A model generated the notes under the pieces. It searched no databases. It saw only the letters and a program-made list of their open reading frames with translations, and was not told the DNA's origin. Below, in pieces: positions 1-64,000 of a DNA stretch of 64,000 bases. The stretch's first letter is position 1; the number at the start of each line of letters is the position of its first letter. The stretch lies in contig NZ_FZNS01000002.1 of the NCBI RefSeq assembly GCF_900188255.1, positions 434,001 to 498,000 of the forward strand. Direction: 5' to 3'. This stretch comes from Hymenobacter mucosus. Its GTDB lineage: Bacteria; Bacteroidota; Bacteroidia; Cytophagales; Hymenobacteraceae. The position numbers and the translations under genes are program-made.

Positions 1-136
1 AACTGCTATTTTTAATAATTTCAATATGGGAATACTTTTCCCGGTATTATTCTTTGAGCCTGCAACAGCTACTACTAACCATACAACAAGTCTTTCTCGT
101 ACTAAGTAACAAAAATGGCTTATTGTAGCGCTAGAG

Positions 137-144
137 TATTTTTG
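137..144 (+). promoter_or_regulatory. Possible -7 promoter element
   Basis: TATTTTTG matches the Bacteroidota -7 consensus TAnnTTTG and lies about 80 nt before the small gene at 225. No well-spaced -33 TTTG is visible, and the region is AT-rich, so this could be chance. Confidence 0.25.
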
Positions 145-224
145 CATTTATCCAGCATGTATGAAAAGCAAAAAATAATGATTTGGCATCTTTTTGGTAA
201 AACAGGTTAGCAAACCCACTTATT

Positions 225-425
225 ATGAATAACCACACGCGCCTTACTACCTCGTCTATTGCCTCGCGGCCTCCCTCTATTCAGCCGACAGAAGCAGAGT
301 TTGAACAATGGCTAGGTGAGCTAACTCCTAGTATACGAGCTGCCATTGCGCAGCAGGGCTTTGTAAAGGGCAGATCTCTACCTGCCTTTCGTGCTTACCT
401 TCAAAATCGACTACAATCGGAATAA
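225..425 (+). CDS. Small hypothetical protein (66 aa)
   Basis: This is a short open frame starting at ATG and ending just before a strong bidirectional terminator. The product is soluble and largely helical in its second half (an EFEQWL segment followed by a region rich in A, R and Q), with no signal peptide or membrane segment. I do not recognise a family. Support comes from its position between an AT-rich upstream region with a possible -7 element and the hairpin at 450-504, and from normal codon use. It may be a real small protein, but this rests on context only. Confidence 0.45.
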   Translation: MNNHTRLTTSSIASRPPSIQPTEAEFEQWLGELTPSIRAAIAQQGFVKGRSLPAFRAYLQNRLQSE

Positions 426-449
426 CCAATACGATCCAATACTTCATCA

Positions 450-504
450 GCACTAAAAAGCAAAGCCCGTTTCCGGATCGGAAACGGGCTTTGCTTTTTA
501 GTGC
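450..504. terminator. Bidirectional terminator
   Basis: A perfect inverted repeat has 25-nt arms starting GCACTAAAAAGCAAAGCCCG and a 5-nt loop. A-rich and T-rich edges let it act on both strands, for the small gene at 225 and for ftsH, which ends at 514. Confidence 0.85.
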
Positions 505-513
505 TTGGTACAC

Positions 514-2634
514 CTATACTGGCGTTACGGCCGAGCCACTAGGCTCAGAAGTAGCTCCGGTAGAGTCCGAGCCATTGTCTACGCCTGGCAGATTCAACTC
601 TGGAAGGTCGCTACCTAATGGAATACCGGCGTGTTCTTGCTTCCGCTCACTCAGCGTTTCTGAGCGGTCGGTGCCAGCCATATGGGCTTGGTAGGTAGTT
701 TGGCTGTCAAAGGGACGCTTACCAACGAGACGCTCTAAGTCGTCCTGCAATAAGATTTCCTTCTCTAGCAATTCCTTGGCAATTACCTCCAACTCGTGCC
801 GGCGCTCAGTCAGCAGCTCCTTAGTACGGGTATACGCTTGTTCGATGATAGAGCGAACTTCTTCGTCAATCATCTGTGACGTGGCTTCTGAATATGGCTT
901 GGTAAAACCGTACTCATTCTGGCCTTTCGAGTCGTAGAACGATACGTTACCGAGCTTAGCATTCATGCCGTACATCGTCACGATGCTGTAGGCTACCTTG
1001 GTAATGCGCTCCAAGTCGCTCAGAGCACCAGTAGAAATCTTACCAAAGACTAGTTCCTCAGCAGCACGTCCACCTAGCGTCATGCACATTTCGTCCATGA
1101 GTTGCTCGGTATTGTATAGGAACTGCTCGCGAGGCAAATACTGAGCGTAACCCAGCGCCGCAACGCCGCGGGGCACAATGCTCACCTTCACCAAGGGATC
1201 GGCGTGCTCCAAGAACCAGCCAGCAATAGCGTGACCGGCTTCATGGTAAGCAACAATTCGCTTCTCACCGGGGCTAATGATTTTGTTTTTCTTCTCCAAG
1301 CCGCCAATCACACGGTCTACGGCATCGGTGAAGTCCTGCATGGTTACCATCTTTTTGTCGCGGCGAGCGGCAATTAGAGCGGCCTCGTTGCAGACGTTGG
1401 CAATCTCAGCGCCAGCGAAACCAGGCGTTTGCGCAGCTAGCTTCTTAGCTTCCACGTCTGGTCCTAGAGTCAGAGGCTTTAAGTGCACATTGAAAATCTG
1501 GGTACGGCCGTTGATGTCTGGCTTATCAATGCTGATCTGACGATCAAAACGACCAGGACGCAGCAGTGCCGAATCAAGCGTATCGGGGCGGTTGGTAGCG
1601 GCCAGGATAATTACTCCTGAGTCGGTGCCAAAACCATCCATTTCCACTAGCAGAGAGTTCAAGGTATTTTCCCGCTCGTCGTTGCCGCCAGGCATATTGC
1701 CTTTGCTGCGGCTGCGGCCAATGGCGTCAATTTCGTCGATGAAGATGATGCAGGGAGCCTTGGCTTTAGCTTGCTTAAATAAGTCACGCACGCGCGCAGC
1801 ACCCACACCCACAAACATTTCCACGAAGTCGGAGCCCGACAGAGAGAAGAACGGCACATCAGCCTCACCCGCTACGGCTTTCGCCAGCAAGGTTTTGCCA
1901 GTACCGGGAGGACCTACCAAAAGGGCCCCTTTGGGGATTTTACCACCTAAAATGGTGAATTTGGAAGGGTTCTTCAGAAACTCTACAATCTCTTGTACTT
2001 CTTCCTTGGCTTCTTCTAAGCCAGCTACATCCTTAAAAGTAATCTTCACCTTGTCGCCGCCTTCAAACAGAGCAGCGCGTGATTTACCAATGTTGAAGAT
2101 TTGCCCACCAGGACCACCTGCCCCGCTCATGCGGCGCATGAGCAGCCAGAAGCCTACGAAGAGCAGGAGCATAAAGCCCCACGTAGTTACGAAGTCGCCA
2201 TAGCCTGTGCGGTCCACTACCTTCAGACCAATCTGCCGGTCGGCGGGTAGAGTTGCCTGCACTTTATCTAGGTCTTCTTTGAAACCCTTGCCTTCCACTA
2301 CACGGAAGCCAAATTGGGGGCCCGGTTCGTTAACAGCCGTGAGCGGACCGCGGCGCGTAAGCTCCCGGGTGTACTCTGGCTTTTTAAGTGCATCAGACTT
2401 AAGCGTCACTTCCACCTGCCGTTCGTTCACGAGTGTTACGTCGCGCACGTCGCCAGCTACCAGCATCTGCTCGAAGCGCTTCTGTGTAATTTCTATCAGG
2501 GAGTTGCTGCGGTTGAGGTAGATCATCCCTAGGATGAATACTACCAGCCCCGTCAGCACCCATAGCTGCATGCTCGGCTTTGGAGCCGGGTTGGGCAGCA
2601 TTGGTTTTTTCTTTTTAGGGGTCGTATCAGGCAT
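514..2634 (-). CDS. ftsH: ATP-dependent zinc metalloprotease FtsH
   Basis: Membrane-bound AAA+ protease that degrades misfolded membrane proteins and short-lived regulators. The 706-residue product has two membrane segments (about 24-41 and 149-166) enclosing a periplasmic domain. An AAA module follows, with Walker A GPPGTGKT (about 240-247), Walker B FIDEID (about 300) and the second-region-of-homology RPGRFDRQ (about 357). The M41 peptidase domain has the zinc site HEAGH at about 463-467. Length is slightly above the E. coli enzyme because of a charged, Ser/Gly-rich C-terminal tail, which is common in Bacteroidota. It lies 100 nt downstream of rsfS on the same strand, a frequently seen pairing, and is probably co-transcribed with it. 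Confidence 0.98.
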
Positions 2635-2734
2635 GAATAAGGGGTGCTAAAACGAGAGACAAAGTCGGAACCTGCCAACCGGCAGTTTGTTAGCGGGCTC
2701 CGCTTCTTGAGAGCAAGACGCGACCAGTCGCGTT

Positions 2735-3127
2735 TTACTTTACTGAAGCAGTAGTTTCTTCCTCGATATAGGTAATTTCAGCATCACCCCACAACTCCTC
2801 CAGCGCATAGAACTGGCGCCGGTCGCGCAGGAAAATGTGTACTACTACATCCACGTAGTCCAGCAGCACCCATTCGCGGTGCATGCGGCCTTCCGTTTGC
2901 CAAGGATTCTGGCCCGTAAGTTTTTCTACTTCTTCTTCTACCGAACGCGCGATGGCGTCTATTTGCGTATCTGAGGAGGCCGAGCAGATAATAAAATAAT
3001 CAGCTACGGCATTTTTAAGATCTTTCAGGTTGAGTACCACGATATCGGCCGCTTTCTTCTCTTGCATGCCGCGCACTACTACATCTGCCAACTTGTCCGA
3101 ATCCTGCCGAACCAGGGTACTTTTCAT
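2735..3127 (-). CDS. rsfS: Ribosome silencing factor RsfS (Iojap family)
   Basis: RsfS binds ribosomal protein uL14 and blocks joining of the 50S and 30S subunits during starvation. The 130-residue product has the usual compact fold. Visible family features are the segment VADYFIICSA (about 42-51), the SDTQIDAIA helix, and the conserved EGRMHREWVLLDYVDVVVH segment (about 79-97). A short acidic C-terminal tail follows. It is the first gene of a probable rsfS-ftsH operon and is divergent from birA, with only about 40 nt between the two coding starts. Confidence 0.95.
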   Translation of the reverse strand: MKSTLVRQDSDKLADVVVRGMQEKKAADIVVLNLKDLKNAVADYFIICSASSDTQIDAIARSVEEEVEKLTGQNPWQTEGRMHREWVLLDYVDVVVHIFLRDRRQFYALEELWGDAEITYIEEETTASVK

Positions 3128-3169
3128 GGGGTATTGTTAGGTTTGAACGTCACAAAGTACGAAAAACAG

Positions 3170-3934
3170 GTGGAGGCTATATACCCCCAAACGCTCTTCA
3201 CGGGCCAACAGCTTGTCTGGTTGCCCGAATGTGCCTCTACGAACACGGAGGCACACAATCTGGCTGTCCAAAACCGGGCCACGGATGGCTGCTGTGTCAT
3301 AACCGACAAACAGACTGCCGGCCGCGGCCAACGTGGCAACCAGTGGGAAGCCGCGCCCGGTGAAAACCTGACGCTGTCAGTAATCTGGCATCCGTCGTTT
3401 CTACCGGCCGCCGATCAATTTCAACTCAGCCAGGTTGTGGCTCTTGCCGTACACGACTGGGGTAGTGCCTTGTTAGGCGCCGACCCAGCCCTGCGGGTAA
3501 AGTGGCCGAATGATATTTTCTTTGGGCAGCAGAAGCTAGGAGGTATCCTGATTGAGAACACCCTCAACGGCTCGAAAATTCAGTATAGTATCGTTGGAAT
3601 AGGATTAAATATTAACCAACGAGAATTTGGGGTGAGTACGGCTACCTCTCTGACCTGTCTTACTGGTAGAGCATACAGCTTGCCTACTATAGTAGCTCGC
3701 TTACTCGAATGCCTGGAACGACGCTACCTACAGCTTCGAGCCGGCCGGGTAGGTGCCTTACGTGCCGACTATCTACGCGTACTATACCGTTACCAAGAAG
3801 AGCACTCCTATGAAATAGAGGGCCGCCGGGTTACGGGGCAAATTGTGGGGGTTGACGAGCATGGCCGCTTGGCCGTAGCTATCGGTGGGCACCTCCGTCA
3901 CTTCGACCTCAAAGAGATAAAGTACGTGCACTAG
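3170..3934 (+). CDS. birA: Biotin--[acetyl-CoA-carboxylase] ligase
   Basis: Attaches biotin to the biotin carboxyl carrier protein of acetyl-CoA carboxylase through a biotinyl-AMP intermediate. The catalytic domain shows GRGQRG (about 51-56), the biotinyl-AMP loop, and KWPNDIFF with LGGILIE (about 110-125). There is no N-terminal helix-turn-helix, so this is the non-regulatory type of BirA. No ATG is available near the N terminus. I chose GTG at 3170 (254 aa); TTG codons at 3143 or 3134 are alternatives. Longer versions would run into rsfS on the opposite strand. Confidence 0.93.
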   Translation: MEAIYPQTLFTGQQLVWLPECASTNTEAHNLAVQNRATDGCCVITDKQTAGRGQRGNQWEAAPGENLTLSVIWHPSFLPAADQFQLSQVVALAVHDWGSALLGADPALRVKWPNDIFFGQQKLGGILIENTLNGSKIQYSIVGIGLNINQREFGVSTATSLTCLTGRAYSLPTIVARLLECLERRYLQLRAGRVGALRADYLRVLYRYQEEHSYEIEGRRVTGQIVGVDEHGRLAVAIGGHLRHFDLKEIKYVH

Positions 3935-4071
3935 TACCTTACTCTAAGCAGCAGATCGATATGTAGTTTAATTTCTGGTTATTAAGAAGGACAATCTTAA
4001 ACCTTCGTGCAACGGACTGCTCTAAACAAGCATCTCTCCTCTGCCATTTAGCCGTAGGTAAACAATAAGGC

Positions 4072-4091
4072 ATGAACATTGTCTTGTTCAT
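4072..4091. promoter_or_regulatory. Small inverted repeat, possible operator
   Basis: ATGAACA and TGTTCAT are 7-nt perfect arms separated by 6 nt in the gap between birA and the T9SS-domain gene. The size suits a dimeric regulator site, but there is no other support. Confidence 0.2.
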
Positions 4092-4133
4092 CTAGGAAAA
4101 CCGCCTGGTAGTCTAGTAACTACTAATGGCCCG

Positions 4134-4163
4134 TTGTCACGGCTCCAAAAACAAGTACCTTTA
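4134..4163 (+). promoter_or_regulatory. Candidate promoter of the T9SS-domain gene
   Basis: TTG at 4134-4136, a 19-nt spacer and TACCTTTA at 4156-4163 resemble the Bacteroidota TTTG/TAnnTTTG promoter. The final base differs from consensus. The leader to the ATG at 4218 would be about 50 nt. Confidence 0.4.
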
Positions 4164-4217
4164 TATCAGCAGACACCTGTTGGGGGTCTGCTCCGCTCCT
4201 GAACCCGCCCGAATGCC

Positions 4218-4649
4218 ATGAAAATTTCTACTCGCCTTTTTTCGCTCGCCCTGCTGCTGCTCACCCAGCTGCCTTTGCTAGCGGCTTCCTTAACAATAAA
4301 AAGCGGCACGGCTGCTTACTCACCAGCCCAGGGCACTCCTGGTTTGAGCCACTATAGCTCTACCTCATCGGCTTTGTCGGTGAAGGCGTTGGTACCTACG
4401 TTATCTGTGTATCCCAACCCTGCCCGTGGACAAGTAATCGTATCGGTAGGACAAAAGCTTATTGGCGACTATAAGCTGCGTTTGAACAACATTATTGGTC
4501 GGGAAGTACGCATTGTGGCGCTACGCCCTGAAGCTATGGAAGGTGGTATGACCATCAACCTAGCTGATCTCCCAGCCGGTATGTATTTTTACAGCCTCAC
4601 CCTGAACGACAAAGTACTGAGCACAAAGCGTTTGGTTCTACAAAACTAA
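4218..4649 (+). CDS. Minimal T9SS type A sorting-domain protein
   Basis: A 143-residue exported protein. Residues 1-22 form a signal peptide ending in LLAAS, followed by about 40 low-complexity Ser/Ala/Thr residues. The rest, from LSVYPNPARGQ (about 62) to the end, is a type IX secretion C-terminal sorting domain. Recognisable parts are YPNP, NNIIGREV, LPAGMYFY and the closing KRLVLQN. Such domains direct export across the outer membrane by the Por/Gld machinery. What is odd is that almost no cargo precedes the domain. It is a single-gene unit with its own candidate promoter and terminator. Confidence 0.85.
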   Translation: MKISTRLFSLALLLLTQLPLLAASLTIKSGTAAYSPAQGTPGLSHYSSTSSALSVKALVPTLSVYPNPARGQVIVSVGQKLIGDYKLRLNNIIGREVRIVALRPEAMEGGMTINLADLPAGMYFYSLTLNDKVLSTKRLVLQN

Positions 4650-4672
4650 TCCTTGCTCACTCTCTACAAGAA

Positions 4673-4700
4673 AGCAGCCTTACCCGAGGCTGCTTTTTTT
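4673..4700 (+). terminator. Rho-independent terminator
   Basis: AGCAGCCT and AGGCTGCT pair around a 6-nt loop and are followed directly by seven T, 24 nt after the stop of the sorting-domain gene. Confidence 0.85.
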
Positions 4701-4838
4701 GTGGATGTTTGTCAAGGCAGTAGGTGGTAGAGTAACCAAGTTGGAATGAGCGGGATTGGTAGAGGCAGTTGCGGCCGTTGGTTGAGAACTGGAGGCGGGT
4801 TGGTTGATTCGCGTGTATGGCGCTCGGCACTTATTGTC

Positions 4839-4846
4839 TACTTTTG
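4839..4846 (+). promoter_or_regulatory. Candidate -7 element upstream of the DUF2723 gene
   Basis: TACTTTTG fits TAnnTTTG exactly, about 80 nt before the ATG at 4928. No TTTG at the usual distance was found. Confidence 0.35.
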
Positions 4847-4927
4847 ACATTCCACTGATTTCCTACTCTGACCTAAACCCTGTCGTTCAGCGGCGGGCGG
4901 GGCTATCCTCGCCTCACCTTACTACTT

Positions 4928-7915
4928 ATGCGGAGTTACAAAAGCTTAAATAACCTGGTTGGTTGGTTGGTGTTTGCCATTGCCACCATCACGTATCTGC
5001 TCACGCTGGAGCCCACAGCATCCTTCTGGGACTGTGGCGAGTTTATTGCCTGCTCTTATAAGCTTCTCGTGCCTCACCCCCCCGGAGCTCCAACGTTCTT
5101 GCTCTTGGGCCGCCTGTTTTCCTTGCTGTCCTTCGGTGATGTTACCAAAGTATCGGTGCTGGTAAACACACTTTCGGCACTTAGCTCATCCTTTACGGTG
5201 CTGTTCCTGTTCTGGAGCATTACCATGATGGCTAAGAAACTTGTGCTGCACCGCCCTGGCATGCACGATGACCGCACCTCCGAGCCTACCAGCGGTCAGA
5301 GCCTGCTGATTTTGGGAGCGGGAGCTGTGGGCGCCCTCGCCTACGCTTTTTCCGACTCATTCTGGTTCAATGCTGTTGAGGCCGAGGTGTACGCCATGTC
5401 GTCGTTGTGCACGGCCGTGGTTGTATGGCTGATGCTCAAATGGGAAAACCGTGCCGATGAAGCCGACTCTGATAAGTGGCTGGTGCTGCTGGCGTACGTT
5501 ATCGGCCTTAGCATTGGGGTGCACTTGCTGAACCTGCTGGCCATTCCGGCTTTGGGTTTCATTTACTACTACCGCCGGACCCAGAACCCAACCCTAACTG
5601 GTGGCATCATCACTTTGGCTGTCAGCAGCCTGATTGTAGGTCTGATCTTGGCCGGTATCATTCCTGGCCTGCCAACTTTGGCCGGCAACTTTGAGGTGTT
5701 CTTTGTAAATAACTTAGGTCTGCCCTTCAGCTCGGGCCTAGTAGTGTTTTTGGTGCTGTTCCTGGCGCTTATCTGGTTTGGCTTCCGCCAGTCGTTTCAG
5801 CGCCGCAGCCGCCTGCTCAACACCAGCATGCTGGCGTTTGTGTTCATTCTGATAGGGTACTCTTCTTATCTTATTGTTCCCATCCGCAGCAGCTACCATC
5901 CTACCATCAACGAAAACGACCCTGAGGATGTACTGAGCTTTGTGAGCTACCTCAAGCGGGAGCAGTACGGCGACCGGCCCCTGCTCTACGGTCCCCAGTT
6001 CAATGCCCAGCCTATTGCCCAAAACGATGGTGCTCCGCGCTACGTGCGCCGGGGCGACAAGTACGTGGTAGCCGAGTACCGGCCCGTTTTGGAGTACCGC
6101 CCCGAGGATAAGATGCTGCTGCCCCGCCTGTACAGCAACGACCCTTCCCACATGTATAACTACAAGAAGTGGGTGGATATTCAGGAAGGTGTGAAGCCGA
6201 CAATGGGTCAAAACCTGTCGTTCCTGTTCCGCTACCAGATGGGCCATATGTTCTGGCGCTACTTTATGTGGAACTATGTAGGTCGGGAAGGCGACGTACA
6301 GCAGTCAGGTATCCTGTGGCCGGGTGCTACTAGTGCGGGCTTACCTGAACGAGTAGCAGATAGCCCAGCTCGCAACAGCTTCTTCGCGTTGCCACTCATT
6401 CTGGGCATCATTGGCCTGTTCTATCAAGTACGCCGCGACGGCCGCAATGCATTTATCGTTGGTCTGCTTTTCCTGTTCACGGGCTTGGCCATCGTGCTTT
6501 ACCTGAACCAGCCTCCCATTGAGCCTCGTGAGCGAGACTACACCTTTGCTGGGGCCACGTTCGCCTTCGCTATCTGGATTGGTTTGGGGGTGCTGGGCGT
6601 AGCCGACCTACTCAAATCGGCCCTGAAGGCCGATACTGCTCGGGCGGCCGTAGCTACTCTTCTTGGCTTAGTTGTTCCCGGCATCATGGTAGCACAGGGC
6701 TGGGACGACCATGACCGCTCGGACCGCTATAACTCTGTCGACTCGGCTAAGAACCTCTTGAATTCTTGTGCTCCGAATGCCATTCTGTTCACCAATGGCG
6801 ACAACGATACCTTCCCTCTCTGGTACGCCCAGGAAGTAGAAGGCGTGCGCACCGACGTGCGCGTGGCGGTGCTTAGCTATCTAAATACCGATTGGTACAT
6901 CGACCAGATGAAGCGCCGCTCCTACAAGTCGGAGCCCTTGCCCATCTCGATGGAGAACAGCAACTACGCCCAGGGCACCAACGATTACCTGCCTTACGCC
7001 GAAAACCCCGCTGTGACGGAGGTAAATGTAAAGGAGTTTATGCAGCTAGTGGAGCAAAACAGCCCGCTGCTGCAAGTAAGCTACGGCGACGGCACCAAGT
7101 CGCTACTCTCTTTCCCCACTCGCAAGTTCTACCTCCCCATTGATACCACGGCGGTAGAGAGCATGGGCATTATTCCAGCCGAGCGCCGGAGCCAGTTGGT
7201 ACCGCGTATGGAGTGGGAAGTAGGCAAGAGCGCCATTGAGAAGAAGAGCCTGGTAATCTTGGACATTCTGGCTACTAACAACTGGAAGCGCCCCGTGTAC
7301 TTCTCCAGCACCGTTGACTCGCGCGACTTCATGGGTCTGGAGCCGTATTTCCAACTCGAAGGGATGGCCTACCGCATTTTGCCCGCCAAAGACCCCGCGT
7401 ATGATCCTAAGAACAGCGAAGAAGGCTTTGTAGCCCAGAACATCATGTTCGATAAGCTGATGAATACGTTCGCGTATCGGGGCCTGGATAACGCCAGCAT
7501 TTTCTACGACGAGAATAACCTACGCTTCCCGGCTAACTACCGCGACAAGTTCTCTCGTTTGGCGACGTCCTTACTCGCCAGCGGCGACAAAGCACGAGCT
7601 AAGCAGGTGATTGACAAGTGCTTTGCGGTAATGCCTGATAAGGCCGTCCCCTACGATTACTATGTACCTCAGTTTATTCCCGCCTTGGTAGCGGTGGGTG
7701 AGCAGCAGCGGGCCAACGAAATCATGGATACCATGACGGGCCGGGCCGAGCGGGCGTTGGCGTACTACAGCACCCACAACACGGCACTCTTCGACCAGGA
7801 GTTCCAAACCAACTTACTCTCCTTGAACAGCATAGGCCGGGCCGCTGAGCAAATTGGTGACCAGCAGCGGGCTACTAAGGCGCTCACGCTGCTACAGCAA
7901 TACTACCAGCGCTAA
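4928..7915 (+). CDS. DUF2723 membrane protein (GT117-like, TMEM260-like)
   Basis: A large inner-membrane protein of 995 residues. It starts with the family hallmark region LTLEPTASFWDCGEFIACSY (about 25-44) and then PHPPGAPTFLLLGR, the segment typical of DUF2723 proteins, now grouped with glycosyltransferase family 117 and TMEM260-like O-mannosyltransferases. At least ten hydrophobic segments occupy about residues 10-580. The remainder is a soluble domain with repeated helical hairpins near the C terminus that resemble TPR. A role in glycosylating exported proteins or in envelope polymers is likely from the family, but the substrate cannot be read from the sequence. It is bounded by its own -7 element and a strong terminator. 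Confidence 0.9.
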   Translation: MRSYKSLNNLVGWLVFAIATITYLLTLEPTASFWDCGEFIACSYKLLVPHPPGAPTFLLLGRLFSLLSFGDVTKVSVLVNTLSALSSSFTVLFLFWSITMMAKKLVLHRPGMHDDRTSEPTSGQSLLILGAGAVGALAYAFSDSFWFNAVEAEVYAMSSLCTAVVVWLMLKWENRADEADSDKWLVLLAYVIGLSIGVHLLNLLAIPALGFIYYYRRTQNPTLTGGIITLAVSSLIVGLILAGIIPGLPTLAGNFEVFFVNNLGLPFSSGLVVFLVLFLALIWFGFRQSFQRRSRLLNTSMLAFVFILIGYSSYLIVPIRSSYHPTINENDPEDVLSFVSYLKREQYGDRPLLYGPQFNAQPIAQNDGAPRYVRRGDKYVVAEYRPVLEYRPEDKMLLPRLYSNDPSHMYNYKKWVDIQEGVKPTMGQNLSFLFRYQMGHMFWRYFMWNYVGREGDVQQSGILWPGATSAGLPERVADSPARNSFFALPLILGIIGLFYQVRRDGRNAFIVGLLFLFTGLAIVLYLNQPPIEPRERDYTFAGATFAFAIWIGLGVLGVADLLKSALKADTARAAVATLLGLVVPGIMVAQGWDDHDRSDRYNSVDSAKNLLNSCAPNAILFTNGDNDTFPLWYAQEVEGVRTDVRVAVLSYLNTDWYIDQMKRRSYKSEPLPISMENSNYAQGTNDYLPYAENPAVTEVNVKEFMQLVEQNSPLLQVSYGDGTKSLLSFPTRKFYLPIDTTAVESMGIIPAERRSQLVPRMEWEVGKSAIEKKSLVILDILATNNWKRPVYFSSTVDSRDFMGLEPYFQLEGMAYRILPAKDPAYDPKNSEEGFVAQNIMFDKLMNTFAYRGLDNASIFYDENNLRFPANYRDKFSRLATSLLASGDKARAKQVIDKCFAVMPDKAVPYDYYVPQFIPALVAVGEQQRANEIMDTMTGRAERALAYYSTHNTALFDQEFQTNLLSLNSIGRAAEQIGDQQRATKALTLLQQYYQR

Positions 7916-7940
7916 TCACGCTACGTAGTTGAGTTACGAA

Positions 7941-7970
7941 GCCGGCCCTACCTGTGGGGCCGGCTTTTTT
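7941..7970 (+). terminator. Rho-independent terminator
   Basis: GCCGGCCC and GGGCCGGC pair across a short loop and are followed by six T, directly after the DUF2723 gene. Confidence 0.85.
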
Positions 7971-8098
7971 GTATCCACTGAGTTTGCTTGTATTTAGTTA
8001 ATCTGCCGCCTGAAACGCACTCGTGCTCATACGTAGGCCAGCTTTCCCAGCGTTGGTTGCGTACCGTACTAGTGCTAGAACTGTACTGCTCCCCGCCC

Positions 8099-9316
8099 GT
8101 GAAAAACTATTGGACCCTTTTGCTGCTGACGCTACTTAGCTACAGTAGCCTTTCCTCTGTACTGGCCGCACCGCGCCGGGATTTTGCTGGTCAGTACCGC
8201 GCCGAGCGTCGCGTTGGCCTTGACACGAGGCGAGAAGGCGACAGTCTTCGGCTTTACTTACGCTTCCCTGATGGCAACATGCTGCGGCAAGGCTACCCAC
8301 TACACGTCGCGGCGTGGGCTGATTACGATGCGAAACGCCCGCTATGGCAGGATACGGTGCGCCACCTAGCCCGGCGTATTCGTACCGATGGCTCGGCAGC
8401 GTGGGTAGAATTTTGTCTGCCCCTAAGCCGATTGCGGGCCGGGCAGCTACTCAGCATCAATGCAAGCACAGCCGCTGAAGCCGACGCTGGTGATGCAGCT
8501 TGGCTAGCCCTCAAGCCCGACTATCTTTCCCGGAGCTTTGTTCTTACTGATTCAGTGGGACAGCCACTGCTACGTCGTTTTGTACAAGCCTACGAGCCAT
8601 TCGGCGTGGATAGTTACGGGCCAGACCTAGCAGTACAAACGCGGCTTTATCCTCTCAGCTCTCAGCCAGCTTTGCCGCCCATGAGCAACCCAGCGGCAGT
8701 GGGGCCTCAACCCCGTACCTTGGGCTTGCAGGATTCCACTTGGTTTCGGGCCGGGCAACTCCTTCGCCTACCAGCTGGCTTGTACCTCTTACGCACAGAG
8801 CAACAAACGCCGTGGTGTGGCCTTTTGGTCGAAGAAAACAACTTTCCTGACTTGACTTCTGCGGATGAATTGATTGCCCCGCTAACGTTTTTGACGTCCT
8901 CGGCGGAGCGCAAGAAGTTATTTGATGCGCCTGACCCTAAGAAGGCCGTAGATGCCTTTTGGTTAAACCTAGTCAAGGGCGACCAACCCACGGCCCGTCT
9001 TCTTATTCGCACCTACTATGGCCGCGTGATGGATGCTAACCGCTTATTTTCTTCCCATAAGGCGGGCTGGCTAACCGACAGAGGCCTGCTATATATTGTG
9101 ATGGGGCCACCAGAAACCGTTTACCGGACTGGAGGCGAGGAGCGTTGGGTATACCGCGGAACACCAGAGCGAGCAGGAACATATACGTTCCGCCCTAAAC
9201 CCAGTACCTTTGCTCCTGAAAACTATGAACTGGTGCGCCGCCCCGAGTACGAACGTCTCTGGTATGCCGCCGTGGAGCAATGGAGAAAAGGAATAATCGC
9301 CCGCCCCGGCCGCTGA
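8099..9316 (+). CDS. GWxTD domain-containing exported protein
   Basis: A 405-residue protein of unknown biochemical role. GTG at 8099 gives a good signal peptide (MKNYWTLLLLTLLSYSSL and on to VLAA); the frame is open further upstream, but that would bury the signal. The N-terminal two thirds look beta-rich. The C-terminal domain carries the motif GWLTDRG (about 322-328), followed by LLYIVMGPPETVYR, which defines the GWxTD family found in Bacteroidota. Its last 37 nt overlap the start of rlmB, so the two are translationally linked. Confidence 0.85.
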   Translation: MKNYWTLLLLTLLSYSSLSSVLAAPRRDFAGQYRAERRVGLDTRREGDSLRLYLRFPDGNMLRQGYPLHVAAWADYDAKRPLWQDTVRHLARRIRTDGSAAWVEFCLPLSRLRAGQLLSINASTAAEADAGDAAWLALKPDYLSRSFVLTDSVGQPLLRRFVQAYEPFGVDSYGPDLAVQTRLYPLSSQPALPPMSNPAAVGPQPRTLGLQDSTWFRAGQLLRLPAGLYLLRTEQQTPWCGLLVEENNFPDLTSADELIAPLTFLTSSAERKKLFDAPDPKKAVDAFWLNLVKGDQPTARLLIRTYYGRVMDANRLFSSHKAGWLTDRGLLYIVMGPPETVYRTGGEERWVYRGTPERAGTYTFRPKPSTFAPENYELVRRPEYERLWYAAVEQWRKGIIARPGR

Positions 9317-10218
9317 ATGAGCGCCGCCAATTTTTTGATTCTGAAAATCGCCCCGTAACGCCGCGTCGTCCTGCACGTAGCGAGGAGGGGGAGAACCGCC
9401 CTGAACGAAGCGCAGGCCCCCGTGGCGGCGATGATAAGCCGCGCTACCCACACCGGCCAGCTCAAGACCGCAGCATCGACATGATTTTCGGGCTGCGCCC
9501 CATTTTGGAGGCGTTGAATGCTGGCCGCACCCTGGACAAGATTTTCCTGCTGCGGGGCACTAAAAACTCCATGACCCAAGACATCACGGCGCTAGCCAAA
9601 TCGGCTAGTATTCCGGTGTCTATGGTGCCCATTGAGAAGCTTGACGGCATTACCCGCAAAAACCACCAAGGGGCCGTAGCCTACGTATCGCCTATCGATT
9701 ACATGCCGCTCGACAGCATCTTGTCTGGCTTGTACGAGGAAGGTAAAACGCCCTTACTGCTGGTTCTGGACCGCATTACGGACGTGCGCAACTTTGGCTC
9801 TATTGCCCGTAACGCCGAGTGTTTGGGGGTACACGCCATTATAGTACCCAGCCACGGCGCCGCCCAAATCAATGGAGACGCCCTGAAAACTTCTGCCGGA
9901 GCTCTCAACCTTATTCCGGTGTGCCGGGAGCCCAATTTGAAGAACACTCTGACTTTCCTACGGGAATCGGGTGTACAAATTGTGGCCTGTACCGAGAAGA
10001 CGGATTCGAGCCTGGAAACAGGCTCCGTGGACCTCACTGGCCCCTTAGCGGTAGTGATGGGTAGCGAAGAAGATGGAATCAGCCCTGAATATCTCAAGCT
10101 GGCTGACCACAAGCTGCGCATTCCCATGGCCGGGCAAATCAGTTCGCTCAACGTATCTGTTGCCAGCGGTATTATGCTCTACGAAGTATTGCGCCAGCGT
10201 CTTTCTACAGATAAGTAG
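9280..10218 (+). CDS. rlmB: 23S rRNA 2'-O-methyltransferase, RlmB/TrmH (SPOUT) family
   Basis: SPOUT-class methyltransferase that, in characterised members, methylates G2251 in 23S rRNA using S-adenosylmethionine. The product has 312 residues. A basic, Arg/Pro-rich N-terminal tail (about 1-65), common in Bacteroidota versions, precedes the substrate-binding domain that begins with IFGLRPILEAL. The knotted domain shows motif 1 NFGSIARNAE (about 171-180), motif 2 VMGSEEDGIS and motif 3 IPMAGQISSLNVSVA. The ATG lies inside the end of the GWxTD gene. Family assignment is secure; the exact target nucleotide is inferred. Confidence 0.93.
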   Translation: MEKRNNRPPRPLNERRQFFDSENRPVTPRRPARSEEGENRPERSAGPRGGDDKPRYPHRPAQDRSIDMIFGLRPILEALNAGRTLDKIFLLRGTKNSMTQDITALAKSASIPVSMVPIEKLDGITRKNHQGAVAYVSPIDYMPLDSILSGLYEEGKTPLLLVLDRITDVRNFGSIARNAECLGVHAIIVPSHGAAQINGDALKTSAGALNLIPVCREPNLKNTLTFLRESGVQIVACTEKTDSSLETGSVDLTGPLAVVMGSEEDGISPEYLKLADHKLRIPMAGQISSLNVSVASGIMLYEVLRQRLSTDK

Positions 10219-10232
10219 GCCCAACGTAACCA

Positions 10233-10296
10233 ACCACACAATAAAAGCCGTCCGACAAGCTATAGCTGGCTTGCCGGACGGCTTTTGTTGTGTGGC
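10233..10296. terminator. Bidirectional terminator between rlmB and manC
   Basis: A long inverted repeat (core AAAAGCCGTCCG with CGGACGGCTTTT, one interior mismatch) extends outward through CCACACAA and TTGTGTGG. It lies between two convergent genes. Confidence 0.85.
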
Positions 10297-10308
10297 CAGA
10301 GCAGGAGC

Positions 10309-11436
10309 TTAGTTGTAGCCCGTACCCTTTTTAGACTTTACGTCTGCCACAAACTCTTTCACGCGCTGTTCTTCCGTGCGCTTGCAGATTAGCAATACAT
10401 TGTCGTACTCGGCTACAATAAAGCCTTCAAGTCCCTGTACTACCACAAGGCGCTCCGACGGAGTTTTGATAACGCACTCCCGCGTATCGTACAGCAGGGC
10501 GTTGCCGTCTACCACGTTCTCGTCAGCATCGTGCTGGCCCATGCGGTGCAGCGAATCCCAAGTGCCAAGGTCGCTCCAGCCGAAATCTGCTGGTAGCACA
10601 TACACGTTGTCGGCCTTCTCCATCACCCCGTAGTCGATGCTAATGTTGCGGCAGCGGGTATAAGCACGGGAAATAAAGTCTTCCTCTTGAGGCGTTCCTA
10701 GTTCGTTCCAGCCTTCATCAAACACTTCGGCAATGTCGCTGAGGTATTGGTGAAAGGCATTGATGATAGCATCGGCGCGCCATACAAACAGCCCAGAGTT
10801 CCACAGGAAGTCGCCGCTGCTCACAAACATGCGCGCCAGTTCTAGATTTGGCTTCTCAGTGAAGGTTTTCACTTTGCGCAGTCCTTTGGGGAAACAGCCA
10901 TCCTCGGCCCCATCCACCGTTTGCACATCCTGGGCGCGCACTACATCGTCAATAAACTGAATGTAGCCGTAGCCCGTATCGGGGCGGGAAGGTTGAATAC
11001 CCAGGGTAATGAGAACATTGTGGGTACGGGCACCATCGACAGCCGTACGAATCGCATCGCGGAAGTTCTCCTCATGCATTACGGCGTGGTCGGCCGGCGA
11101 CACAATAATGACGGCCTGGGGGTCGCGCTGAGCTATTCGATAGCTGGCGTAGGCAATGCAGGGTGCCGTATTACGGCCTATGGGCTCACCCAGAATCTGA
11201 TTGGCGGGCAACTGGGGAAGGTGCTGCTGCACCAGCTCCGTGTAGTCTCGGTTGGTTACCACGAATACGTTTTCCATGGGGCAGATGCCCATGAACCGGT
11301 CGACGGTAAGTTGCAGCATTGAGCGACCTAGGCCGAGCACATCATGGAATTGCTTAGGATGGTGCGTGCGACTGAACGGCCAGAAGCGGCTGCCGATGCC
11401 GCCCGCCATGACTACGAGGTAAGTATGTTGTTCCAT
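10309..11436 (-). CDS. manC: Mannose-1-phosphate guanylyltransferase
   Basis: Makes GDP-mannose from mannose 1-phosphate and GTP, a precursor for surface polysaccharide and protein glycosylation. From ATG at 11436 the product is 375 residues and opens directly into the nucleotide-binding signature VVMAGGIGSRFWPFSR (about 9-24). Other features are PKQFHDVLG, SPADHAV (about 108-114) and FTEKPN. It is the short form, without the phosphomannose isomerase domain fused in many proteobacterial ManC proteins. A sugar-phosphate isomerase gene lies upstream on the same strand, which suits a shared role in envelope sugar supply. Confidence 0.92.
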   Translation of the reverse strand: MEQHTYLVVMAGGIGSRFWPFSRTHHPKQFHDVLGLGRSMLQLTVDRFMGICPMENVFVVTNRDYTELVQQHLPQLPANQILGEPIGRNTAPCIAYASYRIAQRDPQAVIIVSPADHAVMHEENFRDAIRTAVDGARTHNVLITLGIQPSRPDTGYGYIQFIDDVVRAQDVQTVDGAEDGCFPKGLRKVKTFTEKPNLELARMFVSSGDFLWNSGLFVWRADAIINAFHQYLSDIAEVFDEGWNELGTPQEEDFISRAYTRCRNISIDYGVMEKADNVYVLPADFGWSDLGTWDSLHRMGQHDADENVVDGNALLYDTRECVIKTPSERLVVVQGLEGFIVAEYDNVLLICKRTEEQRVKEFVADVKSKKGTGYN

Positions 11437-11603
11437 ACAGGTAGGGGCCTGAAATATTTTCCGCCGAGGGAAGATATTCAATGGGAGATTCGAAGGAAAT
11501 AGACCGAAGTACTAGTCTAGCGGGAGTGCATGAGGTAATCCCACGGACAAGAGTAGTAATAAAATAAGCTGTAACATAATATTTCTTTTATATGAACGCG
11601 TTT

Positions 11604-12581
11604 TTATACTAATCCCTCCCGTAGCAAATCGTGCAAATGAATGAATCCGCTGAACTGACCCGCTTCCGTTACAATGAGTTGGGTAATGTTGCGCTCCTGC
11701 ATTCGGCGCAGGGCCTCTACCGCAAAATCTTCGACCTCAATACTTACGGGAGAAGGCGTTAGAATATCACGGGCCCGGACGCGCTCCAAGCGGCCCTCGA
11801 AGGTAGCAAGCATGCGGCGCAGGTCGCCATCGGTGATAATACCCACCAATTCTCCGGCCTCGTTGAGTACAGCCGTAGCGCCAAGGCGCTTACCTGATAT
11901 TTCAAGGATGATGTCTTTGAGAGGGGCTGATTCGTGCACTTGGGGCTGCTGGTTCTGCCGGCTCAAGTCGCCCACTTTTAGGTAGAGCTGCTTGCCCAAG
12001 GTTCCGCCCGGGTGCAAATGAGCAAAGTCCTGACGTGTAAACTCCCGGCTTTCCAGCAGGCACACTGCCAGGGCGTCGGCGAGGGCCAGGGCAGCGGTAG
12101 TACTGGTAGTCGGGGCTAAGTTGTGGGGGCAAGCTTCACGCTCTACGGGGGCGTGCAGCACGTAGTCGGCCTGCACGGCCAGGTACGAATCTGCGTTGCT
12201 CACTAAAGCAGCCAACGGCACTGCTTTACGCTTTAGCAACGGCACGAGAACCTTAATTTCGGGAGTATCGCCGCTCTTACTAATGGCAATTACGAAGTCC
12301 TCGGGCTGAATCATACCCAGGTCGCCGTGGATGGCGTCGGCGGCGTGCATGAACAAGGCTGGCGTACCAGTAGAATTGAGCGTAGCTACCATCTTGCCAG
12401 CTATGTGGGCACTCTTACCAATACCCGTTACTACCACCCTACCCCGTAAAGAGAGAATAGCTTCTACACATTGTGCAAAATCAGGTGTCAGCGCAATAGC
12501 ATCTGCAATACCTTGAATGGCGTCAGCTTCTTGCTGAAGCACTTTTTTTGCAATTAGGATGGGGTCGTTCTGCAGTTTCAA
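11604..12581 (-). CDS. kdsD: KpsF/GutQ-family arabinose-5-phosphate isomerase
   Basis: Converts ribulose 5-phosphate to arabinose 5-phosphate, the first step towards Kdo for lipopolysaccharide. The 325-residue product has the standard architecture. A SIS domain occupies about 35-170, with VVTGIGKSAHIAGK and the ISKSGDTPE loop. Two CBS domains follow (about 205-325). The conserved segment HPGGTLGK links the two parts. It lies 167 nt upstream of manC on the same strand. GutQ-like paralogues share this architecture, so the Kdo role is inferred. Confidence 0.92.
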   Translation of the reverse strand: MKLQNDPILIAKKVLQQEADAIQGIADAIALTPDFAQCVEAILSLRGRVVVTGIGKSAHIAGKMVATLNSTGTPALFMHAADAIHGDLGMIQPEDFVIAISKSGDTPEIKVLVPLLKRKAVPLAALVSNADSYLAVQADYVLHAPVEREACPHNLAPTTSTTAALALADALAVCLLESREFTRQDFAHLHPGGTLGKQLYLKVGDLSRQNQQPQVHESAPLKDIILEISGKRLGATAVLNEAGELVGIITDGDLRRMLATFEGRLERVRARDILTPSPVSIEVEDFAVEALRRMQERNITQLIVTEAGQFSGFIHLHDLLREGLV

Positions 12582-12665
12582 TCTAAATTTGGTATCAGAT
12601 AGGAAGTAGGTGGCAGCGGGAGAAAGTATCTAGACCTTATTCCTGCTACTCCATACGGTCTACCA

Positions 12666-12673
12666 TAATTTTG
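12666..12673 (+). promoter_or_regulatory. Candidate -7 element of recQ
   Basis: TAATTTTG matches TAnnTTTG, about 70 nt before the chosen recQ start. Confidence 0.4.
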
Positions 12674-12741
12674 TCTAGATTCGGAATGCAACACCGAAGT
12701 GTTTGTGCTCCAGTCTGCAACCCCAATCAGCGCAAGTGAGG

Positions 12742-14946
12742 ATGTCTATGCCAGCCGTGAAAGTTCCAGTGAAGCCCCAGGCTGATCTGAAGGGCAAGTT
12801 AAAGGAAGTTTTCGGGTACGGTCAGTTTCGGGGCGTACAGGAAGACATTATCCACAACGTCATTGAGGGAAACAATACCTTCGTGATTATGCCCACGGGA
12901 GCAGGCAAGAGTCTTTGCTACCAGCTACCTGCGCTGGTATTGCCAGGTACGGCCATTGTTATCTCGCCACTTATCGCCCTGATGAAAAACCAGGTCGATC
13001 AGCTGAACGCCTTTGGCGTGAATGCGCAGTTTTTGAACTCGACCTTGTCGAAGTCGGAAATGAACAAGGTGAAGAAGGACGTTATCAGTGGCGAAGTAAA
13101 GCTGCTGTATGTAGCGCCGGAGTCACTGACTAAGGACGAAACCATTGAGTTTCTGAATAAGGCTACCATTAGCTTCGTGGCTATCGACGAAGCCCACTGT
13201 ATCTCGGAGTGGGGGCATGATTTCCGGCCGGAATACCGCAAGATTCGCAGCATTATTGATGGATTAGGCGTGCAGGTACCTGTCATTGCCCTCACGGCGA
13301 CGGCAACGCCCAAAGTGCAGCAGGACATTCAGAAAAACCTGCAGATGGATGATGCGTCGGTGTTCAAGACCTCGTTCAACCGCACCAATCTGTACTACGA
13401 AGTACGTCCTAAGCACAACACCAAGAAGCAACTCATTCACTACGTAAAGCAGCACAAGGGGCAGGCGGGCATTGTATACTGTTTGAGCCGCAAGAAGGTG
13501 GAGGAAATTGCCGAACTGCTCAAGGTAAACGACGTTCGGGCCCTACCCTACCACGCCGGACTGGACCCCCACGTGCGCATGGCCAACCAGGATGCCTTCC
13601 TCAACGAAGACTGCGACGTAATTGTGGCTACCATTGCTTTCGGCATGGGCATCGACAAGCCCGATGTGCGCTTTGTTGTGCACTACGACACTCCTAAGAG
13701 CATTGAGGGCTATTACCAGGAAACCGGCCGCGGGGGCCGCGACGGTATGGAGGGCGACTGCCTGATGTTCTACAGCTACGACGACATCGTGAAGCTGGAG
13801 AAATTCAATAAAGACAAGCCCGTTACGGAGCGCGACAACTCCAAGCTGCTGCTCCAGGAAATGGCCAATTATGCCGATTCTGCGGTGTGCCGCCGTAAGC
13901 AATTGCTGCATTACTTCGGCGAGCATTTCGAGAAGGACTGCGGCTTTTGCGACAACTGCAAGCACCCCAAAGAGCGGTTCGAGGCTAAGGAGGAAGTACT
14001 GCTGGCCCTGAAAGCAGTAGTGCAAACCGAAGAGCGTTTTGGCCTCGACCATATTGGAACAGTATTGATGGGGATGCGTAACCCCCATGTAGACAGCTAC
14101 GGACACGACAGCCTACCGATATATGGGGAAGGCAAACAGCACGATGCGCAGTTCTGGCACTCTCTTCTTCGCCAAAGCCTGCTCAACGGATTTCTGGAAA
14201 AGGACATCGAAAACTTTGGCGTAATTAAAATCTCGCAGAAGGGTCTCGATTTCATTGAGAACCCGCATTCGATCAAGCTCACCAAGGACCACAACTACGA
14301 GGAAGAGGTGAAAGAAGAACAGGAACAAGAGGAAGTTCAGCAGGCTGCCGGTCACGACGAGGCCCTGTTTGACATGCTGAAGGCACTTCGCAAGAAGATT
14401 GCCCAGCAAAAGAACCTGCCGCCCTACGTGCTCTTTCAGGATCCGTCGCTGAAAGAAATGGCCACCACCTTCCCCACGAAGATGGACGACCTCTCGCACG
14501 TATCGGGTGTGGGCCAAGGAAAAGCGCAGAAGTTTGGCGCGCCCTTCCTGGCTCTTATTCAGAAGTACGTAGATGAGAATGACATTGTAACGGCTGCCGA
14601 CGTGGTGGTAAAATCGGCCGTCAACAAGTCAAAAATTAAGATTTACATCATTCAGCAGATCGACAAGAAAATGGACTTAGAGGAAATTGCTTCCTCCAAG
14701 GGCATTGATATGCGGGAGCTGATGGAGGAAATTGAGCACATCTGCTACTCCGGCACGAAGCTCAACCTCGATTATTACATCAATGGTGTACTAGATGAGG
14801 AGCGCCAAGAGGAAATTTACGAGTACTTTATGACGGCCCAGACCGACAATATTGCGGTGGCTCTGAAAGAGCTCGGCTCTGATGATTACACGGAGGAAGA
14901 TATCCGCCTGATGCGCATTAAGTTTCTGAGTGAGGTAGCCAATTAA
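12742..14946 (+). CDS. recQ: ATP-dependent DNA helicase RecQ
   Basis: 3'-5' DNA helicase of recombination and repair. The 734-residue product from ATG at 12742 has Walker A PTGAGKS (about 51-57), the DEAH box DEAHCIS (about 149-155) and a second RecA-like domain ending in QETGRGGRDG. A zinc-binding block carries cysteines in CRRKQ and CGFCDNC (about 382-405), followed by a winged-helix RQC region. An HRDC domain lies at about 539-610, and an extra C-terminal helical module of the kind found in Bacteroidota RecQ comes last. An in-frame TTG at 12703 is less likely as a start, because ATG at 12742 follows a GAGG stretch. Confidence 0.96.
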   Translation: MSMPAVKVPVKPQADLKGKLKEVFGYGQFRGVQEDIIHNVIEGNNTFVIMPTGAGKSLCYQLPALVLPGTAIVISPLIALMKNQVDQLNAFGVNAQFLNSTLSKSEMNKVKKDVISGEVKLLYVAPESLTKDETIEFLNKATISFVAIDEAHCISEWGHDFRPEYRKIRSIIDGLGVQVPVIALTATATPKVQQDIQKNLQMDDASVFKTSFNRTNLYYEVRPKHNTKKQLIHYVKQHKGQAGIVYCLSRKKVEEIAELLKVNDVRALPYHAGLDPHVRMANQDAFLNEDCDVIVATIAFGMGIDKPDVRFVVHYDTPKSIEGYYQETGRGGRDGMEGDCLMFYSYDDIVKLEKFNKDKPVTERDNSKLLLQEMANYADSAVCRRKQLLHYFGEHFEKDCGFCDNCKHPKERFEAKEEVLLALKAVVQTEERFGLDHIGTVLMGMRNPHVDSYGHDSLPIYGEGKQHDAQFWHSLLRQSLLNGFLEKDIENFGVIKISQKGLDFIENPHSIKLTKDHNYEEEVKEEQEQEEVQQAAGHDEALFDMLKALRKKIAQQKNLPPYVLFQDPSLKEMATTFPTKMDDLSHVSGVGQGKAQKFGAPFLALIQKYVDENDIVTAADVVVKSAVNKSKIKIYIIQQIDKKMDLEEIASSKGIDMRELMEEIEHICYSGTKLNLDYYINGVLDEERQEEIYEYFMTAQTDNIAVALKELGSDDYTEEDIRLMRIKFLSEVAN

Positions 14947-14967
14947 CTCGACTGTCAGCTCCCGAGG

Positions 14968-14996
14968 AAAAGCCTCACCGACTGGTGGGGCTTTTT
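14968..14996 (+). terminator. Rho-independent terminator of recQ
   Basis: AAAAGCCTCACC pairs with GGTGGGGCTTTT (one G-U pair) around a short loop and ends in five T, 22 nt after recQ. Confidence 0.8.
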
Positions 14997-15092
14997 CATG
15001 GCCTATACTACCCAGCCCTTCTACTGGGGGTAGGCTTACTAAAATGTCTAATTTCGGCGCTGCGTGTTTTGTATTTCCACCTTTCCTAGCCC

Positions 15093-16802
15093 ATGGCACA
15101 GTACATTCTCGGCATCAACTGCAGCGGCTTCCACTCATCGGCCTGTGTAGTGAGCCCCACTGGGCGGGTGCTGGTAGCCATTGCCGAAGAGCGCCTAAGT
15201 CGGATTAAGCAAGACAAGTCCTTCCCACGGCTGGCTATTCAGTACTGTTGCGCAGCCGCTGGTATTACGCTTGCCGACATTACGGATGTATTTATTGGTT
15301 GGAATCCGGCTCCTTACTTACTGCAACCTCAGCAAAGCCTAGCCGACGCCCTCCAAAACCGCGGCAAGCTCGCGCAGTTTACGCTCAACGAACTGGCGGC
15401 TTTGCAAGGCGGTGTGCGTGGCATTGGACAGACGCTCACCAGCCACCAGGGAGCTACTATGCGCTTACACTACGTTGACCATCATCGGGCGCATTTCGCC
15501 AACGGTTTCCTATCATCGGGGTTTGCGGAAGCTGATGTTTTTGTGGCGGATGGATTCGGGGAAACAACCACAGGTTTGCTTGGAACGGCTACTGCTGACG
15601 GCTTGCAGGAACTAGCCGCCAACCGGACCCCTCACTCCTTAGGCTTATTCTATGGGGCCTTTACTGAGTTCTTGGGGTTTCGGCCCAACGGTGACGAGTG
15701 GAAAATTATGGCGCTGGCGGCGCTTGGCAATGCAGACACCTACTACCAACTACTGCGGCCCCTCATTCAGGTGCATGACCTAACGTACGAACTAGACTTA
15801 CGCTACTTCGAGTTTTTTCTCTTCTTCACGCCGCATTATTACTCGCCTAAACTGGTAGAATTGCTAGGACCGCCCCTAGCCCCAGGTGCCGAGCCTACCC
15901 AGCGCGAATGGGATATTGTGGCGGCAGTGCAGCGCATTACCGAAGAGGTAGTATTTGAGTTGCTGCGTAACCTACATGCTCGCACGGGGCGGCGGCGCCT
16001 GGTGCTAGCTGGTGGCGTGTTTATGAACTCCGTACTCAACGGCAAACTTACCCAACACACTCCCTACCAAGAGATTTTTGTGGGTGCCACGCCCGATGAT
16101 ACGGGTATCAGTGTAGGTAGCGCATTATATGGCCGGCACTACATGCTAGATCTACCACAGCCTGCAGCGGCCGCCAGCACGCACAATTTCTATGGTAGTC
16201 CCTACTCTACACAGGAAATAGAAGCCGAACTGGAGCGACGGAAAGCAGTATATACGCGCCCGGCAGACGTGGCAACAACGGCGGCTTCTTTATTGCAGGA
16301 AGGCCTGGTAATTGGCTGGTTCCAGGAGGGCTCTGAACTGGGCCAACGGGCTCTGGGACACCGTAGCATCCTAGCCAATCCTACCCTCCCCAACATGAAA
16401 TCGCGGGTAAATGCCAGCATCAAATACCGGGAGGCCTTCCGCCCCTTCGCGCCCGCCGTGCCCGAAGAGCGACAGCACGAATTTTTTAACCTTCCGGCCA
16501 ACGAGAAGGCTTATTTCATGGAGAAGGTCTTTACACTGCTACCAGAGGCCCAACAACGGTTGCCGGCTGTCGCCCATGCCGATGGTACCGGCCGACTCCA
16601 AAGCGTGCGAGCGGCCGACAACCCTTTATTTCACGAGCTGCTAGTAGCCTTTGAGCACTATAGTGGTGTTCCGGTTTTACTTAATACGTCCTTTAACTTG
16701 AACGGAATGCCCATGGTAGAGTCGCCGGCCGATGCCTTGGACTGCTACTTCCGCTCTGGCCTAGATGCCCTCATAGTAGGCTCCTTCCTGCTACGTAAGT
16801 AA
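15093..16802 (+). CDS. Carbamoyltransferase, NodU/CmcH family
   Basis: O-carbamoyltransferase that uses carbamoyl phosphate and ATP to carbamoylate a small molecule or sugar; in known members the targets are Nod factors, cephems and similar. The 569-residue product has the ASKHA-like N-terminal domain beginning YILGINCSGFHSSAC, HHRAHFANGF (about 130-139), FRPNGDEWKIMALAALG and GGVFMNSVLNG (about 306-316). The C-terminal YrdC-like domain has GQRALGHRSILANP (about 417-430). It is the usual full length. No biosynthetic partner is adjacent: recQ precedes it and a bacilliredoxin follows. The acceptor is therefore unknown, though a cell-surface sugar is plausible. Confidence 0.92.
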   Translation: MAQYILGINCSGFHSSACVVSPTGRVLVAIAEERLSRIKQDKSFPRLAIQYCCAAAGITLADITDVFIGWNPAPYLLQPQQSLADALQNRGKLAQFTLNELAALQGGVRGIGQTLTSHQGATMRLHYVDHHRAHFANGFLSSGFAEADVFVADGFGETTTGLLGTATADGLQELAANRTPHSLGLFYGAFTEFLGFRPNGDEWKIMALAALGNADTYYQLLRPLIQVHDLTYELDLRYFEFFLFFTPHYYSPKLVELLGPPLAPGAEPTQREWDIVAAVQRITEEVVFELLRNLHARTGRRRLVLAGGVFMNSVLNGKLTQHTPYQEIFVGATPDDTGISVGSALYGRHYMLDLPQPAAAASTHNFYGSPYSTQEIEAELERRKAVYTRPADVATTAASLLQEGLVIGWFQEGSELGQRALGHRSILANPTLPNMKSRVNASIKYREAFRPFAPAVPEERQHEFFNLPANEKAYFMEKVFTLLPEAQQRLPAVAHADGTGRLQSVRAADNPLFHELLVAFEHYSGVPVLLNTSFNLNGMPMVESPADALDCYFRSGLDALIVGSFLLRK

Positions 16803-16825
16803 AGCCCGTGTAAGATTTTCACTCC

Positions 16826-16866
16826 AAAAAAAGCCGCATGCAGCTTAGCTGCATGCGGCTTTTTCG
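16826..16866. terminator. Bidirectional terminator
   Basis: A near-perfect palindrome (AAAAAGCCGCATGCAGC with its complement, short loop) is flanked by A and T runs. It sits between the carbamoyltransferase and the convergent bacilliredoxin gene. Confidence 0.88.
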
Positions 16867-16916
16867 TTACTACCGGCTGACGCTACTTAGGTCAGCCAAG
16901 AGTCTATTTTGAATGC

Positions 16917-17339
16917 TTAGCAATACTCTTCAAAGGCACCCTGCAAGTTATTCACAATGCGCATCAGGTCGTTGCCTTCAATGTGGTAACGCTCAATCAT
17001 ATGCACTAGCTCGCCATCCTTAAACAGGGCAATAGCAGGGCTGCTAGGCGGATAAGGCAACAGGTGTTCCCGTACTTTCGCAACAGCTTCTGTTTCCATA
17101 CCGGCAAACACGGTTACGAGTTTCGCAGGCTTCTTGTCAGAGCTAGATACGGCCATCTTCAGGGCCGGGCGTGCTTTGGCAGCGGCGCAGCCACACACCG
17201 AGTTTACAGCCACCAGAACGGTGCCACTTTGCTCGTTGAGCACAGAATCTACTTCTTCGGGGGTCATGAGTTGCTCGAAACCGGCCTCAACGAGGTCTTG
17301 GCGGATCGGGGCTACCATGTATTCGGGGTACGTGGCCAT
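16917..17339 (-). CDS. BrxA/BrxB-family bacilliredoxin
   Basis: A thioredoxin-fold protein of 140 residues from the YphP/YqiW family. Members remove bacillithiol from modified proteins in Firmicutes. The active-site motif is CGC (residues 49-51) within VAVNSVCGCAAAKARP. The start MATYPEYMVAPIRQDLVEAGF is typical of the family. Bacteroidota also encode this family, but bacillithiol use in this organism is inferred. It forms its own unit. Confidence 0.92.
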   Translation of the reverse strand: MATYPEYMVAPIRQDLVEAGFEQLMTPEEVDSVLNEQSGTVLVAVNSVCGCAAAKARPALKMAVSSSDKKPAKLVTVFAGMETEAVAKVREHLLPYPPSSPAIALFKDGELVHMIERYHIEGNDLMRIVNNLQGAFEEYC

Positions 17340-17556
17340 AGGAGAAAGCTAGGCTTTGAATGGATAAACAAGGACCTACGATGCGGTCCATTGACCCTAC
17401 AAAATTACGTGATTTTCGCTGGTCAATGGCATCGGGCCTATGTAACCATAAGGTTCGGCTAGAAGTTTGCAGGAAGTCCTTTTTTCTAGCCTGCTTTGGT
17501 TGGGCCCAGTCGCCGCTTACGGGATGCTAGCAAATTACTATTCTGCCACCAACGCC

Positions 17557-17850
17557 ATGACCTATACCGAATTCCTGGCTACGCAAACGCAGCCTCAGCC
17601 CCCAGCAGATCTATCGCCCTTACTCGAAGCACTATGGTACGCCGGCCGCGACGAGTGGCATCTGGCTCATTCCATTGCCCAGGACAACGAGCACGACCCA
17701 CTTCATAACTGGCTGCATGCTTTTCTCCATCGCCAAGAGGGTGACCAAGGAAATGCGGCATACTGGTATCGACGAGCCCACCGTTCACAACCAACTGTGT
17801 CGTTGCGGCGGGAGTGGGAAGAGCTTGTACGCACTCAACTGCCAGGCTAA
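17557..17850 (+). CDS. Small conserved hypothetical protein (97 aa)
   Basis: A soluble protein rich in Trp and His. I placed the start at ATG 17557; the frame is open back to a TTG at 17467, but that adds a hydrophobic stretch unlike the rest. The core WHLAHSIAQDNEHDPLHNWLHAFLHRQ, followed by GDQGNAAYWYRRAHR, is the pattern of a widespread family without a known function. The regular spacing of His, Trp and Asp suggests a helical bundle that may bind a metal, but this is a guess. Neighbours give no pathway. Confidence 0.7.
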   Translation: MTYTEFLATQTQPQPPADLSPLLEALWYAGRDEWHLAHSIAQDNEHDPLHNWLHAFLHRQEGDQGNAAYWYRRAHRSQPTVSLRREWEELVRTQLPG

Positions 17851-17988
17851 AAGGCGCTCGAAAGCGGCTGGCTAATCACCTACTTATTATTATAATAATA
17901 CTATTATAAAACATTTATACAGATTTAATATCAAGTATAGAACAAATAAAATTACATTTATACCTGCCGATTAATATGACGGGACGTT

Positions 17989-19053
17989 ATGCGACACTTT
18001 CTATTCTTAACTGCAACGCTCACGCTAGCAGGTGGTACCGCCCAGGCCCAAGTAGATACTGTGCGAGCTTCTACGCTGCCCCCAGCTCAGTTAGCTGAGA
18101 AACTTTACAACAGTGGGGTAGCAAAATATAACCAGAAGAGCTATCGGGCGGCCATTCTTGATTTTGATAAGGCACTAGCAGCAAAGCCTGATTTTGCCAA
18201 GGCGTACTATAACCGTGCTACTACCCGCTACGAGCTAAAGGAGTACCAGCCAGCTGTTCAGGATTACGACCAAGCCATCCAGTTAGATCCCGCTACGTTT
18301 GGTCCTTACTTTGGGCGGGCGCAAGCCAAGGAAGCACTCAACCAGCCTGCTGAGGCCGAGCAGGATTACAGCAAAGCAGCTGAGCTAAAGGCAGATTACG
18401 CCCCTGCCTGGTATTACCGCGGCGCCCTTCGATTTGAGAAAGGCGATTTTCAGGCAGCTAAGACAGATTTCGACCAAGCCATCAAAGCAGATCCAGCTTA
18501 CGCCTACGCCTGGCACGACCGGGGTAGCACCCAACGGAAGCTCAACAACCTGCCGGCCGCCATTCAGGATTACACCAAGGCGCTGTCTTTGCAACCCGAC
18601 TTGCTACCAGCTTTGCTGAACCGAGCCGCCACGAAGCGCCGTGCCGGCGACCTAAAAGGCGCTTTGCAGGACTACAACGAATATCTAAGCAAGAAGAAGG
18701 ATAATGCGCTGGCTTTTACCAACCGAGGCAGCACTCGGTTTGAGCAGGGCGACTACAAAGGTGCAGTAGCTGATTTTACCCAAGCGGTAGAGCTTGATGG
18801 AAGCTACGCATTTGCCTGGAACAACCGGGCCGCTGCCTACCTAAAGCTGGAAGACTTTCAAAAAGCCAATGCGGACGCCACGAAGGCTATTAGCCTGAAT
18901 GCGCAATACGCCGAAGCCTACCTGAACCGGGGCCACGCTCGCGAAATGCTGCGCCAACCCGATGCGGCCTGCCAGGACTGGCGAAAAGCAGCTGAGCTAG
19001 GCTTAGAAGTTGGCAATACGCACGCGGCTAACTCTGGCTGCGGAGCGCAATAG
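17989..19053 (+). CDS. Exported tetratricopeptide repeat protein
   Basis: A 354-residue periplasmic protein with a signal peptide (about 1-21, ending TAQAQ). Behind it lie about nine TPR units of 34 residues covering 34-345, with recurring motifs such as KAYYNRATTRYE, AWYYRGALRFE and AYLNRGHAREM. TPR arrays serve as binding scaffolds, and no catalytic motif is present. It is followed after a short gap by the PorE-like OmpA protein on the same strand, so the two probably form an envelope unit. The 138 bp upstream are very AT-rich, with a promoter-like TACATTTA at 17953, but no well-spaced -33 element. Confidence 0.9.
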   Translation: MRHFLFLTATLTLAGGTAQAQVDTVRASTLPPAQLAEKLYNSGVAKYNQKSYRAAILDFDKALAAKPDFAKAYYNRATTRYELKEYQPAVQDYDQAIQLDPATFGPYFGRAQAKEALNQPAEAEQDYSKAAELKADYAPAWYYRGALRFEKGDFQAAKTDFDQAIKADPAYAYAWHDRGSTQRKLNNLPAAIQDYTKALSLQPDLLPALLNRAATKRRAGDLKGALQDYNEYLSKKKDNALAFTNRGSTRFEQGDYKGAVADFTQAVELDGSYAFAWNNRAAAYLKLEDFQKANADATKAISLNAQYAEAYLNRGHAREMLRQPDAACQDWRKAAELGLEVGNTHAANSGCGAQ

Positions 19054-19167
19054 CAGGGACTGAAGGGACGAGAATATTTGAATAAAATGGCTTTGGAGCG
19101 CCGCAAGCTATTTCCTGCACTTCACGCGGGAAATGGCGGCATAGCCCCTAGCCCAGCACTACAGCTC

Positions 19168-21207
19168 ATGCGTAACTACCTACTAGCCTGCTTCCTATTT
19201 TACTCCTGGGGTGCTGCCGCCCAAAATGTAGAGTTCAGCAAAGATCAGTTTGGCAATGATAAGGATGGGTTGAAAACAGCTCTGAAGGAAATCAAGCTCG
19301 GCGACGAGTGGTACGACATGGACCCGCCGCGTTATGAGCAGGCCCTACCCCATTACTTAGCCGCTCAGAAGTTCAATCCCAATAATGCCCACATCAACTT
19401 GCGCATTGGCGAGTGCTACCTCCACTCGGGCTTTAAACCCCGCGCCCTCGGCTACCTACAGAAGGCCTACCAACTAAGCCCCGATGTAGACCCACGCATT
19501 CATTACTTTTTGGGCCGTGGCCTGCACTTGAATGGGAAGTGGAAAGACGCTATTGCGGAATATAAGCGAGCCACGCCAGCTACTGGAACCAAAAACACAG
19601 CTGGTTTCACGCAAGATATTCAAAGGAAAATTCGCGAGTGCGAGAACGGGCAGAAGTTAGAAGCTAAGCCTACCCGCGTGTTTATTGACAACGCCGGACC
19701 GGGCGTAAACTCCCCCTACGCCGACTACGGTCCGGTAATTACCGCCGATGAATCGGTTATCCTATTCACATCACGGCGCGATAATTCTACGGGCGGGCAG
19801 AAAGACCCCGAAACGGGCGGCTTTTTTGAGGATGTGTACCAAAGCACACGTGCGGGCAAAGACACCTGGGGCCCAGCACGCAATCTTGGCGAGCCAGTAA
19901 ACACCGATGGGCACGACGCTACGGTGGGCTTGGCCCCCGACGGTCAACGCCTGCTCGTGTACCTGGAAGACAATGGCGGCGACCTGCACGAGTCGGACTT
20001 GCGGGGCGCTCAGTGGCGCAAACCCCAAAAGCTTGGCTCGCGCATCAATAGTCGCTCCCACGAATCATCGGCGGCCTACACGCCCAATGGGCGCAGCCTT
20101 TACTTTGTATCGGATAAGGAGGGCGGCTTAGGTAGCCGCGACATCTATAGAATTGAAATGGAGGGCCGTGGGCAAGCTAGCAACTTAGGCCCTACCATTA
20201 ATACGCCCTATGGTGAAGAAGGAGTATTCCTCCATCCCGACGGAAAGACCATGTACTTCTCTTCGGAAGGTCACAACACCATGGGCGGGTACGACATCTT
20301 TAAGTCGGTGTATGAAAACGGTAAGTGGAGCACGCCTGAAAACTTGGGCTGGCCCATTAATACCCCCGATGATGATGTATTCTTCGTGATATCCGCCTCG
20401 GGCCGCCACGGCTACTACTCTTCCTTCCGAGACGACGGCCTGGGCTCCAAAGACATTTATCAAATCACCTTCCTGGGTCCGGAAAAACAGCCTCTCCTCA
20501 ACCACGAGGATCAGCTCCTAGCCTCACGCGTGCAGCCGGTAAAGGAAGCCCTACTGGCTCCGCCGGTAGCTATTGCTTCTGCCCAGGTAACCATTTTGAA
20601 GGGTACCGTAACGGATGAAGCGACCAAGGAGCCAGTGGAAGCTACGATTGACGTCATCGACAACTCTCTTAACCAAACTATTGCTTCGTTCCGGGCCAAT
20701 GCTCAGTCGGGGCGGTACTTGGTGTCGTTGCCCTCAGGTATCAACTACGGCATTGTAGTTCGGCAGGAAGGCTACCTTTTCCACTCCGAAAATTTTGACT
20801 TACCAGCCGGAGCGGCTTACTCAGAAGTAGTAAAAGATATTGCCCTGAAAAAGCTGGACGTAGGGGTGAAAGTAGTGCTGAACAACATCTTCTTTGACTT
20901 CGACAAAGCCAGCTTGCGTAAAGAGAGCACAGGCGAACTGGAGCGCCTGCAAAAGCTATTGGCCGATACGCCGGCGCTACGCTTGGAGATTTCCGGTCAC
21001 ACCGACAACGTTGGCAAGGCAGAGTACAACAAAGATCTGAGCCAGCGCCGTGCCAAGACGGTAGTAGACTACCTCGTAGGAAAAGGGATTGACAAAAGTC
21101 GGCTGACCTTTGCTGGCTATGGCGACAGTCAGCCGGTAGCGCCCAACACTACAAAAGACGGACGCCAACTCAACCGGCGTACGGAGTTTAAGGTGATTGG
21201 GAAATAG
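19168..21207 (+). CDS. PorE-like TPR/PD40-propeller/OmpA lipid-envelope protein
   Basis: A 679-residue exported protein. ATG at 19168 gives a signal peptide ending GAAAQ; an in-frame TTG at 19078 would hide it. Domains in order are: TPR (about 25-150), a PD40/WD40-like propeller (about 190-420, with repeats such as LYFVSDKEGGLGSRDIYRI and MYFSSEGHNTMGGYDIFKS), a carboxypeptidase-regulatory-like beta sandwich (about 470-550), and an OmpA peptidoglycan-binding domain (about 565-679, FDFDKASLRKES and HTDNVGKAEYN). This matches the domain order of PorE, a type IX secretion component of Porphyromonas. Bacteroidota carry several such paralogues, so the exact role is unproven. Confidence 0.85.
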   Translation: MRNYLLACFLFYSWGAAAQNVEFSKDQFGNDKDGLKTALKEIKLGDEWYDMDPPRYEQALPHYLAAQKFNPNNAHINLRIGECYLHSGFKPRALGYLQKAYQLSPDVDPRIHYFLGRGLHLNGKWKDAIAEYKRATPATGTKNTAGFTQDIQRKIRECENGQKLEAKPTRVFIDNAGPGVNSPYADYGPVITADESVILFTSRRDNSTGGQKDPETGGFFEDVYQSTRAGKDTWGPARNLGEPVNTDGHDATVGLAPDGQRLLVYLEDNGGDLHESDLRGAQWRKPQKLGSRINSRSHESSAAYTPNGRSLYFVSDKEGGLGSRDIYRIEMEGRGQASNLGPTINTPYGEEGVFLHPDGKTMYFSSEGHNTMGGYDIFKSVYENGKWSTPENLGWPINTPDDDVFFVISASGRHGYYSSFRDDGLGSKDIYQITFLGPEKQPLLNHEDQLLASRVQPVKEALLAPPVAIASAQVTILKGTVTDEATKEPVEATIDVIDNSLNQTIASFRANAQSGRYLVSLPSGINYGIVVRQEGYLFHSENFDLPAGAAYSEVVKDIALKKLDVGVKVVLNNIFFDFDKASLRKESTGELERLQKLLADTPALRLEISGHTDNVGKAEYNKDLSQRRAKTVVDYLVGKGIDKSRLTFAGYGDSQPVAPNTTKDGRQLNRRTEFKVIGK

Positions 21208-21300
21208 CCCCCTTGCAGCCTTTAACTGACAAGTAGACTCGTTTGGCGAGAATAAAGCACTGCTGAGCGTACTACTACCCCTTGGCGAAGGGGGAGCGTG

Positions 21301-21308
21301 TACCTTTC
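21301..21308 (+). promoter_or_regulatory. Possible -7 element of the hybrid kinase gene
   Basis: TACCTTTC, one base off TAnnTTTG, lies 20 nt before the ATG at 21329. A small hairpin (CCCCTT with AAGGGG, 21278-21293) lies just upstream. Confidence 0.3.
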
Positions 21309-21328
21309 TGGTACCATCTGTTCTACAT

Positions 21329-24300
21329 ATGCGCTGCCTCCGGTTTTTTCTGCTGCTTTTGCTTGAGTGCGTGCCCCTAGCTTCGGCGGTGCGGGCACAG
21401 GCACCGCAGCAGTTCCTGAAGCAGTTTGGCACCGCAGAAGGGCTCCCGCAGCCATTCATTTACGCCCTCCATCAAGACCGCGCTGGCTACCTTTGGATTG
21501 GAACTGGGGAGGGTTTGGTCCGCTTTGATGGCACCACGTTTCAAGCCTTTACTACCAAGGAAGGTCTCGCCGAAAACTTCGTGACCCAGCTAGCTGAGGA
21601 TCCGAAGACCGGGCAATTATGGGTAGGGCACTATCAAGGAGGTCGTTCGCACAGTGAGGACGCTGGATTTAGTGCCGCCCCGAAAACTGCCCGCGGCCCT
21701 TTTCGTGCGCAATCGGGCCTACCCATACCTGACAGTTCGCAACTGGGCGCATTTAAGCGTCGTTACCATCCAGCACTAGCTTCTGGAACAGCTATAAGTT
21801 GCTTACTGCGCGACCAGGAGGGCACCTTTTGGATAGGCACTTCTGGCCAGGGTTTGTGGCGTTTGGTGGATGCTCATGTAACCTTGTTTCCTAGCGCCAC
21901 CCGCCTAACAGCGCTAGGTGGCACCGGTCGGCAAGTACTGGCAGGCACTGCAACTGGAAAGCTGCTACGCGTGTACCAGCAAAAAGGACGACTAGCCTGG
22001 TCACCAACACTGTCGGTTATTCCAGGTAGTATTACTTCCCTCCTCCCCCTACTAAGCAGCAATAGAGTAGTGGTAGGAACTGATGCAATCGGAGTTTGGC
22101 AGCAGACTTTCCCGAGGGCGCAGCCCTCTGCTGCGCTTGCTCCTGCGTCAGATGTATTAACGAAAACTTCCTCATTACCGTCTGACTTACATGTAACTAC
22201 GCTGGCACGCGACGCGGCACAAGCCCTGTGGATAGGTACTATTGGAGAAGGAGTTTTTCGGGTAACGAAAGACGAAACGCAGCACTATACAACAGCAAGC
22301 GGCCTACTACAGAATGATGTGTACGCCATCTTGCCAGACCACCAAGGCCGGGTGTGGTTTGCAACCCACGGTACTGGCTTGGCGGTACTCGAAAAAGGCC
22401 GCTTTACCGTTCATCGTCTTGTGCCGGGTGGCATAGATGCTACCACCCTGGCCGAAGACGCTGCCGGCCGCGTTTGGGTTGGCACGGAAGGCGACGGATT
22501 GTTTTGCTACGAGAATAATCAGTTTCGGCAATTCACAACCACCAATAGCGGTATTGCCAGCAACTACTGCTATGGCTTGGTTCCAACATCGGGAGGCTTG
22601 CTAGTGCATCATCGCAACGGGTTGTCGCTGGGGCGGACGTACACATTTGCGCCGTTTACTACGCCGGACAACCCCGTCATTCACGATTTGCTTCCCAATG
22701 CCTCGGCGGTACTTCCCCACCTTGACTCAACTGTACTGCTAGCCGCCAGAAATGGATTGGTGCACGTGCAGTTACCGGCCCAATTGCCGGCCCGCAGCAG
22801 TCCTGTTTCTCTAACAGAAGTTGAAATTGACGGGGAACGGCAACGAGTCACTCAACCACTGCACTTGGCGGCTGGCCTGCACCGAGTAACGTGGTTTTTT
22901 CGGGTTGCCAGCCTATCTCCTTCCGGCACTTGGCAGTACCAATACCGACTACGTGGTTTTCATGACCATTGGAGCCGCCCATCCAGCCTTGCAGAAGCAG
23001 ATTTCCCGCGGCTTGATGCTGGACAATACGTACTGGAAGTTCGAGCCCGCCGCGGCTCCGACGGTATGTGGAGTCAGTCCGTTTTTTCCCCTCTGCACAT
23101 CGCCACACCTTTCTGGCGCACTTGGTGGTTTGCGGTCCTGGTACTAGCGGCTGGCCTAGGATCAGCCTACGTATTTACGAGGCTGCGCACGGCTAACCTG
23201 CGGCGTCAGAAGTTGCAACTAGAAAATACCGTACGGGAGCGCACGGCAGAATTGCGGCACGAGAAAGACACTACCGAACGGATTAATGCCGAATTGGTAG
23301 TAGCGCGCGATGCAGCCGAAGCGTCGCGCCGGGCGAAAGCACAGTTTTTGGCCAACATGAGCCACGAGATTCGCACGCCCATGAATGCCGTCATTGGTCT
23401 CACTCATCTGCTTCGTAACACTCCCGTTACCGAAGAACAAGGCGAGTACTTGGCCGCTATTCAATCATCGTCGCAGAATCTCTTGGTTATCATAAACGAT
23501 ATCCTAGATAGTTCGAAGATTGAAGCGGGCAAACTTACCTTGGAGCGTACTCCCTTGCGCCTACCAGAAGTAGTTGAGCGAATTGCGCGGATGTTTCAGT
23601 TCGCCACAGAATCGAAAGGCTTGTATTTCCACACCGAGGTAGCACCCGACGTGCCTATTGCTATGCTAGGCGACGCGGTACGACTAACTCAGGTGCTGGT
23701 GAATTTGGTGGGCAATGCTGTCAAGTTTACGACCACAGGAGGAGTTACGCTACGGGTATCAACCCAAGCTGGCCTAGGGGCCGAGCAGCCCTTGATACGA
23801 TTTGCAGTGCTTGATACGGGCATTGGCATTGCCGCTGAGAAACTAGACGCCATCTTCGAGGACTTTTCTCAGGCCAATACAAGTACTACGCGTCAGTTTG
23901 GAGGCACGGGGCTAGGCCTGAGCATTGCCCGCAACCTCGTGCAACTGCACGGCGGGCGGTTGTGGGTAGAAAGTGTAGAAGGAGCAGGCTCCACATTCAG
24001 CTTTGAAATTCCGTGTACGGTTGTGGATGCTGCAACTGTGCGTCCCGAAGCAGTAGGCTCGTTGGCTCCATTTGTCCCTGCCCTACGCGTGCTCGTAGCC
24101 GAAGACAATGACCTCAACCAACTGGTAGCGCGCAAAACCTTAGAGGCCTGGAACGTAGAAGTTACCATTGCTGCCAATGGTCGCTTAGCTGTGGAAGCAG
24201 CCCAAACTGCGCCATTTGATGCCGTATTACTTGATGTGCAAATGCCAGAGATGGATGGCTACGAGGCGGCGCGCCAGCTTCGTATGTTGTTCCCCAGCGC

Positions 24301-24871
24301 TGAACAGTTTCCGCTCATCGGCCTAACCGCATCTGCCCTACCCGAAGATAGGGTGCTGGCGTTGGAAGCAGGCATGAACGACACCTTGGCCAAGCCGTTT
24401 GATCCAGCTGTTCTATACGCACGCCTAGCTTTCTATACGGGTCGCCAAGTGACGGAAAGTCTTTCAGGCACACCCCCTACCCTACCTGCTTCCGCTGAAG
24501 TATCTTCCCATGAGTATGCAGCTAACCACGTAACCGTACGCTGGGAGTTGCTCGAAGAGTTATCGAGTGGGAATGAGGGATTCATCCATAGCATCATTCA
24601 CACCTTCCTTGCCCAGGCTCCCCAGCTAGCTACTGAGTTGCAAGCCGATTCTAGCCCTATAGTTTTGCGCCAGGTAGCCCACAAGCTACGCGGGCAAGCT
24701 GCCTATTTTGGCTTGGACTCGCTAACTGAACGTCTGGAGCTTTTAGAGGACAAGCGAACCTCTTTTTCTGCCCCCGAACTGATAGCTCATACAAGCTACA
24801 TACAACAAGAGCTGATGCTGGTGTATCCAGTACTGCGTCAGCGCCTTGGCATGAACAAGCTTGCTGTATAA
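21329..24871 (+). CDS. Hybrid sensor histidine kinase with propeller, receiver and HPt domains
   Basis: A 1180-residue membrane signalling protein. After a signal peptide (about 1-21) come two-component-regulator propeller repeats (for example YLWIGTGEGLVRFDG, VWFATHGTGLAVLEKG), then a Y_Y_Y domain, a membrane segment (about 593-612) and a coiled coil. The HisKA domain carries the phospho-acceptor His679 in MSHEIRTPMNAVIG. The HATPase domain has the N box VNLVGNAVKFT and the G boxes DTGIGIA and GGTGLGLSI. A receiver domain (Asp969 in LLDVQMPEMDG) and a C-terminal HPt domain (His1118 in AHKLRGQ) complete it. Unlike many Bacteroidota hybrids it has no AraC domain. The LytTR regulator 36 nt downstream is the obvious end point of the relay. 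Confidence 0.95.
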   Translation: MRCLRFFLLLLLECVPLASAVRAQAPQQFLKQFGTAEGLPQPFIYALHQDRAGYLWIGTGEGLVRFDGTTFQAFTTKEGLAENFVTQLAEDPKTGQLWVGHYQGGRSHSEDAGFSAAPKTARGPFRAQSGLPIPDSSQLGAFKRRYHPALASGTAISCLLRDQEGTFWIGTSGQGLWRLVDAHVTLFPSATRLTALGGTGRQVLAGTATGKLLRVYQQKGRLAWSPTLSVIPGSITSLLPLLSSNRVVVGTDAIGVWQQTFPRAQPSAALAPASDVLTKTSSLPSDLHVTTLARDAAQALWIGTIGEGVFRVTKDETQHYTTASGLLQNDVYAILPDHQGRVWFATHGTGLAVLEKGRFTVHRLVPGGIDATTLAEDAAGRVWVGTEGDGLFCYENNQFRQFTTTNSGIASNYCYGLVPTSGGLLVHHRNGLSLGRTYTFAPFTTPDNPVIHDLLPNASAVLPHLDSTVLLAARNGLVHVQLPAQLPARSSPVSLTEVEIDGERQRVTQPLHLAAGLHRVTWFFRVASLSPSGTWQYQYRLRGFHDHWSRPSSLAEADFPRLDAGQYVLEVRARRGSDGMWSQSVFSPLHIATPFWRTWWFAVLVLAAGLGSAYVFTRLRTANLRRQKLQLENTVRERTAELRHEKDTTERINAELVVARDAAEASRRAKAQFLANMSHEIRTPMNAVIGLTHLLRNTPVTEEQGEYLAAIQSSSQNLLVIINDILDSSKIEAGKLTLERTPLRLPEVVERIARMFQFATESKGLYFHTEVAPDVPIAMLGDAVRLTQVLVNLVGNAVKFTTTGGVTLRVSTQAGLGAEQPLIRFAVLDTGIGIAAEKLDAIFEDFSQANTSTTRQFGGTGLGLSIARNLVQLHGGRLWVESVEGAGSTFSFEIPCTVVDAATVRPEAVGSLAPFVPALRVLVAEDNDLNQLVARKTLEAWNVEVTIAANGRLAVEAAQTAPFDAVLLDVQMPEMDGYEAARQLRMLFPSAEQFPLIGLTASALPEDRVLALEAGMNDTLAKPFDPAVLYARLAFYTGRQVTESLSGTPPTLPASAEVSSHEYAANHVTVRWELLEELSSGNEGFIHSIIHTFLAQAPQLATELQADSSPIVLRQVAHKLRGQAAYFGLDSLTERLELLEDKRTSFSAPELIAHTSYIQQELMLVYPVLRQRLGMNKLAV

Positions 24872-24889
24872 ATACGCTAAGACAACATC

Positions 24890-24897
24890 TACATTTG
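24890..24897 (+). promoter_or_regulatory. -7 element just ahead of the LytTR gene
   Basis: TACATTTG matches TAnnTTTG and ends 9 nt before the ATG at 24907, implying a separate, almost leaderless transcript in addition to read-through from the kinase gene. Confidence 0.4.
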
Positions 24898-24906
24898 ACG
24901 CTACCT

Positions 24907-25635
24907 ATGCCCGATTCTACCACCCCTCTGCGCTGCTTGGTTGTTGACGATGACCCTTTGTCCATTCAGATTGTTGAAACGTGCATTGCCAATACTTCCT
25001 TCCTCACATCCATTGGAAATTGCGAGAGTGCTGTAGCTGCGGCGGAAGTGCTTCGTACGCAACCCGTCGACCTTCTCTTTCTGGACGTCGAAATGCCGCT
25101 GATGTCGGGTCTCGATTTATTGGCGACACTTGAAAATCCGCCCCTGGTTATTCTCATTACCAGCAGTAAAAGCTACGCGGTGGAAGCTTTTGAATACGAT
25201 GTACTTGACTATGTAGTGAAGCCCATTAGCTACGCTCGTTTTCTGAAAGCTGCCCAAAAAGCGTTGGAAGCAACTGAAAGCAGCACCACCGCTCCTACTG
25301 ATACAATCCAGGCAGCACAGAATCCGCAATTCACTTTTGTCAAAGTCGAGAACAGATTGGTAAAAGTGCTTTTCGACGACGTGCGGTACGTTGAAGCCCT
25401 CGGCGACTACGTGCATATTGTAACGGGTACCAGCAAGCTTATTGTGTACAGTACTATGCGAGCTGCGGAGGAGAAATTTCCTACTAGCTTGTTTGCGCGA
25501 GTACACCGGTCCTTTATTGTCAACCTGAAGCGAGTTCAGTCAATAGAGGATAATACCATTTTGATTGGTAGTAAGCACATCCCAATTGGCCAGACCTATC
25601 AACGCGAGGTTTTTCAACGCCTAAATAAGTTTTGA
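24907..25635 (+). CDS. LytTR-family response regulator
   Basis: A two-component transcription factor of 242 residues. The receiver domain (about 8-125) has the acidic triad DDD at 14-16, the phospho-acceptor Asp60 in LFLDVEMP, and the conserved Lys in YVVKPI. A LytTR DNA-binding domain follows (about 145-242), with VRYVEALGDYVHI and FARVHRSFIVNLKRV. ATG at 24907 is preferred over an in-frame TTG at 24895, which overlaps the -7 element. It lies 36 nt after the hybrid kinase and probably receives phosphate from its HPt domain. Confidence 0.94.
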   Translation: MPDSTTPLRCLVVDDDPLSIQIVETCIANTSFLTSIGNCESAVAAAEVLRTQPVDLLFLDVEMPLMSGLDLLATLENPPLVILITSSKSYAVEAFEYDVLDYVVKPISYARFLKAAQKALEATESSTTAPTDTIQAAQNPQFTFVKVENRLVKVLFDDVRYVEALGDYVHIVTGTSKLIVYSTMRAAEEKFPTSLFARVHRSFIVNLKRVQSIEDNTILIGSKHIPIGQTYQREVFQRLNKF

Positions 25636-26285
25636 GTATTTCTGTAGTCGTACACTCTATACAATGGTTGCGGGCAGCCGGTAGCACTACTTTGCTGGGC
25701 TGCCTACTAAGTGGCTTGCTCTTAGTTACCCAGCCGGCGTGCGCCCAAAATGCGGGTGACACGCTAAGTGTCAGCTGCCCGGCCCCTCGGGTGGTACCAT
25801 TGTGCGTGGAGTTAGACGCGCGCCGAGCCATTGACCCGGATGCCGGCCCGCTGACTTTTCGTTGGAGCATGGGCGATGGCACCCTACTTACTGGGCCCGT
25901 CGTGTCGCATTGCTATCAGGAACGGAAGCTTTACACAGTACAACTCGATGTAGTGGAGGAAGCTACTGGTGCTGTGCGCACCGCTGAGAAGCTTATACCA
26001 GTAGATTTCACCAAAGAGACGGTAGTAAATTTTCATCCTTCAACTGACACCGTTCGCGTAGGCCAATCCATCACCTTCGATGCTGCGGATTCACAGCTAC
26101 CCTTGTGTAGCAACGTGGTAGTTCTCTGGGATTTTCGGGACGGCTACGTTACCAATGGGCGGCAGGTGGCTCACAGATTTCGCCGAGCTGGACAGTATAC
26201 CGTGCGGATGAGTTTACGCGGCAACGGTCCTGGTAGCTGCCCCGATAGTCACTGTGTCAGTCGCATAATAGTGGTACTACCTTAA
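25632..26285 (+). CDS. Exported PKD-domain protein
   Basis: A 217-residue secreted protein with an N-terminal hydrophobic signal (LLGCLLSGLLLVTQPACAQ) and two PKD-like beta-sandwich domains. The hallmarks are FRWSMGDGT (first) and VLWDFRDGY with AHRFRRAGQYTVR (second). PKD domains bind partners at the cell surface; no enzyme domain is present. The start is a TTG whose bases overlap the stop of the LytTR gene (TTGA), which suggests translational coupling. A later TTG at 25668 would give a cleaner signal peptide, so the exact start is uncertain. Being coupled to the two-component genes, it may be a structural part of the sensing system. Confidence 0.8.
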   Translation: MSISVVVHSIQWLRAAGSTTLLGCLLSGLLLVTQPACAQNAGDTLSVSCPAPRVVPLCVELDARRAIDPDAGPLTFRWSMGDGTLLTGPVVSHCYQERKLYTVQLDVVEEATGAVRTAEKLIPVDFTKETVVNFHPSTDTVRVGQSITFDAADSQLPLCSNVVVLWDFRDGYVTNGRQVAHRFRRAGQYTVRMSLRGNGPGSCPDSHCVSRIIVVLP

Positions 26286-26481
26286 TTGACTGCATGGCAT
26301 CCCGTCATTTCGTCCGTTTACGCCATCTCTGCACACCTAGCTTGTCATTATCAATGAGCTTTTGTGTAATCAGTTCAAGTAGCTCGCTCAACTTCCAATA
26401 AAATACCGCTTACTGTTCATACTTCCATTTTGGTAGGCTTTGCTTCTACGCTTGCACTACCAAACCACACCTGCGTAATTA

Positions 26482-26865
26482 ATGAAGACTTTTAGCTTTT
26501 GCTTGTTTCTAATTTTAGCTAGCGGCATTTCTCATGTCACGCACGCGCAACAGAGCCCATCTACCCTCAAAGCGCAAGCAATAGAGGATACGCGCCGTTT
26601 GGCAGCTCGCATTTCATTGGATGATGCGCGCTCAATGCAGGTGCGTCGGCTTGTGCTGGAACGGCTTACGCAGGAAAACGAAATAACAACTCAGTACGCC
26701 AACGACCCCGCCATGATGCAGAATAAGCTGCACGACCTTGAACGGCAATATGGCGAGAAGCTAAAAAACATTCTAACTGCATTGCAGTACCAACGTTACG
26801 TAGCCCAACTCTCTCCTACTGGGCCGGCACAACTAAGCTCTGGAACTCAGTCAAGTAATCGGTAG
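26482..26865 (+). CDS. Small exported helical protein, unknown function
   Basis: A 127-residue product with a clear signal peptide (about 1-22, ending VTHAQ). The mature part is strongly charged and helical, with heptad-like spacing (LDDARSMQVRRLVLERL and LHDLERQYGEKLKNIL), and a Ser/Thr/Gln-rich tail. The pattern resembles small periplasmic Spy/CpxP-like proteins, which are helical and basic, but no LTxxQ motif is clearly present, so I leave it unnamed. It stands alone, with a strong terminator shared with the convergent gene downstream. Confidence 0.75.
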   Translation: MKTFSFCLFLILASGISHVTHAQQSPSTLKAQAIEDTRRLAARISLDDARSMQVRRLVLERLTQENEITTQYANDPAMMQNKLHDLERQYGEKLKNILTALQYQRYVAQLSPTGPAQLSSGTQSSNR

Positions 26866-26883
26866 AATAAACGCGTTTACTTC

Positions 26884-26938
26884 AGAGGCGCAGCTGATTA
26901 CTCCCGCGTGCAAGAAGGTGGTAATCAACTGCGCCTCT
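26884..26938. terminator. Bidirectional terminator
   Basis: AGAGGCGCAG and CTGCGCCTCT pair, and the stem continues through GATTAC and GTAATC with a small bulge. It lies between convergent genes ending at 26865 and 26949. Confidence 0.75.
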
Positions 26939-26948
26939 AAAACAAGTG

Positions 26949-28490
26949 CTATCCTACATAGTCGCGGCTAGCTTGCTCATTAGCACGCTGCTCCTCTTCT
27001 AGTCGGTGCAAGATGGTGAGGGTGAAGGCCCAAAGATCTTCATAGGGCACGATTTCAATTTCTCCGTAGGCTTCTCCCGGTTGGGGAGCCACCCGCAGTT
27101 TCTCCAGTAGAGGCGCCGCCTTCTGCTCGCACTGGCGTGCTACGAAGTTTTCTTTTACAGTTAGCAGGAGCATACGAAAGAACAGCTGACTGCGCAGAGT
27201 TGCCGGATTACGCAAGTGACGCTGTTCGTACTTACGCAAACCGTCTAGTCGTGCTAGCAGCCCTTCAATGTCGCGGCGGCGAAGGAAATACAGAAATTGC
27301 AAGATCAGGATGGCTACGTTGTATCCCTGTTTGTCGCGGCTATAATCGGGAACCGTTTGCACCAATTGAGCAAAGTGGCGCATCTTCACTGGCGACTGCT
27401 CTGGTTGCACCAGTTGAATATACGCTTCGTACAGCTCCCACCGCTGCTGTGCCGCCGGTCGCTGCTTGCGGTAATACGGGTTCTTACGAGCCTGCTGTAG
27501 CAATTCATAAGCCTGCCCATACTGACTCGCGTGCATAGCCAGCAGCAGGTAGATTTCCAGGTAGTAAAACCAGTTTCCCGAAGAGTAATGGAAATCTTTG
27601 AAGTACTCTTCAGCAAGCTTCAATCCTTTTTTAGCTTGTCGGCACTGCAAGTGTGCGTACACGCTCATGTAGTTATTAAAGCGCTTATCGAAACGCATCT
27701 CGTTCACCTTGCCCTGCTTTCTGGCTTTCTCCGTAGCTGCTGTCAGCCGAATAATTTCCGCATAATTACCCGTTAGCTCTTCCCGCGACATCTTCGTGAC
27801 GTACAGAAAATAGAATGTGTTATACGTCTTAGCCTTCTTATGAAGCTGTTCTAAGCGCTCTAAGGAGGAAGGCAATTGTTTAAGAATAAACTGCCGCCAA
27901 CGCACCTTCTGCTGAGAAAATACTTTTATTTCAAAGAATAGCTGTTCAGCTTCGTCTTCTAAACTCAGTGTTTGCTGAAGTTCTTCTAGCTGTTTGTTCA
28001 TCGCTTTGAAACGAGCTGCGTTACGAGTTTCCGCATAGAGAATGCGTAGCATTCGCACGCACATCACGGCGTATTGTGTCAGTTCGGCATCAGTTGCCAC
28101 TTTTAAGGATTTTCGAAACAGCCGTTCGGCTAGTTTATACTCGCCCTCTCCTAATAGAATACGCGCCTGGTGTAACAAACCCAAGCATTGCTGCTCATGC
28201 CGACGCGACACAACATGTCGTACATCCGTGTGATCTAAGAAATAGAGATGGTTCAGCAGTTTTTGCTGCACCCGCGACTTGAGCTTTCGGAACGTGGTCT
28301 GGCTACGGGCATCAGTAGCTCCGTACAAGCTTTTAACTATCTTGTTTTGAGTTGTATTAGGATCTTCTTCTAATAATCGAACCAGTTGTAAATCTTTGCT
28401 GGCTGCATTACGAGCAGAGAAGTCTAGAAAAGGGAGTACTGCCAACCGACGATCGGTCACAATTTTAACTAGCGTAGTAAGTTCGTCCAT
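26949..28490 (-). CDS. Helical (TPR-like) protein of unknown function, 513 aa
   Basis: A large soluble, basic, all-helical protein. I do not recognise a named family. Residues about 1-85 (with KSLYGATDARSQTTFRKLKS and RVQQKLLNHLYFLD) look like a small helical domain that could bind nucleic acid. From about 95 onward, helical hairpins of TPR type repeat (EYKLAERLFRKSLK, QYGQAYELLQQARKNP). There is no signal peptide or membrane segment. The gene is divergent from the repeat-peptide gene at 28861, sharing a 370-bp intergenic region rich in GTCACA/TGTGAC hexamers. A regulatory or scaffold role for that locus is an inference only. Confidence 0.8.
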   Translation of the reverse strand: MDELTTLVKIVTDRRLAVLPFLDFSARNAASKDLQLVRLLEEDPNTTQNKIVKSLYGATDARSQTTFRKLKSRVQQKLLNHLYFLDHTDVRHVVSRRHEQQCLGLLHQARILLGEGEYKLAERLFRKSLKVATDAELTQYAVMCVRMLRILYAETRNAARFKAMNKQLEELQQTLSLEDEAEQLFFEIKVFSQQKVRWRQFILKQLPSSLERLEQLHKKAKTYNTFYFLYVTKMSREELTGNYAEIIRLTAATEKARKQGKVNEMRFDKRFNNYMSVYAHLQCRQAKKGLKLAEEYFKDFHYSSGNWFYYLEIYLLLAMHASQYGQAYELLQQARKNPYYRKQRPAAQQRWELYEAYIQLVQPEQSPVKMRHFAQLVQTVPDYSRDKQGYNVAILILQFLYFLRRRDIEGLLARLDGLRKYEQRHLRNPATLRSQLFFRMLLLTVKENFVARQCEQKAAPLLEKLRVAPQPGEAYGEIEIVPYEDLWAFTLTILHRLEEEQRANEQASRDYVG

Positions 28491-28860
28491 CAGAAAAGCC
28501 TATTTCAAGCACCTTATGCCACTTTTTACAATATACACAATCATAAAATCCACGTCACAAAAATTAAATAAACTGCCTTTACATGTCCTATGTGACCTGT
28601 GACCTTTGTATAATGGCTAATCATGCCTTATTTCCTGGCATTATGTCACAAAAATGGGCATATCGTCCAGGTTATACTTCCGTATTTTTCACTAATAATG
28701 CCTTCATTATGAAATAGAGGGCCTTGGAAGCAAAGATTTCTTTTTCCAAAGGCTGCGATTTTGAGGTCACGTTTACCGGTTTTCTTTCCTTTACGCCGGC
28801 TAGTTTGGTCCCCACATTTGTGTCAGTCAACCACCTGAACCACAAATAATTCCAAGCATC
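28491..28860. other. 370-bp divergent intergenic region with repeated GTCACA hexamers
   Basis: AT-rich and without a plausible gene. It holds GTCACA at 28554 and 28645, each within the direct 11-mer GTCACAAAAAT, a tandem TGTGACC at 28591 and 28598, and GTCAC at 28766. A possible -7 element, CACATTTG, is at 28813-28820, 40 nt before the repeat-peptide ATG. The region must contain promoters for both divergent genes. Confidence 0.5.
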
Positions 28861-29130
28861 ATGTTCCAAATCATCGCCATCGCTCTATTTCAAGTTTCTA
28901 CTTTCGCTGCTTCTCCTGCCCAGCAGTCGGTTCTGACTTCTTCTACCTCGCAAATTCTTGGCCACGGCACTAGCGGCTGGGGTGAAGGTCAGGTTGTTGC
29001 GGCCCACGGCACTAGTGGCTGGGGTGAAGGTCAGGTTGTTGCGGCTCACGGCACCAGCGGCTGGGGTGAAGGTCAGGTTGTTGCGGCCCACGGCACTAGC
29101 GGCTGGGGTGAAGGTCAGGTTGTTGCCTAA
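28861..29130 (+). CDS. Secreted peptide with four 14-residue repeats
   Basis: An 89-residue product. Residues 1-16 are hydrophobic and look like a signal peptide ending near TFAAS, followed by a short linker. The rest is four consecutive copies of the 14-residue unit HGTSGWGEGQVVAA, the last lacking the final Ala. I know no family with this unit. All differences between the copies at DNA level are silent, so the peptide sequence is under selection. It could be a precursor cut into short peptides, or a small repetitive surface protein. It precedes, on the same strand and by 96 nt, a peptide-type ABC importer operon. Confidence 0.75.
   Translation: MFQIIAIALFQVSTFAASPAQQSVLTSSTSQILGHGTSGWGEGQVVAAHGTSGWGEGQVVAAHGTSGWGEGQVVAAHGTSGWGEGQVVA
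28963..29127 (+). repeat. Tandem 42-bp repeat, 3.9 copies, in frame
   Basis: Units start at 28963, 29005, 29047 and 29089. They differ at four positions only (Thr ACT/ACC, Ser AGC/AGT, Ala GCC/GCT, Ala GCG/GCC), all third-codon silent changes. There are no spacers, so this is not a CRISPR array. Confidence 0.97.
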
Positions 29131-29185
29131 TGCACCTTTCGTAGAGGATAGTACTCTCTGATTCTCTGTAGGTATTTTTAAACGT

Positions 29186-29221
29186 GGTAACTTGCCACGC
29201 AGCTTGTACTGCGCAGTTACC
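29186..29221 (+). promoter_or_regulatory. Stem-loop next to the start codon of the binding-protein gene
   Basis: GGTAACT (29186-29192) pairs with AGTTACC (29215-29221), and an inner CGCAG/CTGCG pair extends the stem. It ends 5 nt before the ATG at 29227, so it could hide the ribosome-binding region or shield the 3' end of the repeat-peptide transcript. No T run follows. Confidence 0.35.
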
Positions 29222-29226
29222 CGTTC

Positions 29227-30960
29227 ATGAAGCGAATCCTCTTCGGTCTGTTGTTGCTACTTTGGAGTAGTATAACAGGATGTTCTCCTTCCGCTACCTC
29301 TGCAACGCCCGACACCGTGCGTATCCGGTGGGCGCGGGACCCGGAGAACCTTGATCCGCTTATCGCCAATAACCCAAGCTCGTACGAGGTAAGCACTTTG
29401 CTGCACTGCTCGCTGCTTAATATCTCAGATACTGGGCGCAACATAGTGCCGTGGCTGGCGGCAGCTTCCCCGCAGGTTGAACGCCTCGGTGATTCATTGA
29501 TGCTAGTAAGTTACAGCCTGCGCCCTGAGGCTACCTGGGACAACGGCAAGCCAGTCGTGGCTCAGGATGTGGCGTTCACGCTGAAGATGATGAATTGCCC
29601 GGGGCTACCCACTGAAATGGATCAAGCTATGTTCCATTTCATCCAGGATATCCGCCTCGACACAACCGATAGCCGCCGCTTCACGCTGGTGTGTACTGGG
29701 CAGTCATCTGACTACGTCCGCAATTCAGGTGACTTTTCTATCCTACCTGAGTACGCACTAGATCCTAAAGGCTCATTACGCTCTGTTTCTATCCGCGAAC
29801 TACGCTCGGGAGCCGCAACCGCATACGCATCCGTTACTAGCTTCGTACAACGATATCAGGCTGCGCAGCTAGCTCAGCACCCGGATAATTTACCAGGGTG
29901 TGGTCCCTACCAGCTAAAAAACTGGCAACCCGGACGCTTTCTAACCTTCACTCGCAAATTGAAGTGGTGGGGAGATGCTCTTGCTAAGGCACCACCGATT
30001 TTGCGTGCGGTTCCTAAAAGTATTACCTATCAAATTATTCCAGACGCAGGCACAGCAATGCTTGCGCTTCGAAGAGGCGACATTGACTTATATCCGTTAA
30101 TGCCTGCTGCTGAATTCGCTCGCCTTCGACGTTCGGATGCCGACCGCGCTAGGTTGAGCTTTTATACGGTGGATTCATACGAATGCGTTGTTGCTAACTT
30201 CAATACGCGTCAACCAACGTTGCAAGACCGATTTACACGACAGGCGCTGTCAGCTTTGTTTGATGTACCAGGTCTGATTCGTGCTACCCAACAGGGCGCT
30301 GCATACCGAAGCGCTAGCATCGTTAGTCCGCGAGTACACCCTTACTACAATGACAGCTTACCGTTACCTACCTATGATACACAGCAGGCTATAACGCTGT
30401 TACGAAAGGCTGGCTGGCGCGAGGTAAATGGTCAGGGTTGGGTGCGTAAGCAAGCAGGTAAACTTCTGGAGCTTCGCCTTTCACTCAGCTATCGGGCAGG
30501 GGACCCCGCTCTAGAAGCGGCTGCTCTTCAGTTTCGAGCGGCAGCGACGGCCATACGCATTCCGGTAGATCTTCGTCCTACCGAAGCCTCTTTGCTCGTA
30601 CAACAACTCCGAGAAGGCACTACGGAAGTGAGTTTGCGTAGCATAGGGGGCAACCCTGCCGCGTATGACTTCACCCCCCTTTTTCATTCGAATAGCACCT
30701 CTCTGTACAACTACTCTGGTTTTGGGACTCCTGCCAGCGACCATCTTATAGAGGCTATTGTACAGACACCTGATACAGCGCAAAAAACTCGCTTACTGCG
30801 TCGTTTCCAACGCTTACTTTACACTGAACGGCCCATTTACGTATTGTACTTCTTGCAATACCGAATAGCAGCAGCCCGGCGCCTTGGGCGAGTGCCTGTG
30901 ACCTCCATCAAGCCGAGTTACCGCGCCAACGCCATTGACTTTTCACCAGTAACTAAATAG
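29227..30960 (+). CDS. ABC transporter substrate-binding lipoprotein (family 5)
   Basis: A 577-residue extracytoplasmic solute-binding protein of the oligopeptide/dipeptide/nickel family. A lipobox (SSITGC, Cys19) anchors it to a membrane. Family 5 features are RIRWARDPENLDPL at the start of the mature chain, LRPEATWDNGKPVVAQDVAFTLKMM, and the C-terminal QRLLYTERPIYVLYF. It is followed by two permease genes at 7 nt and with a 4-nt overlap. Peptides are the most common ligands of the family; the substrate is inferred. The preceding gene encodes a secreted repetitive peptide, which is suggestive. Confidence 0.92.
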   Translation: MKRILFGLLLLLWSSITGCSPSATSATPDTVRIRWARDPENLDPLIANNPSSYEVSTLLHCSLLNISDTGRNIVPWLAAASPQVERLGDSLMLVSYSLRPEATWDNGKPVVAQDVAFTLKMMNCPGLPTEMDQAMFHFIQDIRLDTTDSRRFTLVCTGQSSDYVRNSGDFSILPEYALDPKGSLRSVSIRELRSGAATAYASVTSFVQRYQAAQLAQHPDNLPGCGPYQLKNWQPGRFLTFTRKLKWWGDALAKAPPILRAVPKSITYQIIPDAGTAMLALRRGDIDLYPLMPAAEFARLRRSDADRARLSFYTVDSYECVVANFNTRQPTLQDRFTRQALSALFDVPGLIRATQQGAAYRSASIVSPRVHPYYNDSLPLPTYDTQQAITLLRKAGWREVNGQGWVRKQAGKLLELRLSLSYRAGDPALEAAALQFRAAATAIRIPVDLRPTEASLLVQQLREGTTEVSLRSIGGNPAAYDFTPLFHSNSTSLYNYSGFGTPASDHLIEAIVQTPDTAQKTRLLRRFQRLLYTERPIYVLYFLQYRIAAARRLGRVPVTSIKPSYRANAIDFSPVTK

Positions 30961-30967
30961 CTGGTAA

Positions 30968-32038
30968 ATGGGGCGCTATCTGCTTTTTCGCTTAGGCCGA
31001 ACTGTATTAGCAGCATGGGGCATCCTGTCTATTATCTTTCTACTAACTAGGTGGGCAGCTACCGATATCGGCTTGCAAACATTGCAAGACGCACCTACGC
31101 TTGGCAGAGGATTATCAGTAGGTGAACAAACCCGTATAGCACAGCAAGTTCGTCAGCGCTATGGGCTTGATCTTCCAGTATTTTACCTATCGGTATTAAC
31201 ATCAGATACCGATACTCCTGCTTGGCACCCCCACTGGCATTGGAATGGAACACGCAACCAATACCATCGGTGGCTACGAGGGGTAGTGCAAGGTGATCTT
31301 GGAAATTCCTACCGCGAGGGCACGCCCGTAACGAAACTATTGCTACAAGCATTACGCTACACGCTACCGCTTACTGTCTCGGCAACGTTCTTAGCCACTA
31401 TTAGTACTGTCTTGCTCGCTTCTTGGGTAAACTACTATAATAGGTGGCGTGGTTTGGTACTGGCTATACTTCACGGTATTCAAGCGCTGCCTTTGTTTCT
31501 GGTAGCACTGGGCTTGTTGCTGCTATTGGCCAATCCGGATGCGTTGAACTGGTTTCCGGCCTTCGGGTTAGGCGATGATACGGAGCAATACAGCTCTTGG
31601 AGTGAGGAGTTGCTGCAATACCTCCGCCACTTAGTTTTACCTGTTTTTAGCTTACTTCTGGTGGCACTGCCCGGGTTCGTGGTGCAACTGGATGGTGCTA
31701 TGCAGCAAGAACTAAGGGAACCATACGTAGCCACGGCCCGCGCAAAAGGAGCTCCACCAGTGCAGGTTGTTCGGAAACATGTGTTGCACAATGCCTTGCT
31801 GCCAGTCCTCCCTTTATTTACAGAGTTATTACCTAGTATGGTAACGGGCTCTGTGGTAGTAGAGATGGTATATGCCTTGCCAGGCATGGGGCGCTTGTTC
31901 GTTGAAGCTGCTGCCCAACAAGATCTTCCTGTTCTGCTGGGAGTTGTGCTACTAGTAGCAATAGCGCGGCTAGCAAGCCAGTTACTTGCCGATGCCCTGT
32001 ACCAGTGGGCTGACCCGCGCATTCGCTTGCACATATGA
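30968..32038 (+). CDS. ABC transporter permease (DppB/OppB type)
   Basis: A 356-residue inner-membrane permease with about six membrane segments (the first at 8-27, others at about 135-155, 160-182, 220-240, 280-300 and 320-340). The N-terminal GRYLLFRLGRTVLAAWGILSII matches the DppB signature. The cytoplasmic coupling (EAA-like) loop is EPYVATARAKGAPPVQVVRKH, which would dock an ATPase. It starts 7 nt after the binding-protein gene and its end overlaps the second permease by 4 nt. Confidence 0.93.
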   Translation: MGRYLLFRLGRTVLAAWGILSIIFLLTRWAATDIGLQTLQDAPTLGRGLSVGEQTRIAQQVRQRYGLDLPVFYLSVLTSDTDTPAWHPHWHWNGTRNQYHRWLRGVVQGDLGNSYREGTPVTKLLLQALRYTLPLTVSATFLATISTVLLASWVNYYNRWRGLVLAILHGIQALPLFLVALGLLLLLANPDALNWFPAFGLGDDTEQYSSWSEELLQYLRHLVLPVFSLLLVALPGFVVQLDGAMQQELREPYVATARAKGAPPVQVVRKHVLHNALLPVLPLFTELLPSMVTGSVVVEMVYALPGMGRLFVEAAAQQDLPVLLGVVLLVAIARLASQLLADALYQWADPRIRLHI

Positions 32039-33027
32039 CTCGTCGGCTCTCGTTTGCGCAGTGGCTTGCGGTTAGTTGGCTTCTGCTAGTGGTAGTCAGT
32101 GCATGTATTGCTCCCACTTCTTCTCCTGTTCCCGATTTACTCCATACCCAGGAGCCTCCGTTTCAAGATCCCCACTGGTTGGGAACCGACCCCTTGGGGC
32201 ACGATGTGTTACAGCTCCTACTAGCTGGTGCTCGCACCACGCTACTCATCAGCATTCCAACGGCTGTTTTGGCCTCCCTGCTAGGCGGTGCAGCGGGTAG
32301 CGTAGCTGGTTTTTGGGGCAACAGCACTTATCAGGTGCAGCGTGCTAGTGCAGCGGCGGGGGTGATAGGTGCGGTCATTGCATTGCTATTTATACCTCAG
32401 CTACGCACTAATCCTTTTCCTGTAGGGCTAGTAATAGGAGTTTTGAGCTGCACCGTTTATTACGCACTCCGACGTACTAGTTGGGGTCAACGGCAAATAG
32501 CGGTGCCAATAGATAGTATGGTGCAAGCACTAATTGCGCTACTAGACTCTATTCCGCTACTATTGCTGGTTCTTGCAATTGCTGCCGTACAACGCCCTTC
32601 ATCCATGGGCTTGGTTGTATTACTCGTCCTGACCTGCTGGACTACCCCAGCTCGCCTACTGCGTGCCGTGACTTTACGGACCAAGGCCTTGCTTTTTGTG
32701 GAAGCCGCCGTTGTTGCTGGGTTGCCCACTCTCAGAATCTTGCGGTACCATATTTGGCCTAATACCTGGCCGGTATTACTAATCCGTTTGCCACTCAGTA
32801 TTGCCATCATTATTGGACTTGAAACGACCTTGTCGTTTCTTGGAATTGGGCTAGCCCCAGAAGTTGCTAGTTGGGGGCGATTACTAGCAAGCATTCGGGT
32901 GGCGCCAGCAGCATGGTGGCTTTTGGTGTGGCCTGGGGCAGCCATATTCTTCACCATTCTAAGTCTGCACACCTTAGTAAGCACTAAAATTACGGGGTTT
33001 GACAAACATCTAGATGTCACAAAATAG
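32035..33027 (+). CDS. ABC transporter permease (DppC/OppC type)
   Basis: The 330-residue partner permease. Features are the DppC-like WLGTDPLGHDVLQLLLAGARTTL (about 55-77), the EAA-like loop FVEAAVVAGLPTLRILRYHIWPN (about 222-244), and LSFLGIGLAPEVASWGRLL. The ATGA overlap with the preceding gene shows coupled translation. An insert of about 70 residues between the first and later membrane segments makes it slightly longer than usual. No ATPase gene (DppD/F or OppD/F) follows, so energy must come from a subunit encoded elsewhere. Confidence 0.92.
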   Translation: MTRRLSFAQWLAVSWLLLVVVSACIAPTSSPVPDLLHTQEPPFQDPHWLGTDPLGHDVLQLLLAGARTTLLISIPTAVLASLLGGAAGSVAGFWGNSTYQVQRASAAAGVIGAVIALLFIPQLRTNPFPVGLVIGVLSCTVYYALRRTSWGQRQIAVPIDSMVQALIALLDSIPLLLLVLAIAAVQRPSSMGLVVLLVLTCWTTPARLLRAVTLRTKALLFVEAAVVAGLPTLRILRYHIWPNTWPVLLIRLPLSIAIIIGLETTLSFLGIGLAPEVASWGRLLASIRVAPAAWWLLVWPGAAIFFTILSLHTLVSTKITGFDKHLDVTK

Positions 33028-33302
33028 CCTATTTTTTCACATCACAATCTAGCCAACAATCTATGTACGCACACTACCTTCTAAGCTTTCGAGCAGCAGA
33101 AAAGGATTTTAGAGATTGTGCAGTTTTAGCGAGATTTAAATCAACTTAATTTTTAACAATAAAACTAGCAATTATACAAGTCACAATTTTGATAAAAGTG
33201 TCCTTTACAACCCTATAGTTACCCCCTTAATATTGTCATGTGGAACGGCACATAAGGAGAAGATAAGGGGTCACTTTTATTAAGTTCTTTTTACCGTTTT
33301 AC

Positions 33303-33521
33303 ATGAATTCGCTCCTTGTCAATCGTCCACATGGCAAAGCACTTCGGACGTTGATACTTGAGATGATGGCGCGGCACACCGTAACGGTAAATGCCAAGCA
33401 TTATCTCACAATTGACGGGGAATGCATTCCATACGCGGCCGGGTCCGCAGCACTGCGTAAGGGCGCTGCAATCTTGGTTGGTGGCTTATTCGTCGGAGTA
33501 GCCACGTCATCTGATGACTAA
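33303..33521 (+). CDS. Small hypothetical protein (72 aa)
   Basis: I do not recognise this protein. The N-terminal part is basic and mixed (GKALRTLILEMMARHTVTV), a single Cys lies near the middle (DGECIPYAA), and a Gly/Val-rich hydrophobic stretch (GAAILVGGLFVGVAT) ends in an acidic SSDD. The hydrophobic tail could insert into a membrane. It is preceded by a 275-bp AT-rich gap with GTCACA hexamers and followed by a strong terminator, so it is an independent unit. It may belong with the repeat-peptide locus, but that is inference. Confidence 0.6.
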   Translation: MNSLLVNRPHGKALRTLILEMMARHTVTVNAKHYLTIDGECIPYAAGSAALRKGAAILVGGLFVGVATSSDD

Positions 33522-33604
33522 TTTTTAGATTTTTTGTACTAGCCTGCGCAGTTGCTCGCAGCAAGGCTACGTACTATAGGTTGTTGCAATAGGTGTGTGA
33601 AAAT

Positions 33605-33634
33605 CCCGTAGGCATTGTCTACGGGTTTTTTTTT
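33605..33634 (+). terminator. Rho-independent terminator
   Basis: CCCGTAG and CTACGGG flank a 7-nt loop and are followed by nine T, downstream of the 72-residue protein gene. Confidence 0.85.
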
Positions 33635-33663
33635 CTTGCTTGTTAGCCCAATTTTCTACTACT

Positions 33664-33729
33664 CTCAGCCCAATACGCGAACGACCAAATGTCGTGTAGG
33701 ACATCTGGTCGTTCGCGTATTGGGCTGAG
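33664..33729. repeat. Long near-perfect inverted repeat
   Basis: Two 30-nt arms (starting CTCAGCCCAATACGCGAACG) match at 29 of 30 positions around the 6-nt loop GTGTAG. It ends 3 nt before the stop of the RmlD-like gene on the minus strand. No T run follows on either side, which makes it unusual for a terminator, though it may still end or protect transcripts. Confidence 0.85.
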
Positions 33730-33732
33730 GTC

Positions 33733-34638
33733 TTACGCTAGCTGCATCTGCTGAGCCAGAAGCGCAATTCCTTCTTGGAAGGAATGAGGCTGATAGCCTA
33801 AATCCCGCTCAGCTTTTTCGATAATAAAACCCGTACGTGCTGGCCGCCGCGCTGGCTGCGCAAATGTACTAGCGTCTACTTGGACTAAGAGTGACTTATC
33901 CAGGTGAAAGTAATCGGCTACCTGAAGGGCCATCTGGTACGGAGTAAGCATTTCACGCCCGCTGAGATGATAAATACCCGTGGCATCGTGCTTAGCAGCT
34001 AACCAGCAGCCAAGTGCTAAATCTTCGGCTAGCGTAGGCGTGCGATATTGGTCGCTTACTACACTAATTTGCTTGCCTGCCCGTAACGATTCGCGCACCC
34101 AAAGTACAATGTTGGTCCGGCCATATTCATGGGCAGTGCCATACACCAACACGGTGCGCAAAATAGCCCAAGGAGACTTGCAAGCTTGCACCGCTTGCTC
34201 AGCAGCTAGCTTACTCTTACCATAAAAATTGACGGGACCAGGGGCGGCCTCTTCCGACAGGGGACCTACTTCACCGCTGAAGATGAAATCGGTGCTGACG
34301 TGAAGCAGGTGGGTACTCGTTTGCTCACACGCAGCTACTAAGTTCTGCACGGCCGTCACATTTTGCTCCCAACATGCTTGCTGGTTCAGCTCACACTCAT
34401 CCACGTTGGTCATAGCGGCCGTGTGAATGAGATGCGTGGGTTGCTCCTGCAGTATAACTTGCTGCACCTGAGCGACGTCCGTAACATCGAGGAAAACAAA
34501 GCGTACCGATGGATACATTGACGCTAGCTTGTTACGTCCCCGAGAGGTAGCTAAGAGTTCCACATCTGGCTGCTGGTGCAGCAATGCTACTAACTTTTGC
34601 CCCAGTAAGCCATTGGAGCCGGTAAGAAGAATTTTCAT
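33733..34638 (-). CDS. RmlD-like dTDP-4-dehydrorhamnose reductase family protein
   Basis: An NAD(P)-dependent short-chain reductase of 301 residues from the RmlD substrate-binding family. The dinucleotide motif GSNGLLGQ is at 7-14, the VDECE segment at about 77-81, and the catalytic YGKSK at about 140-144 within NFYGKSKLAAEQ. RmlD reduces dTDP-4-keto-rhamnose, but no other rhamnose genes (rmlA, rmlB, rmlC) are adjacent, so the precise substrate is open. It follows the cyclophilin gene by 38 nt on the same strand and is probably co-transcribed with it. Confidence 0.88.
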   Translation of the reverse strand: MKILLTGSNGLLGQKLVALLHQQPDVELLATSRGRNKLASMYPSVRFVFLDVTDVAQVQQVILQEQPTHLIHTAAMTNVDECELNQQACWEQNVTAVQNLVAACEQTSTHLLHVSTDFIFSGEVGPLSEEAAPGPVNFYGKSKLAAEQAVQACKSPWAILRTVLVYGTAHEYGRTNIVLWVRESLRAGKQISVVSDQYRTPTLAEDLALGCWLAAKHDATGIYHLSGREMLTPYQMALQVADYFHLDKSLLVQVDASTFAQPARRPARTGFIIEKAERDLGYQPHSFQEGIALLAQQMQLA

Positions 34639-34676
34639 GTAGTGATGAGTTAGCGACGCGCGAGCCAGGTAGGAGC

Positions 34677-35327
34677 TTACTCGTATTGATAGCCGTATAG
34701 CTCCGTGATTTTCTTCTTTTTCAGCTTTTCTACTTTCACCGTCATCTTAATATCCGTGAGCGGACGATCACGCTCGGCGGTGGGTTGAGCTGCAATTTTA
34801 TCTACCACATCCAGCCCGCTGATAACCTGGCCAAAGACTGTATACGCTCCGTTGAGGTGCGAAGTACCCCGGTGGTTTTCAACAATGTAGAACTGAGAAG
34901 CACTGCTGCTCCGCTGGGGATTGACAAAATCGGGGGAGCGGGCTGCCGCTACGGCCCCGTACTTATGGGTAAACTCGGGTCGTATCTCGGCCGGAATCAT
35001 TTTCTCATCGGGTGAGCCAGCCCCATCATTGCTAGGGTTGTCGTCTTTGGAGTTCACATCACCGCCCTGAATCATAAAGTCAGGAATAACCCGATGGAAG
35101 GTAGTGCCATCGTAGAAGCCACTCGTCGCTAGCTTCAGGAAGTTGGCTTTGTGCAACGGGGTCTGATCAAACAGAATCAGTCGAATAGCACCTTGGGGGG
35201 TGGTGATAGTAACTACTTCGTCCTTTTTACTTTTTCGGGGGCCTTTGGCGGCGACTACCAGAGGAGCTACCAGGAGTAAGGCACCTAGCAGCAAGGCGAA
35301 GCGGGACAGGAATGGAATACGTGACAT
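34677..35327 (-). CDS. Exported cyclophilin-type peptidylprolyl isomerase
   Basis: Assists folding of exported proteins by isomerising prolyl bonds. The 216-residue product has a signal peptide (about 1-27, ending VVAA), a basic linker (GPRKSKK) and a cyclophilin domain with FHRVIPDFMIQGGD, GAVAAARS and FYIVENHRGTSHLNGAYTVFGQV. Some residues differ from the eukaryotic enzymes, as is usual for bacterial forms. It is first in a probable two-gene unit with the RmlD-like gene. Confidence 0.94.
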   Translation of the reverse strand: MSRIPFLSRFALLLGALLLVAPLVVAAKGPRKSKKDEVVTITTPQGAIRLILFDQTPLHKANFLKLATSGFYDGTTFHRVIPDFMIQGGDVNSKDDNPSNDGAGSPDEKMIPAEIRPEFTHKYGAVAAARSPDFVNPQRSSSASQFYIVENHRGTSHLNGAYTVFGQVISGLDVVDKIAAQPTAERDRPLTDIKMTVKVEKLKKKKITELYGYQYE

Positions 35328-35348
35328 ACAAAATCAGTTTTGACGAGG

Positions 35349-35356
35349 CAAAATTA
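35349..35356 (-). promoter_or_regulatory. Candidate -7 element of the cyclophilin gene
   Basis: Read on the minus strand this is TAATTTTG, matching TAnnTTTG, about 20 nt ahead of the start codon at 35327. Confidence 0.45.
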
Positions 35357-35628
35357 CGCGCTTTCGGTAGCCGCAGTTTGAAATTCTATCCGTGACAGAT
35401 GCACCACATGCACTTATTACCACCAGCAGTCCGCTCAAAGCCTCCTGGGTACCTACCCTAGCTATCCTTTTATGTGGGCGCCCCAGACTGAAGCCGCTGT
35501 ACGGGTAGCAACAACGGGCGCAGCATTTGTACTAAAATCTCGACTATACGACCGAAGCTCGACTAATTCTGCTTAGAGACGTATGGAGGCCAGCACTTCG
35601 TCCGTTTTTCTTCCCCTCACTTCATCGT
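35357..35628. other. Intergenic region without recognisable gene
   Basis: The stretch between the divergent cyclophilin and DUF2238 genes shows no plausible coding frame, hairpin or clear promoter for the + strand gene. Confidence 0.5.
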
Positions 35629-36254
35629 ATGACTTCACCTTCTACGCCTGTTGCCCCTCGCACCCACTGGTTTCCTATGCTCCTGCTGGCCGCCTATTTA
35701 GTCGAGTTTGTGGTGCTGGGCATTGCCCCAGCGGAGCGCGGAACATGGTGGGCCGAGAACGTTCCGATTTTTCTTATTGTGGTGGCCTTGGTAGTGCTGT
35801 ATGTGCGCGGCGTACGGTTTTCCAATCTCGCCTACGCCCTGATGAGCGTGCTTTTGTTTATGCACACCATTGGCGGCCATTATACTTTTGAGAAAGTCCC
35901 GTTTGACTGGTTCAACAACCTGTTTGGCTTCAAGCGCAACATGTACGACCGGGTAGCCCACTTCACGGTGGGATTTTACGCCTACCCTATCATTGAACTA
36001 ACGGACCGCAAAGGCCTTATTCAGAGCCGTTTCATTGCTACCTTTTTCCGCTCTGCGTAATTGGCACCGTAGCCATGACCTACGAATTGATAGAGTGGGT
36101 ATATGCCGTAAAGGCCGGCGGAGAAGCTGGTGCTGCCTTTCTTGGTAGTCAAGGTGACATTTGGGACGCCCAGAAGGACATGCTAGCAGACACCAGCGGA
36201 GCCGTATTTGCACTGATAGTATACGCCTTATTCGGACGCGCACCCAAAGCTTAA
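35629..36254 (+). pseudogene. DUF2238 (YjdF-like) membrane protein, frameshifted
   Basis: The first reading frame (35629-36060, 143 codons) gives four hydrophobic segments, typical of the N-terminal part of the YjdF/DUF2238 family, and stops early after FIATFFRSA. The missing C-terminal part lies in the -1 frame and runs to a TAA at 36252-36254. It includes AMTYELIEWVYAVKAGG and FLGSQGDIWDAQKDM, the most conserved stretch of the family. The frames join at the T run 36043-36047: one extra T would restore a protein of about 208 residues. This may be a true mutation, a phase-variable or slippage site, or a sequencing error. Confidence 0.85.
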
Positions 36255-36280
36255 ACCAGGACAATAAAATCTATCTACCT

Positions 36281-36335
36281 CAGTAACAAGCAACAGGCCG
36301 GTCCCGCAAGGTGACCGGCCTGTTGCTTGTTACTG
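36281..36335. terminator. Bidirectional terminator
   Basis: A perfect inverted repeat with 23-nt arms (CAGTAACAAGCAACAGGCCG start) and a 9-nt loop lies between the convergent DUF2238 gene and hemC. The flanking T runs are weak. Confidence 0.8.
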
Positions 36336-36350
36336 AAGCTACTTTCCCGC

Positions 36351-37292
36351 CTACAACGCCACGTTGCGCTCCTGACGGATATCGTTGAGGATCTGCTGCC
36401 CACCGTGGGCTAGCACGCTTTCCGCAATACGAACACCTAAGTCTTCGGCCTGGTCCGCTGAGGCCGTTTGCTGCTCATCAATGAACTGCTGACCATCAAG
36501 GCTAATCAGCCCGCCGTGCAGATGCACCTCCTGCCCATTGGAGCTTAGCGTGGCCAGAGCAAACGATGGAATACTGCAGCCGCCTTCCATCGTGCGCAGG
36601 AAAGCCCGTTCGGCCCGCAAGCATACGTTAGTAGCTGGGTGGTTGAGAATACGCTCCAGTTCGCTCTTAAGAGTTGGGTCTAAGTTGCGGGCACTTTCAA
36701 TAGCTACGCTCCCCTGGCCAGTAGCTGGGATATATTGCGTCTCCGGCAACACGTACCGGATAAGATTATCATATTCCATCCGGTGTACTCCCGCATAGGC
36801 CAAGACTAGCGCATGATACTGGCCTTCCTCCAACTTGCGGAGGCGAGTTTGGAGGTTTCCGCGGGCCTCGGCCGTAGTAGCATGGGGCAGGAAGCGCCTC
36901 AGCATGGCCTTGCGGCGGGTGCTGCTAGTGCCCAGCACAAGGTCTGGACGCTGCAAATCAAGGTTGGGGTCGAAGCTGACGATTACGTCGTTTACTTGCT
37001 CACGCTCCAAAAAAGCCAGCAACTCTAGATCAGCCGGGATAGTACTCTGCACGTCCTTGGCGCTGTGCACAGCAATATCAATGTAGCCCGTGCGGAGGCT
37101 TTCTTCCAGCTCTTCCGTGAACACGCCCTTAGCTCCAATTTTGTCTAGGGAACGGTCTAGGACTAGGTCGCCGGTAGTGGTGATGATAACTATTTCTGTG
37201 GCGAGGCCAGCAGCGTTGAGGCGGTCGGCAACGTGGTGCGCCTGCCACAGCGCCAGCTTGCTACCGCGCGTTCCAATGCGAATTGTTTTCAA
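36351..37292 (-). CDS. hemC: Hydroxymethylbilane synthase (porphobilinogen deaminase)
   Basis: Joins four porphobilinogen units into hydroxymethylbilane in haem synthesis. The 313-residue product has IGTRGSKLALWQ at the N terminus, HSAKDV (about 78-83), the substrate-binding GTSSTRRKAML (about 122-132), and EGGCSIP, whose Cys carries the dipyrromethane cofactor. Length is typical. It is monocistronic here, with its own -7 element and a shared terminator. Confidence 0.96.
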   Translation of the reverse strand: MKTIRIGTRGSKLALWQAHHVADRLNAAGLATEIVIITTTGDLVLDRSLDKIGAKGVFTEELEESLRTGYIDIAVHSAKDVQSTIPADLELLAFLEREQVNDVIVSFDPNLDLQRPDLVLGTSSTRRKAMLRRFLPHATTAEARGNLQTRLRKLEEGQYHALVLAYAGVHRMEYDNLIRYVLPETQYIPATGQGSVAIESARNLDPTLKSELERILNHPATNVCLRAERAFLRTMEGGCSIPSFALATLSSNGQEVHLHGGLISLDGQQFIDEQQTASADQAEDLGVRIAESVLAHGGQQILNDIRQERNVAL

Positions 37293-37413
37293 AGCAGAAA
37301 AATAAAAAGCACAATCTGAAAAAGAGCCGCTTTCTTTAAGCTGCTCCCGGCTCTCAACCGCTTTCCGCTTACCTCAGCGAAAAGAGAAGTACATCCTGGC
37401 TAAAGGCCTTTGC

Positions 37414-37421
37414 AAAGATAC
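37414..37421 (-). promoter_or_regulatory. Candidate -7 element of hemC
   Basis: On the minus strand it reads TATCTTTG, an exact TAnnTTTG match, about 120 nt before the hemC start. No well-spaced -33 element is seen. Confidence 0.45.
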
Positions 37422-37510
37422 GGCGCCCACCCAGCAAGGTAGTTACTATACCAAGTTTAGCACTTGCTATATCAATTTAGCAAGTTGTATTTTATGCGTA
37501 ATTAGCGTAT

Positions 37511-38647
37511 TTAGGCCGTTTTTAGAAGTTCTGCCACCCGCAGACACGTGTCCACGAAAACCATGCGGGGGTTAGCATTGCGCTCTACATGGTAGTGCGC
37601 TTCGTTCAGCTCCTTTGTAATAGGCTCTGCGTTGCGGGGTGTAACGAAGCGGCTAAACCCTTGCACAAATTGCTGCTCGTTAGCGGCCAAATGAGGCACT
37701 AGTTTCGCATCGAGTCCGAAAAGGAGCACCTTGCGCAATAGCACCAGCGCGTACTGTAACAGCTCCTTCTGATTTTCCCGACCCAGCTTCTGAAAATCGT
37801 CGCTGATGGCGAGCATCTCCCCTACGTTGTTGCTGTAGCATAGTCGCATCCACTTTACAAAGAAGGTAAAGTAGTCGTGGTCGGCACTGTTGCTGGCTTG
37901 CGCCACTAGGGCAGTGCCAGGGTTACCTTCGGCTAGCTGGGCCAGCTGCCGAGCTTTCACCTCCGGGATCTGATGCGTATCGCGTAGCCACGCGAGCAGA
38001 TCTTCTTCAGGTAAGGGCCGAACCACTACTGGCTGCACGCGGCTAATGATAGTAGGCAATAGCTGCTCAGGAGCATTGCTCACCAGCAGAAATACCGTAG
38101 CGGGTGGTGGCTCTTCCAGCAGCTTCAATACAGCATTGGCCGCTGAAGGATGCATCAACTCTGGCAACCAAATAATTACGATTTTGAACTGTGCCTCGAA
38201 TGCCTTCAAGGAAACGAGCCGCAGCAGTTGCAGACTTTCTTCCTTGGATATGCTCCCCTGCTTGTTGTCGGCCCCAATGTGCTGCATCCAGTCGTTGAGC
38301 CCCTGGTACGGATTCTCCAACACGAAGGTGCGCCACTCGGCTGCAAACTTGCTGCTGACGGCATCTTTAGGTACAGCCTTCGTGGTCGTAACGGGTAGGA
38401 TGAAGTTGAGGTCAGGATGAATGAGCTTGTCAATTTTCTGACAACTCGGACAGTGCCCGCAGGAGTCAGCATCCGTGGCCGAGCGGGTTTCGCAGTTCAG
38501 GAAGGTAGCGTAGGCCAGGGCAAGAGCCAGGGCTGCCGAACCTTCGGCCCCACGAAACAGCTGGGCATGCGCCACATGCTGTCGTTGCACACTCCCAATA
38601 AGAAGCTGCTTAACTTGCTGCTGACCCGGTATTTCTGAGAAACGCAT
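37511..38647 (-). CDS. holB: DNA polymerase III subunit delta'
   Basis: Part of the clamp loader that places the sliding clamp on DNA. The 378-residue product has an AAA+ fold with a degenerate P-loop region (RGAEGSAALALA, about 32-43), as expected for the non-hydrolysing delta' subunit. A zinc module contains CGHCPSC (about 63-69). Further features are VIIWLPELMHPSAANAVLKLLEEPP and SRVQP. The C-terminal domain is helical. DnaX shares these motifs but has a full Walker A, which is absent here. Confidence 0.9.
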   Translation of the reverse strand: MRFSEIPGQQQVKQLLIGSVQRQHVAHAQLFRGAEGSAALALALAYATFLNCETRSATDADSCGHCPSCQKIDKLIHPDLNFILPVTTTKAVPKDAVSSKFAAEWRTFVLENPYQGLNDWMQHIGADNKQGSISKEESLQLLRLVSLKAFEAQFKIVIIWLPELMHPSAANAVLKLLEEPPPATVFLLVSNAPEQLLPTIISRVQPVVVRPLPEEDLLAWLRDTHQIPEVKARQLAQLAEGNPGTALVAQASNSADHDYFTFFVKWMRLCYSNNVGEMLAISDDFQKLGRENQKELLQYALVLLRKVLLFGLDAKLVPHLAANEQQFVQGFSRFVTPRNAEPITKELNEAHYHVERNANPRMVFVDTCLRVAELLKTA

Positions 38648-38757
38648 TTGTTAAAAAAGAAACTACAAACTGCTCCTGATGGCTCTCTATCACTAGCCTC
38701 ACCGTTTAGTAGGCTTGCAAAGAATAGCGCCTAGAAACTGGTTGGCTTACCCGGCGC

Positions 38758-39996
38758 TTACAACTCTATGCCTGCCTGTGGAGCAGCCGGTGTGCTTTTC
38801 TCCCACACGCGGTCTTTGGCAGTAACCTCGTACACGTGCTGCATAATAGCTTGCTCAGTAGCATCATACGAAAGCTGACGACGCGCCATTACGCGTTCTG
38901 CTACTTCCGCCACTTTGGGCAGTTTGAAGGTTTCAAAACCTGCCGCTCCGCCCCAGCTAAAGCTCGGAATGAAGGTGCGCGGGAAGCCAGCCCCGAAAAT
39001 ATTGGCTCCCACGCCTACCACCGTGCCGGTATTAAACATGGTATTGATGCCGCACTTGCTATGGTCGCCCATCATCAGCCCGCAAAACTGCTGGCCCGTG
39101 TTGACGAAACGACCTGCCGAGTGGCTCCAAATTTTAACGGGCGCGTAGTTATTCTTCAGGTTAGAAGTGTTTGTATCGGCGCCCAAATTGCACCACTCCC
39201 CTATCACAGAGTTGCCCAGGTAGCCATCGTGGCCTTTGTTGGAGTAGCCCAGCACAATGCTGTTGCCTACCTCGCCACCTACTTTAGAGTAGGGCCCTAC
39301 GGTGTTGTCGCCGCGCATTTTGGCCCCCGCGTTGATGTGCGAGCCTTCGCAAAGCGCCAAGGGTCCGCTGATAATAGCGCCTTCATGCACCTGGGAGTTT
39401 TTACCCAGGTAGATTGGGCCGTTCTCGGCATTGAGAATAGCAGCCCGGATTTTCACGCCGGGCTCAATGAAGATATCCTCCGGCGCGTACACGATAGTGT
39501 GCACATCCCCCACCGGCGCCGACTGCCGACCACGGGTGAGCAAGTCAAAGTCGCGGCGGATTTCGGCTCCGTTACGCAAGAATAAATGCCACACGGCCTG
39601 AATGACCGTAGCGGGCTCCGCTACCTCATGGGTGCGTTGGAAACCATCCTGAATCAGTTCGGCTACCTGGGTGGCGTCGGCGAGGTGAGCTGCCACCAGG
39701 GTTTCCTCGTCAAACAGGGCTTCACCCGGCGCTAGTGCCTGTACCTGTTTCGTTAGCACATCATCGGGGCACACGGCTCCGTTGATGAGCAGCGCAGCGC
39801 CTTGGGTATTGCCAGCCGGAAATTTGGCTTGCAAGTACGCCTCCGTCAGATACCCTACCTCTGCTACTCCCAAGCGGTGCTGCCATTTCTCAGCCAGAGT
39901 AAGAATGCCACAACGTAGTGCAGCCACGGGCCGCGTGAAGGTGAAGGGCAACAGTTGGGGCCGAATGGCCGGATCATCAAAAAGCAGAACGCGCAT
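38758..39996 (-). CDS. GlmU-like putative sugar nucleotidyltransferase
   Basis: A 412-residue protein with an N-terminal nucleotidyltransferase-like region that opens MRVLLFDDPAIRPQLLPFTFTRP. It lacks a canonical GGxGTR loop. The C-terminal half is a left-handed beta helix of hexapeptide repeats (for example ILNAENGPIYLGKNSQVHEG, GNSVIGEWCNLGADTNTSNL). Bacteroidota proteins of this kind are annotated as GlmU-family. True GlmU makes UDP-GlcNAc, but the degenerate N-terminal loop leaves activity uncertain. It appears monocistronic. Confidence 0.82.
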   Translation of the reverse strand: MRVLLFDDPAIRPQLLPFTFTRPVAALRCGILTLAEKWQHRLGVAEVGYLTEAYLQAKFPAGNTQGAALLINGAVCPDDVLTKQVQALAPGEALFDEETLVAAHLADATQVAELIQDGFQRTHEVAEPATVIQAVWHLFLRNGAEIRRDFDLLTRGRQSAPVGDVHTIVYAPEDIFIEPGVKIRAAILNAENGPIYLGKNSQVHEGAIISGPLALCEGSHINAGAKMRGDNTVGPYSKVGGEVGNSIVLGYSNKGHDGYLGNSVIGEWCNLGADTNTSNLKNNYAPVKIWSHSAGRFVNTGQQFCGLMMGDHSKCGINTMFNTGTVVGVGANIFGAGFPRTFIPSFSWGGAAGFETFKLPKVAEVAERVMARRQLSYDATEQAIMQHVYEVTAKDRVWEKSTPAAPQAGIEL

Positions 39997-40060
39997 AGGT
40001 ACAAAAAACTTAAAGTGGGCGGGATACAGGCCCGGCGCTGGTTTTTAGCTAGTGCAAGTA

Positions 40061-40096
40061 TAAAAAAACTCCCGCCAGGCGAGCCAGCGGGAGTTT
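40061..40096 (-). terminator. Rho-independent terminator of rpmE2
   Basis: AAACTCCCGC and GCGGGAGTTT pair around an 11-nt loop. On the minus strand the stem is followed by seven T, 49 nt after the rpmE2 stop. Confidence 0.85.
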
Positions 40097-40144
40097 CTAT
40101 TCGCTCATGCCACGTGCCTTTGAAAAAGCACCTGCCACGGGAAA

Positions 40145-40393
40145 TTACTTCTTCTTGTTGTAGCGGTTCATGAACTTCTCTACGCGGCCAGCCGTGTCGA
40201 GGAGCACGTTTTTGCCAGTGTAGAAGGGGTGCGACTCGCTGCTAACTTCCACCTTGATAACGGGGTAAGTCTTGCCGTCTTCCATCGTGATGGTCTCGTT
40301 CGAGTTCATGGTCGAACGGGTCAGGAATTTGAAGCCGCTAGAAGTGTCTTGAAACACAACTTCGCGATACTCGGGGTGGATGTCTTTTTTCAT
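40145..40393 (-). CDS. rpmE2: 50S ribosomal protein bL31, type B
   Basis: An 82-residue ribosomal protein starting [16 protein letters not shown]. It lacks the zinc-binding cysteines of type A L31 and carries the type B features, including [28 protein letters not shown] at 40393 is preferred over upstream in-frame starts because homologues begin there and a strong promoter lies 50 nt upstream. Confidence 0.96.
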
Positions 40394-40445
40394 GGTCGTA
40401 ATGCCGTTTGTACCTGAGTGCCTGCCGATTTTGCGGAAGGGACTG

Positions 40446-40475
40446 CAAAAGTACATGTTACGTTCGGATTTCAAA
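40446..40475 (-). promoter_or_regulatory. Promoter of rpmE2
   Basis: On the minus strand: TTTG at 40475-40472, an 18-nt spacer and TACTTTTG at 40453-40446. Both Bacteroidota elements match at near-ideal spacing. Confidence 0.65.
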
Positions 40476-40537
40476 AGCATACCATTACTTTTCCGTTACG
40501 TCCGAGCCCGCTCGGAACCTGGGTAGTCAGAATTGGT

Positions 40538-40545
40538 TATGTTTG
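40538..40545 (+). promoter_or_regulatory. Candidate -7 element for the gene at 40593
   Basis: TATGTTTG matches TAnnTTTG, about 50 nt before the likely start. It overlaps codons of a possible longer frame, which argues for the shorter protein. Confidence 0.4.
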
Positions 40546-40592
40546 GCAGCTACTACCGTATTGACAACTGTTACTACTACACGCATCTGCCT

Positions 40593-40988
40593 ATGTATCA
40601 TCGTATGTTCACGCTCTCATTTGTGCTGTTGGTTGGTTCTGTTGGAGGGCGTGGTTCCGATGCTACCTCGTTTCAAGCAGCTTATGATGATGCCGCCGTG
40701 CGGGTGGAATGGGAAGTAAGCAGCGAAATCGGCATTCAGAAGTACGAGCTAGCGCGCAAAGCTTCCAACGAAGCTGAGTACAGCCACCTCGCGGCTATTG
40801 AGCCCAATGCTCAGCACCGCTACCAGTTTATCGATCAGGAGATCAACCAAGAGATAAGTAGCTCGTCGGTTACTTATCGCCTCACCATCTGTAATACGGC
40901 GGGCGGCCAGCGTTACCAAACTACCTTTACCCCTATGCCAGGCGCCATGCAACGCTCCTGGGACACGATAAAATCGATGTTTCGGTAG
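40593..40988 (+). CDS. Small exported protein with a fibronectin-like domain
   Basis: A 131-residue product with a hydrophobic N-terminal signal (about 5-19, FTLSFVLLVGSVGG). It is followed by a beta-rich domain whose VRVEWEVSSEIGIQKYELAR stretch is typical of fibronectin type III-like modules next to T9SS domains in Bacteroidota. No sorting domain follows; the chain ends with a basic amphipathic helix (QRSWDTIKSMFR). The start could also be ATG at 40605. Function is unknown. Confidence 0.7.
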   Translation: MYHRMFTLSFVLLVGSVGGRGSDATSFQAAYDDAAVRVEWEVSSEIGIQKYELARKASNEAEYSHLAAIEPNAQHRYQFIDQEINQEISSSSVTYRLTICNTAGGQRYQTTFTPMPGAMQRSWDTIKSMFR

Positions 40989-41127
40989 GTGGGCGCGGAC
41001 GGGCAAAAGCTGATTTATTCGTTGTTTTGTTTCTCGCCGGCTCGACCGGCTTTTTTATGTCGTGCAGATGACAGAACCGTAGCTTGTATAGCTTCTGTCA
41101 CCTTACTGCTTCATTTTCTTTACCGCT

Positions 41128-41712
41128 ATGCGTCTTTGCTTCGCTTCTAACAATGCCCACAAGCTGGATGAAATCCGGCCGTTGCTACCAGACTTCGTTG
41201 AGCTGCTGAGCCTGGCGGATATCGGCTGCCAGGAAGAGTTGCCCGAAACGCAGGAAACTCTGGAAGGTAATGCCCGCCAAAAGGCCCAGTACGTGTGGGA
41301 CCACTACGGCGTGGCCTGCTTTGCCGATGACACCGGCCTTGAAGTGGCAGCACTAGACGGGGCGCCCGGCGTGTACTCAGCGCGCTATGCTGGTCCCCAG
41401 CGCCTAGCTGCCGATAATGTGCAGAAGCTCCTGCAAGAGTTGGCGGAACATGAGGACCGCTCGGCTCAGTTCCGAACGGTAGTGGCCTTGGTGCTACCAA
41501 CTGGCGCGGTGCACACCTTCGCGGGCTCGGTAGCAGGCATGATTACGGAGGAAGTGCGCGGATTGGATGGCTTTGGCTATGACCCCGTTTTTCAGCCTTT
41601 AGAAGGCGACGGCCGCACTTTCGCGGAGATGACTCTGGCAGAAAAAAACGGCATTAGCCACCGCAGCCGGGCCGTGACGGAGCTAGTTGCGTTCCTCAAC
41701 CAAGTGCAGTAA
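41128..41712 (+). CDS. rdgB: RdgB/HAM1-family XTP/dITP diphosphatase
   Basis: Removes non-canonical purine nucleotides (dITP, XTP) from the pool. The 194-residue product has CFASNNAHKLDEIRPLL (residues 3-19), the catalytic DDTGLEVAALDGAPGVYSAR (about 67-86), GFGYDPVF (about 148-155) and SHRSRA near the end. Length is standard. It lies 103 nt upstream of udk on the same strand, though udk has its own promoter element. Confidence 0.96.
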   Translation: MRLCFASNNAHKLDEIRPLLPDFVELLSLADIGCQEELPETQETLEGNARQKAQYVWDHYGVACFADDTGLEVAALDGAPGVYSARYAGPQRLAADNVQKLLQELAEHEDRSAQFRTVVALVLPTGAVHTFAGSVAGMITEEVRGLDGFGYDPVFQPLEGDGRTFAEMTLAEKNGISHRSRAVTELVAFLNQVQ

Positions 41713-41768
41713 TATCCTCTGAAGGAGCTGCCTTTCCTGATTTCTGTTCTTCTCCGCTTCAAACTTCT

Positions 41769-41776
41769 TACTTTTG
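41769..41776 (+). promoter_or_regulatory. -7 element of udk
   Basis: TACTTTTG matches TAnnTTTG and lies 39 nt before the udk ATG. Confidence 0.5.
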
Positions 41777-41815
41777 CAGGGTTGGCCCCGCCGGTACGGG
41801 CCTATTCCCCCCTCC

Positions 41816-42445
41816 ATGCAACACCCTTTCATCGTCGGTATCACGGGCGGCAGCGCCTCCGGTAAAACCACCTTTCTGCGCCGGCTGCTGGCCTCGTTTC
41901 CCGAAGAAGAAATCTGCCTGATTTCCCAGGACAACTACTACCACCCGCGCGAAATTCAGCAGGTAGATTCCCAGGGCGTCACGAATTTCGACTTGCCCTC
42001 TAGCATTGATTCGCAGGCGTACGCGGCCGATGTACTTCGCATCAGCCAAGGCCTAGAGGTGCGCCGTCAGGAATACACGTTCAACAACCCCAACGTGAAG
42101 CCTGCGGAACTCGTGTTTCGGCCTGCGCCTATTGTCGTGGTAGAAGGCATCTTCGTGTTCTACTTCGAAGAAGTGGCCAAGCTGCTCGACCTGAAGGTTT
42201 ACATTGATGCCCGGGAGCACGTGAAGCTACAGCGCCGCATTGTGCGCGACCGGGACGAGCGGGGCTATGACCTGGAGGATGTGCTCTACCGCTACACCAA
42301 CCACGTAGCGCCTACCTACGAGAAGTACATCAAACCCTTTAAGCACGACGCCGACATTATCATTCCCAACAACCGGCATTTCGACCAGGGCTTGGATGTA
42401 CTAGTGGGTTACTTGAAAGGCAAGATTCACTCCAGCACTATATAA
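41816..42445 (+). CDS. udk: Uridine kinase
   Basis: Phosphorylates uridine and cytidine in pyrimidine salvage. From ATG at 41816 the 209-residue product begins MQHPFIVGITGGSASGKTTF, with the P-loop at 9-17. It also shows SQDNYYHPR (about 36-44), NFDLPSSID, VVVEGIFVF and RRIVRDRDERG. An in-frame TTG further upstream adds residues not seen in the family. Confidence 0.95.
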   Translation: MQHPFIVGITGGSASGKTTFLRRLLASFPEEEICLISQDNYYHPREIQQVDSQGVTNFDLPSSIDSQAYAADVLRISQGLEVRRQEYTFNNPNVKPAELVFRPAPIVVVEGIFVFYFEEVAKLLDLKVYIDAREHVKLQRRIVRDRDERGYDLEDVLYRYTNHVAPTYEKYIKPFKHDADIIIPNNRHFDQGLDVLVGYLKGKIHSSTI

Positions 42446-42460
42446 GTACTACCCGAATAA

Positions 42461-42510
42461 AAAGCACAAAAGCCTCGCTGCCCTATCCGGCACCGAGGCT
42501 TTTGTGCTTT
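42461..42510. terminator. Bidirectional terminator
   Basis: Perfect 17-nt arms (AAAGCACAAAAGCCTCG and its complement) enclose a 16-nt loop between udk and the convergent gene at 42521. Confidence 0.85.
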
Positions 42511-42520
42511 CTGGCCTATG

Positions 42521-43552
42521 TTACATCACCCAAAGTGGCTGCTTAGGCTGAATAACCTTCTGCTTCTTTAAGTACTGCGCGGCAGCAGACAGTTTCGCCC
42601 GGTCATGCACATTAATAAGAATCAGTGGCCCGGTTGTACTGGTCAGGCTAAGAACAAAGTCCTGCTCCGGCCGCAGGCGCTGCTTGCTTAGGCTAGGCCA
42701 ATTTTTCTGCAAATAGCGCAACGTAGCGGCGTGCTCCTGGGTGATAATTATGATCGGCAGATACACTCCCTCTTTGGCCGTAGCCAGTGTTTTATCCTTG
42801 TTTAGGATGGGAGTTGACGTGAGGGTATAGGTACTGCGAAATGCGTCACGGAAGGGTTGCAGCACTGGTGCCGCCGGGTCGGTATCGGTCCAGTACAGTG
42901 CTTTGCGGAACAGGTTTACGTACTCGGTGGCAGCATATGGGAAAGTAGCATCGAAGGTGGCGACTACTTGCCGCACAAATACGCTATCTATAGTGCGGCC
43001 ATTGGCAATGTAGCTTTCTACTTGCGGATAAATGGCTTTGGCATACCGATCATTGTAGTCGTCGTGGTACCACTCGCCACTTTCTGTTTGGCCGGCCTGC
43101 TGCTTGTAAATCCATTCGCCGGCAGCAGTAGCCAGGCCTTCTTCCATCAAAGAGTAGGCATAGCGCCAAGCAGGTGAGCCGCTGTACTGGTACCACCGCT
43201 CCATTTGCTGCTGCAACTCCTGCCGCTGCTGCATAGAAAGCGAGTGGCTCATTTCGTGAAACATGACGGTGCTGCCCGACACGAAATCGGTGGAAGCGGG
43301 GTGGCAGTCGAGTAGCACGATGTTGCTGGCTACCGTGGCGGAGTTGGTGAATGTAGTAGCGGGCCCAGGCAATGGGCTTAGCAGAATGCGGTACGGCACT
43401 TCATTCGGCCAGCTGCTGCCGTAAAAGGTGCGCAGCCGGGTAAAGTGCTTGAGCAGTTGTTTTTGGTTGAGGTAGGCTTGGTAAGCCTCTCGCTCCTGAG
43501 TTAGCTGAGTTTGGTAGGGATACCAGAGCAGCTCCTCAAAGGCACGGCTCAA
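42521..43552 (-). CDS. C-terminal part of a split HExxH metallopeptidase-like protein
   Basis: This 343-residue frame carries a zinc-protease motif HEMSH (residues 99-103), with a possible third ligand in MEEGLATAAG (Glu137 or 138), as in gluzincins. The family is not one I can name; it resembles DUF4932-type Bacteroidota proteins. It has no signal peptide of its own and would have to start at a TTG. The upstream fragment ends in the same reading frame two codons earlier, at a TAG (43556-43558). The two are therefore probably one exported protein of about 484 residues, interrupted by a nonsense codon. Confidence 0.7.
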   Translation of the reverse strand: MSRAFEELLWYPYQTQLTQEREAYQAYLNQKQLLKHFTRLRTFYGSSWPNEVPYRILLSPLPGPATTFTNSATVASNIVLLDCHPASTDFVSGSTVMFHEMSHSLSMQQRQELQQQMERWYQYSGSPAWRYAYSLMEEGLATAAGEWIYKQQAGQTESGEWYHDDYNDRYAKAIYPQVESYIANGRTIDSVFVRQVVATFDATFPYAATEYVNLFRKALYWTDTDPAAPVLQPFRDAFRSTYTLTSTPILNKDKTLATAKEGVYLPIIIITQEHAATLRYLQKNWPSLSKQRLRPEQDFVLSLTSTTGPLILINVHDRAKLSAAAQYLKKQKVIQPKQPLWVM

Positions 43553-43555
43553 TGC

Positions 43556-43978
43556 CTAATAAACCTGACCAAGCTCAACCAAGGTTTGGTTGGGCATGAG
43601 CCCAACGGCGCGCTGCTGCAAATCCGGGAGGTCTTTCGCATCGGCGGCGCACTTGATAAAGAGGTTCCAACTGCTGCCCGATGAGCCCAGACGGTCGGCA
43701 GGGTAGTCGGGCCATTGAAAATCTACCTCGCGGGGGAGCTGCTGGTAGCGCCGGATAGCGGCCTGCGCTGCTGGCGTATTGAAAGCACTTTGCTCAAACT
43801 GCTGCCGCACGCCCCGGTAGCCTTTGCCACCGGCCACAACTTCTACGTAGCGCACGAGGCTCAGAATCCGGTTTACTTCTACCGATGCTTGGATGGTAGC
43901 AGGCTGACTTACGGCCGGATGTAGCACCGAAAATGTCAGCACCATAAATAACAGACACGATATAAAGCGGCCACTCAT
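43556..43978 (-). CDS. N-terminal part of the split HExxH protein, with signal peptide
   Basis: A 140-residue fragment starting at ATG 43978. A signal peptide covers about residues 1-25 (FISCLLFMVLTFSVLHPAVSQ). The mature region (ASVEVNRILSLVRYVEVV) resembles the N-terminal part of Bacteroidota zinc-peptidase-like proteins. It ends with ELGQVY at the TAG, and the reading frame continues without shift into the peptidase part. CAG, coding Gln, is one change away from TAG. On its own it would be a short exported protein without the catalytic motif. Confidence 0.65.
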   Translation of the reverse strand: MSGRFISCLLFMVLTFSVLHPAVSQPATIQASVEVNRILSLVRYVEVVAGGKGYRGVRQQFEQSAFNTPAAQAAIRRYQQLPREVDFQWPDYPADRLGSSGSSWNLFIKCAADAKDLPDLQQRAVGLMPNQTLVELGQVY

Positions 43979-44050
43979 AGGGGTATAGGCATATAGTTGG
44001 TTGTAAAGTGCGAAAAAACAACTGCCTTGCTTTATCTCCTCGGTGGATAC

Positions 44051-44082
44051 TTTGCGCCGGGCAAGGCAAAAAGGTATATTTG
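44051..44082 (+). promoter_or_regulatory. Promoter of the gene at 44104
   Basis: TTTG at 44051-44054, a 20-nt spacer and TATATTTG at 44075-44082 match the Bacteroidota consensus in both elements. The GTG start lies 21 nt after. Confidence 0.65.
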
Positions 44083-44099
44083 TAGCTCTTACCCTCAAA
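44069..44099 (-). promoter_or_regulatory. Opposing promoter of the split HExxH gene
   Basis: On the minus strand: TTTG at 44099-44096, a 19-nt spacer and TACCTTTT at 44076-44069 (last base off consensus). It interleaves with the promoter on the other strand, so the two may compete. Confidence 0.45.
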
Positions 44100-44103
44100 C
44101 TCG

Positions 44104-44472
44104 GTGCACCTCCTACCCACCTTTTTACTCCGCTTGCGTTTCGCGCTGCTCACAGCTACTATGCTGTTTGTGCTGTCGCTGAACCACCAAGCTGTGGCTA
44201 CGCTGCGGGTGGTGCCGGTGGGTAAGGGCACGCGGGTAGACGCTGCCCCCCGGGCGGCAGTAGTAAAGCAGCGCGTAAATCTCGAAGCCACTTCGCCGCT
44301 AGGGCTTTTCCTGGCCCCAGCGGTGGATGCGTGGCTACCGCTCCCAACACCAGTGGTCGGGCTTGGCTGGTTGCCAGTACGCCTGGCGCAACTTGCTCCC
44401 CGGCCCTGCGCTATTCCGGATTTATTCCGCACGCGGCTGCTCGTAGCTGCTTTATCGCCGCACGCCCCGTAG
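44104..44472 (+). CDS. Small hydrophobic hypothetical protein (122 aa)
   Basis: Starting at GTG 44104, the product has an N-terminal hydrophobic segment (about 8-27, LLRLRFALLTATMLFVLSL), which is a signal or anchor. A Pro- and Leu-rich region with few charged residues follows. I do not recognise a family. The well-placed promoter 21 nt upstream and the open frame support it as real. The secDF start follows 168 nt later with no clear terminator between, so read-through is possible. Confidence 0.55.
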   Translation: MHLLPTFLLRLRFALLTATMLFVLSLNHQAVATLRVVPVGKGTRVDAAPRAAVVKQRVNLEATSPLGLFLAPAVDAWLPLPTPVVGLGWLPVRLAQLAPRPCAIPDLFRTRLLVAALSPHAP

Positions 44473-44521
44473 TGCCCAGGTTGCCCTGCAACCAATTGAC
44501 TGCCTGCACTTTTTCTTAGAA

Positions 44522-44544
44522 ATCGGCGTTCAGTTGTCGCCGAT
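44522..44544 (+). promoter_or_regulatory. Small hairpin ahead of secDF
   Basis: ATCGGCG and CGCCGAT pair around a 9-nt loop. With no T run it is not a typical terminator and could be a leader structure of secDF. Confidence 0.25.
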
Positions 44545-44639
44545 ATTACTCTGACTATTGCGTGGCGCAGCTGCTCCAGCAGCTCGCAGTACACTGGCTA
44601 CTGCATCCTTTCCAACCCAGCACATCAATTATTTACTCA

Positions 44640-47621
44640 ATGCGTAATAAAGGACTCGTCATTACGCTGACACTTATTGTGTCGGCGTTGTGCATTTACT
44701 TTCTCACTCTCACGTTCGTTTCGCGGGGCGTGCAGCGCGATGCGGTAGCCTACGCCAGCCGCGGCGGCAAACTGGTGGAGCCCAAGCGCCAGCGCTACCT
44801 TGATTCGGTATGGCGTGCGCCCGTATTTGGCCCCCTCACCTACAAGGATGTGCGCACCTCAGAGCTTGGCCTGGGCCTCGACTTGAACGGTGGTATGCAC
44901 GTAACCCTAGAGGTTTCGCCAGTAGAAATCGTGCGGGCTATGTCGGGCAACTCCAAGGATGTGGCTTTCAACAAAGCCCTCGTAAATGCCCAGCAAGCTC
45001 AGAAGTCTAACCCTTCAACGCCCTTCACAACGCTGTTCGCTCAGTCGTACCGCGAAGTAGCTCCCAACAACAAGCTGGCTAGCATCTTCGCCAACACCAC
45101 CAACAAGAGCCGCGGCATCGACATTAATTCAACCAACGAAAAGGTTGTTTCAGAAATCAACAAGGAAGTAGAAGAGGCCATTGACCGTTCCTTCAACATC
45201 CTACGCACCCGTATCGACAAGTTCGGTACCAGCCAGCCTAACATTCAGCGGGTGAAAGGCACGGGCCGTATTCAGATTGAGTTGCCCGGTGTAGATAACC
45301 CCGACCGTGTGCGCAAGCTGGTGCAAGGCCAAGCCAAGCTGGAGTTCTGGGAAGTGTGGCGCCCCGACGAGTACGCGCCCTACCTGAACCAACTAAACGA
45401 AGTGCTGAATGCTAAGGAAGCTGCCGGTGCTACGGCTGCTGTTGCTACTGCTTCTACCGACACCGCCCAAGCCACTACCGCTACGGCTGCCGCCGATACC
45501 TCCTCGCTGGCTAGCAAGCTGGCCAAGAAAACGCCTGCTACGGCCAAAGCCGACTCAGCTTCTCCCAAGAAGAACGTGCTGGCTAGCTTGTTTACCATGC
45601 CCGGTACTCTGGGCTCCAACGTGCGCGATACGGCCCGTGTGAATGCCGTGCTGCGCAGTCCCGACACCCGCGCTGTATTGCCCTCTAACCTCACCTTCAT
45701 GTGGGGAGTGAAGCCCGACGTTATTGACGGTCAGGAATACCTGCAACTCTATGCTATTCGCAAGAGTGGCAGCGCAGATGCTCCTATTGGTGGCGAAGTA
45801 ATCAGCGACGCTCGCGGCGACATCGACCCCATGAGCGGCCGCTCGGAGGTTTCTATGCAGATGAACCCCTCCGGTGCTCGTAAGTGGCAAAAATTGACTG
45901 CCGCCAACGTAGGTCGTCAGGTAGCCATTGTACTTGATGACTACGTGTACTCTGCGCCAAACGTACAGACGGAAATTGCTGGTGGCAACTCCAGCATCTC
46001 CGGCAACTTCACAATTGAAGAAGCCAAGGACTTAGCTAACATTCTGAAGGCTGGTAAGCTGCCCGCTCCTACTCGCATTGTGGAAGAAGCCATCGTAGGT
46101 CCTTCACTGGGCCAGGAGGCTACCAACCAGGGCCTGTATTCTTCGCTGGCTGGTTTGGTTATCATTATGATCTTCATGGCCGTGTACTACGGCCGCGCTG
46201 GTATGGTCGCCGATGCGGCCCTACTCTTCAACATGTTCCTAATTCTGGGTGTTCTGGCGCAGTTTTCCTTTGCCCTTACGCTGCCCGGTATTGCTGGTCT
46301 GGTGCTTGTAATTGGTACGTCGGTGGATGCTAACGTGCTGATCTTTGAGCGGATTCGGGAAGAACTTGACCACGGCCTGCAAACCCAGGACGCCATCAAC
46401 AAAGGATACGGCCGTGCTTTCTCGGCTATCTTCGACTCCAACGTTACCACGCTGATTATTGCGTTGATTCTGGGCTTCTTCGGTACAGGTCCGGTGCAGA
46501 ACTTCGCCATCACCCTCGGCATTGGTGTATTCACTTCCTTCCTGTCGGCGGTATACGTGTCGCGCCTTATCATCGAGCGTCTGACCAAGGGCAAGGACAA
46601 ATCCTCCCTGACTTTTGACACGGCTATCTCGCGTCACTTGTTCAAAGGCACCAACTTCGATATCGTGGGAATGCGCAAGTATGCCTACGTTGCTTCTACG
46701 GTTATTATCCTCCTGGGCTTCGGGCTGATGGCCCTGCAAGGTGGCCCTAACTTGGGTGTTGACTTCCGTGGAGGCCGTGAGTACATCGTGGACTTCAACA
46801 AAGCTATTCCGGCTTCTGACGTGCGCGACTTGCTGACCACCGATTACTTTGGTGGCGCTGGCACAGAGGTAAAAACGTTTGGCTCAGCTAACCGCCTGCG
46901 CATCACAACGGGCTACTTGGCAGCTGACGAAAGCACCGATGCCGACAATAAAGTGCGCGCAGCCTTAGAAACGGGCCTGAAGCAGAAGTACGCCGCCGCT
47001 ACGCCTACGGTGAAAAGCTCCTCGAAAGTGGGCGCTACTATTGCCGACGACATCAAGAAAACGTCGGTAATCAGCTTGGGCTTGACGCTGCTGGCCATCT
47101 TCGTGTATGTACTGCTACGCTTCGAGAAATGGCAGTACTCCATGGCAGCAGTAGTAGCCCTGTTCCACGATGCGCTGCTGGTTATTGCAACCTTCCCCAT
47201 TGCGCGGGCTCTGGGCCTGAATTACGAAATGGACCAGGTGTTCGTGGCAGCCGTGCTAACGGTAATTGGCTTCTCCATGAACGACACGGTTGTTATCTAT
47301 GACCGTATTCGGGAATACCTGCGTGAGAACAAGCACCTGACGTTTGCTCAGGTAGTAAACCCCGCCCTGAATAGCACCTTCTCCCGCACCATGATTACGT
47401 TCACCACGGTATTCTTGGTAGTGGGCGTGCTGTACGTGTTCGGGGGCGAAACCCTCCGCTCCTTCTCCTTCGCCATGCTGATTGGTATTATCTACGGTAC
47501 GTATTCGTCGCTTTTTATTGCGGCGCCGCTGATTCTGGATACCTACGGCCGTAAGGAAAAAGCCAACCTTAATACGACGACTGACGCGGGTGCTCCCAAG
47601 CTCTCCACTGCCAACGTATAA
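44640..47621 (+). CDS. secDF: Fused protein translocase subunit SecDF
   Basis: Proton-driven accessory subunit of the Sec translocon that pulls proteins across the inner membrane. The 993-residue product joins SecD and SecF, as in most Bacteroidota. SecD features are LGLGLDLNGGMHVTLEV (about 77-93) and GTSVDANVLIFERIREEL (about 559-576); SecF features are GVDFRGGREYIVDF and GFSMNDTVVIYDRIREYL. About twelve membrane segments are present. An Ala/Thr-rich, low-complexity insert lies at about 258-317. ATG at 44640 gives the canonical MRNKGLVITLTLIV start. Confidence 0.97.
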   Translation: MRNKGLVITLTLIVSALCIYFLTLTFVSRGVQRDAVAYASRGGKLVEPKRQRYLDSVWRAPVFGPLTYKDVRTSELGLGLDLNGGMHVTLEVSPVEIVRAMSGNSKDVAFNKALVNAQQAQKSNPSTPFTTLFAQSYREVAPNNKLASIFANTTNKSRGIDINSTNEKVVSEINKEVEEAIDRSFNILRTRIDKFGTSQPNIQRVKGTGRIQIELPGVDNPDRVRKLVQGQAKLEFWEVWRPDEYAPYLNQLNEVLNAKEAAGATAAVATASTDTAQATTATAAADTSSLASKLAKKTPATAKADSASPKKNVLASLFTMPGTLGSNVRDTARVNAVLRSPDTRAVLPSNLTFMWGVKPDVIDGQEYLQLYAIRKSGSADAPIGGEVISDARGDIDPMSGRSEVSMQMNPSGARKWQKLTAANVGRQVAIVLDDYVYSAPNVQTEIAGGNSSISGNFTIEEAKDLANILKAGKLPAPTRIVEEAIVGPSLGQEATNQGLYSSLAGLVIIMIFMAVYYGRAGMVADAALLFNMFLILGVLAQFSFALTLPGIAGLVLVIGTSVDANVLIFERIREELDHGLQTQDAINKGYGRAFSAIFDSNVTTLIIALILGFFGTGPVQNFAITLGIGVFTSFLSAVYVSRLIIERLTKGKDKSSLTFDTAISRHLFKGTNFDIVGMRKYAYVASTVIILLGFGLMALQGGPNLGVDFRGGREYIVDFNKAIPASDVRDLLTTDYFGGAGTEVKTFGSANRLRITTGYLAADESTDADNKVRAALETGLKQKYAAATPTVKSSSKVGATIADDIKKTSVISLGLTLLAIFVYVLLRFEKWQYSMAAVVALFHDALLVIATFPIARALGLNYEMDQVFVAAVLTVIGFSMNDTVVIYDRIREYLRENKHLTFAQVVNPALNSTFSRTMITFTTVFLVVGVLYVFGGETLRSFSFAMLIGIIYGTYSSLFIAAPLILDTYGRKEKANLNTTTDAGAPKLSTANV

Positions 47622-47653
47622 CCTTTGTTTCTCCTGCTCAATGAGCAGGTAGC

Positions 47654-47686
47654 AAAAAGCCCGGCCGCTCGGCCGGGCTTTTTTTA
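47654..47686 (+). terminator. Rho-independent terminator of secDF
   Basis: AAAAAGCCCGGCC and GGCCGGGCTTTTT pair around a 4-nt loop and run into a T tract, 32 nt after the stop. Confidence 0.88.
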
Positions 47687-47872
47687 TGCGTTGCATTCTA
47701 GCCCAGCTTGCCCATCTTATCACTTAGGCTAATTCACAGAGTGTCTCTGCAGTGCTTCCGGCGGCACTGGCTACCTCATAGGTGGCATATTCACAGCCTC
47801 TTGGGTGGGGCAGTGTGCTGATGATAATTTTCTACGCAGGGCTTAAGGTCTAGCTACAGATTGAAGCCCAAA
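47687..47872. other. Intergenic region between two terminators
   Basis: No plausible gene is visible. Apart from a weak AGTGC/GCACT pair there is no notable structure. Confidence 0.5.
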
Positions 47873-47906
47873 CAAAAAGCCCCGGCCGTCAGGCCAGGGC
47901 TTTTTG
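47873..47906 (-). terminator. Terminator of the NifU-type gene
   Basis: CAAAAAGCCCCGGCC and GGCCAGGGCTTTTTG pair with one mismatch and a 4-nt loop, 17 nt beyond the stop of the NifU-like gene on the minus strand. Confidence 0.8.
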
Positions 47907-47922
47907 TTGACGAAGGGTTTCG

Positions 47923-48555
47923 TTAGAAGGAAGCGGTAACGCCTTCGGCTACGACCTCTTTCACTTCGGGAACCATGCGCTTGAGCAGGTTCTCGATGCC
48001 TGACTTTAGCGTAACGGTAGCCGAGGGGCAGCCCGAGCACGAGCCTTGTAGATTCACCGTTACGATGCCATCCTGGTAGCTCTTGAAGGTGATGTTGCCG
48101 CCATCTTGCTCTACCGCTGGGCGCACGTAGTTGTCAAGCAGGTCAATGATTTTCTGGCTGGTCTGCTGATCTACTTCCGAAGAATTACCCGAGGCAGCAG
48201 CTTGCTGGGCGGCGCGCTGCTCAGCGGCGGGGTCTACGGTGAAGATAGGGCCAGCGGCCTCCACGTACGATTTCAGGAAGGTACGCAGCTCGGGGATGAG
48301 CTGAGCCCACTGATGCTCGGTGGTTTTGGTGATGGTAACGAAGTTCTGCGCAATGAATACGCGGCCAACGTAATCGAAGCCGAATAGCTCCTGCGCCAGG
48401 GGCGAATTAGCAGCGGCTTCTACCGTTGGATAGTCTACGCTCACCCCATCCGACAGGAGTTGGGTGTTGAGCACGAACTTCATGGATTCAGGGTTGGGGC
48501 TGGCTTCGGCGTAGATAGAAACCGGGGCAGCGGGGGCAGTGAGTTGTTCAGCCAT
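47923..48555 (-). CDS. NifU-family iron-sulfur scaffold/carrier protein
   Basis: A 210-residue protein that carries and delivers iron-sulfur clusters. The N-terminal Nfu-type domain (about 13-105) begins with IYAEASPNPESMKFVLN. The C-terminal NifU domain has the cluster ligands CSGCPS (Cys173 and Cys176) within VNLQGSCSGCPSATVTLKSGIENLL. An Ala/Gln-rich linker separates them. ATG at 48555 is supported by homologous starts, and a -7 element lies about 90 nt upstream. Confidence 0.95.
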   Translation of the reverse strand: MAEQLTAPAAPVSIYAEASPNPESMKFVLNTQLLSDGVSVDYPTVEAAANSPLAQELFGFDYVGRVFIAQNFVTITKTTEHQWAQLIPELRTFLKSYVEAAGPIFTVDPAAEQRAAQQAAASGNSSEVDQQTSQKIIDLLDNYVRPAVEQDGGNITFKSYQDGIVTVNLQGSCSGCPSATVTLKSGIENLLKRMVPEVKEVVAEGVTASF

Positions 48556-48645
48556 GTTTGAAAGACTTGGAGACAAGCAGAGAGAGTGAGTCGGCCGCTT
48601 TCAGTCGGCCTGGACAGATAGAACCGCACAAGACGGTAGAAGTTG

Positions 48646-48653
48646 CAAAGGTA
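48646..48653 (-). promoter_or_regulatory. Candidate -7 element of the NifU-type gene
   Basis: Read on the minus strand it is TACCTTTG, an exact match to TAnnTTTG, about 90 nt before the start. Confidence 0.45.
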
Positions 48654-48872
48654 GCTATGATTTAAAGAAGCTCGTGCAGGTAGCACGCCATCCTTAGCAA
48701 GTGCTTCTAAATATAACGCATCAACGCCAAGCATAATTCATCTAGCTTAGGCACCCTACCACAAGTCAGCGTAGTAGCTCAAGACTTTGCAGCAGTTTAT
48801 CCCTTATAAAAGGCTTTTTAAGCGCTATACAACCAGCGCAGCCTCGTTTTTTACCGCTCTTGGTTAACCTCC

Positions 48873-48880
48873 TACCTTTG
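48873..48880 (+). promoter_or_regulatory. -7 element immediately ahead of the antiporter gene
   Basis: TACCTTTG matches TAnnTTTG, with a T-rich stretch about 20 nt upstream. It ends 10 nt before the ATG at 48891, implying a very short leader. Confidence 0.5.
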
Positions 48881-48890
48881 CAGCTTGCCT

Positions 48891-50252
48891 ATGCTACATA
48901 CTCTTTTACTTTCTGCTGCCGCTCCTGCCTGGCCCTGGCTGCTTCCTTTCTTTGGCTTACTCACCCTCATTGCCACTGGCCCACTGCTGTTTCCGAAGCT
49001 CTGGGAAAAGCACTACGCTACGGTGGCGGTAGGTTTGGGCCTGCTTGTGCTGGGCTACTACGGGATAGTTCGCCGGGACTGGCACACGGCGGTAGAAACG
49101 CTAGCTGAGTATTTCTCTTTCGTAGCCTTGCTCACGGCGCTGTTTGTCGTGGGGAGCACCATGTACCTCAATATTAACCGGCAAGGCACACCAGCCCGCA
49201 ACGTGCTGCTGCTAGGCATTGGGTCAGCACTGGCTTCACTTATTGGCACTACGGGGGCATCGCTCCTGCTGATTCGCCCGTTCATTCGGCTTAACGACTC
49301 GCGCATCAGGCCTTACCATATTGTCTTCTTCATCTTCACTGTAAGTAACGCTGGCGGGTTGCTCACGCCCCTCGGCGACCCACCGTTGTTTATTGGCTAC
49401 CTGCGTGGCGTACCTTTTTTCTGGACTACTTGGCATTTGCTAGCGCCTTGGCTGCTAGGGACGGGCTTGCTGCTACTTCTGTTCTGGCTAAAAGACCGGC
49501 GCAATCCATATCCGGCACCGCTTTCGGGCAACGAGCAGCGGCGGGCTCTGCAGGGCCCGCTCCCGCTATATGATTTGAATGGTCACTATAATCTGCTGTG
49601 GCTGTTAGTGGTGCTGGCTGCCGTGTTCCTAGACCCTAGCCGTCTGCCGTGGCTACCTTACCTGCCCATAGCTGGCCTAAAGGTATCGGTGGTGCGGGAG
49701 GTAGTGCAACTAGGGGCAGCTTGGGGCTGCTACCGCACAGCCCACCACAAGGCGCTCAAAGCTAACCACTTCAACTTCGAGCCTATTCAGGAAGTAGCCC
49801 TGCTGTTCTTCGGCATTTTTCTGACGATGATGCCAGCCCTGCAAACCGCCGCTCAGGTGGCTTCTTCGCCAGCAGTAGCGCAGCAGCTTACCCCAACTTC
49901 CTTGTACTGGCTTACGGGTGTGCTGTCTGCCTTTCTCGATAACGCGCCTACGTATGCCAGCTTTGTGAGCTTAAGTATGGCGGGTCATCAACTTCCCTTC
50001 AATGATGCAGATTCTGTGCGTCAATTTGCGGAGTCGGCGGCTACTATGCCACTGCTGCGCGCCATTAGTAGCGGGGCCGTGCTATTTGGTGCCCTTACTT
50101 ACATCGGCAACGGGCCGAACTTCCTGGTGCGGGCTATTGCGGAAAAAGAGGGCGTGCCTATGCCTTCATTCTTTGCCTACATTGGGCGTTATGCTCTGCC
50201 CTATTTACTACCCGTACTAGGCATTGTAAGCGGGTGGCTACTGTGGGGCTGA
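48891..50252 (+). CDS. NhaD-like sodium:proton antiporter (CitMHS/ArsB fold)
   Basis: A 453-residue inner-membrane transporter with about twelve hydrophobic segments. Family hallmarks are GGLLTPLGDPPLFIGYLRGVPFFWT (about 152-176) and, in the second half, LDNAPTYASFVSLSMAGHQLP and GNGPNFLVRAIAEKEGVPMPSFFAY. This repeated Asp/Asn/Pro pattern is typical of the ion-transporter superfamily members annotated as sodium:proton antiporters in Bacteroidota. Ion specificity is inferred. It lies 67 nt upstream of the HTTM gene on the same strand. Confidence 0.88.
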   Translation: MLHTLLLSAAAPAWPWLLPFFGLLTLIATGPLLFPKLWEKHYATVAVGLGLLVLGYYGIVRRDWHTAVETLAEYFSFVALLTALFVVGSTMYLNINRQGTPARNVLLLGIGSALASLIGTTGASLLLIRPFIRLNDSRIRPYHIVFFIFTVSNAGGLLTPLGDPPLFIGYLRGVPFFWTTWHLLAPWLLGTGLLLLLFWLKDRRNPYPAPLSGNEQRRALQGPLPLYDLNGHYNLLWLLVVLAAVFLDPSRLPWLPYLPIAGLKVSVVREVVQLGAAWGCYRTAHHKALKANHFNFEPIQEVALLFFGIFLTMMPALQTAAQVASSPAVAQQLTPTSLYWLTGVLSAFLDNAPTYASFVSLSMAGHQLPFNDADSVRQFAESAATMPLLRAISSGAVLFGALTYIGNGPNFLVRAIAEKEGVPMPSFFAYIGRYALPYLLPVLGIVSGWLLWG

Positions 50253-50319
50253 CAGTACATCCTGGCTGGGTGGGCTGTCATCAAAACCTGGCCTACCCTC
50301 CCTCACGTACGTTGCCGGT

Positions 50320-51666
50320 ATGCTGCCTCGTCTTACTACTGCCTTGTTTCGCCCCGTTGACATTGCTTGGCTAGTAGTCTTTCGTATAGGTGCGGGCGGG
50401 CTCTTAGCCCTTGAAATGGCAGGCAGCCTCGCCCTGGGCTATTACAAGGAATATACCCAGCCTCAGTTCCACTTCTCCTATTACGGTTTTGGCTGGTTAC
50501 CGCACTGGCCGCCGGCCGTGATGATAGGGTTGCACTTAGGGGCTATAGCCGCCGGAATTGCGGTGGCGGCGGGATGGCGCTATCGTCTGGCGGCGCCCTT
50601 GCTCACCCTGTGCTACACCCTACTGTTCCTGGCCGAGCAAACGCGGTACATCAATCATTTCTACCTCTACTGCTTAGTGGCCTTTTGGCTGTGCTTGCTG
50701 CCGGCCCATCGGGCCGCCTCTGCCGACGTGCACGCCGGTCGGGTAAAGCTCAGCATTACTACTCCTGCCTGGACACGCTACCTGCTGGTGGCCCAACTCT
50801 GTATTGTGTATTTCTATGCTGGTCTCGCCAAGCTGAACACCGACTGGCTGATGGCCCGCCCACTGACGGTGTGGCTGGCTCCTAAGGCACACTACCCTAT
50901 TATTGGGAGCTTGCTTGGTCATTGGCTTACCCCCTGGGTGATGAGCTATGCTGGTACCGCCTTCGATTTGCTGGTTGCCCCTCTGCTCTTGTGGCAGCGC
51001 ACCCGGCGCTGGGCCTTCGCATTAGCGGCCGTGTTTCACCTATCCAACGTCCTTATTTTTGGCTTAGGCACGTTTCCGTGGTTCTCGCTGATGATGACCG
51101 CCTGCGTATTTTTTCCACCTTCGTGGCCGCGGTATACTCCACTACTCAGGAAGTGGGTAGCAGCCCGTATCGGTGGGCCGAGTACGCTCAAAGAAGCTGC
51201 TGTTCCGGCCGGTGCGGGCCTGTTAATGGCTGGGTTAGCAGCCTATTTTGTATTACAACTAATAGTTCCACTTCGCTTTGTGCTGTACCCTGGCAACGTG
51301 CACTGGACGGAAGAGGGGCACTATTTTGCTTGGCATATGATGCTGCGCTCCAAGCAAGGCACTGTGGTATACCGGGTCGTAACGCCCAATGGAAATACCG
51401 AGTTTGTGCAGCCATCATCCTACCTCACTCGCACGCAAACTCGCAAGCTAGCAACGCATCCCGACCTTATTTTACAGTTCGCTCATTTCCTGGCCGACCA
51501 GTATCAGCGCCGAGGTACAGGGCCCGTACAGGTGTACGCCGATTCATACTTGGTGCTGAACCGCCGGCCGGGGCGCCCCCTCGTGCGCGCCGATGTAGAC
51601 CTGGCCACCCAGCCGCGCACCCTGGCTCCATCCTCCTGGATTTTTCCCGCGCCACCAGTAGAATAA
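50320..51666 (+). CDS. HTTM domain-containing membrane protein
   Basis: A 448-residue protein of the horizontally transferred transmembrane (HTTM) family, related to the membrane part of vitamin K-dependent gamma-carboxylase. The start LFRPVDIAWLVVFRIGAG, the FHFSYYGFGWLP segment (about 44-55), RYINHFYLYCLVAFWL and IVYFYAGLAKLNTDWL are typical. Several membrane helices are followed by a soluble C-terminal part. No carboxylase activity is known for most bacterial members. It follows the antiporter gene and may share its transcript, and it ends close to convergent aroC. Confidence 0.88.
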   Translation: MLPRLTTALFRPVDIAWLVVFRIGAGGLLALEMAGSLALGYYKEYTQPQFHFSYYGFGWLPHWPPAVMIGLHLGAIAAGIAVAAGWRYRLAAPLLTLCYTLLFLAEQTRYINHFYLYCLVAFWLCLLPAHRAASADVHAGRVKLSITTPAWTRYLLVAQLCIVYFYAGLAKLNTDWLMARPLTVWLAPKAHYPIIGSLLGHWLTPWVMSYAGTAFDLLVAPLLLWQRTRRWAFALAAVFHLSNVLIFGLGTFPWFSLMMTACVFFPPSWPRYTPLLRKWVAARIGGPSTLKEAAVPAGAGLLMAGLAAYFVLQLIVPLRFVLYPGNVHWTEEGHYFAWHMMLRSKQGTVVYRVVTPNGNTEFVQPSSYLTRTQTRKLATHPDLILQFAHFLADQYQRRGTGPVQVYADSYLVLNRRPGRPLVRADVDLATQPRTLAPSSWIFPAPPVE

Positions 51667-51723
51667 GCTAGAATACTTATTAGGACGTTTACTTAAATGA
51701 TGATGCGGGCACGGGCTTTCTGC

Positions 51724-52806
51724 TTAGTCTACCTTATTGGCACGGGCACGCAGGAGCATATCGGCTAGTACCAGGGTAGTCATGGCATCTACGATAGGCA
51801 CGGCGCGGGGTAGCACGCAGGGGTCATGGCGGCCCCGTCCGGCCAGCATAATTTCCTCTCCTTGGTCATTGATGGTGGCCTGGGGCTGCAAAATGGTAGC
51901 TACCGGCTTGAAGGCAACCCGGAAGTAGATATCCTGCCCATTGCTAATACCACCTTGGATTCCCCCACTGTGGTTGGTGCGAGTTCGTACTTGACCTTGT
52001 TCGTCGGTGTAGAATGTATCGTTGTGCTCCGAGCCGAATAGCAATGTTCCGCCAAAGCCTGAGCCATACTCAAATCCCTTGACCGCATTAATGCTCAGCA
52101 TGGCCCGGCCTAGCTCGGCGTGCAGGCGGTCGAACACAGGCTCACCCAACCCGGCGGGTACTCCTTGTACTACCCCGGCCACAATACCGCCTACCGTATC
52201 CTGCCGGTCGCGGGTCTGGCGAATTAGCTCGGCCATACGCTCGGCAGTCTCGGGGTGTGGGCAGCGCACTGGGTTCGATTCAATCAAACTTAAGTCTAGC
52301 TCCTGGTAGCCTACGGGCACTTGCACGGCACCCACTTGCGCTACGTAGCTACTCACCCGAATGCCATAATGAGCCAGCAGCTTGTGCGCTACCGCACCGG
52401 CCGCTACCCGCGCCGCCGTTTCGCGGGCCGAACTGCGCCCGCCGCCACGGTAGTCGCGGCGACCGTATTTCTGGTCGTAGGTATAGTCGGCGTGAGAGGG
52501 CCGGTAGGCGTGCTCAATGTGCGAGTAATCGTGACTGGCCTGATCCTGGTTGCGAATAAATAAGCCAATGGGTGTACCCGTGGTATAGCCTTGAAACAAC
52601 CCCGACAGTACTTCTACCTGGTCGGCTTCCTTGCGGGGGGTAGTCAAGTCACTCTGTCCGGGCCGCCGCCGGTCGAGGGCGGCTTGAATATCAGCCACTT
52701 CTACGGCCAACCCAGCCGGACAGCCATCGATTACTACGCCAATTCCCGGCCCGTGCGATTCGCCAAAAGTAGTAATCCGAAACAGGGTACCGAAGGAATT
52801 AGACAT
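51724..52806 (-). CDS. aroC: Chorismate synthase
   Basis: Last enzyme of the shikimate pathway. It makes chorismate from 5-enolpyruvylshikimate 3-phosphate using reduced FMN. The 360-residue product from ATG 52806 begins [19 protein letters not shown] and has [20 protein letters not shown] (about 127-146), [15 protein letters not shown] and [16 protein letters not shown]. Upstream in-frame codons run through a promoter element and were excluded. Confidence 0.97.
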
Positions 52807-52853
52807 AGCAAGTTGAAGTGACAGGTGAGTAAGCCGCAAGCAATGCGTCTGGG

Positions 52854-52861
52854 CAAAGATA
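52854..52861 (-). promoter_or_regulatory. -7 element of aroC
   Basis: TATCTTTG on the minus strand, an exact TAnnTTTG match, about 48 nt before the start. It also shows that the longer reading frame is not the true start. Confidence 0.5.
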
Positions 52862-52997
52862 CAGGTGTCATTCGCAGCGCAGGCACAGAATCTCCACAGC
52901 AACCCGCTAACTCCGCGTAATGGCGCTACCTAGCGGGCTGATACCAACGCTAGGATTGCCTAGAAATCATATTGTGCTTACCACTGGAGTAGCTGGC

Positions 52998-54488
52998 CTA
53001 CCTATTTCTACCTGCCTGCCACCAGCCAAACCCGGCTATGGCCAACAGTGCTACTAGTAAGAAATTGGCGTAGCGGCGTACATCTCGGTAGAGGCCTATT
53101 TGTTGCAGCGTATTATCAGCATCGCGCAGCGCTTCTTGGTAGAAGGGGTCCGTGGGGTGCGGGCTGAACGTGACGGTCTCTCGCACCGGGCCACGCACCT
53201 GTGGCCGTAGCTCAGGACGCAGGGTATCATAGCGGGCCGTTTCAGGGTTGAAAACCACTAGCCTTAGCAGGCTATCTAACGGCACCTGGCCCGGCCGCCG
53301 CGCTACCACCCGAAACCGGAAGCTCTTGCGACCACCCACCCGGCCACTCTCCCGGGTTAGGTTCTGGTCTACATCAGGGCCATAAAACTCTAGTCCTTCG
53401 CGTGGGGCAGGGGCCGGCAGGTTTACTGCAGCCAAGTTTCCCTCTCCTTCTACCGTAAATGTGTAGGCAAATGCCTGTCCGGTTCGAAACGTGGTACGGT
53501 CAATAGCCTCCCGAAGCTGGTAGCTACCTACCGGCACTTGGTCACGCAGGGGGTGCGGCGGTAAGGCTAGCACAGTTACCGTTTTAGCCCCTGAGAAGTA
53601 GGTTTTAAATCCCTCCATTCGGTTGTCTAACCCCGGGTCCGGCTTTTTAGCTACCCGGTACTTCACCATTTGAAGGGCTACAGCCGGGAATACCAAGGGC
53701 TGCGTATTAAGTGGGTAAAGCTCCGCTTCGTACAATTTGAAACGCAGAAAGGGCTTACCACCTACGGTTACCGCTTCGGGCGTTATTTCCTGCTCATCGA
53801 AGGTTTCTTCCCATACCGTACGCTGGCGCAGTTGCCGAATAATATCCGGAAGCTGCCCAGCGAAGTTGTAGAAGTCTAGTACGCCCTGGTCCTCCGCGGT
53901 GAGGTAGAAATACAAGGCAATGTGCACCCCTTGTCCCACGTATATCCGCGCCCGATCGGGCACTAGGGCCAGAAAGGCTTGGTCCTTGGGCTCCACGTAC
54001 TCCTGGGGCTTGGGTTTGCCGAACAACTGATCCAGTGACCCAATGCCTTGTAGCGGGCCCGTACTAGGAGGCGTAGCCGGACCAGTAGCCTGGGGCCCTA
54101 CCCGCAGTGTACCACCGCCCGAGCGTACCGTCAGCGCATTTATCGTCATGGTGAACGGCTTAATCACGTATTCGCCCTCCGCATAGGCGGCATAGCGTTG
54201 CGTGATAATCAGCTCGGAGGAGCGCTGCCCGTTTACAATGCGTGTAGTGGTAGTGCTAGACTTTCCGCTTTTCTTAAATCCTTCCAGATCGGGAAAAGCC
54301 GAATAGCGCTCCAAAGCAGCCCCCCGCAAATGAAAGCTGATGGTAAAATACTCGTTGATTGGAAAGGAAGCCTTGCCCAGTTCAATTTCTGCCTCCGCTC
54401 GGCTCGCACTTGTACCCTGGGCCATTGCCGTTGGCACCCACAGAAATGCGGGCAACACTACAGCCAGAAAATACAAGAGAAAGCGCAT
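52998..54488 (-). CDS. batD: BatD-family exported protein
   Basis: A 496-residue inner-membrane-anchored periplasmic protein of the BatD/oxygen-tolerance family. A signal peptide (about 1-23, ending AMAQG) precedes several beta-sandwich domains. Recognisable stretches are AEIELGKASFPINEYFTISF, RTTFRTGQAFAYTFTVEGEGNLAAV and FRFRVVARRPGQVPLDSL. A C-terminal membrane segment (FLLVALLAIAGFGWW) with a basic end follows. Bat genes usually form batABCDE clusters next to a MoxR ATPase; none is adjacent here, so this is a solitary copy. The true start is placed at 54488, where a signal peptide begins, rather than at 54611. Confidence 0.88.
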   Translation of the reverse strand: MRFLLYFLAVVLPAFLWVPTAMAQGTSASRAEAEIELGKASFPINEYFTISFHLRGAALERYSAFPDLEGFKKSGKSSTTTTRIVNGQRSSELIITQRYAAYAEGEYVIKPFTMTINALTVRSGGGTLRVGPQATGPATPPSTGPLQGIGSLDQLFGKPKPQEYVEPKDQAFLALVPDRARIYVGQGVHIALYFYLTAEDQGVLDFYNFAGQLPDIIRQLRQRTVWEETFDEQEITPEAVTVGGKPFLRFKLYEAELYPLNTQPLVFPAVALQMVKYRVAKKPDPGLDNRMEGFKTYFSGAKTVTVLALPPHPLRDQVPVGSYQLREAIDRTTFRTGQAFAYTFTVEGEGNLAAVNLPAPAPREGLEFYGPDVDQNLTRESGRVGGRKSFRFRVVARRPGQVPLDSLLRLVVFNPETARYDTLRPELRPQVRGPVRETVTFSPHPTDPFYQEALRDADNTLQQIGLYRDVRRYANFLLVALLAIAGFGWWQAGRNR

Positions 54489-54511
54489 CAAAAAAGCAGG
54501 CTGAGAAGAAG

Positions 54512-54519
54512 CAAAAATA
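54512..54519 (-). promoter_or_regulatory. -7 element of batD
   Basis: TATTTTTG on the minus strand lies 24 nt before the signal-peptide ATG, inside the longer frame, which supports the shorter start. Confidence 0.45.
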
Positions 54520-54751
54520 CGGAAATCCGCAGGGTACGGCCTCATTTCCTTGCTAGGAAATAGAGATAACGGGGACCGGGGTTGCGAAGTCAGTTTACAA
54601 AATTTGGGCATTGATCAATCCATAGTTGCCGAGCTAGCGTAATTCTCTCCAAACACAATCTCAACAGTCTACTGCCCAAAAAAATCCACCTAGCCGGGGT
54701 GGCGGGCCTTGTATTGCCTTCACTTTTCATTCACCACCAATTACCTTACCC

Positions 54752-55492
54752 ATGTCCAAAATCACCCAACCCGGTGGGGACGAGGCGGAATTCGCCAAGC
54801 CGCTATATACGCCCATCAAGCGTCGCTCTTTCTTTATGTACGCCGGTGCTACGGCAGGTGCTACGGCCCTTCTCCTATCGGGCTGCGATGATGACGACGA
54901 AACGACGAATGACATGCCCGGCATGGTCAACGTTGGCTCTAGCAGCTTAGGTGTACTAAACTACGCATATGCTCTGGAGCAATTGGAGGCTGGTTTCTAC
55001 ACGGCCCTGCGTGATGGCTCTTACTACAAAGGCCTGGGCGCTACTAGCGCTGAAAAGCAGATCTTGGATGACCTGTACTATCACGAAGTAATTCACCGCG
55101 AGTTCTTCAAAGCAGCTCTCGGCACAAATGCCATTAAGGCGCTGGAGCCCGACTTCTCAAAAATCGACTTCTCATCTCGTACGTCTGTACTGGGCACCGC
55201 AAAAGCCTTTGAAGATTTGGGGGTAGCTGCCTACAATGGTGCTGGCCGCTACATCGCTACGGACAACGCAGGTTTGAACTACCTGGTAATTGCTGGCAAA
55301 ATCGTTTCGGTAGAAGCTCGCCACGCGGCTCTTATCCGCGACCTAGTATCGGAAGGCTCGTTCGTTGATTCGGATGTGGTAACTATCGCCACGAACGGCT
55401 TAGAGATTAGCAAGTCTCCTTCTGAGGTTGTAACTGTGGCAAACACCTTCCTCAAGGACGGTTCAAAACTGAACGTTTCCGGCTTGGTATAA
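54752..55492 (+). CDS. Ferritin-like lipoprotein with Tat-like signal (pair 1, short member)
   Basis: A 246-residue exported protein. The N-terminal signal has KRRSFFMYAGATAGATALLL and ends at Cys46 in LSGC, a combined twin-arginine-like and lipoprotein signal. A run of Asp follows. The rest is a ferritin-like (Ferritin_2, PF13668-type) four-helix bundle with candidate metal ligands in YALEQLEAGFY, YYHEVIHREF, FEDLGVAAYNGAG and VSVEARHAALIRD. Whether it binds iron is unproven. It forms a pair with the next gene, 42 nt downstream, and the pair is duplicated at 56758-58413. Confidence 0.87.
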   Translation: MSKITQPGGDEAEFAKPLYTPIKRRSFFMYAGATAGATALLLSGCDDDDETTNDMPGMVNVGSSSLGVLNYAYALEQLEAGFYTALRDGSYYKGLGATSAEKQILDDLYYHEVIHREFFKAALGTNAIKALEPDFSKIDFSSRTSVLGTAKAFEDLGVAAYNGAGRYIATDNAGLNYLVIAGKIVSVEARHAALIRDLVSEGSFVDSDVVTIATNGLEISKSPSEVVTVANTFLKDGSKLNVSGLV

Positions 55493-55534
55493 GGCACCGG
55501 TAGTTCTCACTCCCATTCTAACAGCGCATTCAAG

Positions 55535-56557
55535 ATGAATTTCTTTCATATCCTCTCCGAAATTGAGAAAACTGATCCAGAGGTTTTCGAGCGTTTCGAC
55601 TCCCGCCGCGAGGTATTCAAGCACCTCACTGGCTTTGGCAAAAAACTAACAGCTGCTACCCTGCCTATGGCAATGGGTGCCATCTTCAACAAAGCCTACG
55701 GCCAAACTAGCAGCGCACCTTCCGTATTCGACGTGCTGAACTTCGCGTTGAAGCTGGAGTACTTAGAAGCTACCTTCTACAACCTAGGTTTGGCTGGCGA
55801 CGGTACTGTAGGAACTGGTGCAGCTAGCACCACAGTGTCGGCTTCTCAGACGGTCTTGCGGAATCAGTTCAGCGAAACTAACCGCAACGCGCTCCTTAAG
55901 ATTCGTACCGACGAGAACAACCACGTAAATTTCTTGCGTGCAGCTATTACGCAGGCGGGCGGTACTCCTATTGCTGCTCCGGCTGTATCACAGTTCGATT
56001 TTACAGGTGGTAAGGGCAACAACGCGGGGCCGTTTGCTGGCGTATTTAGCAGTGCAGCGGTTTTCCTTGCTGTAGCCCAGTCATTGGAAGACACTGGTGT
56101 ACGAGCTTACAAAGGTGGTGCTCCCTACCTAGCTTCTAACAAAGATGTGCTGACGGCAGCTTTGAACATCCATTCAGTTGAAGCTCGTCACGCCTCACGC
56201 CTCCGCACGATGCGCCGTGGTGGTCCCCTGAACAATGAAGCCTCCAAGACTGCTGCCGGTTCAAACCCAAGCACTTCGCCTAAGAGCTGGATTTCAGGTC
56301 AAGACGGTGGTGGAGCCGCCCCAACGTACACTGCTCCAATTTATGGTGCTGGCCAAGCCCCTTCCTACACGCCAGCTGGCATTACGTTCCCAGCTGAGGA
56401 CAACGTAACGCAAGGCGGTGTGAACTTACAGACTACGTTGGCTTCCCTCAACTTCCCGGCTGCTGCTTTCTCGGAAGCTTTCGACGAGCCGCTACCCGTA
56501 CCTACGGTAATTACTATCGCCCAAACCTTCACCATTACGGGCAGCACGTTCTTCTAG
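55535..56557 (+). CDS. Ferritin-like protein (pair 1, long member)
   Basis: A 340-residue protein with the same kind of ferritin-like core (FALKLEYLEATFYN, DENNHVNFLRAAI, LEDTGVRAYKGG, HSVEARHASRLR). A hydrophobic stretch (LTAATLPMAMGAIF, about 35-48, before AYGQ) may serve as an internal export signal. It lacks an N-terminal signal peptide of normal form. The C-terminal 100 residues are Pro/Gly/Thr-rich and end in a beta-like tail. It is co-transcribed with the lipoprotein and ends at a strong terminator. Confidence 0.86.
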   Translation: MNFFHILSEIEKTDPEVFERFDSRREVFKHLTGFGKKLTAATLPMAMGAIFNKAYGQTSSAPSVFDVLNFALKLEYLEATFYNLGLAGDGTVGTGAASTTVSASQTVLRNQFSETNRNALLKIRTDENNHVNFLRAAITQAGGTPIAAPAVSQFDFTGGKGNNAGPFAGVFSSAAVFLAVAQSLEDTGVRAYKGGAPYLASNKDVLTAALNIHSVEARHASRLRTMRRGGPLNNEASKTAAGSNPSTSPKSWISGQDGGGAAPTYTAPIYGAGQAPSYTPAGITFPAEDNVTQGGVNLQTTLASLNFPAAAFSEAFDEPLPVPTVITIAQTFTITGSTFF

Positions 56558-56583
56558 GCCCTAGTCTTTGGAAGAAATTGTTT

Positions 56584-56630
56584 AGCAAACAAAAAAGGAC
56601 GACCACACGGGTCGTCCTTTTTTGTTTGCT
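56584..56630 (+). terminator. Rho-independent terminator
   Basis: Perfect 21-nt arms starting AGCAAACAAAAAAGGACGAC enclose a 5-nt loop, with A and T tracts built into the stem, after the first ferritin-like pair. Confidence 0.9.
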
Positions 56631-56668
56631 ACTAGTGCAACTCCCTCTGTGCTTGCAGACTCTTGCCC

Positions 56669-56700
56669 TTGGCGCATCCCGGTTTATCCGAGTACCTTTG
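56669..56700 (+). promoter_or_regulatory. Promoter of the second ferritin-like pair
   Basis: TTG at 56669-56671, a 21-nt spacer and TACCTTTG at 56693-56700 match the Bacteroidota promoter, 57 nt before the ATG. Confidence 0.55.
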
Positions 56701-56757
56701 TTTAGCCGGGGCTACTTGCTTTGCGCCTCCTTTCCTCGCTTTCTGGGTTATTCATGC

Positions 56758-57480
56758 ATGTCTGAGTCCGTACCTACTACCTCCTTTCTTGAGCGCACCA
56801 TACAGCGGCGCTCTTTCTTCCGCGTGGCCGGGGCTACTGCCGCTGCTTCCACGCTGGTGCTTGCTGGCTGCGTCGGCTCCGACGACGATAATGACGAAAC
56901 GGGCCCTTCCGTAAGTACACTGCGCTTCACCAAAGACGATTTAGGTGTACTGAATTACGCCTACTTGCTGGAACATTTAGAAGCTGCTTTTTATCAGAAA
57001 GTGGTGGATGCTTTTCCTAGTGATTTTACTGCTGATGACCGAGCCGCCTTCGTGGATTTGCGCGACCATGAGGTAATTCACCGGGAGTTTCTTCGCTATG
57101 CTCTTGGGACAAACGCTTTCGATAACGTAGTACCTATAGCTTTCGATTTCACTTCTTTTAACCTCACTACCCGGGCTGGAGTGTATGCCGCGGCTCAACT
57201 GCTGGAAGATGTAGGTGTAGGTGCTTACAACGGCGCTGGCAAGCTACTGACGGCCCCTGCGTATCTCAAACTAGTAGGCAAGATTGCCTCGGTAGAGTCA
57301 CGTCATGCAGCTTTCGTGCGCGACCAGGCGCAGCCCGGCTCATTTGCTGCCGCCGATGTGGTAGAAAACACAGGCACACTAGCCGGGCTTGATACGGTTA
57401 AGACGCCCACGCAAGTAGCCGAGTTGATTGCCAAGTACGTGCAAGCAACTCTCATTGTCACTGATCTTCCTACTTTGTAA
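56758..57480 (+). CDS. Ferritin-like lipoprotein with Tat-like signal (pair 2, short member)
   Basis: A 240-residue paralogue of the gene at 54752. The signal RRSFFRVAGATAAASTLVL ends at the lipobox LAGC, followed by an Asp-rich stretch. The ferritin-like core has YLLEHLEAAFYQ, DHEVIHREFL, LEDVGVGAYNGAG and ASVESRHAAFVRD. ATG at 56758 was chosen because the frame continues upstream only through the promoter. It is 15 nt ahead of its long partner. Confidence 0.87.
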   Translation: MSESVPTTSFLERTIQRRSFFRVAGATAAASTLVLAGCVGSDDDNDETGPSVSTLRFTKDDLGVLNYAYLLEHLEAAFYQKVVDAFPSDFTADDRAAFVDLRDHEVIHREFLRYALGTNAFDNVVPIAFDFTSFNLTTRAGVYAAAQLLEDVGVGAYNGAGKLLTAPAYLKLVGKIASVESRHAAFVRDQAQPGSFAAADVVENTGTLAGLDTVKTPTQVAELIAKYVQATLIVTDLPTL

Positions 57481-57495
57481 GCGCTGCCTTGTCTT

Positions 57496-58413
57496 ATGCA
57501 ATTTCTGAAACTACTAGCCCAGTTGGCTGAGCTTGATGAGCAGCAACTAACTGCAACCGGTCCTCGGCGCACGGCCCTGAGCCGCCTCGGCCAAGCCGGC
57601 GCTGCCGTGCTGCCCGCAGCTCTCACGGCCCTAGCTTCGCCCGCGGCGGCCCGCGACATCAAGGACACACGCACTCCTCTCGATGTGCTCACGCTGGCAC
57701 TTACACTAGAGTACCTCGAAAACGAGTTTTACTCCCGCGCCCTTGGCCTCACTCCTGGTGGGCCGGCTAATCCGACGGCCTTCTTTGTTTCGGCGGAAAA
57801 CAAAGCTGCTATTGAAACTATTCAGCGCCACGAGCAGCAGCACGTAACCTTGCTTTCCCGGCTTATTGTGGACGCGGGCGGGACAGTTCCACCGGCGCCG
57901 CGCTTCGACTTTACGGGTAGCAAGAATGGCGCACAAGCTGCGGTGTTTGCTGATGTATACACCAACCTCGACACCTTCTTGCAGGTAGCTCAGCTCTTAG
58001 AGGATGCCGGTGTACGGGCCTACAAAGGGCAGGTAGAGTTTATCCAATCCTACGACTCATTGCTGGAAGCAGCCCTGCGCACGCACTCCACGGAGGCGCG
58101 CCATGCCTCTCATATCCGCACGATGCGCCGCCAGCGTGGTGCCAATGTAAAGAGCTGGGTAAGCCCTTCGGATACGCCCATTACCACTGCCGGTTCGGGG
58201 CCCAATAAAGCCTATGCTGGCGAGGAAAATATCACGCAGTACGTTCCCACTACTACTACCATCAAGCGCGTACCTTTCGAGCAGGGCCTTCCCATTAATG
58301 TAGCTACCCCAGCTTTGTCGCAAAGTGCTATCCTAGCCAAGGTTGCTGAGGCCTTCGATGAGCCTATTGACGCAGCTACCTCAGTGGAGCTAGCTCAGCT
58401 ATTTATCTACTAA
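57496..58413 (+). CDS. Ferritin-like protein (pair 2, long member)
   Basis: A 305-residue paralogue of the gene at 55535. A weakly hydrophobic Ala-rich segment (about 33-52) near the N terminus may be an export signal. The ferritin-like core has LALTLEYLENEFYS, RHEQQHVTLLSRL, LEDAGVRAYKGQ and HSTEARHASHIR. A Thr/Pro-rich C-terminal region follows. It is somewhat shorter than its paralogue, mainly through loss of part of the Gly/Pro-rich linker. Confidence 0.86.
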   Translation: MQFLKLLAQLAELDEQQLTATGPRRTALSRLGQAGAAVLPAALTALASPAAARDIKDTRTPLDVLTLALTLEYLENEFYSRALGLTPGGPANPTAFFVSAENKAAIETIQRHEQQHVTLLSRLIVDAGGTVPPAPRFDFTGSKNGAQAAVFADVYTNLDTFLQVAQLLEDAGVRAYKGQVEFIQSYDSLLEAALRTHSTEARHASHIRTMRRQRGANVKSWVSPSDTPITTAGSGPNKAYAGEENITQYVPTTTTIKRVPFEQGLPINVATPALSQSAILAKVAEAFDEPIDAATSVELAQLFIY

Positions 58414-58448
58414 ATACTGCTTCCCGTCTATATAGCCGGCATCAGCCA

Positions 58449-58487
58449 ACACGAAAGGAACGACTGTGTCGTTCCTTTTTTGCGTGT
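58449..58487 (+). terminator. Rho-independent terminator
   Basis: AAAGGAACGAC and GTCGTTCCTTT pair around a 3-nt loop and continue into T residues after the second ferritin-like pair. Confidence 0.85.
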
Positions 58488-58522
58488 ATAAATAGGGCAT
58501 ATTAAATTCACTATACTCCAGC

Positions 58523-58554
58523 TTGCATTCGGCAAACATTGTTTTGTATCTTTC
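58523..58554 (+). promoter_or_regulatory. Candidate promoter of the gene at 58674
   Basis: TTG at 58523-58525, a 21-nt spacer and TATCTTTC (one base off TAnnTTTG) would give a leader of about 115 nt. Confidence 0.4.
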
Positions 58555-58673
58555 AATAAAGTGAGGCAAAAACATCTACTAGGAATCGGCTTTTTTCAAC
58601 ATCTCCCGTATAGGAGGCCTGCTTACTGAACTCCTTTCCATTTTTACCCGCTTACCGAAACCCAAACCCCACC

Positions 58674-58865
58674 ATGCTTGAGTACGCCAAAACCATCCTG
58701 CTTAAAGTAAGCTTCGACAAAATTTTGTTCGAGAAGGAGCTGCGCAAAGCACTCCGGATGTTGGTTCCGACAGAACTGTCGGAGCTGAAAAGTTGGTGCT
58801 ATCAGCAATTCTCTACCTTGTACCGGCGCATCTTAAACCGCGTGTTTGCCCAGCCGGCCGTATAG
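58674..58865 (+). CDS. Small conserved hypothetical protein (63 aa)
   Basis: A compact, basic, helical protein (LEYAKTILLKVSFDKILFEK, ELRKALRMLVPTELSELKSW, a single Cys). It has no signal or membrane segment. The sequence looks conserved in Bacteroidota as a short orphan protein, but I know no function. It has its own candidate promoter and a long hairpin downstream. Confidence 0.7.
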   Translation: MLEYAKTILLKVSFDKILFEKELRKALRMLVPTELSELKSWCYQQFSTLYRRILNRVFAQPAV

Positions 58866-58903
58866 GTACCCAATTGCCCCCGCCACCCAACACAACACCC
58901 ACC

Positions 58904-58960
58904 CACGACGGAGCCGTGAGCCGCTCGCCTACTAGGCAGCCTGCTCACGGCTCCGTCGTG
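58904..58960. terminator. Inverted repeat between convergent genes, probable terminator
   Basis: Perfect 18-nt arms (CACGACGGAGCCGTGAGC and complement) enclose a 21-nt spacer between the 63-residue gene and queG. T runs are missing, so termination is inferred from position. Confidence 0.6.
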
Positions 58961-58979
58961 TAGTGGGAATGCGCGAACA

Positions 58980-59963
58980 TTACATACGCGGCTCCTCGGT
59001 AGGCCCGCCAGCTTCCGCCGGTGGTGGGGGCTCCTCACCCAGCACAAACCGAATATTGCGCTGCAACCCCACGTAACCCGTCCGCTTCACGGCCGACTGC
59101 CGGAACAGCTCCGAAAACAACTCGTGCGTGATTTCCTGCCAGTCGCCGGGGGTAAGGTCCTTTAGGCCAGGGTGGGCCTTGAACTGAGGCTCCTGATGGG
59201 GCTTGGAGAAGCGGTTCCAGGGGCATACGTCCTGGCAGATGTCGCAGCCGAATATCCAGTTGCCGAACTGCCCGTTTACTTCCCGCGGAATCTGGTCTTT
59301 CAACTCAATGGTGAAGTAGCTGATGCACTTGCTGCCGTCTACCACGTAGGGCTCTGTAATGGCCTGCGTAGGGCAAGCGTCAACGCACTTGGTGCAAGTG
59401 CCGCAGTAGTCCTTAATGGGGCCATCATAGTCCAACTCCAGGTCCACAATCAGCTCGGCAATAAAGAAAAAGCTACCTGTACCGGGCCGAATGAGATTGG
59501 TGTTTTTTCCTACCCAACCCAAGCCGCTTTTCTTAGCCCAGGCCTTGTCCATCACTGGGGCAGAATCCACAAAGCAGCGGCCGCCTACCTCTCCTATTTC
59601 CTCCTGCATATCCTGCAGCAAGGTCTTGAGCTTGTCCTTGATGACAAAGTGATAGTCGCGGCCGTAGGCGTACTTACTTATTTTGAGCGTGTCGTCGGGC
59701 TGCTGTGCTTCCTCAGGCGGGTAATAGTTTAGTAGCAACGAAATCACCGACTTTGCTCCGTCTACCAGCAGGCGCGGATCGAGGCGTTTATCAAAGTGAT
59801 TGGCCATGTAGGCCATCTTGCCATTCATCTGTCGGTTCAGCCAGTTTTCCAGCCGCGGTGCTTCCTCCTCCAAAAACTCAGCCTTGGAAATACCGCAATA
59901 CATAAAGCCCAGCTCTGCCGCCCGGCGTTTGATAAAAGCAGTATAGTGGGCGGTTGGAAGCAT
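58980..59963 (-). CDS. queG: Epoxyqueuosine reductase
   Basis: Performs the last step of queuosine synthesis in tRNA, reducing epoxyqueuosine with a cobalamin and two [4Fe-4S] clusters. The 327-residue product has the N-terminal QueG domain ([28 protein letters not shown]). Two cluster motifs follow: [15 protein letters not shown] (about 188-202) and [11 protein letters not shown] (about 243-253). HEAT-like C-terminal repeats found in longer members are absent, which is common. The promoter element lies almost at the start codon. Confidence 0.95.
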
Positions 59964-59968
59964 GGATG

Positions 59969-59976
59969 CAAAGGTG
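59969..59976 (-). promoter_or_regulatory. Possible -7 element of queG
   Basis: On the minus strand it reads CACCTTTG, one base off TAnnTTTG, and ends 5 nt before the ATG, implying a leaderless transcript. Confidence 0.35.
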
Positions 59977-60029
59977 GCCAGAAAAGCTGGAACGCCATTT
60001 TTAATTCAGTATCGCTATAATTCCTTTTT

Positions 60030-60290
60030 CTATTTTTCGTTATTTATCTTTTTGTTTAAAAGCACAAGTACACCACCTGCTGTACCCATTGCAGCTATAG
60101 CGTCTATATCTGTTACATAAGCAATAAATTCGGCCGGGATACCACCAATTAATCCCCCTACTAATGCCCAACCAAGATATTTTAGGCTATTCTTTTTATT
60201 CGCTTTTACTATTTCATTCATCGGAATGAAATAGTCAGCTCTATTTTCCTTTATAAAGCGTTTATAATTTTCAATAAACTCGTCCCACAC
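60030..60290 (-). CDS. C-terminal part of a split small membrane protein
   Basis: An 86-residue frame from a GTG at 60290. It has a charged N terminus (DEFIENYKRFIKENRADYF) and two hydrophobic segments (YLGWALVGGLIGGIPAEFIA and DAIAAMGTAGGVLVLL). The family is not recognised. It is in the same reading frame as the gene directly upstream, separated only by a TAA and two codons, so both are likely halves of one protein. Base composition is more AT-rich than the neighbours. Confidence 0.55.
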   Translation of the reverse strand: MWDEFIENYKRFIKENRADYFIPMNEIVKANKKNSLKYLGWALVGGLIGGIPAEFIAYVTDIDAIAAMGTAGGVLVLLNKKINNEK

Positions 60291-60296
60291 TTTCTC

Positions 60297-60557
60297 TTAC
60301 GCATTCGTTACCATCTGTCCTGTCGTATCAATATTAAATTCTGCACTAATCTGGCCTTCATTAATCTCGACTCGCACTTCAGACTTCCATTTCAGGGGAT
60401 TGAATGTCCACATAGTTGAAGCAAGAGAACCACGTGTGAATTTTAATTTTCCGTTCCCGTTTTCTACGAGTTTAAATCCTGAGTGCTGAAAGTATTTAAT
60501 TGTTTTTTCAACTACTTCTACTACACTAGTTACGGGAATAATTATATTCTTACGCAT
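60297..60557 (-). CDS. N-terminal part of a split small protein, unknown function
   Basis: An 86-residue frame starting at ATG 60557. It is rich in beta-type segments (KLVENGNGKLKFTRGSLAS, WKSEVRVEINEGQISAEFNI). It ends with DTTGQMVTNA at a TAA (60297-60299), after which the frame continues in phase into the segment with membrane helices. AT-rich composition suggests a different origin from the flanking genes. Confidence 0.55.
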   Translation of the reverse strand: MRKNIIIPVTSVVEVVEKTIKYFQHSGFKLVENGNGKLKFTRGSLASTMWTFNPLKWKSEVRVEINEGQISAEFNIDTTGQMVTNA

Positions 60558-60732
60558 TGCTATTTTCTCATTTTGCGGTGGCTGAAACTAACCTTTATAG
60601 TTAGGCTGTCACCACTTCGGATAGTAACAGGTTGCTGTTGGTTGTTTCCAAAGTAGCCTTATTCGATTAGTAAGAACAGCACTATGCTTTTCACTTATTA
60701 ACTAACCAGTAAAAAGAAGCGTTATTCAAAAA

Positions 60733-60781
60733 AATAGAGAGCCGAAATGTAGCGTATTACGCTGCTTTCCGGCTCTCTATT
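60733..60781 (-). terminator. Terminator of ruvB
   Basis: AATAGAGAGCCG and CGGCTCTCTATT pair, with an inner AGCGT/ACGCT stem. On the minus strand T residues follow, 19 nt beyond the ruvB stop. Confidence 0.75.
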
Positions 60782-60799
60782 CATTACTAGCAGCAAAGG

Positions 60800-61846
60800 T
60801 TAGCTAAACAGCTCCCCCGTGGCAGTATTTCCGCGCAGGTGCTGGGGCATTTGGCGGCCTAGGTGCTGGTAGGCTAGCTCAGTAGCTTCTCGGCCGCGGG
60901 AAGTGCGCTTGATAAAGCCTTCTTGAATGAGGAAGGGCTCATATACCTCCTCAATGGTTTCGGCTTCGTCGCCGCAGGCAGTGGCAATGGTGCCAAGGCC
61001 AACGGGGCCACCCTTGAACTTATCGATGATAGTACTCAAAATGCGGATGTCCATTTCGTCGAGGCCATTCTGGTCCACGTCGAGGGCATTGAGGGCAAAC
61101 TGAGCAATTTCCTGGGTGATGGTACCCGTACCTTTAATTTGAGCGAAGTCGCGGGTACGGCGTAGCAAGTTGTTGGCAATACGGGGCGTACCGCGCGAAC
61201 GACGGGCTATTTCGAAGGCCGCATCTTCATAAATTGGAGTGCCTAGTATTTCCGCCGAGCGCTGCACAATAGAGGTCAGCAGCTTGGAATCGTAGTACTC
61301 CAAGCGGGAGCTGATACCAAAACGAGCCCGCAACGGGGAGGTCAACATCCCCGAGCGGGTAGTAGCCCCAATCAGGGTAAACGGCGACAACGAAATTTGC
61401 ACAGAGCGGGCATTGGGACCCGAGTCGAGCATAATGTCGATACGGTAATCTTCCATGGCTGAGTACAAATACTCCTCCACTACCGGGTTCAGGCGGTGAA
61501 TCTCGTCGATGAAGAGCACATCGTTGGGCTCCAGGTTGGTGAGCAGGCCAGCCAAATCGGAAGGCTTGTCTAGCACCGGGCCGCTAGTCATTTTAATACC
61601 AGCTTGCAACTCGTTGGCAATGATGTGCGAAAGAGTAGTTTTACCCAAGCCGGGAGGCCCGTGCAGAAGCACGTGGTCGAGGGCTTCGCCGCGGTGTTTG
61701 GCGGCCGCCACAAATACTTTCAGGTTTTCTACTACCTTGCCCTGACCCGTAAAGTCATCGAAGGAAAGCGGGCGGAGGGCCTTGTCAATATCTTTCTCGG
61801 TGGCATCCATGTGGTCGTTGCCACCCGTCATATAAGGTTCGCGCAT
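60800..61846 (-). CDS. ruvB: Holliday junction branch migration ATPase RuvB
   Basis: Hexameric AAA+ motor that drives branch migration with RuvA. The 348-residue product has [12 protein letters not shown], Walker [11 protein letters not shown] (about 64-73), Walker B FIDEIHRL (about 114-121), sensor 1 [18 protein letters not shown] and a C-terminal winged helix ([16 protein letters not shown]). Start at MREPYMTGG (61846); a later Met (about residue 13) is possible. Confidence 0.97.
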
Positions 61847-61872
61847 ACGAATTTCATCAGGTTGAGCGTGTC

Positions 61873-61880
61873 GAAAGGTA
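61873..61880 (-). promoter_or_regulatory. Possible -7 element of ruvB
   Basis: TACCTTTC on the minus strand, one base off TAnnTTTG, 26 nt ahead of the start. Confidence 0.3.
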
Positions 61881-62046
61881 ACACGGCGGGCCCGTAGATT
61901 ATTCCCTTTTTAGCAAAAAAATAGCACAACTGCATTATATTACTAATATAGTTAGCAAACAGTATCCTAGCCGCTTCGTAAGGGTTGTAGCAAGGCTCCG
62001 CATCGTTGCGGATACTAACTTGCCGGCCAATATCCTTTCCGCCCCC

Positions 62047-63018
62047 ATGTCCGTTTCCGTTGCCTGGCTCGATGCCCTTCCTGCCGATTTCTATGATCAG
62101 CTAGCTCATTGCTTGAGTTTGCACGGAATGGCAGCAGCCGAACTGCTGAGCCGGCCCGCAGAAGAACATATGCGCCGCCTCCACGACCTCACCCATCTTA
62201 CCGCGGCGCAGGTGCAGCAGCTCAACCGCATCAGCAGCCACACCGAGCTACTGGCAACGCTACACACTGAGCCGCTGGCGTTGTACTACTTGCTTCTGCT
62301 GGGCCGGCTTACGCTGGAAACTTCCGTAGCTGCGCCCGTGCTGGCCTACGTGCAACAGCAGATGCACATTACCGCCGATCAGCTCACACAGCTACAGACC
62401 TATTGCCTGGAACTCAGCGGTGCATTCCTTACGACGCTGGAACAGCACCTGCCCGCCCCCAACGGGGCCGTGTCGCTGGGCTGGCACCGCTTGCAGATAG
62501 AGGAAATATTTGCGGAATACACTGCTCAGCTGCCAGAGGCCCCTCCACCGGTAGCCAACCTTCGGCTCACAGAGCCCCAGCTGCAAATGCTGCGCCTTTC
62601 CCTGCTGCTCGTACACAGCCTCCCACAGGCCGCCGACCATCCGTTCATGCGGGCTGTAAGCCGGCTAGACAATTTGCAGCCGGCAGCGCTAGAACCCTTG
62701 ATTGAACACTTAAGCCGCATTCGGGCCCAGGAGCAATTACGCCTAACCATGCCGGAACTAGTGCAGCTCTACCAAGGTATGCAGGTATGCGGCATGGTAT
62801 TCATCTCGGACGTTATGAACAAGCTAGGGCTGGAAGACCTGTTCCCCACGTTGTCGGCAGAAGAGGCCGGGGCTACTACCCCCGCCCCGGCTAGCAACCG
62901 GCAGGCAGTGGGCGAGATGGTAAGCGGATTCACGCACTGGGTGCAACACACTTTCCCCGATGCACCCGAAATCATAGAAGCCCGCGCCCAGGTATTAACC
63001 CTGGCCGACGCCCTGTAG
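62047..63018 (+). CDS. Helical protein of unknown function (323 aa)
   Basis: A soluble, Leu- and Gln-rich, all-helical protein with no signal peptide or recognised domain. Stretches such as LTHLTAAQVQQLNRISSHTE and LRLTEPQLQMLRLSLLLVHSLP suggest helical repeats. The C-terminal 70 residues contain an Ala/Thr/Pro linker and a last helix (SGFTHWVQHTFPDAPEI). ATG at 62047 is preferred to the GTG/TTG-type starts upstream. The function is not recognised; it is divergent from ruvB and convergent with the HIRAN gene. Confidence 0.75.
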   Translation: MSVSVAWLDALPADFYDQLAHCLSLHGMAAAELLSRPAEEHMRRLHDLTHLTAAQVQQLNRISSHTELLATLHTEPLALYYLLLLGRLTLETSVAAPVLAYVQQQMHITADQLTQLQTYCLELSGAFLTTLEQHLPAPNGAVSLGWHRLQIEEIFAEYTAQLPEAPPPVANLRLTEPQLQMLRLSLLLVHSLPQAADHPFMRAVSRLDNLQPAALEPLIEHLSRIRAQEQLRLTMPELVQLYQGMQVCGMVFISDVMNKLGLEDLFPTLSAEEAGATTPAPASNRQAVGEMVSGFTHWVQHTFPDAPEIIEARAQVLTLADAL

Positions 63019-63040
63019 CCGCTAGCCTAGCAGGTGGGTC

Positions 63041-63376
63041 TTACGCGCGTTCGAGCAGCACTTCAATTTCCAAATGCAGCCACTCTTCTTCCCAAGCTTT
63101 ATGAGTGAGGCGAGCAGCCAGGGGATACCCGGCATCTAATAGGCGCGCCACGGTTTCATTACGGCCTTCGGGCAGGTAGCCCAGCCAAAAAGCATCGGAA
63201 CCCGTTGTATACACGCGCACGGCCCAATCGTCGTAGGCACTATCGGCTTCCCGCTGCAGATTAAGCAGTTGATTGGGCTGCAACTGAGGTTCTAACTCCC
63301 GCAAGCCAGGGCGGTGCGTAGTTCCAGCTACAAGGCACTCAAGCAAAACAAGGGTTTCGGCAGAAGGAGTAGGCAT
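63041..63376 (-). CDS. Stand-alone HIRAN-domain protein
   Basis: A 111-residue protein that is essentially one HIRAN domain, a fold known to bind the 3' end of single-stranded DNA in HLTF/Rad5-type helicases. Typical pattern: VAGTTHRPG, then LNLQREADSAYDDWAVRVY, then FWLGYLPEGRNETVARLLDAG. No helicase is fused or adjacent. ATG at 63376 was chosen over an upstream start at 63463. Confidence 0.8.
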   Translation of the reverse strand: MPTPSAETLVLLECLVAGTTHRPGLRELEPQLQPNQLLNLQREADSAYDDWAVRVYTTGSDAFWLGYLPEGRNETVARLLDAGYPLAARLTHKAWEEEWLHLEIEVLLERA

Positions 63377-63476
63377 GAGCAAGTAAAGCAAGTGAGGCCG
63401 TAAAATAACACGGAAACTAGAAGTTTGCCGTACTGCCGCTACGGGCCCTCTTTTCTTCCTCACTCCACCCTCTTCC

Positions 63477-63506
63477 TTGTATTGATTTCCTGGCCCGGTA
63501 TTTTTG
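63477..63506 (+). promoter_or_regulatory. Promoter of the DUF4268 gene
   Basis: TTG at 63477-63479, a 19-nt spacer and TATTTTTG at 63499-63506 fit the consensus. The -7 element ends 4 nt before the ATG at 63511, implying leaderless translation. Confidence 0.55.
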
Positions 63507-63510
63507 CCCT

Positions 63511-63972
63511 ATGTACAGCAAAACTGAAGTAACCCAGCTCCGACAAGCCTTCTGGACTACATTTGGCCAGTACATGCAGCCTGTTCCCTCTGCCGAAGGC
63601 GTGCCCACGAACTGGATCAACTATAAAACTGGCCTGAAGCACGTGTACTTCCGCATGCAGGCCGATAACCGCCACGCTACCATCGGCATTGAGCTAACCC
63701 ACCCCGATGCGGGCATTCGGGAGCTGTTTTTTGAGCAGTTTCAGCAACTGCGCAACATGCTGAACGAGACTACCGACGAAGCCTGGGTGTGGGAAGCCGA
63801 CGGTGTGGATGCCAACGGGCAGCCCTACAGCCGCATTTACCAGGAGCTTCGCCCCATCAACCTCTTCAACCGGGAGGACTGGCCCCAGCTTATTTCTTTC
63901 TTCAAGCCTCGTATCATGGCCCTAGACGAGTTTTGGAGTTCCGCCCAATATGCGTTCGATGAATTGCGCTAG
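63511..63972 (+). CDS. DUF4268 domain-containing protein
   Basis: A 153-residue soluble protein. Family features are FWTTFGQYMQPVPSAEG, NWINYKTGLKHVYFRMQAD, ATIGIELTH and RPINLFNREDWPQLISFFKPRI. DUF4268 domains occur alone, as here, or fused to nuclease-like domains; no function is established for the short form. It is complete and ends 28 nt before the window end. Confidence 0.9.
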   Translation: MYSKTEVTQLRQAFWTTFGQYMQPVPSAEGVPTNWINYKTGLKHVYFRMQADNRHATIGIELTHPDAGIRELFFEQFQQLRNMLNETTDEAWVWEADGVDANGQPYSRIYQELRPINLFNREDWPQLISFFKPRIMALDEFWSSAQYAFDELR

Positions 63973-64000
63973 GTTTTCCGTTAATTCCTTGATTATGGTA

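Follow-up and report, generated by a model that had tools for sequence, protein, structure and literature searches.

What is the function of a small protein that, after a hydrophobic start, spells out the same short peptide four times over beside the genes of a peptide importer? This question is raised by an open reading frame of Hymenobacter mucosus at positions 28861-29130 of the window, the term used here for the whole 64,000-nucleotide stretch of DNA that was analysed. The protein-coding genes considered are the following.

26949-28490, minus strand: putative intracellular peptide receptor of 513 aa, predicted to comprise HTH-like helices (about residues 32-88) and then a TPR superhelix
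28861-29130, plus strand: propeptide gene (89 aa), with a leader (residues 1-16), a linker and four HGTSGWGEG cores
29227-30960, plus strand: SBP_bac_5 peptide-binding protein (SBP; PF00496, E 3.5e-45), with a lipoprotein-like start, ITGC, recognised by eye
30968-32038, plus strand: DppB/OppB-type permease (PF00528, E 2.3e-29)
32035-33027, plus strand: DppC/OppC-type permease (PF00528, E 1.4e-14)
33303-33521, plus strand: small 72-aa protein, candidate output gene; tblastn finds a relative between DppC and RfbD in 48 of 81 loci

The propeptide family and its repeated core

The initial annotation described four 42-bp units encoding the same peptide, a description with which both the detected array and the translation agree. 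Tandem Repeats Finder places the array at 28962-29126 (period 42, 3.9 copies, 95% matches, no indels), and this is the only tandem array that it lists at default score in the 64-kb window. In frame, it reads as four units of the form HGTSGWGEGQVVA(A), with HGTSGWGEGQVVAA occurring three times and HGTSGWGEGQVVA standing before the stop codon. The copies were also said to differ purely by silent changes, and so they do: the four differences between units seen by eye (AGC/AGT, GCC/GCT, ACT/ACC, and GCG/GCC) are all silent, and a scripted pairwise comparison of the 9-residue core gave 6 silent codon differences and 0 replacements. The protein has no Pfam or NCBIfam match, and in its own 5.5-Mb genome the next-best match has E 0.16.

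A search of 99 genomes with the window propeptide returned matches at E <0.001 in 22 (its own included), all of the same genus; the best match among the 38 genomes from outside the genus had E 0.064. Relatives are also present in named records of Hymenobacter latericoloratus and H. sediminis. The family was collected through the neighbouring 513-aa gene, by fetching its loci and scoring upstream open reading frames that bear the leader. Of 108 receptor loci, 101 yielded a propeptide, the seven without a call being second receptor copies (L076, L134, and L138) and distant receptors (L146-L149). All 94 genus genomes with a receptor have a main-locus propeptide (94/94), at a start-to-start distance of 340-385 bp. 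The remaining seven calls are a duplicate (L022) and six non-genus loci (L140-L145), the peptides of which are diverged and single-core, with ends such as NIGTSGWDDRN or CAIGWDDND. Two entries were left out of the resulting set of 99 propeptides, namely L022, an H. latericoloratus record with the same sequence as L070, and L044, a near-copy of L040 from another genome that stays in the count of 94 genus loci. Regions L046, L048, L050, L052, and L054, fetched on weak matches, contain no receptor and were set aside. The comparison of homologues and copy number that had been proposed for this peptide thus yields a genus-wide family with 1-20 core copies.

Members share a 16-aa uncharged leader with the consensus M-[LF]-[ENQD]-[LFI]-[IL]-A-x-A-L-[LF]-Q, from which there are exceptions among the 99 sequences; Gln11 is present in 96/99, and Lys and Arg are absent from the first 16 residues in 98/99. 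The start of the window protein had been called signal-peptide-like, which holds for its hydrophobic character but not for a textbook Sec signal, as its first 16 residues contain no Lys or Arg. To our knowledge, an uncharged leader with a near-invariant Gln in the middle of a hydrophobic stretch, as encoded at 28861-28908 of the window and throughout the family, matches no known export signal; a dedicated exporter may recognise it. After a linker follow 1-20 Trp-containing cores, one in 26 of the propeptides and two or more in the other 73, with degenerate repeat units present in L111, L043, and L127. The most frequent residues at Trp -5 to +3 read [GHTIVQ]-G-[STGA]-[GS]-G-W-[GTSA]-[GDNE]-[DGIS] (93 members). 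In 22 of the 26 single-core members, Trp is found 3-6 residues before the C terminus, and the mature peptide of these members is predicted to be C-terminal.

Selection on the peptide, suggested by the initial annotation for the window array, extends to each copy in the homologues. Across the 73 arrays there are 2.4 silent vs 0.21 replacement codon differences per copy pair (pN/pS 0.028), and the 9-residue core is identical across all copies in 55, of which 52 nevertheless differ in DNA. Judged from these codon differences, purifying selection is acting on each core copy. In arrays of at least three copies (summed weight 64), replacement differences amount to 0-3.5% at Trp -5 to +2, rising to 12% at +3, 20% at +4, and 33-50% at +5 to +7 on one side, and to 38-56% at -6 to -9 on the other; low replacement around Trp and high replacement at the flanks delimit a conserved unit of about 8-10 residues. 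Cores of the same array have an identity of 0.98, species consensus cores one of 0.55. Loci L037 (18 copies of HGSGGWSG) and L089 (20 copies of HGNGGWSG), for example, differ by one residue in every copy, and their receptors are 88% identical. Between the two roles originally offered, the multi-copy precursor is favoured by these species-specific cores, whereas the repetitive surface element is weakened by the single-core members (26/99).

Cassette order, distribution and importer

The proposed link of the propeptide to a peptide-type importer is borne out by synteny. Receptor (on the opposite strand), propeptide, SBP, DppB, and DppC are adjacent in this order in 89 of 94 genus loci; four of the exceptions lie at contig ends (L039, L096, L115, and L120), and L121 is rearranged, with two receptors, SBP, and propeptide. 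The receptor was found in 93 of 101 genus genomes, with one more (G243) from a separate order-wide search. The eight receptor-less genomes (8/101) have no SBP match at E 1e-10 either (8/8), and all eight have an empty site, with HK, RR, PKD, RfbD, and PPI grouped together and no cassette among them. In a tree of RfbD and PPI, seven of them group in a single nested clade, and G036, which is 82% complete, branches separately; this placement implies about two loss events.

The closest solved relatives of the SBP are NikA (E 2.7e-21) and then the peptide binder AppA (E 3.2e-18). The Opp-type ATPase is encoded outside the cassette, and its candidacy as a cassette member was rejected, oligo_HPY being present in 23/23 genomes tested, all 8 cassette-less ones included (two matches in 22 genomes and one in G064).

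Among 194 genomes sampled from the order, the genus included, 44 encode a receptor relative; a profile search of 395 genomes sampled from the phylum found one in 20. Within about 1.5 kb of flank, 16 newly fetched distant receptor loci showed no SBP relative, and they gave one poor candidate propeptide (L232); the claim for the cassette is accordingly limited to the genus, two further genera of its family (L142-L145), and, with a diverged peptide, one other family (L140, and L141 without an adjacent SBP). In L141 and L170 (G064), from another family, the receptor adjoins a single-core propeptide, and an SBP relative is encoded elsewhere in the genome. A second receptor homologue abuts the first, beside a single-core propeptide and importer, in L143, L144, and L145 of a related genus. 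No receptor match was found in a phage collection. A plasmid search found one orphan receptor, at 62159-63667 of NZ_CP053909.1 (L134, Hymenobacter sp. BRD128, 39.8% identity), beside which no propeptide was called, as is also the case for the second copies L076 and L138; this propeptide-less plasmid receptor is possibly an eavesdropper.

The putative receptor and the regulatory DNA

The divergent 513-aa gene was left unlinked to the propeptide in the initial annotation, and its predicted fold best matches Rap/NprR pheromone receptors. The AlphaFold2 model, made from 87 sequences, is all-helical with paired helices (mean pLDDT 89.2, pTM 0.84). When 947 Foldseek chains were re-scored with VIA-align, the best 11 were all Rap or NprR, with Z 18.8-16.5, to be read against the Z of 13-14 that helical repeats can reach by chance; the alignments have rmsd 3.8-5.6 over 270-305 residues at 6-10% identity. 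Below these came mixed TPR proteins, with AimR at Z 15.4 and lower. Foldseek itself gave no match to the model at E up to 0.001, its top rows being eukaryotic TPR-type proteins. At the sequence level, a comparison with solved receptor chains gave no match (one unrelated chain at E 0.24), nor did NCBIfam, and Pfam gave weak TPR matches, with TPR_MalT in one member (2.4e-5) and Trans_reg_C in another (0.001). Modelled separately, the N-terminal domain, which in RRNPPA receptors is an HTH or a Rap-type three-helix bundle, has HTH-like helices (pLDDT 70.8) and weak fold matches, the best at Z 4.7, that include several DNA-binding domains; the domain alone has no clear match. Conservation averages 0.64 on helices of the putative inner face, assigned by alternation, vs 0.55 on the others, and conserved polar residues appear in the model mostly on the former. 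The 513-aa protein is thus predicted to be a TPR superhelix most like the Rap/NprR pheromone receptors.

Core distance also correlates with receptor distance. With RfbD and PPI as controls, the partial r over 75 loci is 0.39 for the receptor, 0.36 for DppB, 0.32 for SBP, and 0.29 for DppC, values in which some shared ancestry remains. Given the receptor, the values are -0.03 for RfbD, -0.05 for PPI, and 0.11 for SBP; given SBP, the receptor retains 0.26. Per-column covariation between receptor and core was examined and rejected as a signal, its mean being near zero, its spread like that of the flanking PPI, and no receptor column lying beyond the control genes.

The intergenic DNA contains the following conserved elements.

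28554-28610, plus strand: promoter-like module P1, GTCAC-N16-[TG]CCTTT-N23-CTTTGTA, with one mismatch to the module; conserved columns
28645-28651, plus strand: isolated GTCACAA element between P1 and P2; conserved columns in 94 aligned intergenic regions
28766-28822, plus strand: promoter-like module P2, GTCAC-N16-TCCTTT-N23-ATTTGTG, an exact match directly upstream of the propeptide
29188-29196, plus strand: TAACTTGCC element in the propeptide-SBP gap, conserved in an alignment of 88 regions
33180-33237, plus strand: promoter-like module P3 before the small open reading frame, matching the module within 2 substitutions

The 94-locus intergenic sets leave out L022, L044, L140, L141, and L143-L145, and the 88-region set additionally leaves out L142 and loci without an adjacent SBP. 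Bacteroidota promoters carry the elements TTTG and TAnnTTTG, and the module resembles a promoter of this type with an upstream operator. The motif GTCAC-N16-TCCTT-N24/25-xTTTGT[AG] has at least one complete copy in the receptor-propeptide gap of 58 of 94 loci, two in 10, and no exact copy in 36; shuffled sequences gave none. P2 is the sole exact module match in its own genome. Across 29 genomes, the exact module with looser spacing (N10-22, N18-30) gave 15 matches in 12 genomes, and its reversed control gave 6. Every one of the 15 falls inside the cassette: 13 adjoin the propeptide, and 2 precede the small open reading frame. A search of 12 genomes with the 57-base module, at up to 2 mismatches, found it 33 times, spread over 9 of them, vs 10 times for the reversed pattern; at this tolerance it was absent from three cassette-less genomes. 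A regulon beyond the cassette was considered and rejected: 12 outlying sites inspected in 6 genomes, among them one upstream of each of a Fur-like gene, a 687-aa TPR protein, and a small secreted-looking protein, had no convincing shared target. The TAACTTGCC element is strongly conserved amid poorly conserved DNA and lies inside a predicted hairpin in several loci.

Downstream of the importer, 69 of 81 loci carry the module, at up to 2 substitutions, between DppC and RfbD. The 72-aa protein encoded there has no Pfam match at E 0.1, no PADLOC match, and one sub-cut-off NCBIfam match. Seven loci (L024, L025, L026, L029, L081, L082, and L083) keep P3 and have no ATG open reading frame of at least 40 residues within 200 bases downstream; the P3 transcript may have another use there. 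At 33667-33726 of the window, between the 72-aa frame and the convergent RfbD-type gene, lies a near-perfect inverted repeat with identical 21-base arms, which may act as a bidirectional terminator or represent a repeat element.

A candidate signalling circuit and its alternatives

From gene content and arrangement, we infer that the peptide is secreted and sensed. The cassette probably encodes a Bacteroidota peptide-pheromone circuit, built on a multi-copy precursor and a dedicated importer, that works in the manner of the Gram-positive RRNPPA systems. In such a circuit the propeptide would be exported via its conserved uncharged leader and cut at the core ends into identical peptides of about 8-10 residues (HGTSGWGEG or slightly longer in the window), which SBP, DppB, and DppC would re-import, powered by the ATPase encoded elsewhere. 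The imported peptide would bind in the groove of the TPR receptor, and the bound receptor would alter how the propeptide and the 72-aa frame are transcribed from their GTCAC...TCCTTT...TTTGT promoters, with autoinduction arising as this control reaches the propeptide's own promoter. Core copy number would set the signal dose, and an array-wide core change would switch the signal of a species. A fuller reading, held with somewhat less assurance but still favoured, is that of a Gram-negative pheromone system with a Rap/NprR-like intracellular receptor, a dedicated importer, and a precursor with 1-20 copies that change together, in which species rewrite the signal by concerted evolution of the array and the receptor follows.

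The circuit is weakest at two steps: export by a leader that has no basic residues, and passage of the outer membrane, which would have to be crossed for use between cells. Confidence is also lowered by the ATPase, which lies outside the cassette and is retained in all eight cassette-less genomes; by the Foldseek and sequence negatives, the N-terminal Z of 4.7, and the lack of receptor-specific column covariation; and by the facts that about two losses lie behind the eight absences and that the reversed control itself yields 6 promoter matches.

The main rival is an autocrine loop in which the peptide would reach only the periplasm before re-import, so that the cell would monitor export, time, or the state of its envelope. 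Hymenobacter is a diderm, and this, the uncharged leader, and the importer adjoining the propeptide all suit such a loop; species-specific cores in up to 20 copies are, however, easier to explain by a signal that is shared and diluted, and the loop is judged rather unlikely. A leader, repeated cores, and small size would also fit an autoregulated RiPP or bacteriocin, a modified or antimicrobial peptide with several cores, served by the importer and TPR protein for immunity or control. That reading is improbable, as no modification enzyme was found among the cassette and flanking genes examined, the propeptide matches no Pfam or NCBIfam family, and a Rap/NprR-like receptor would be left unexplained.

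The importer invites two further readings. SBP_bac_5 proteins and permeases are common import genes, and the locus could be an ordinary peptide uptake operon with a TPR regulator, next to an unrelated surface or structural repeat protein; the constancy of the propeptide at the main loci, the single-core members, the shared promoter module, and the joint absence of the genes make this very improbable. Least probable is a ribosomal metallophore with NikA-like uptake, brought to mind by the closest solved SBP and by the His and Glu of the window core: just 24/93 members have His as their commonest residue at Trp -5, and Trp and Gly are conserved instead, so that no metal ligand is conserved.

For the preferred pheromone circuit, parallels can be drawn with several known systems. 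Yeast alpha-factor type precursors are likewise multi-copy, with tandem identical peptides and variable spacers, and differ in being eukaryotic, with a membrane receptor and unrelated sequence. The resemblance to RRNPPA systems (Rap-Phr, NprR-NprX, AimR-AimP, PlcR, Rgg, and PrgX) includes a small propeptide adjoining a TPR receptor gene (all 94 main loci), a mature peptide that, in single-core members, is predicted to lie close to the C terminus, a TPR superhelix by its best fold match, and an Opp-type importer, re-import here being suggested by gene adjacency. The available portions of the literature describe such signalling for Firmicutes (PMC9765709; PMC10075063), with receptors whose superhelix consists of 5-9 TPR or TPR-like repeats (PMC9765709) and propeptides that have basic N-terminal residues and a Sec signal, SHP and PrgQ being exceptions to Sec (PMC10075063). 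The present system differs in its Bacteroidota host, the lack of sequence similarity to solved receptors, a leader without basic residues, the SBP and permeases inside the cassette, a Gly/Trp-rich peptide, and a DNA-binding domain that is putative. Because its leader is not basic, sequence similarity was not found, and the N-terminal HTH match is weak, the cassette is not filed as an RRNPPA member. As far as its available text describes, a published RRNPPA detector covered complete Firmicutes genomes and viruses with receptors of 250-500 aa and dropped clusters without basic N-terminal residues, so the present locus would lie beyond the reach of that scan (PMC10075063).

More than one pheromone per propeptide, together with a Rap-type receptor, is also seen in phages phi3T and phi105, which the accessible part of the source describes as having Rap systems with tandemly duplicated Phr pheromones (PMC11343458). 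Unlike the Phr peptides as described there, the cores reported here number 1-20, are usually identical within a species, and are rewritten together between species. In the literature searched, bioRxiv and most subscription journals being outside its scope, no account was seen of Hymenobacter peptide pheromones or of RRNPP-type systems in Bacteroidota.

If the preferred reading is true, intracellular peptide signalling would be carried across the diderm divide, into the Bacteroidota. The family would also make the co-change of signal and receptor specificity testable, as up to 20 signal copies differ at once between close relatives, and the candidate signals are short peptides that are open to synthesis and direct testing.
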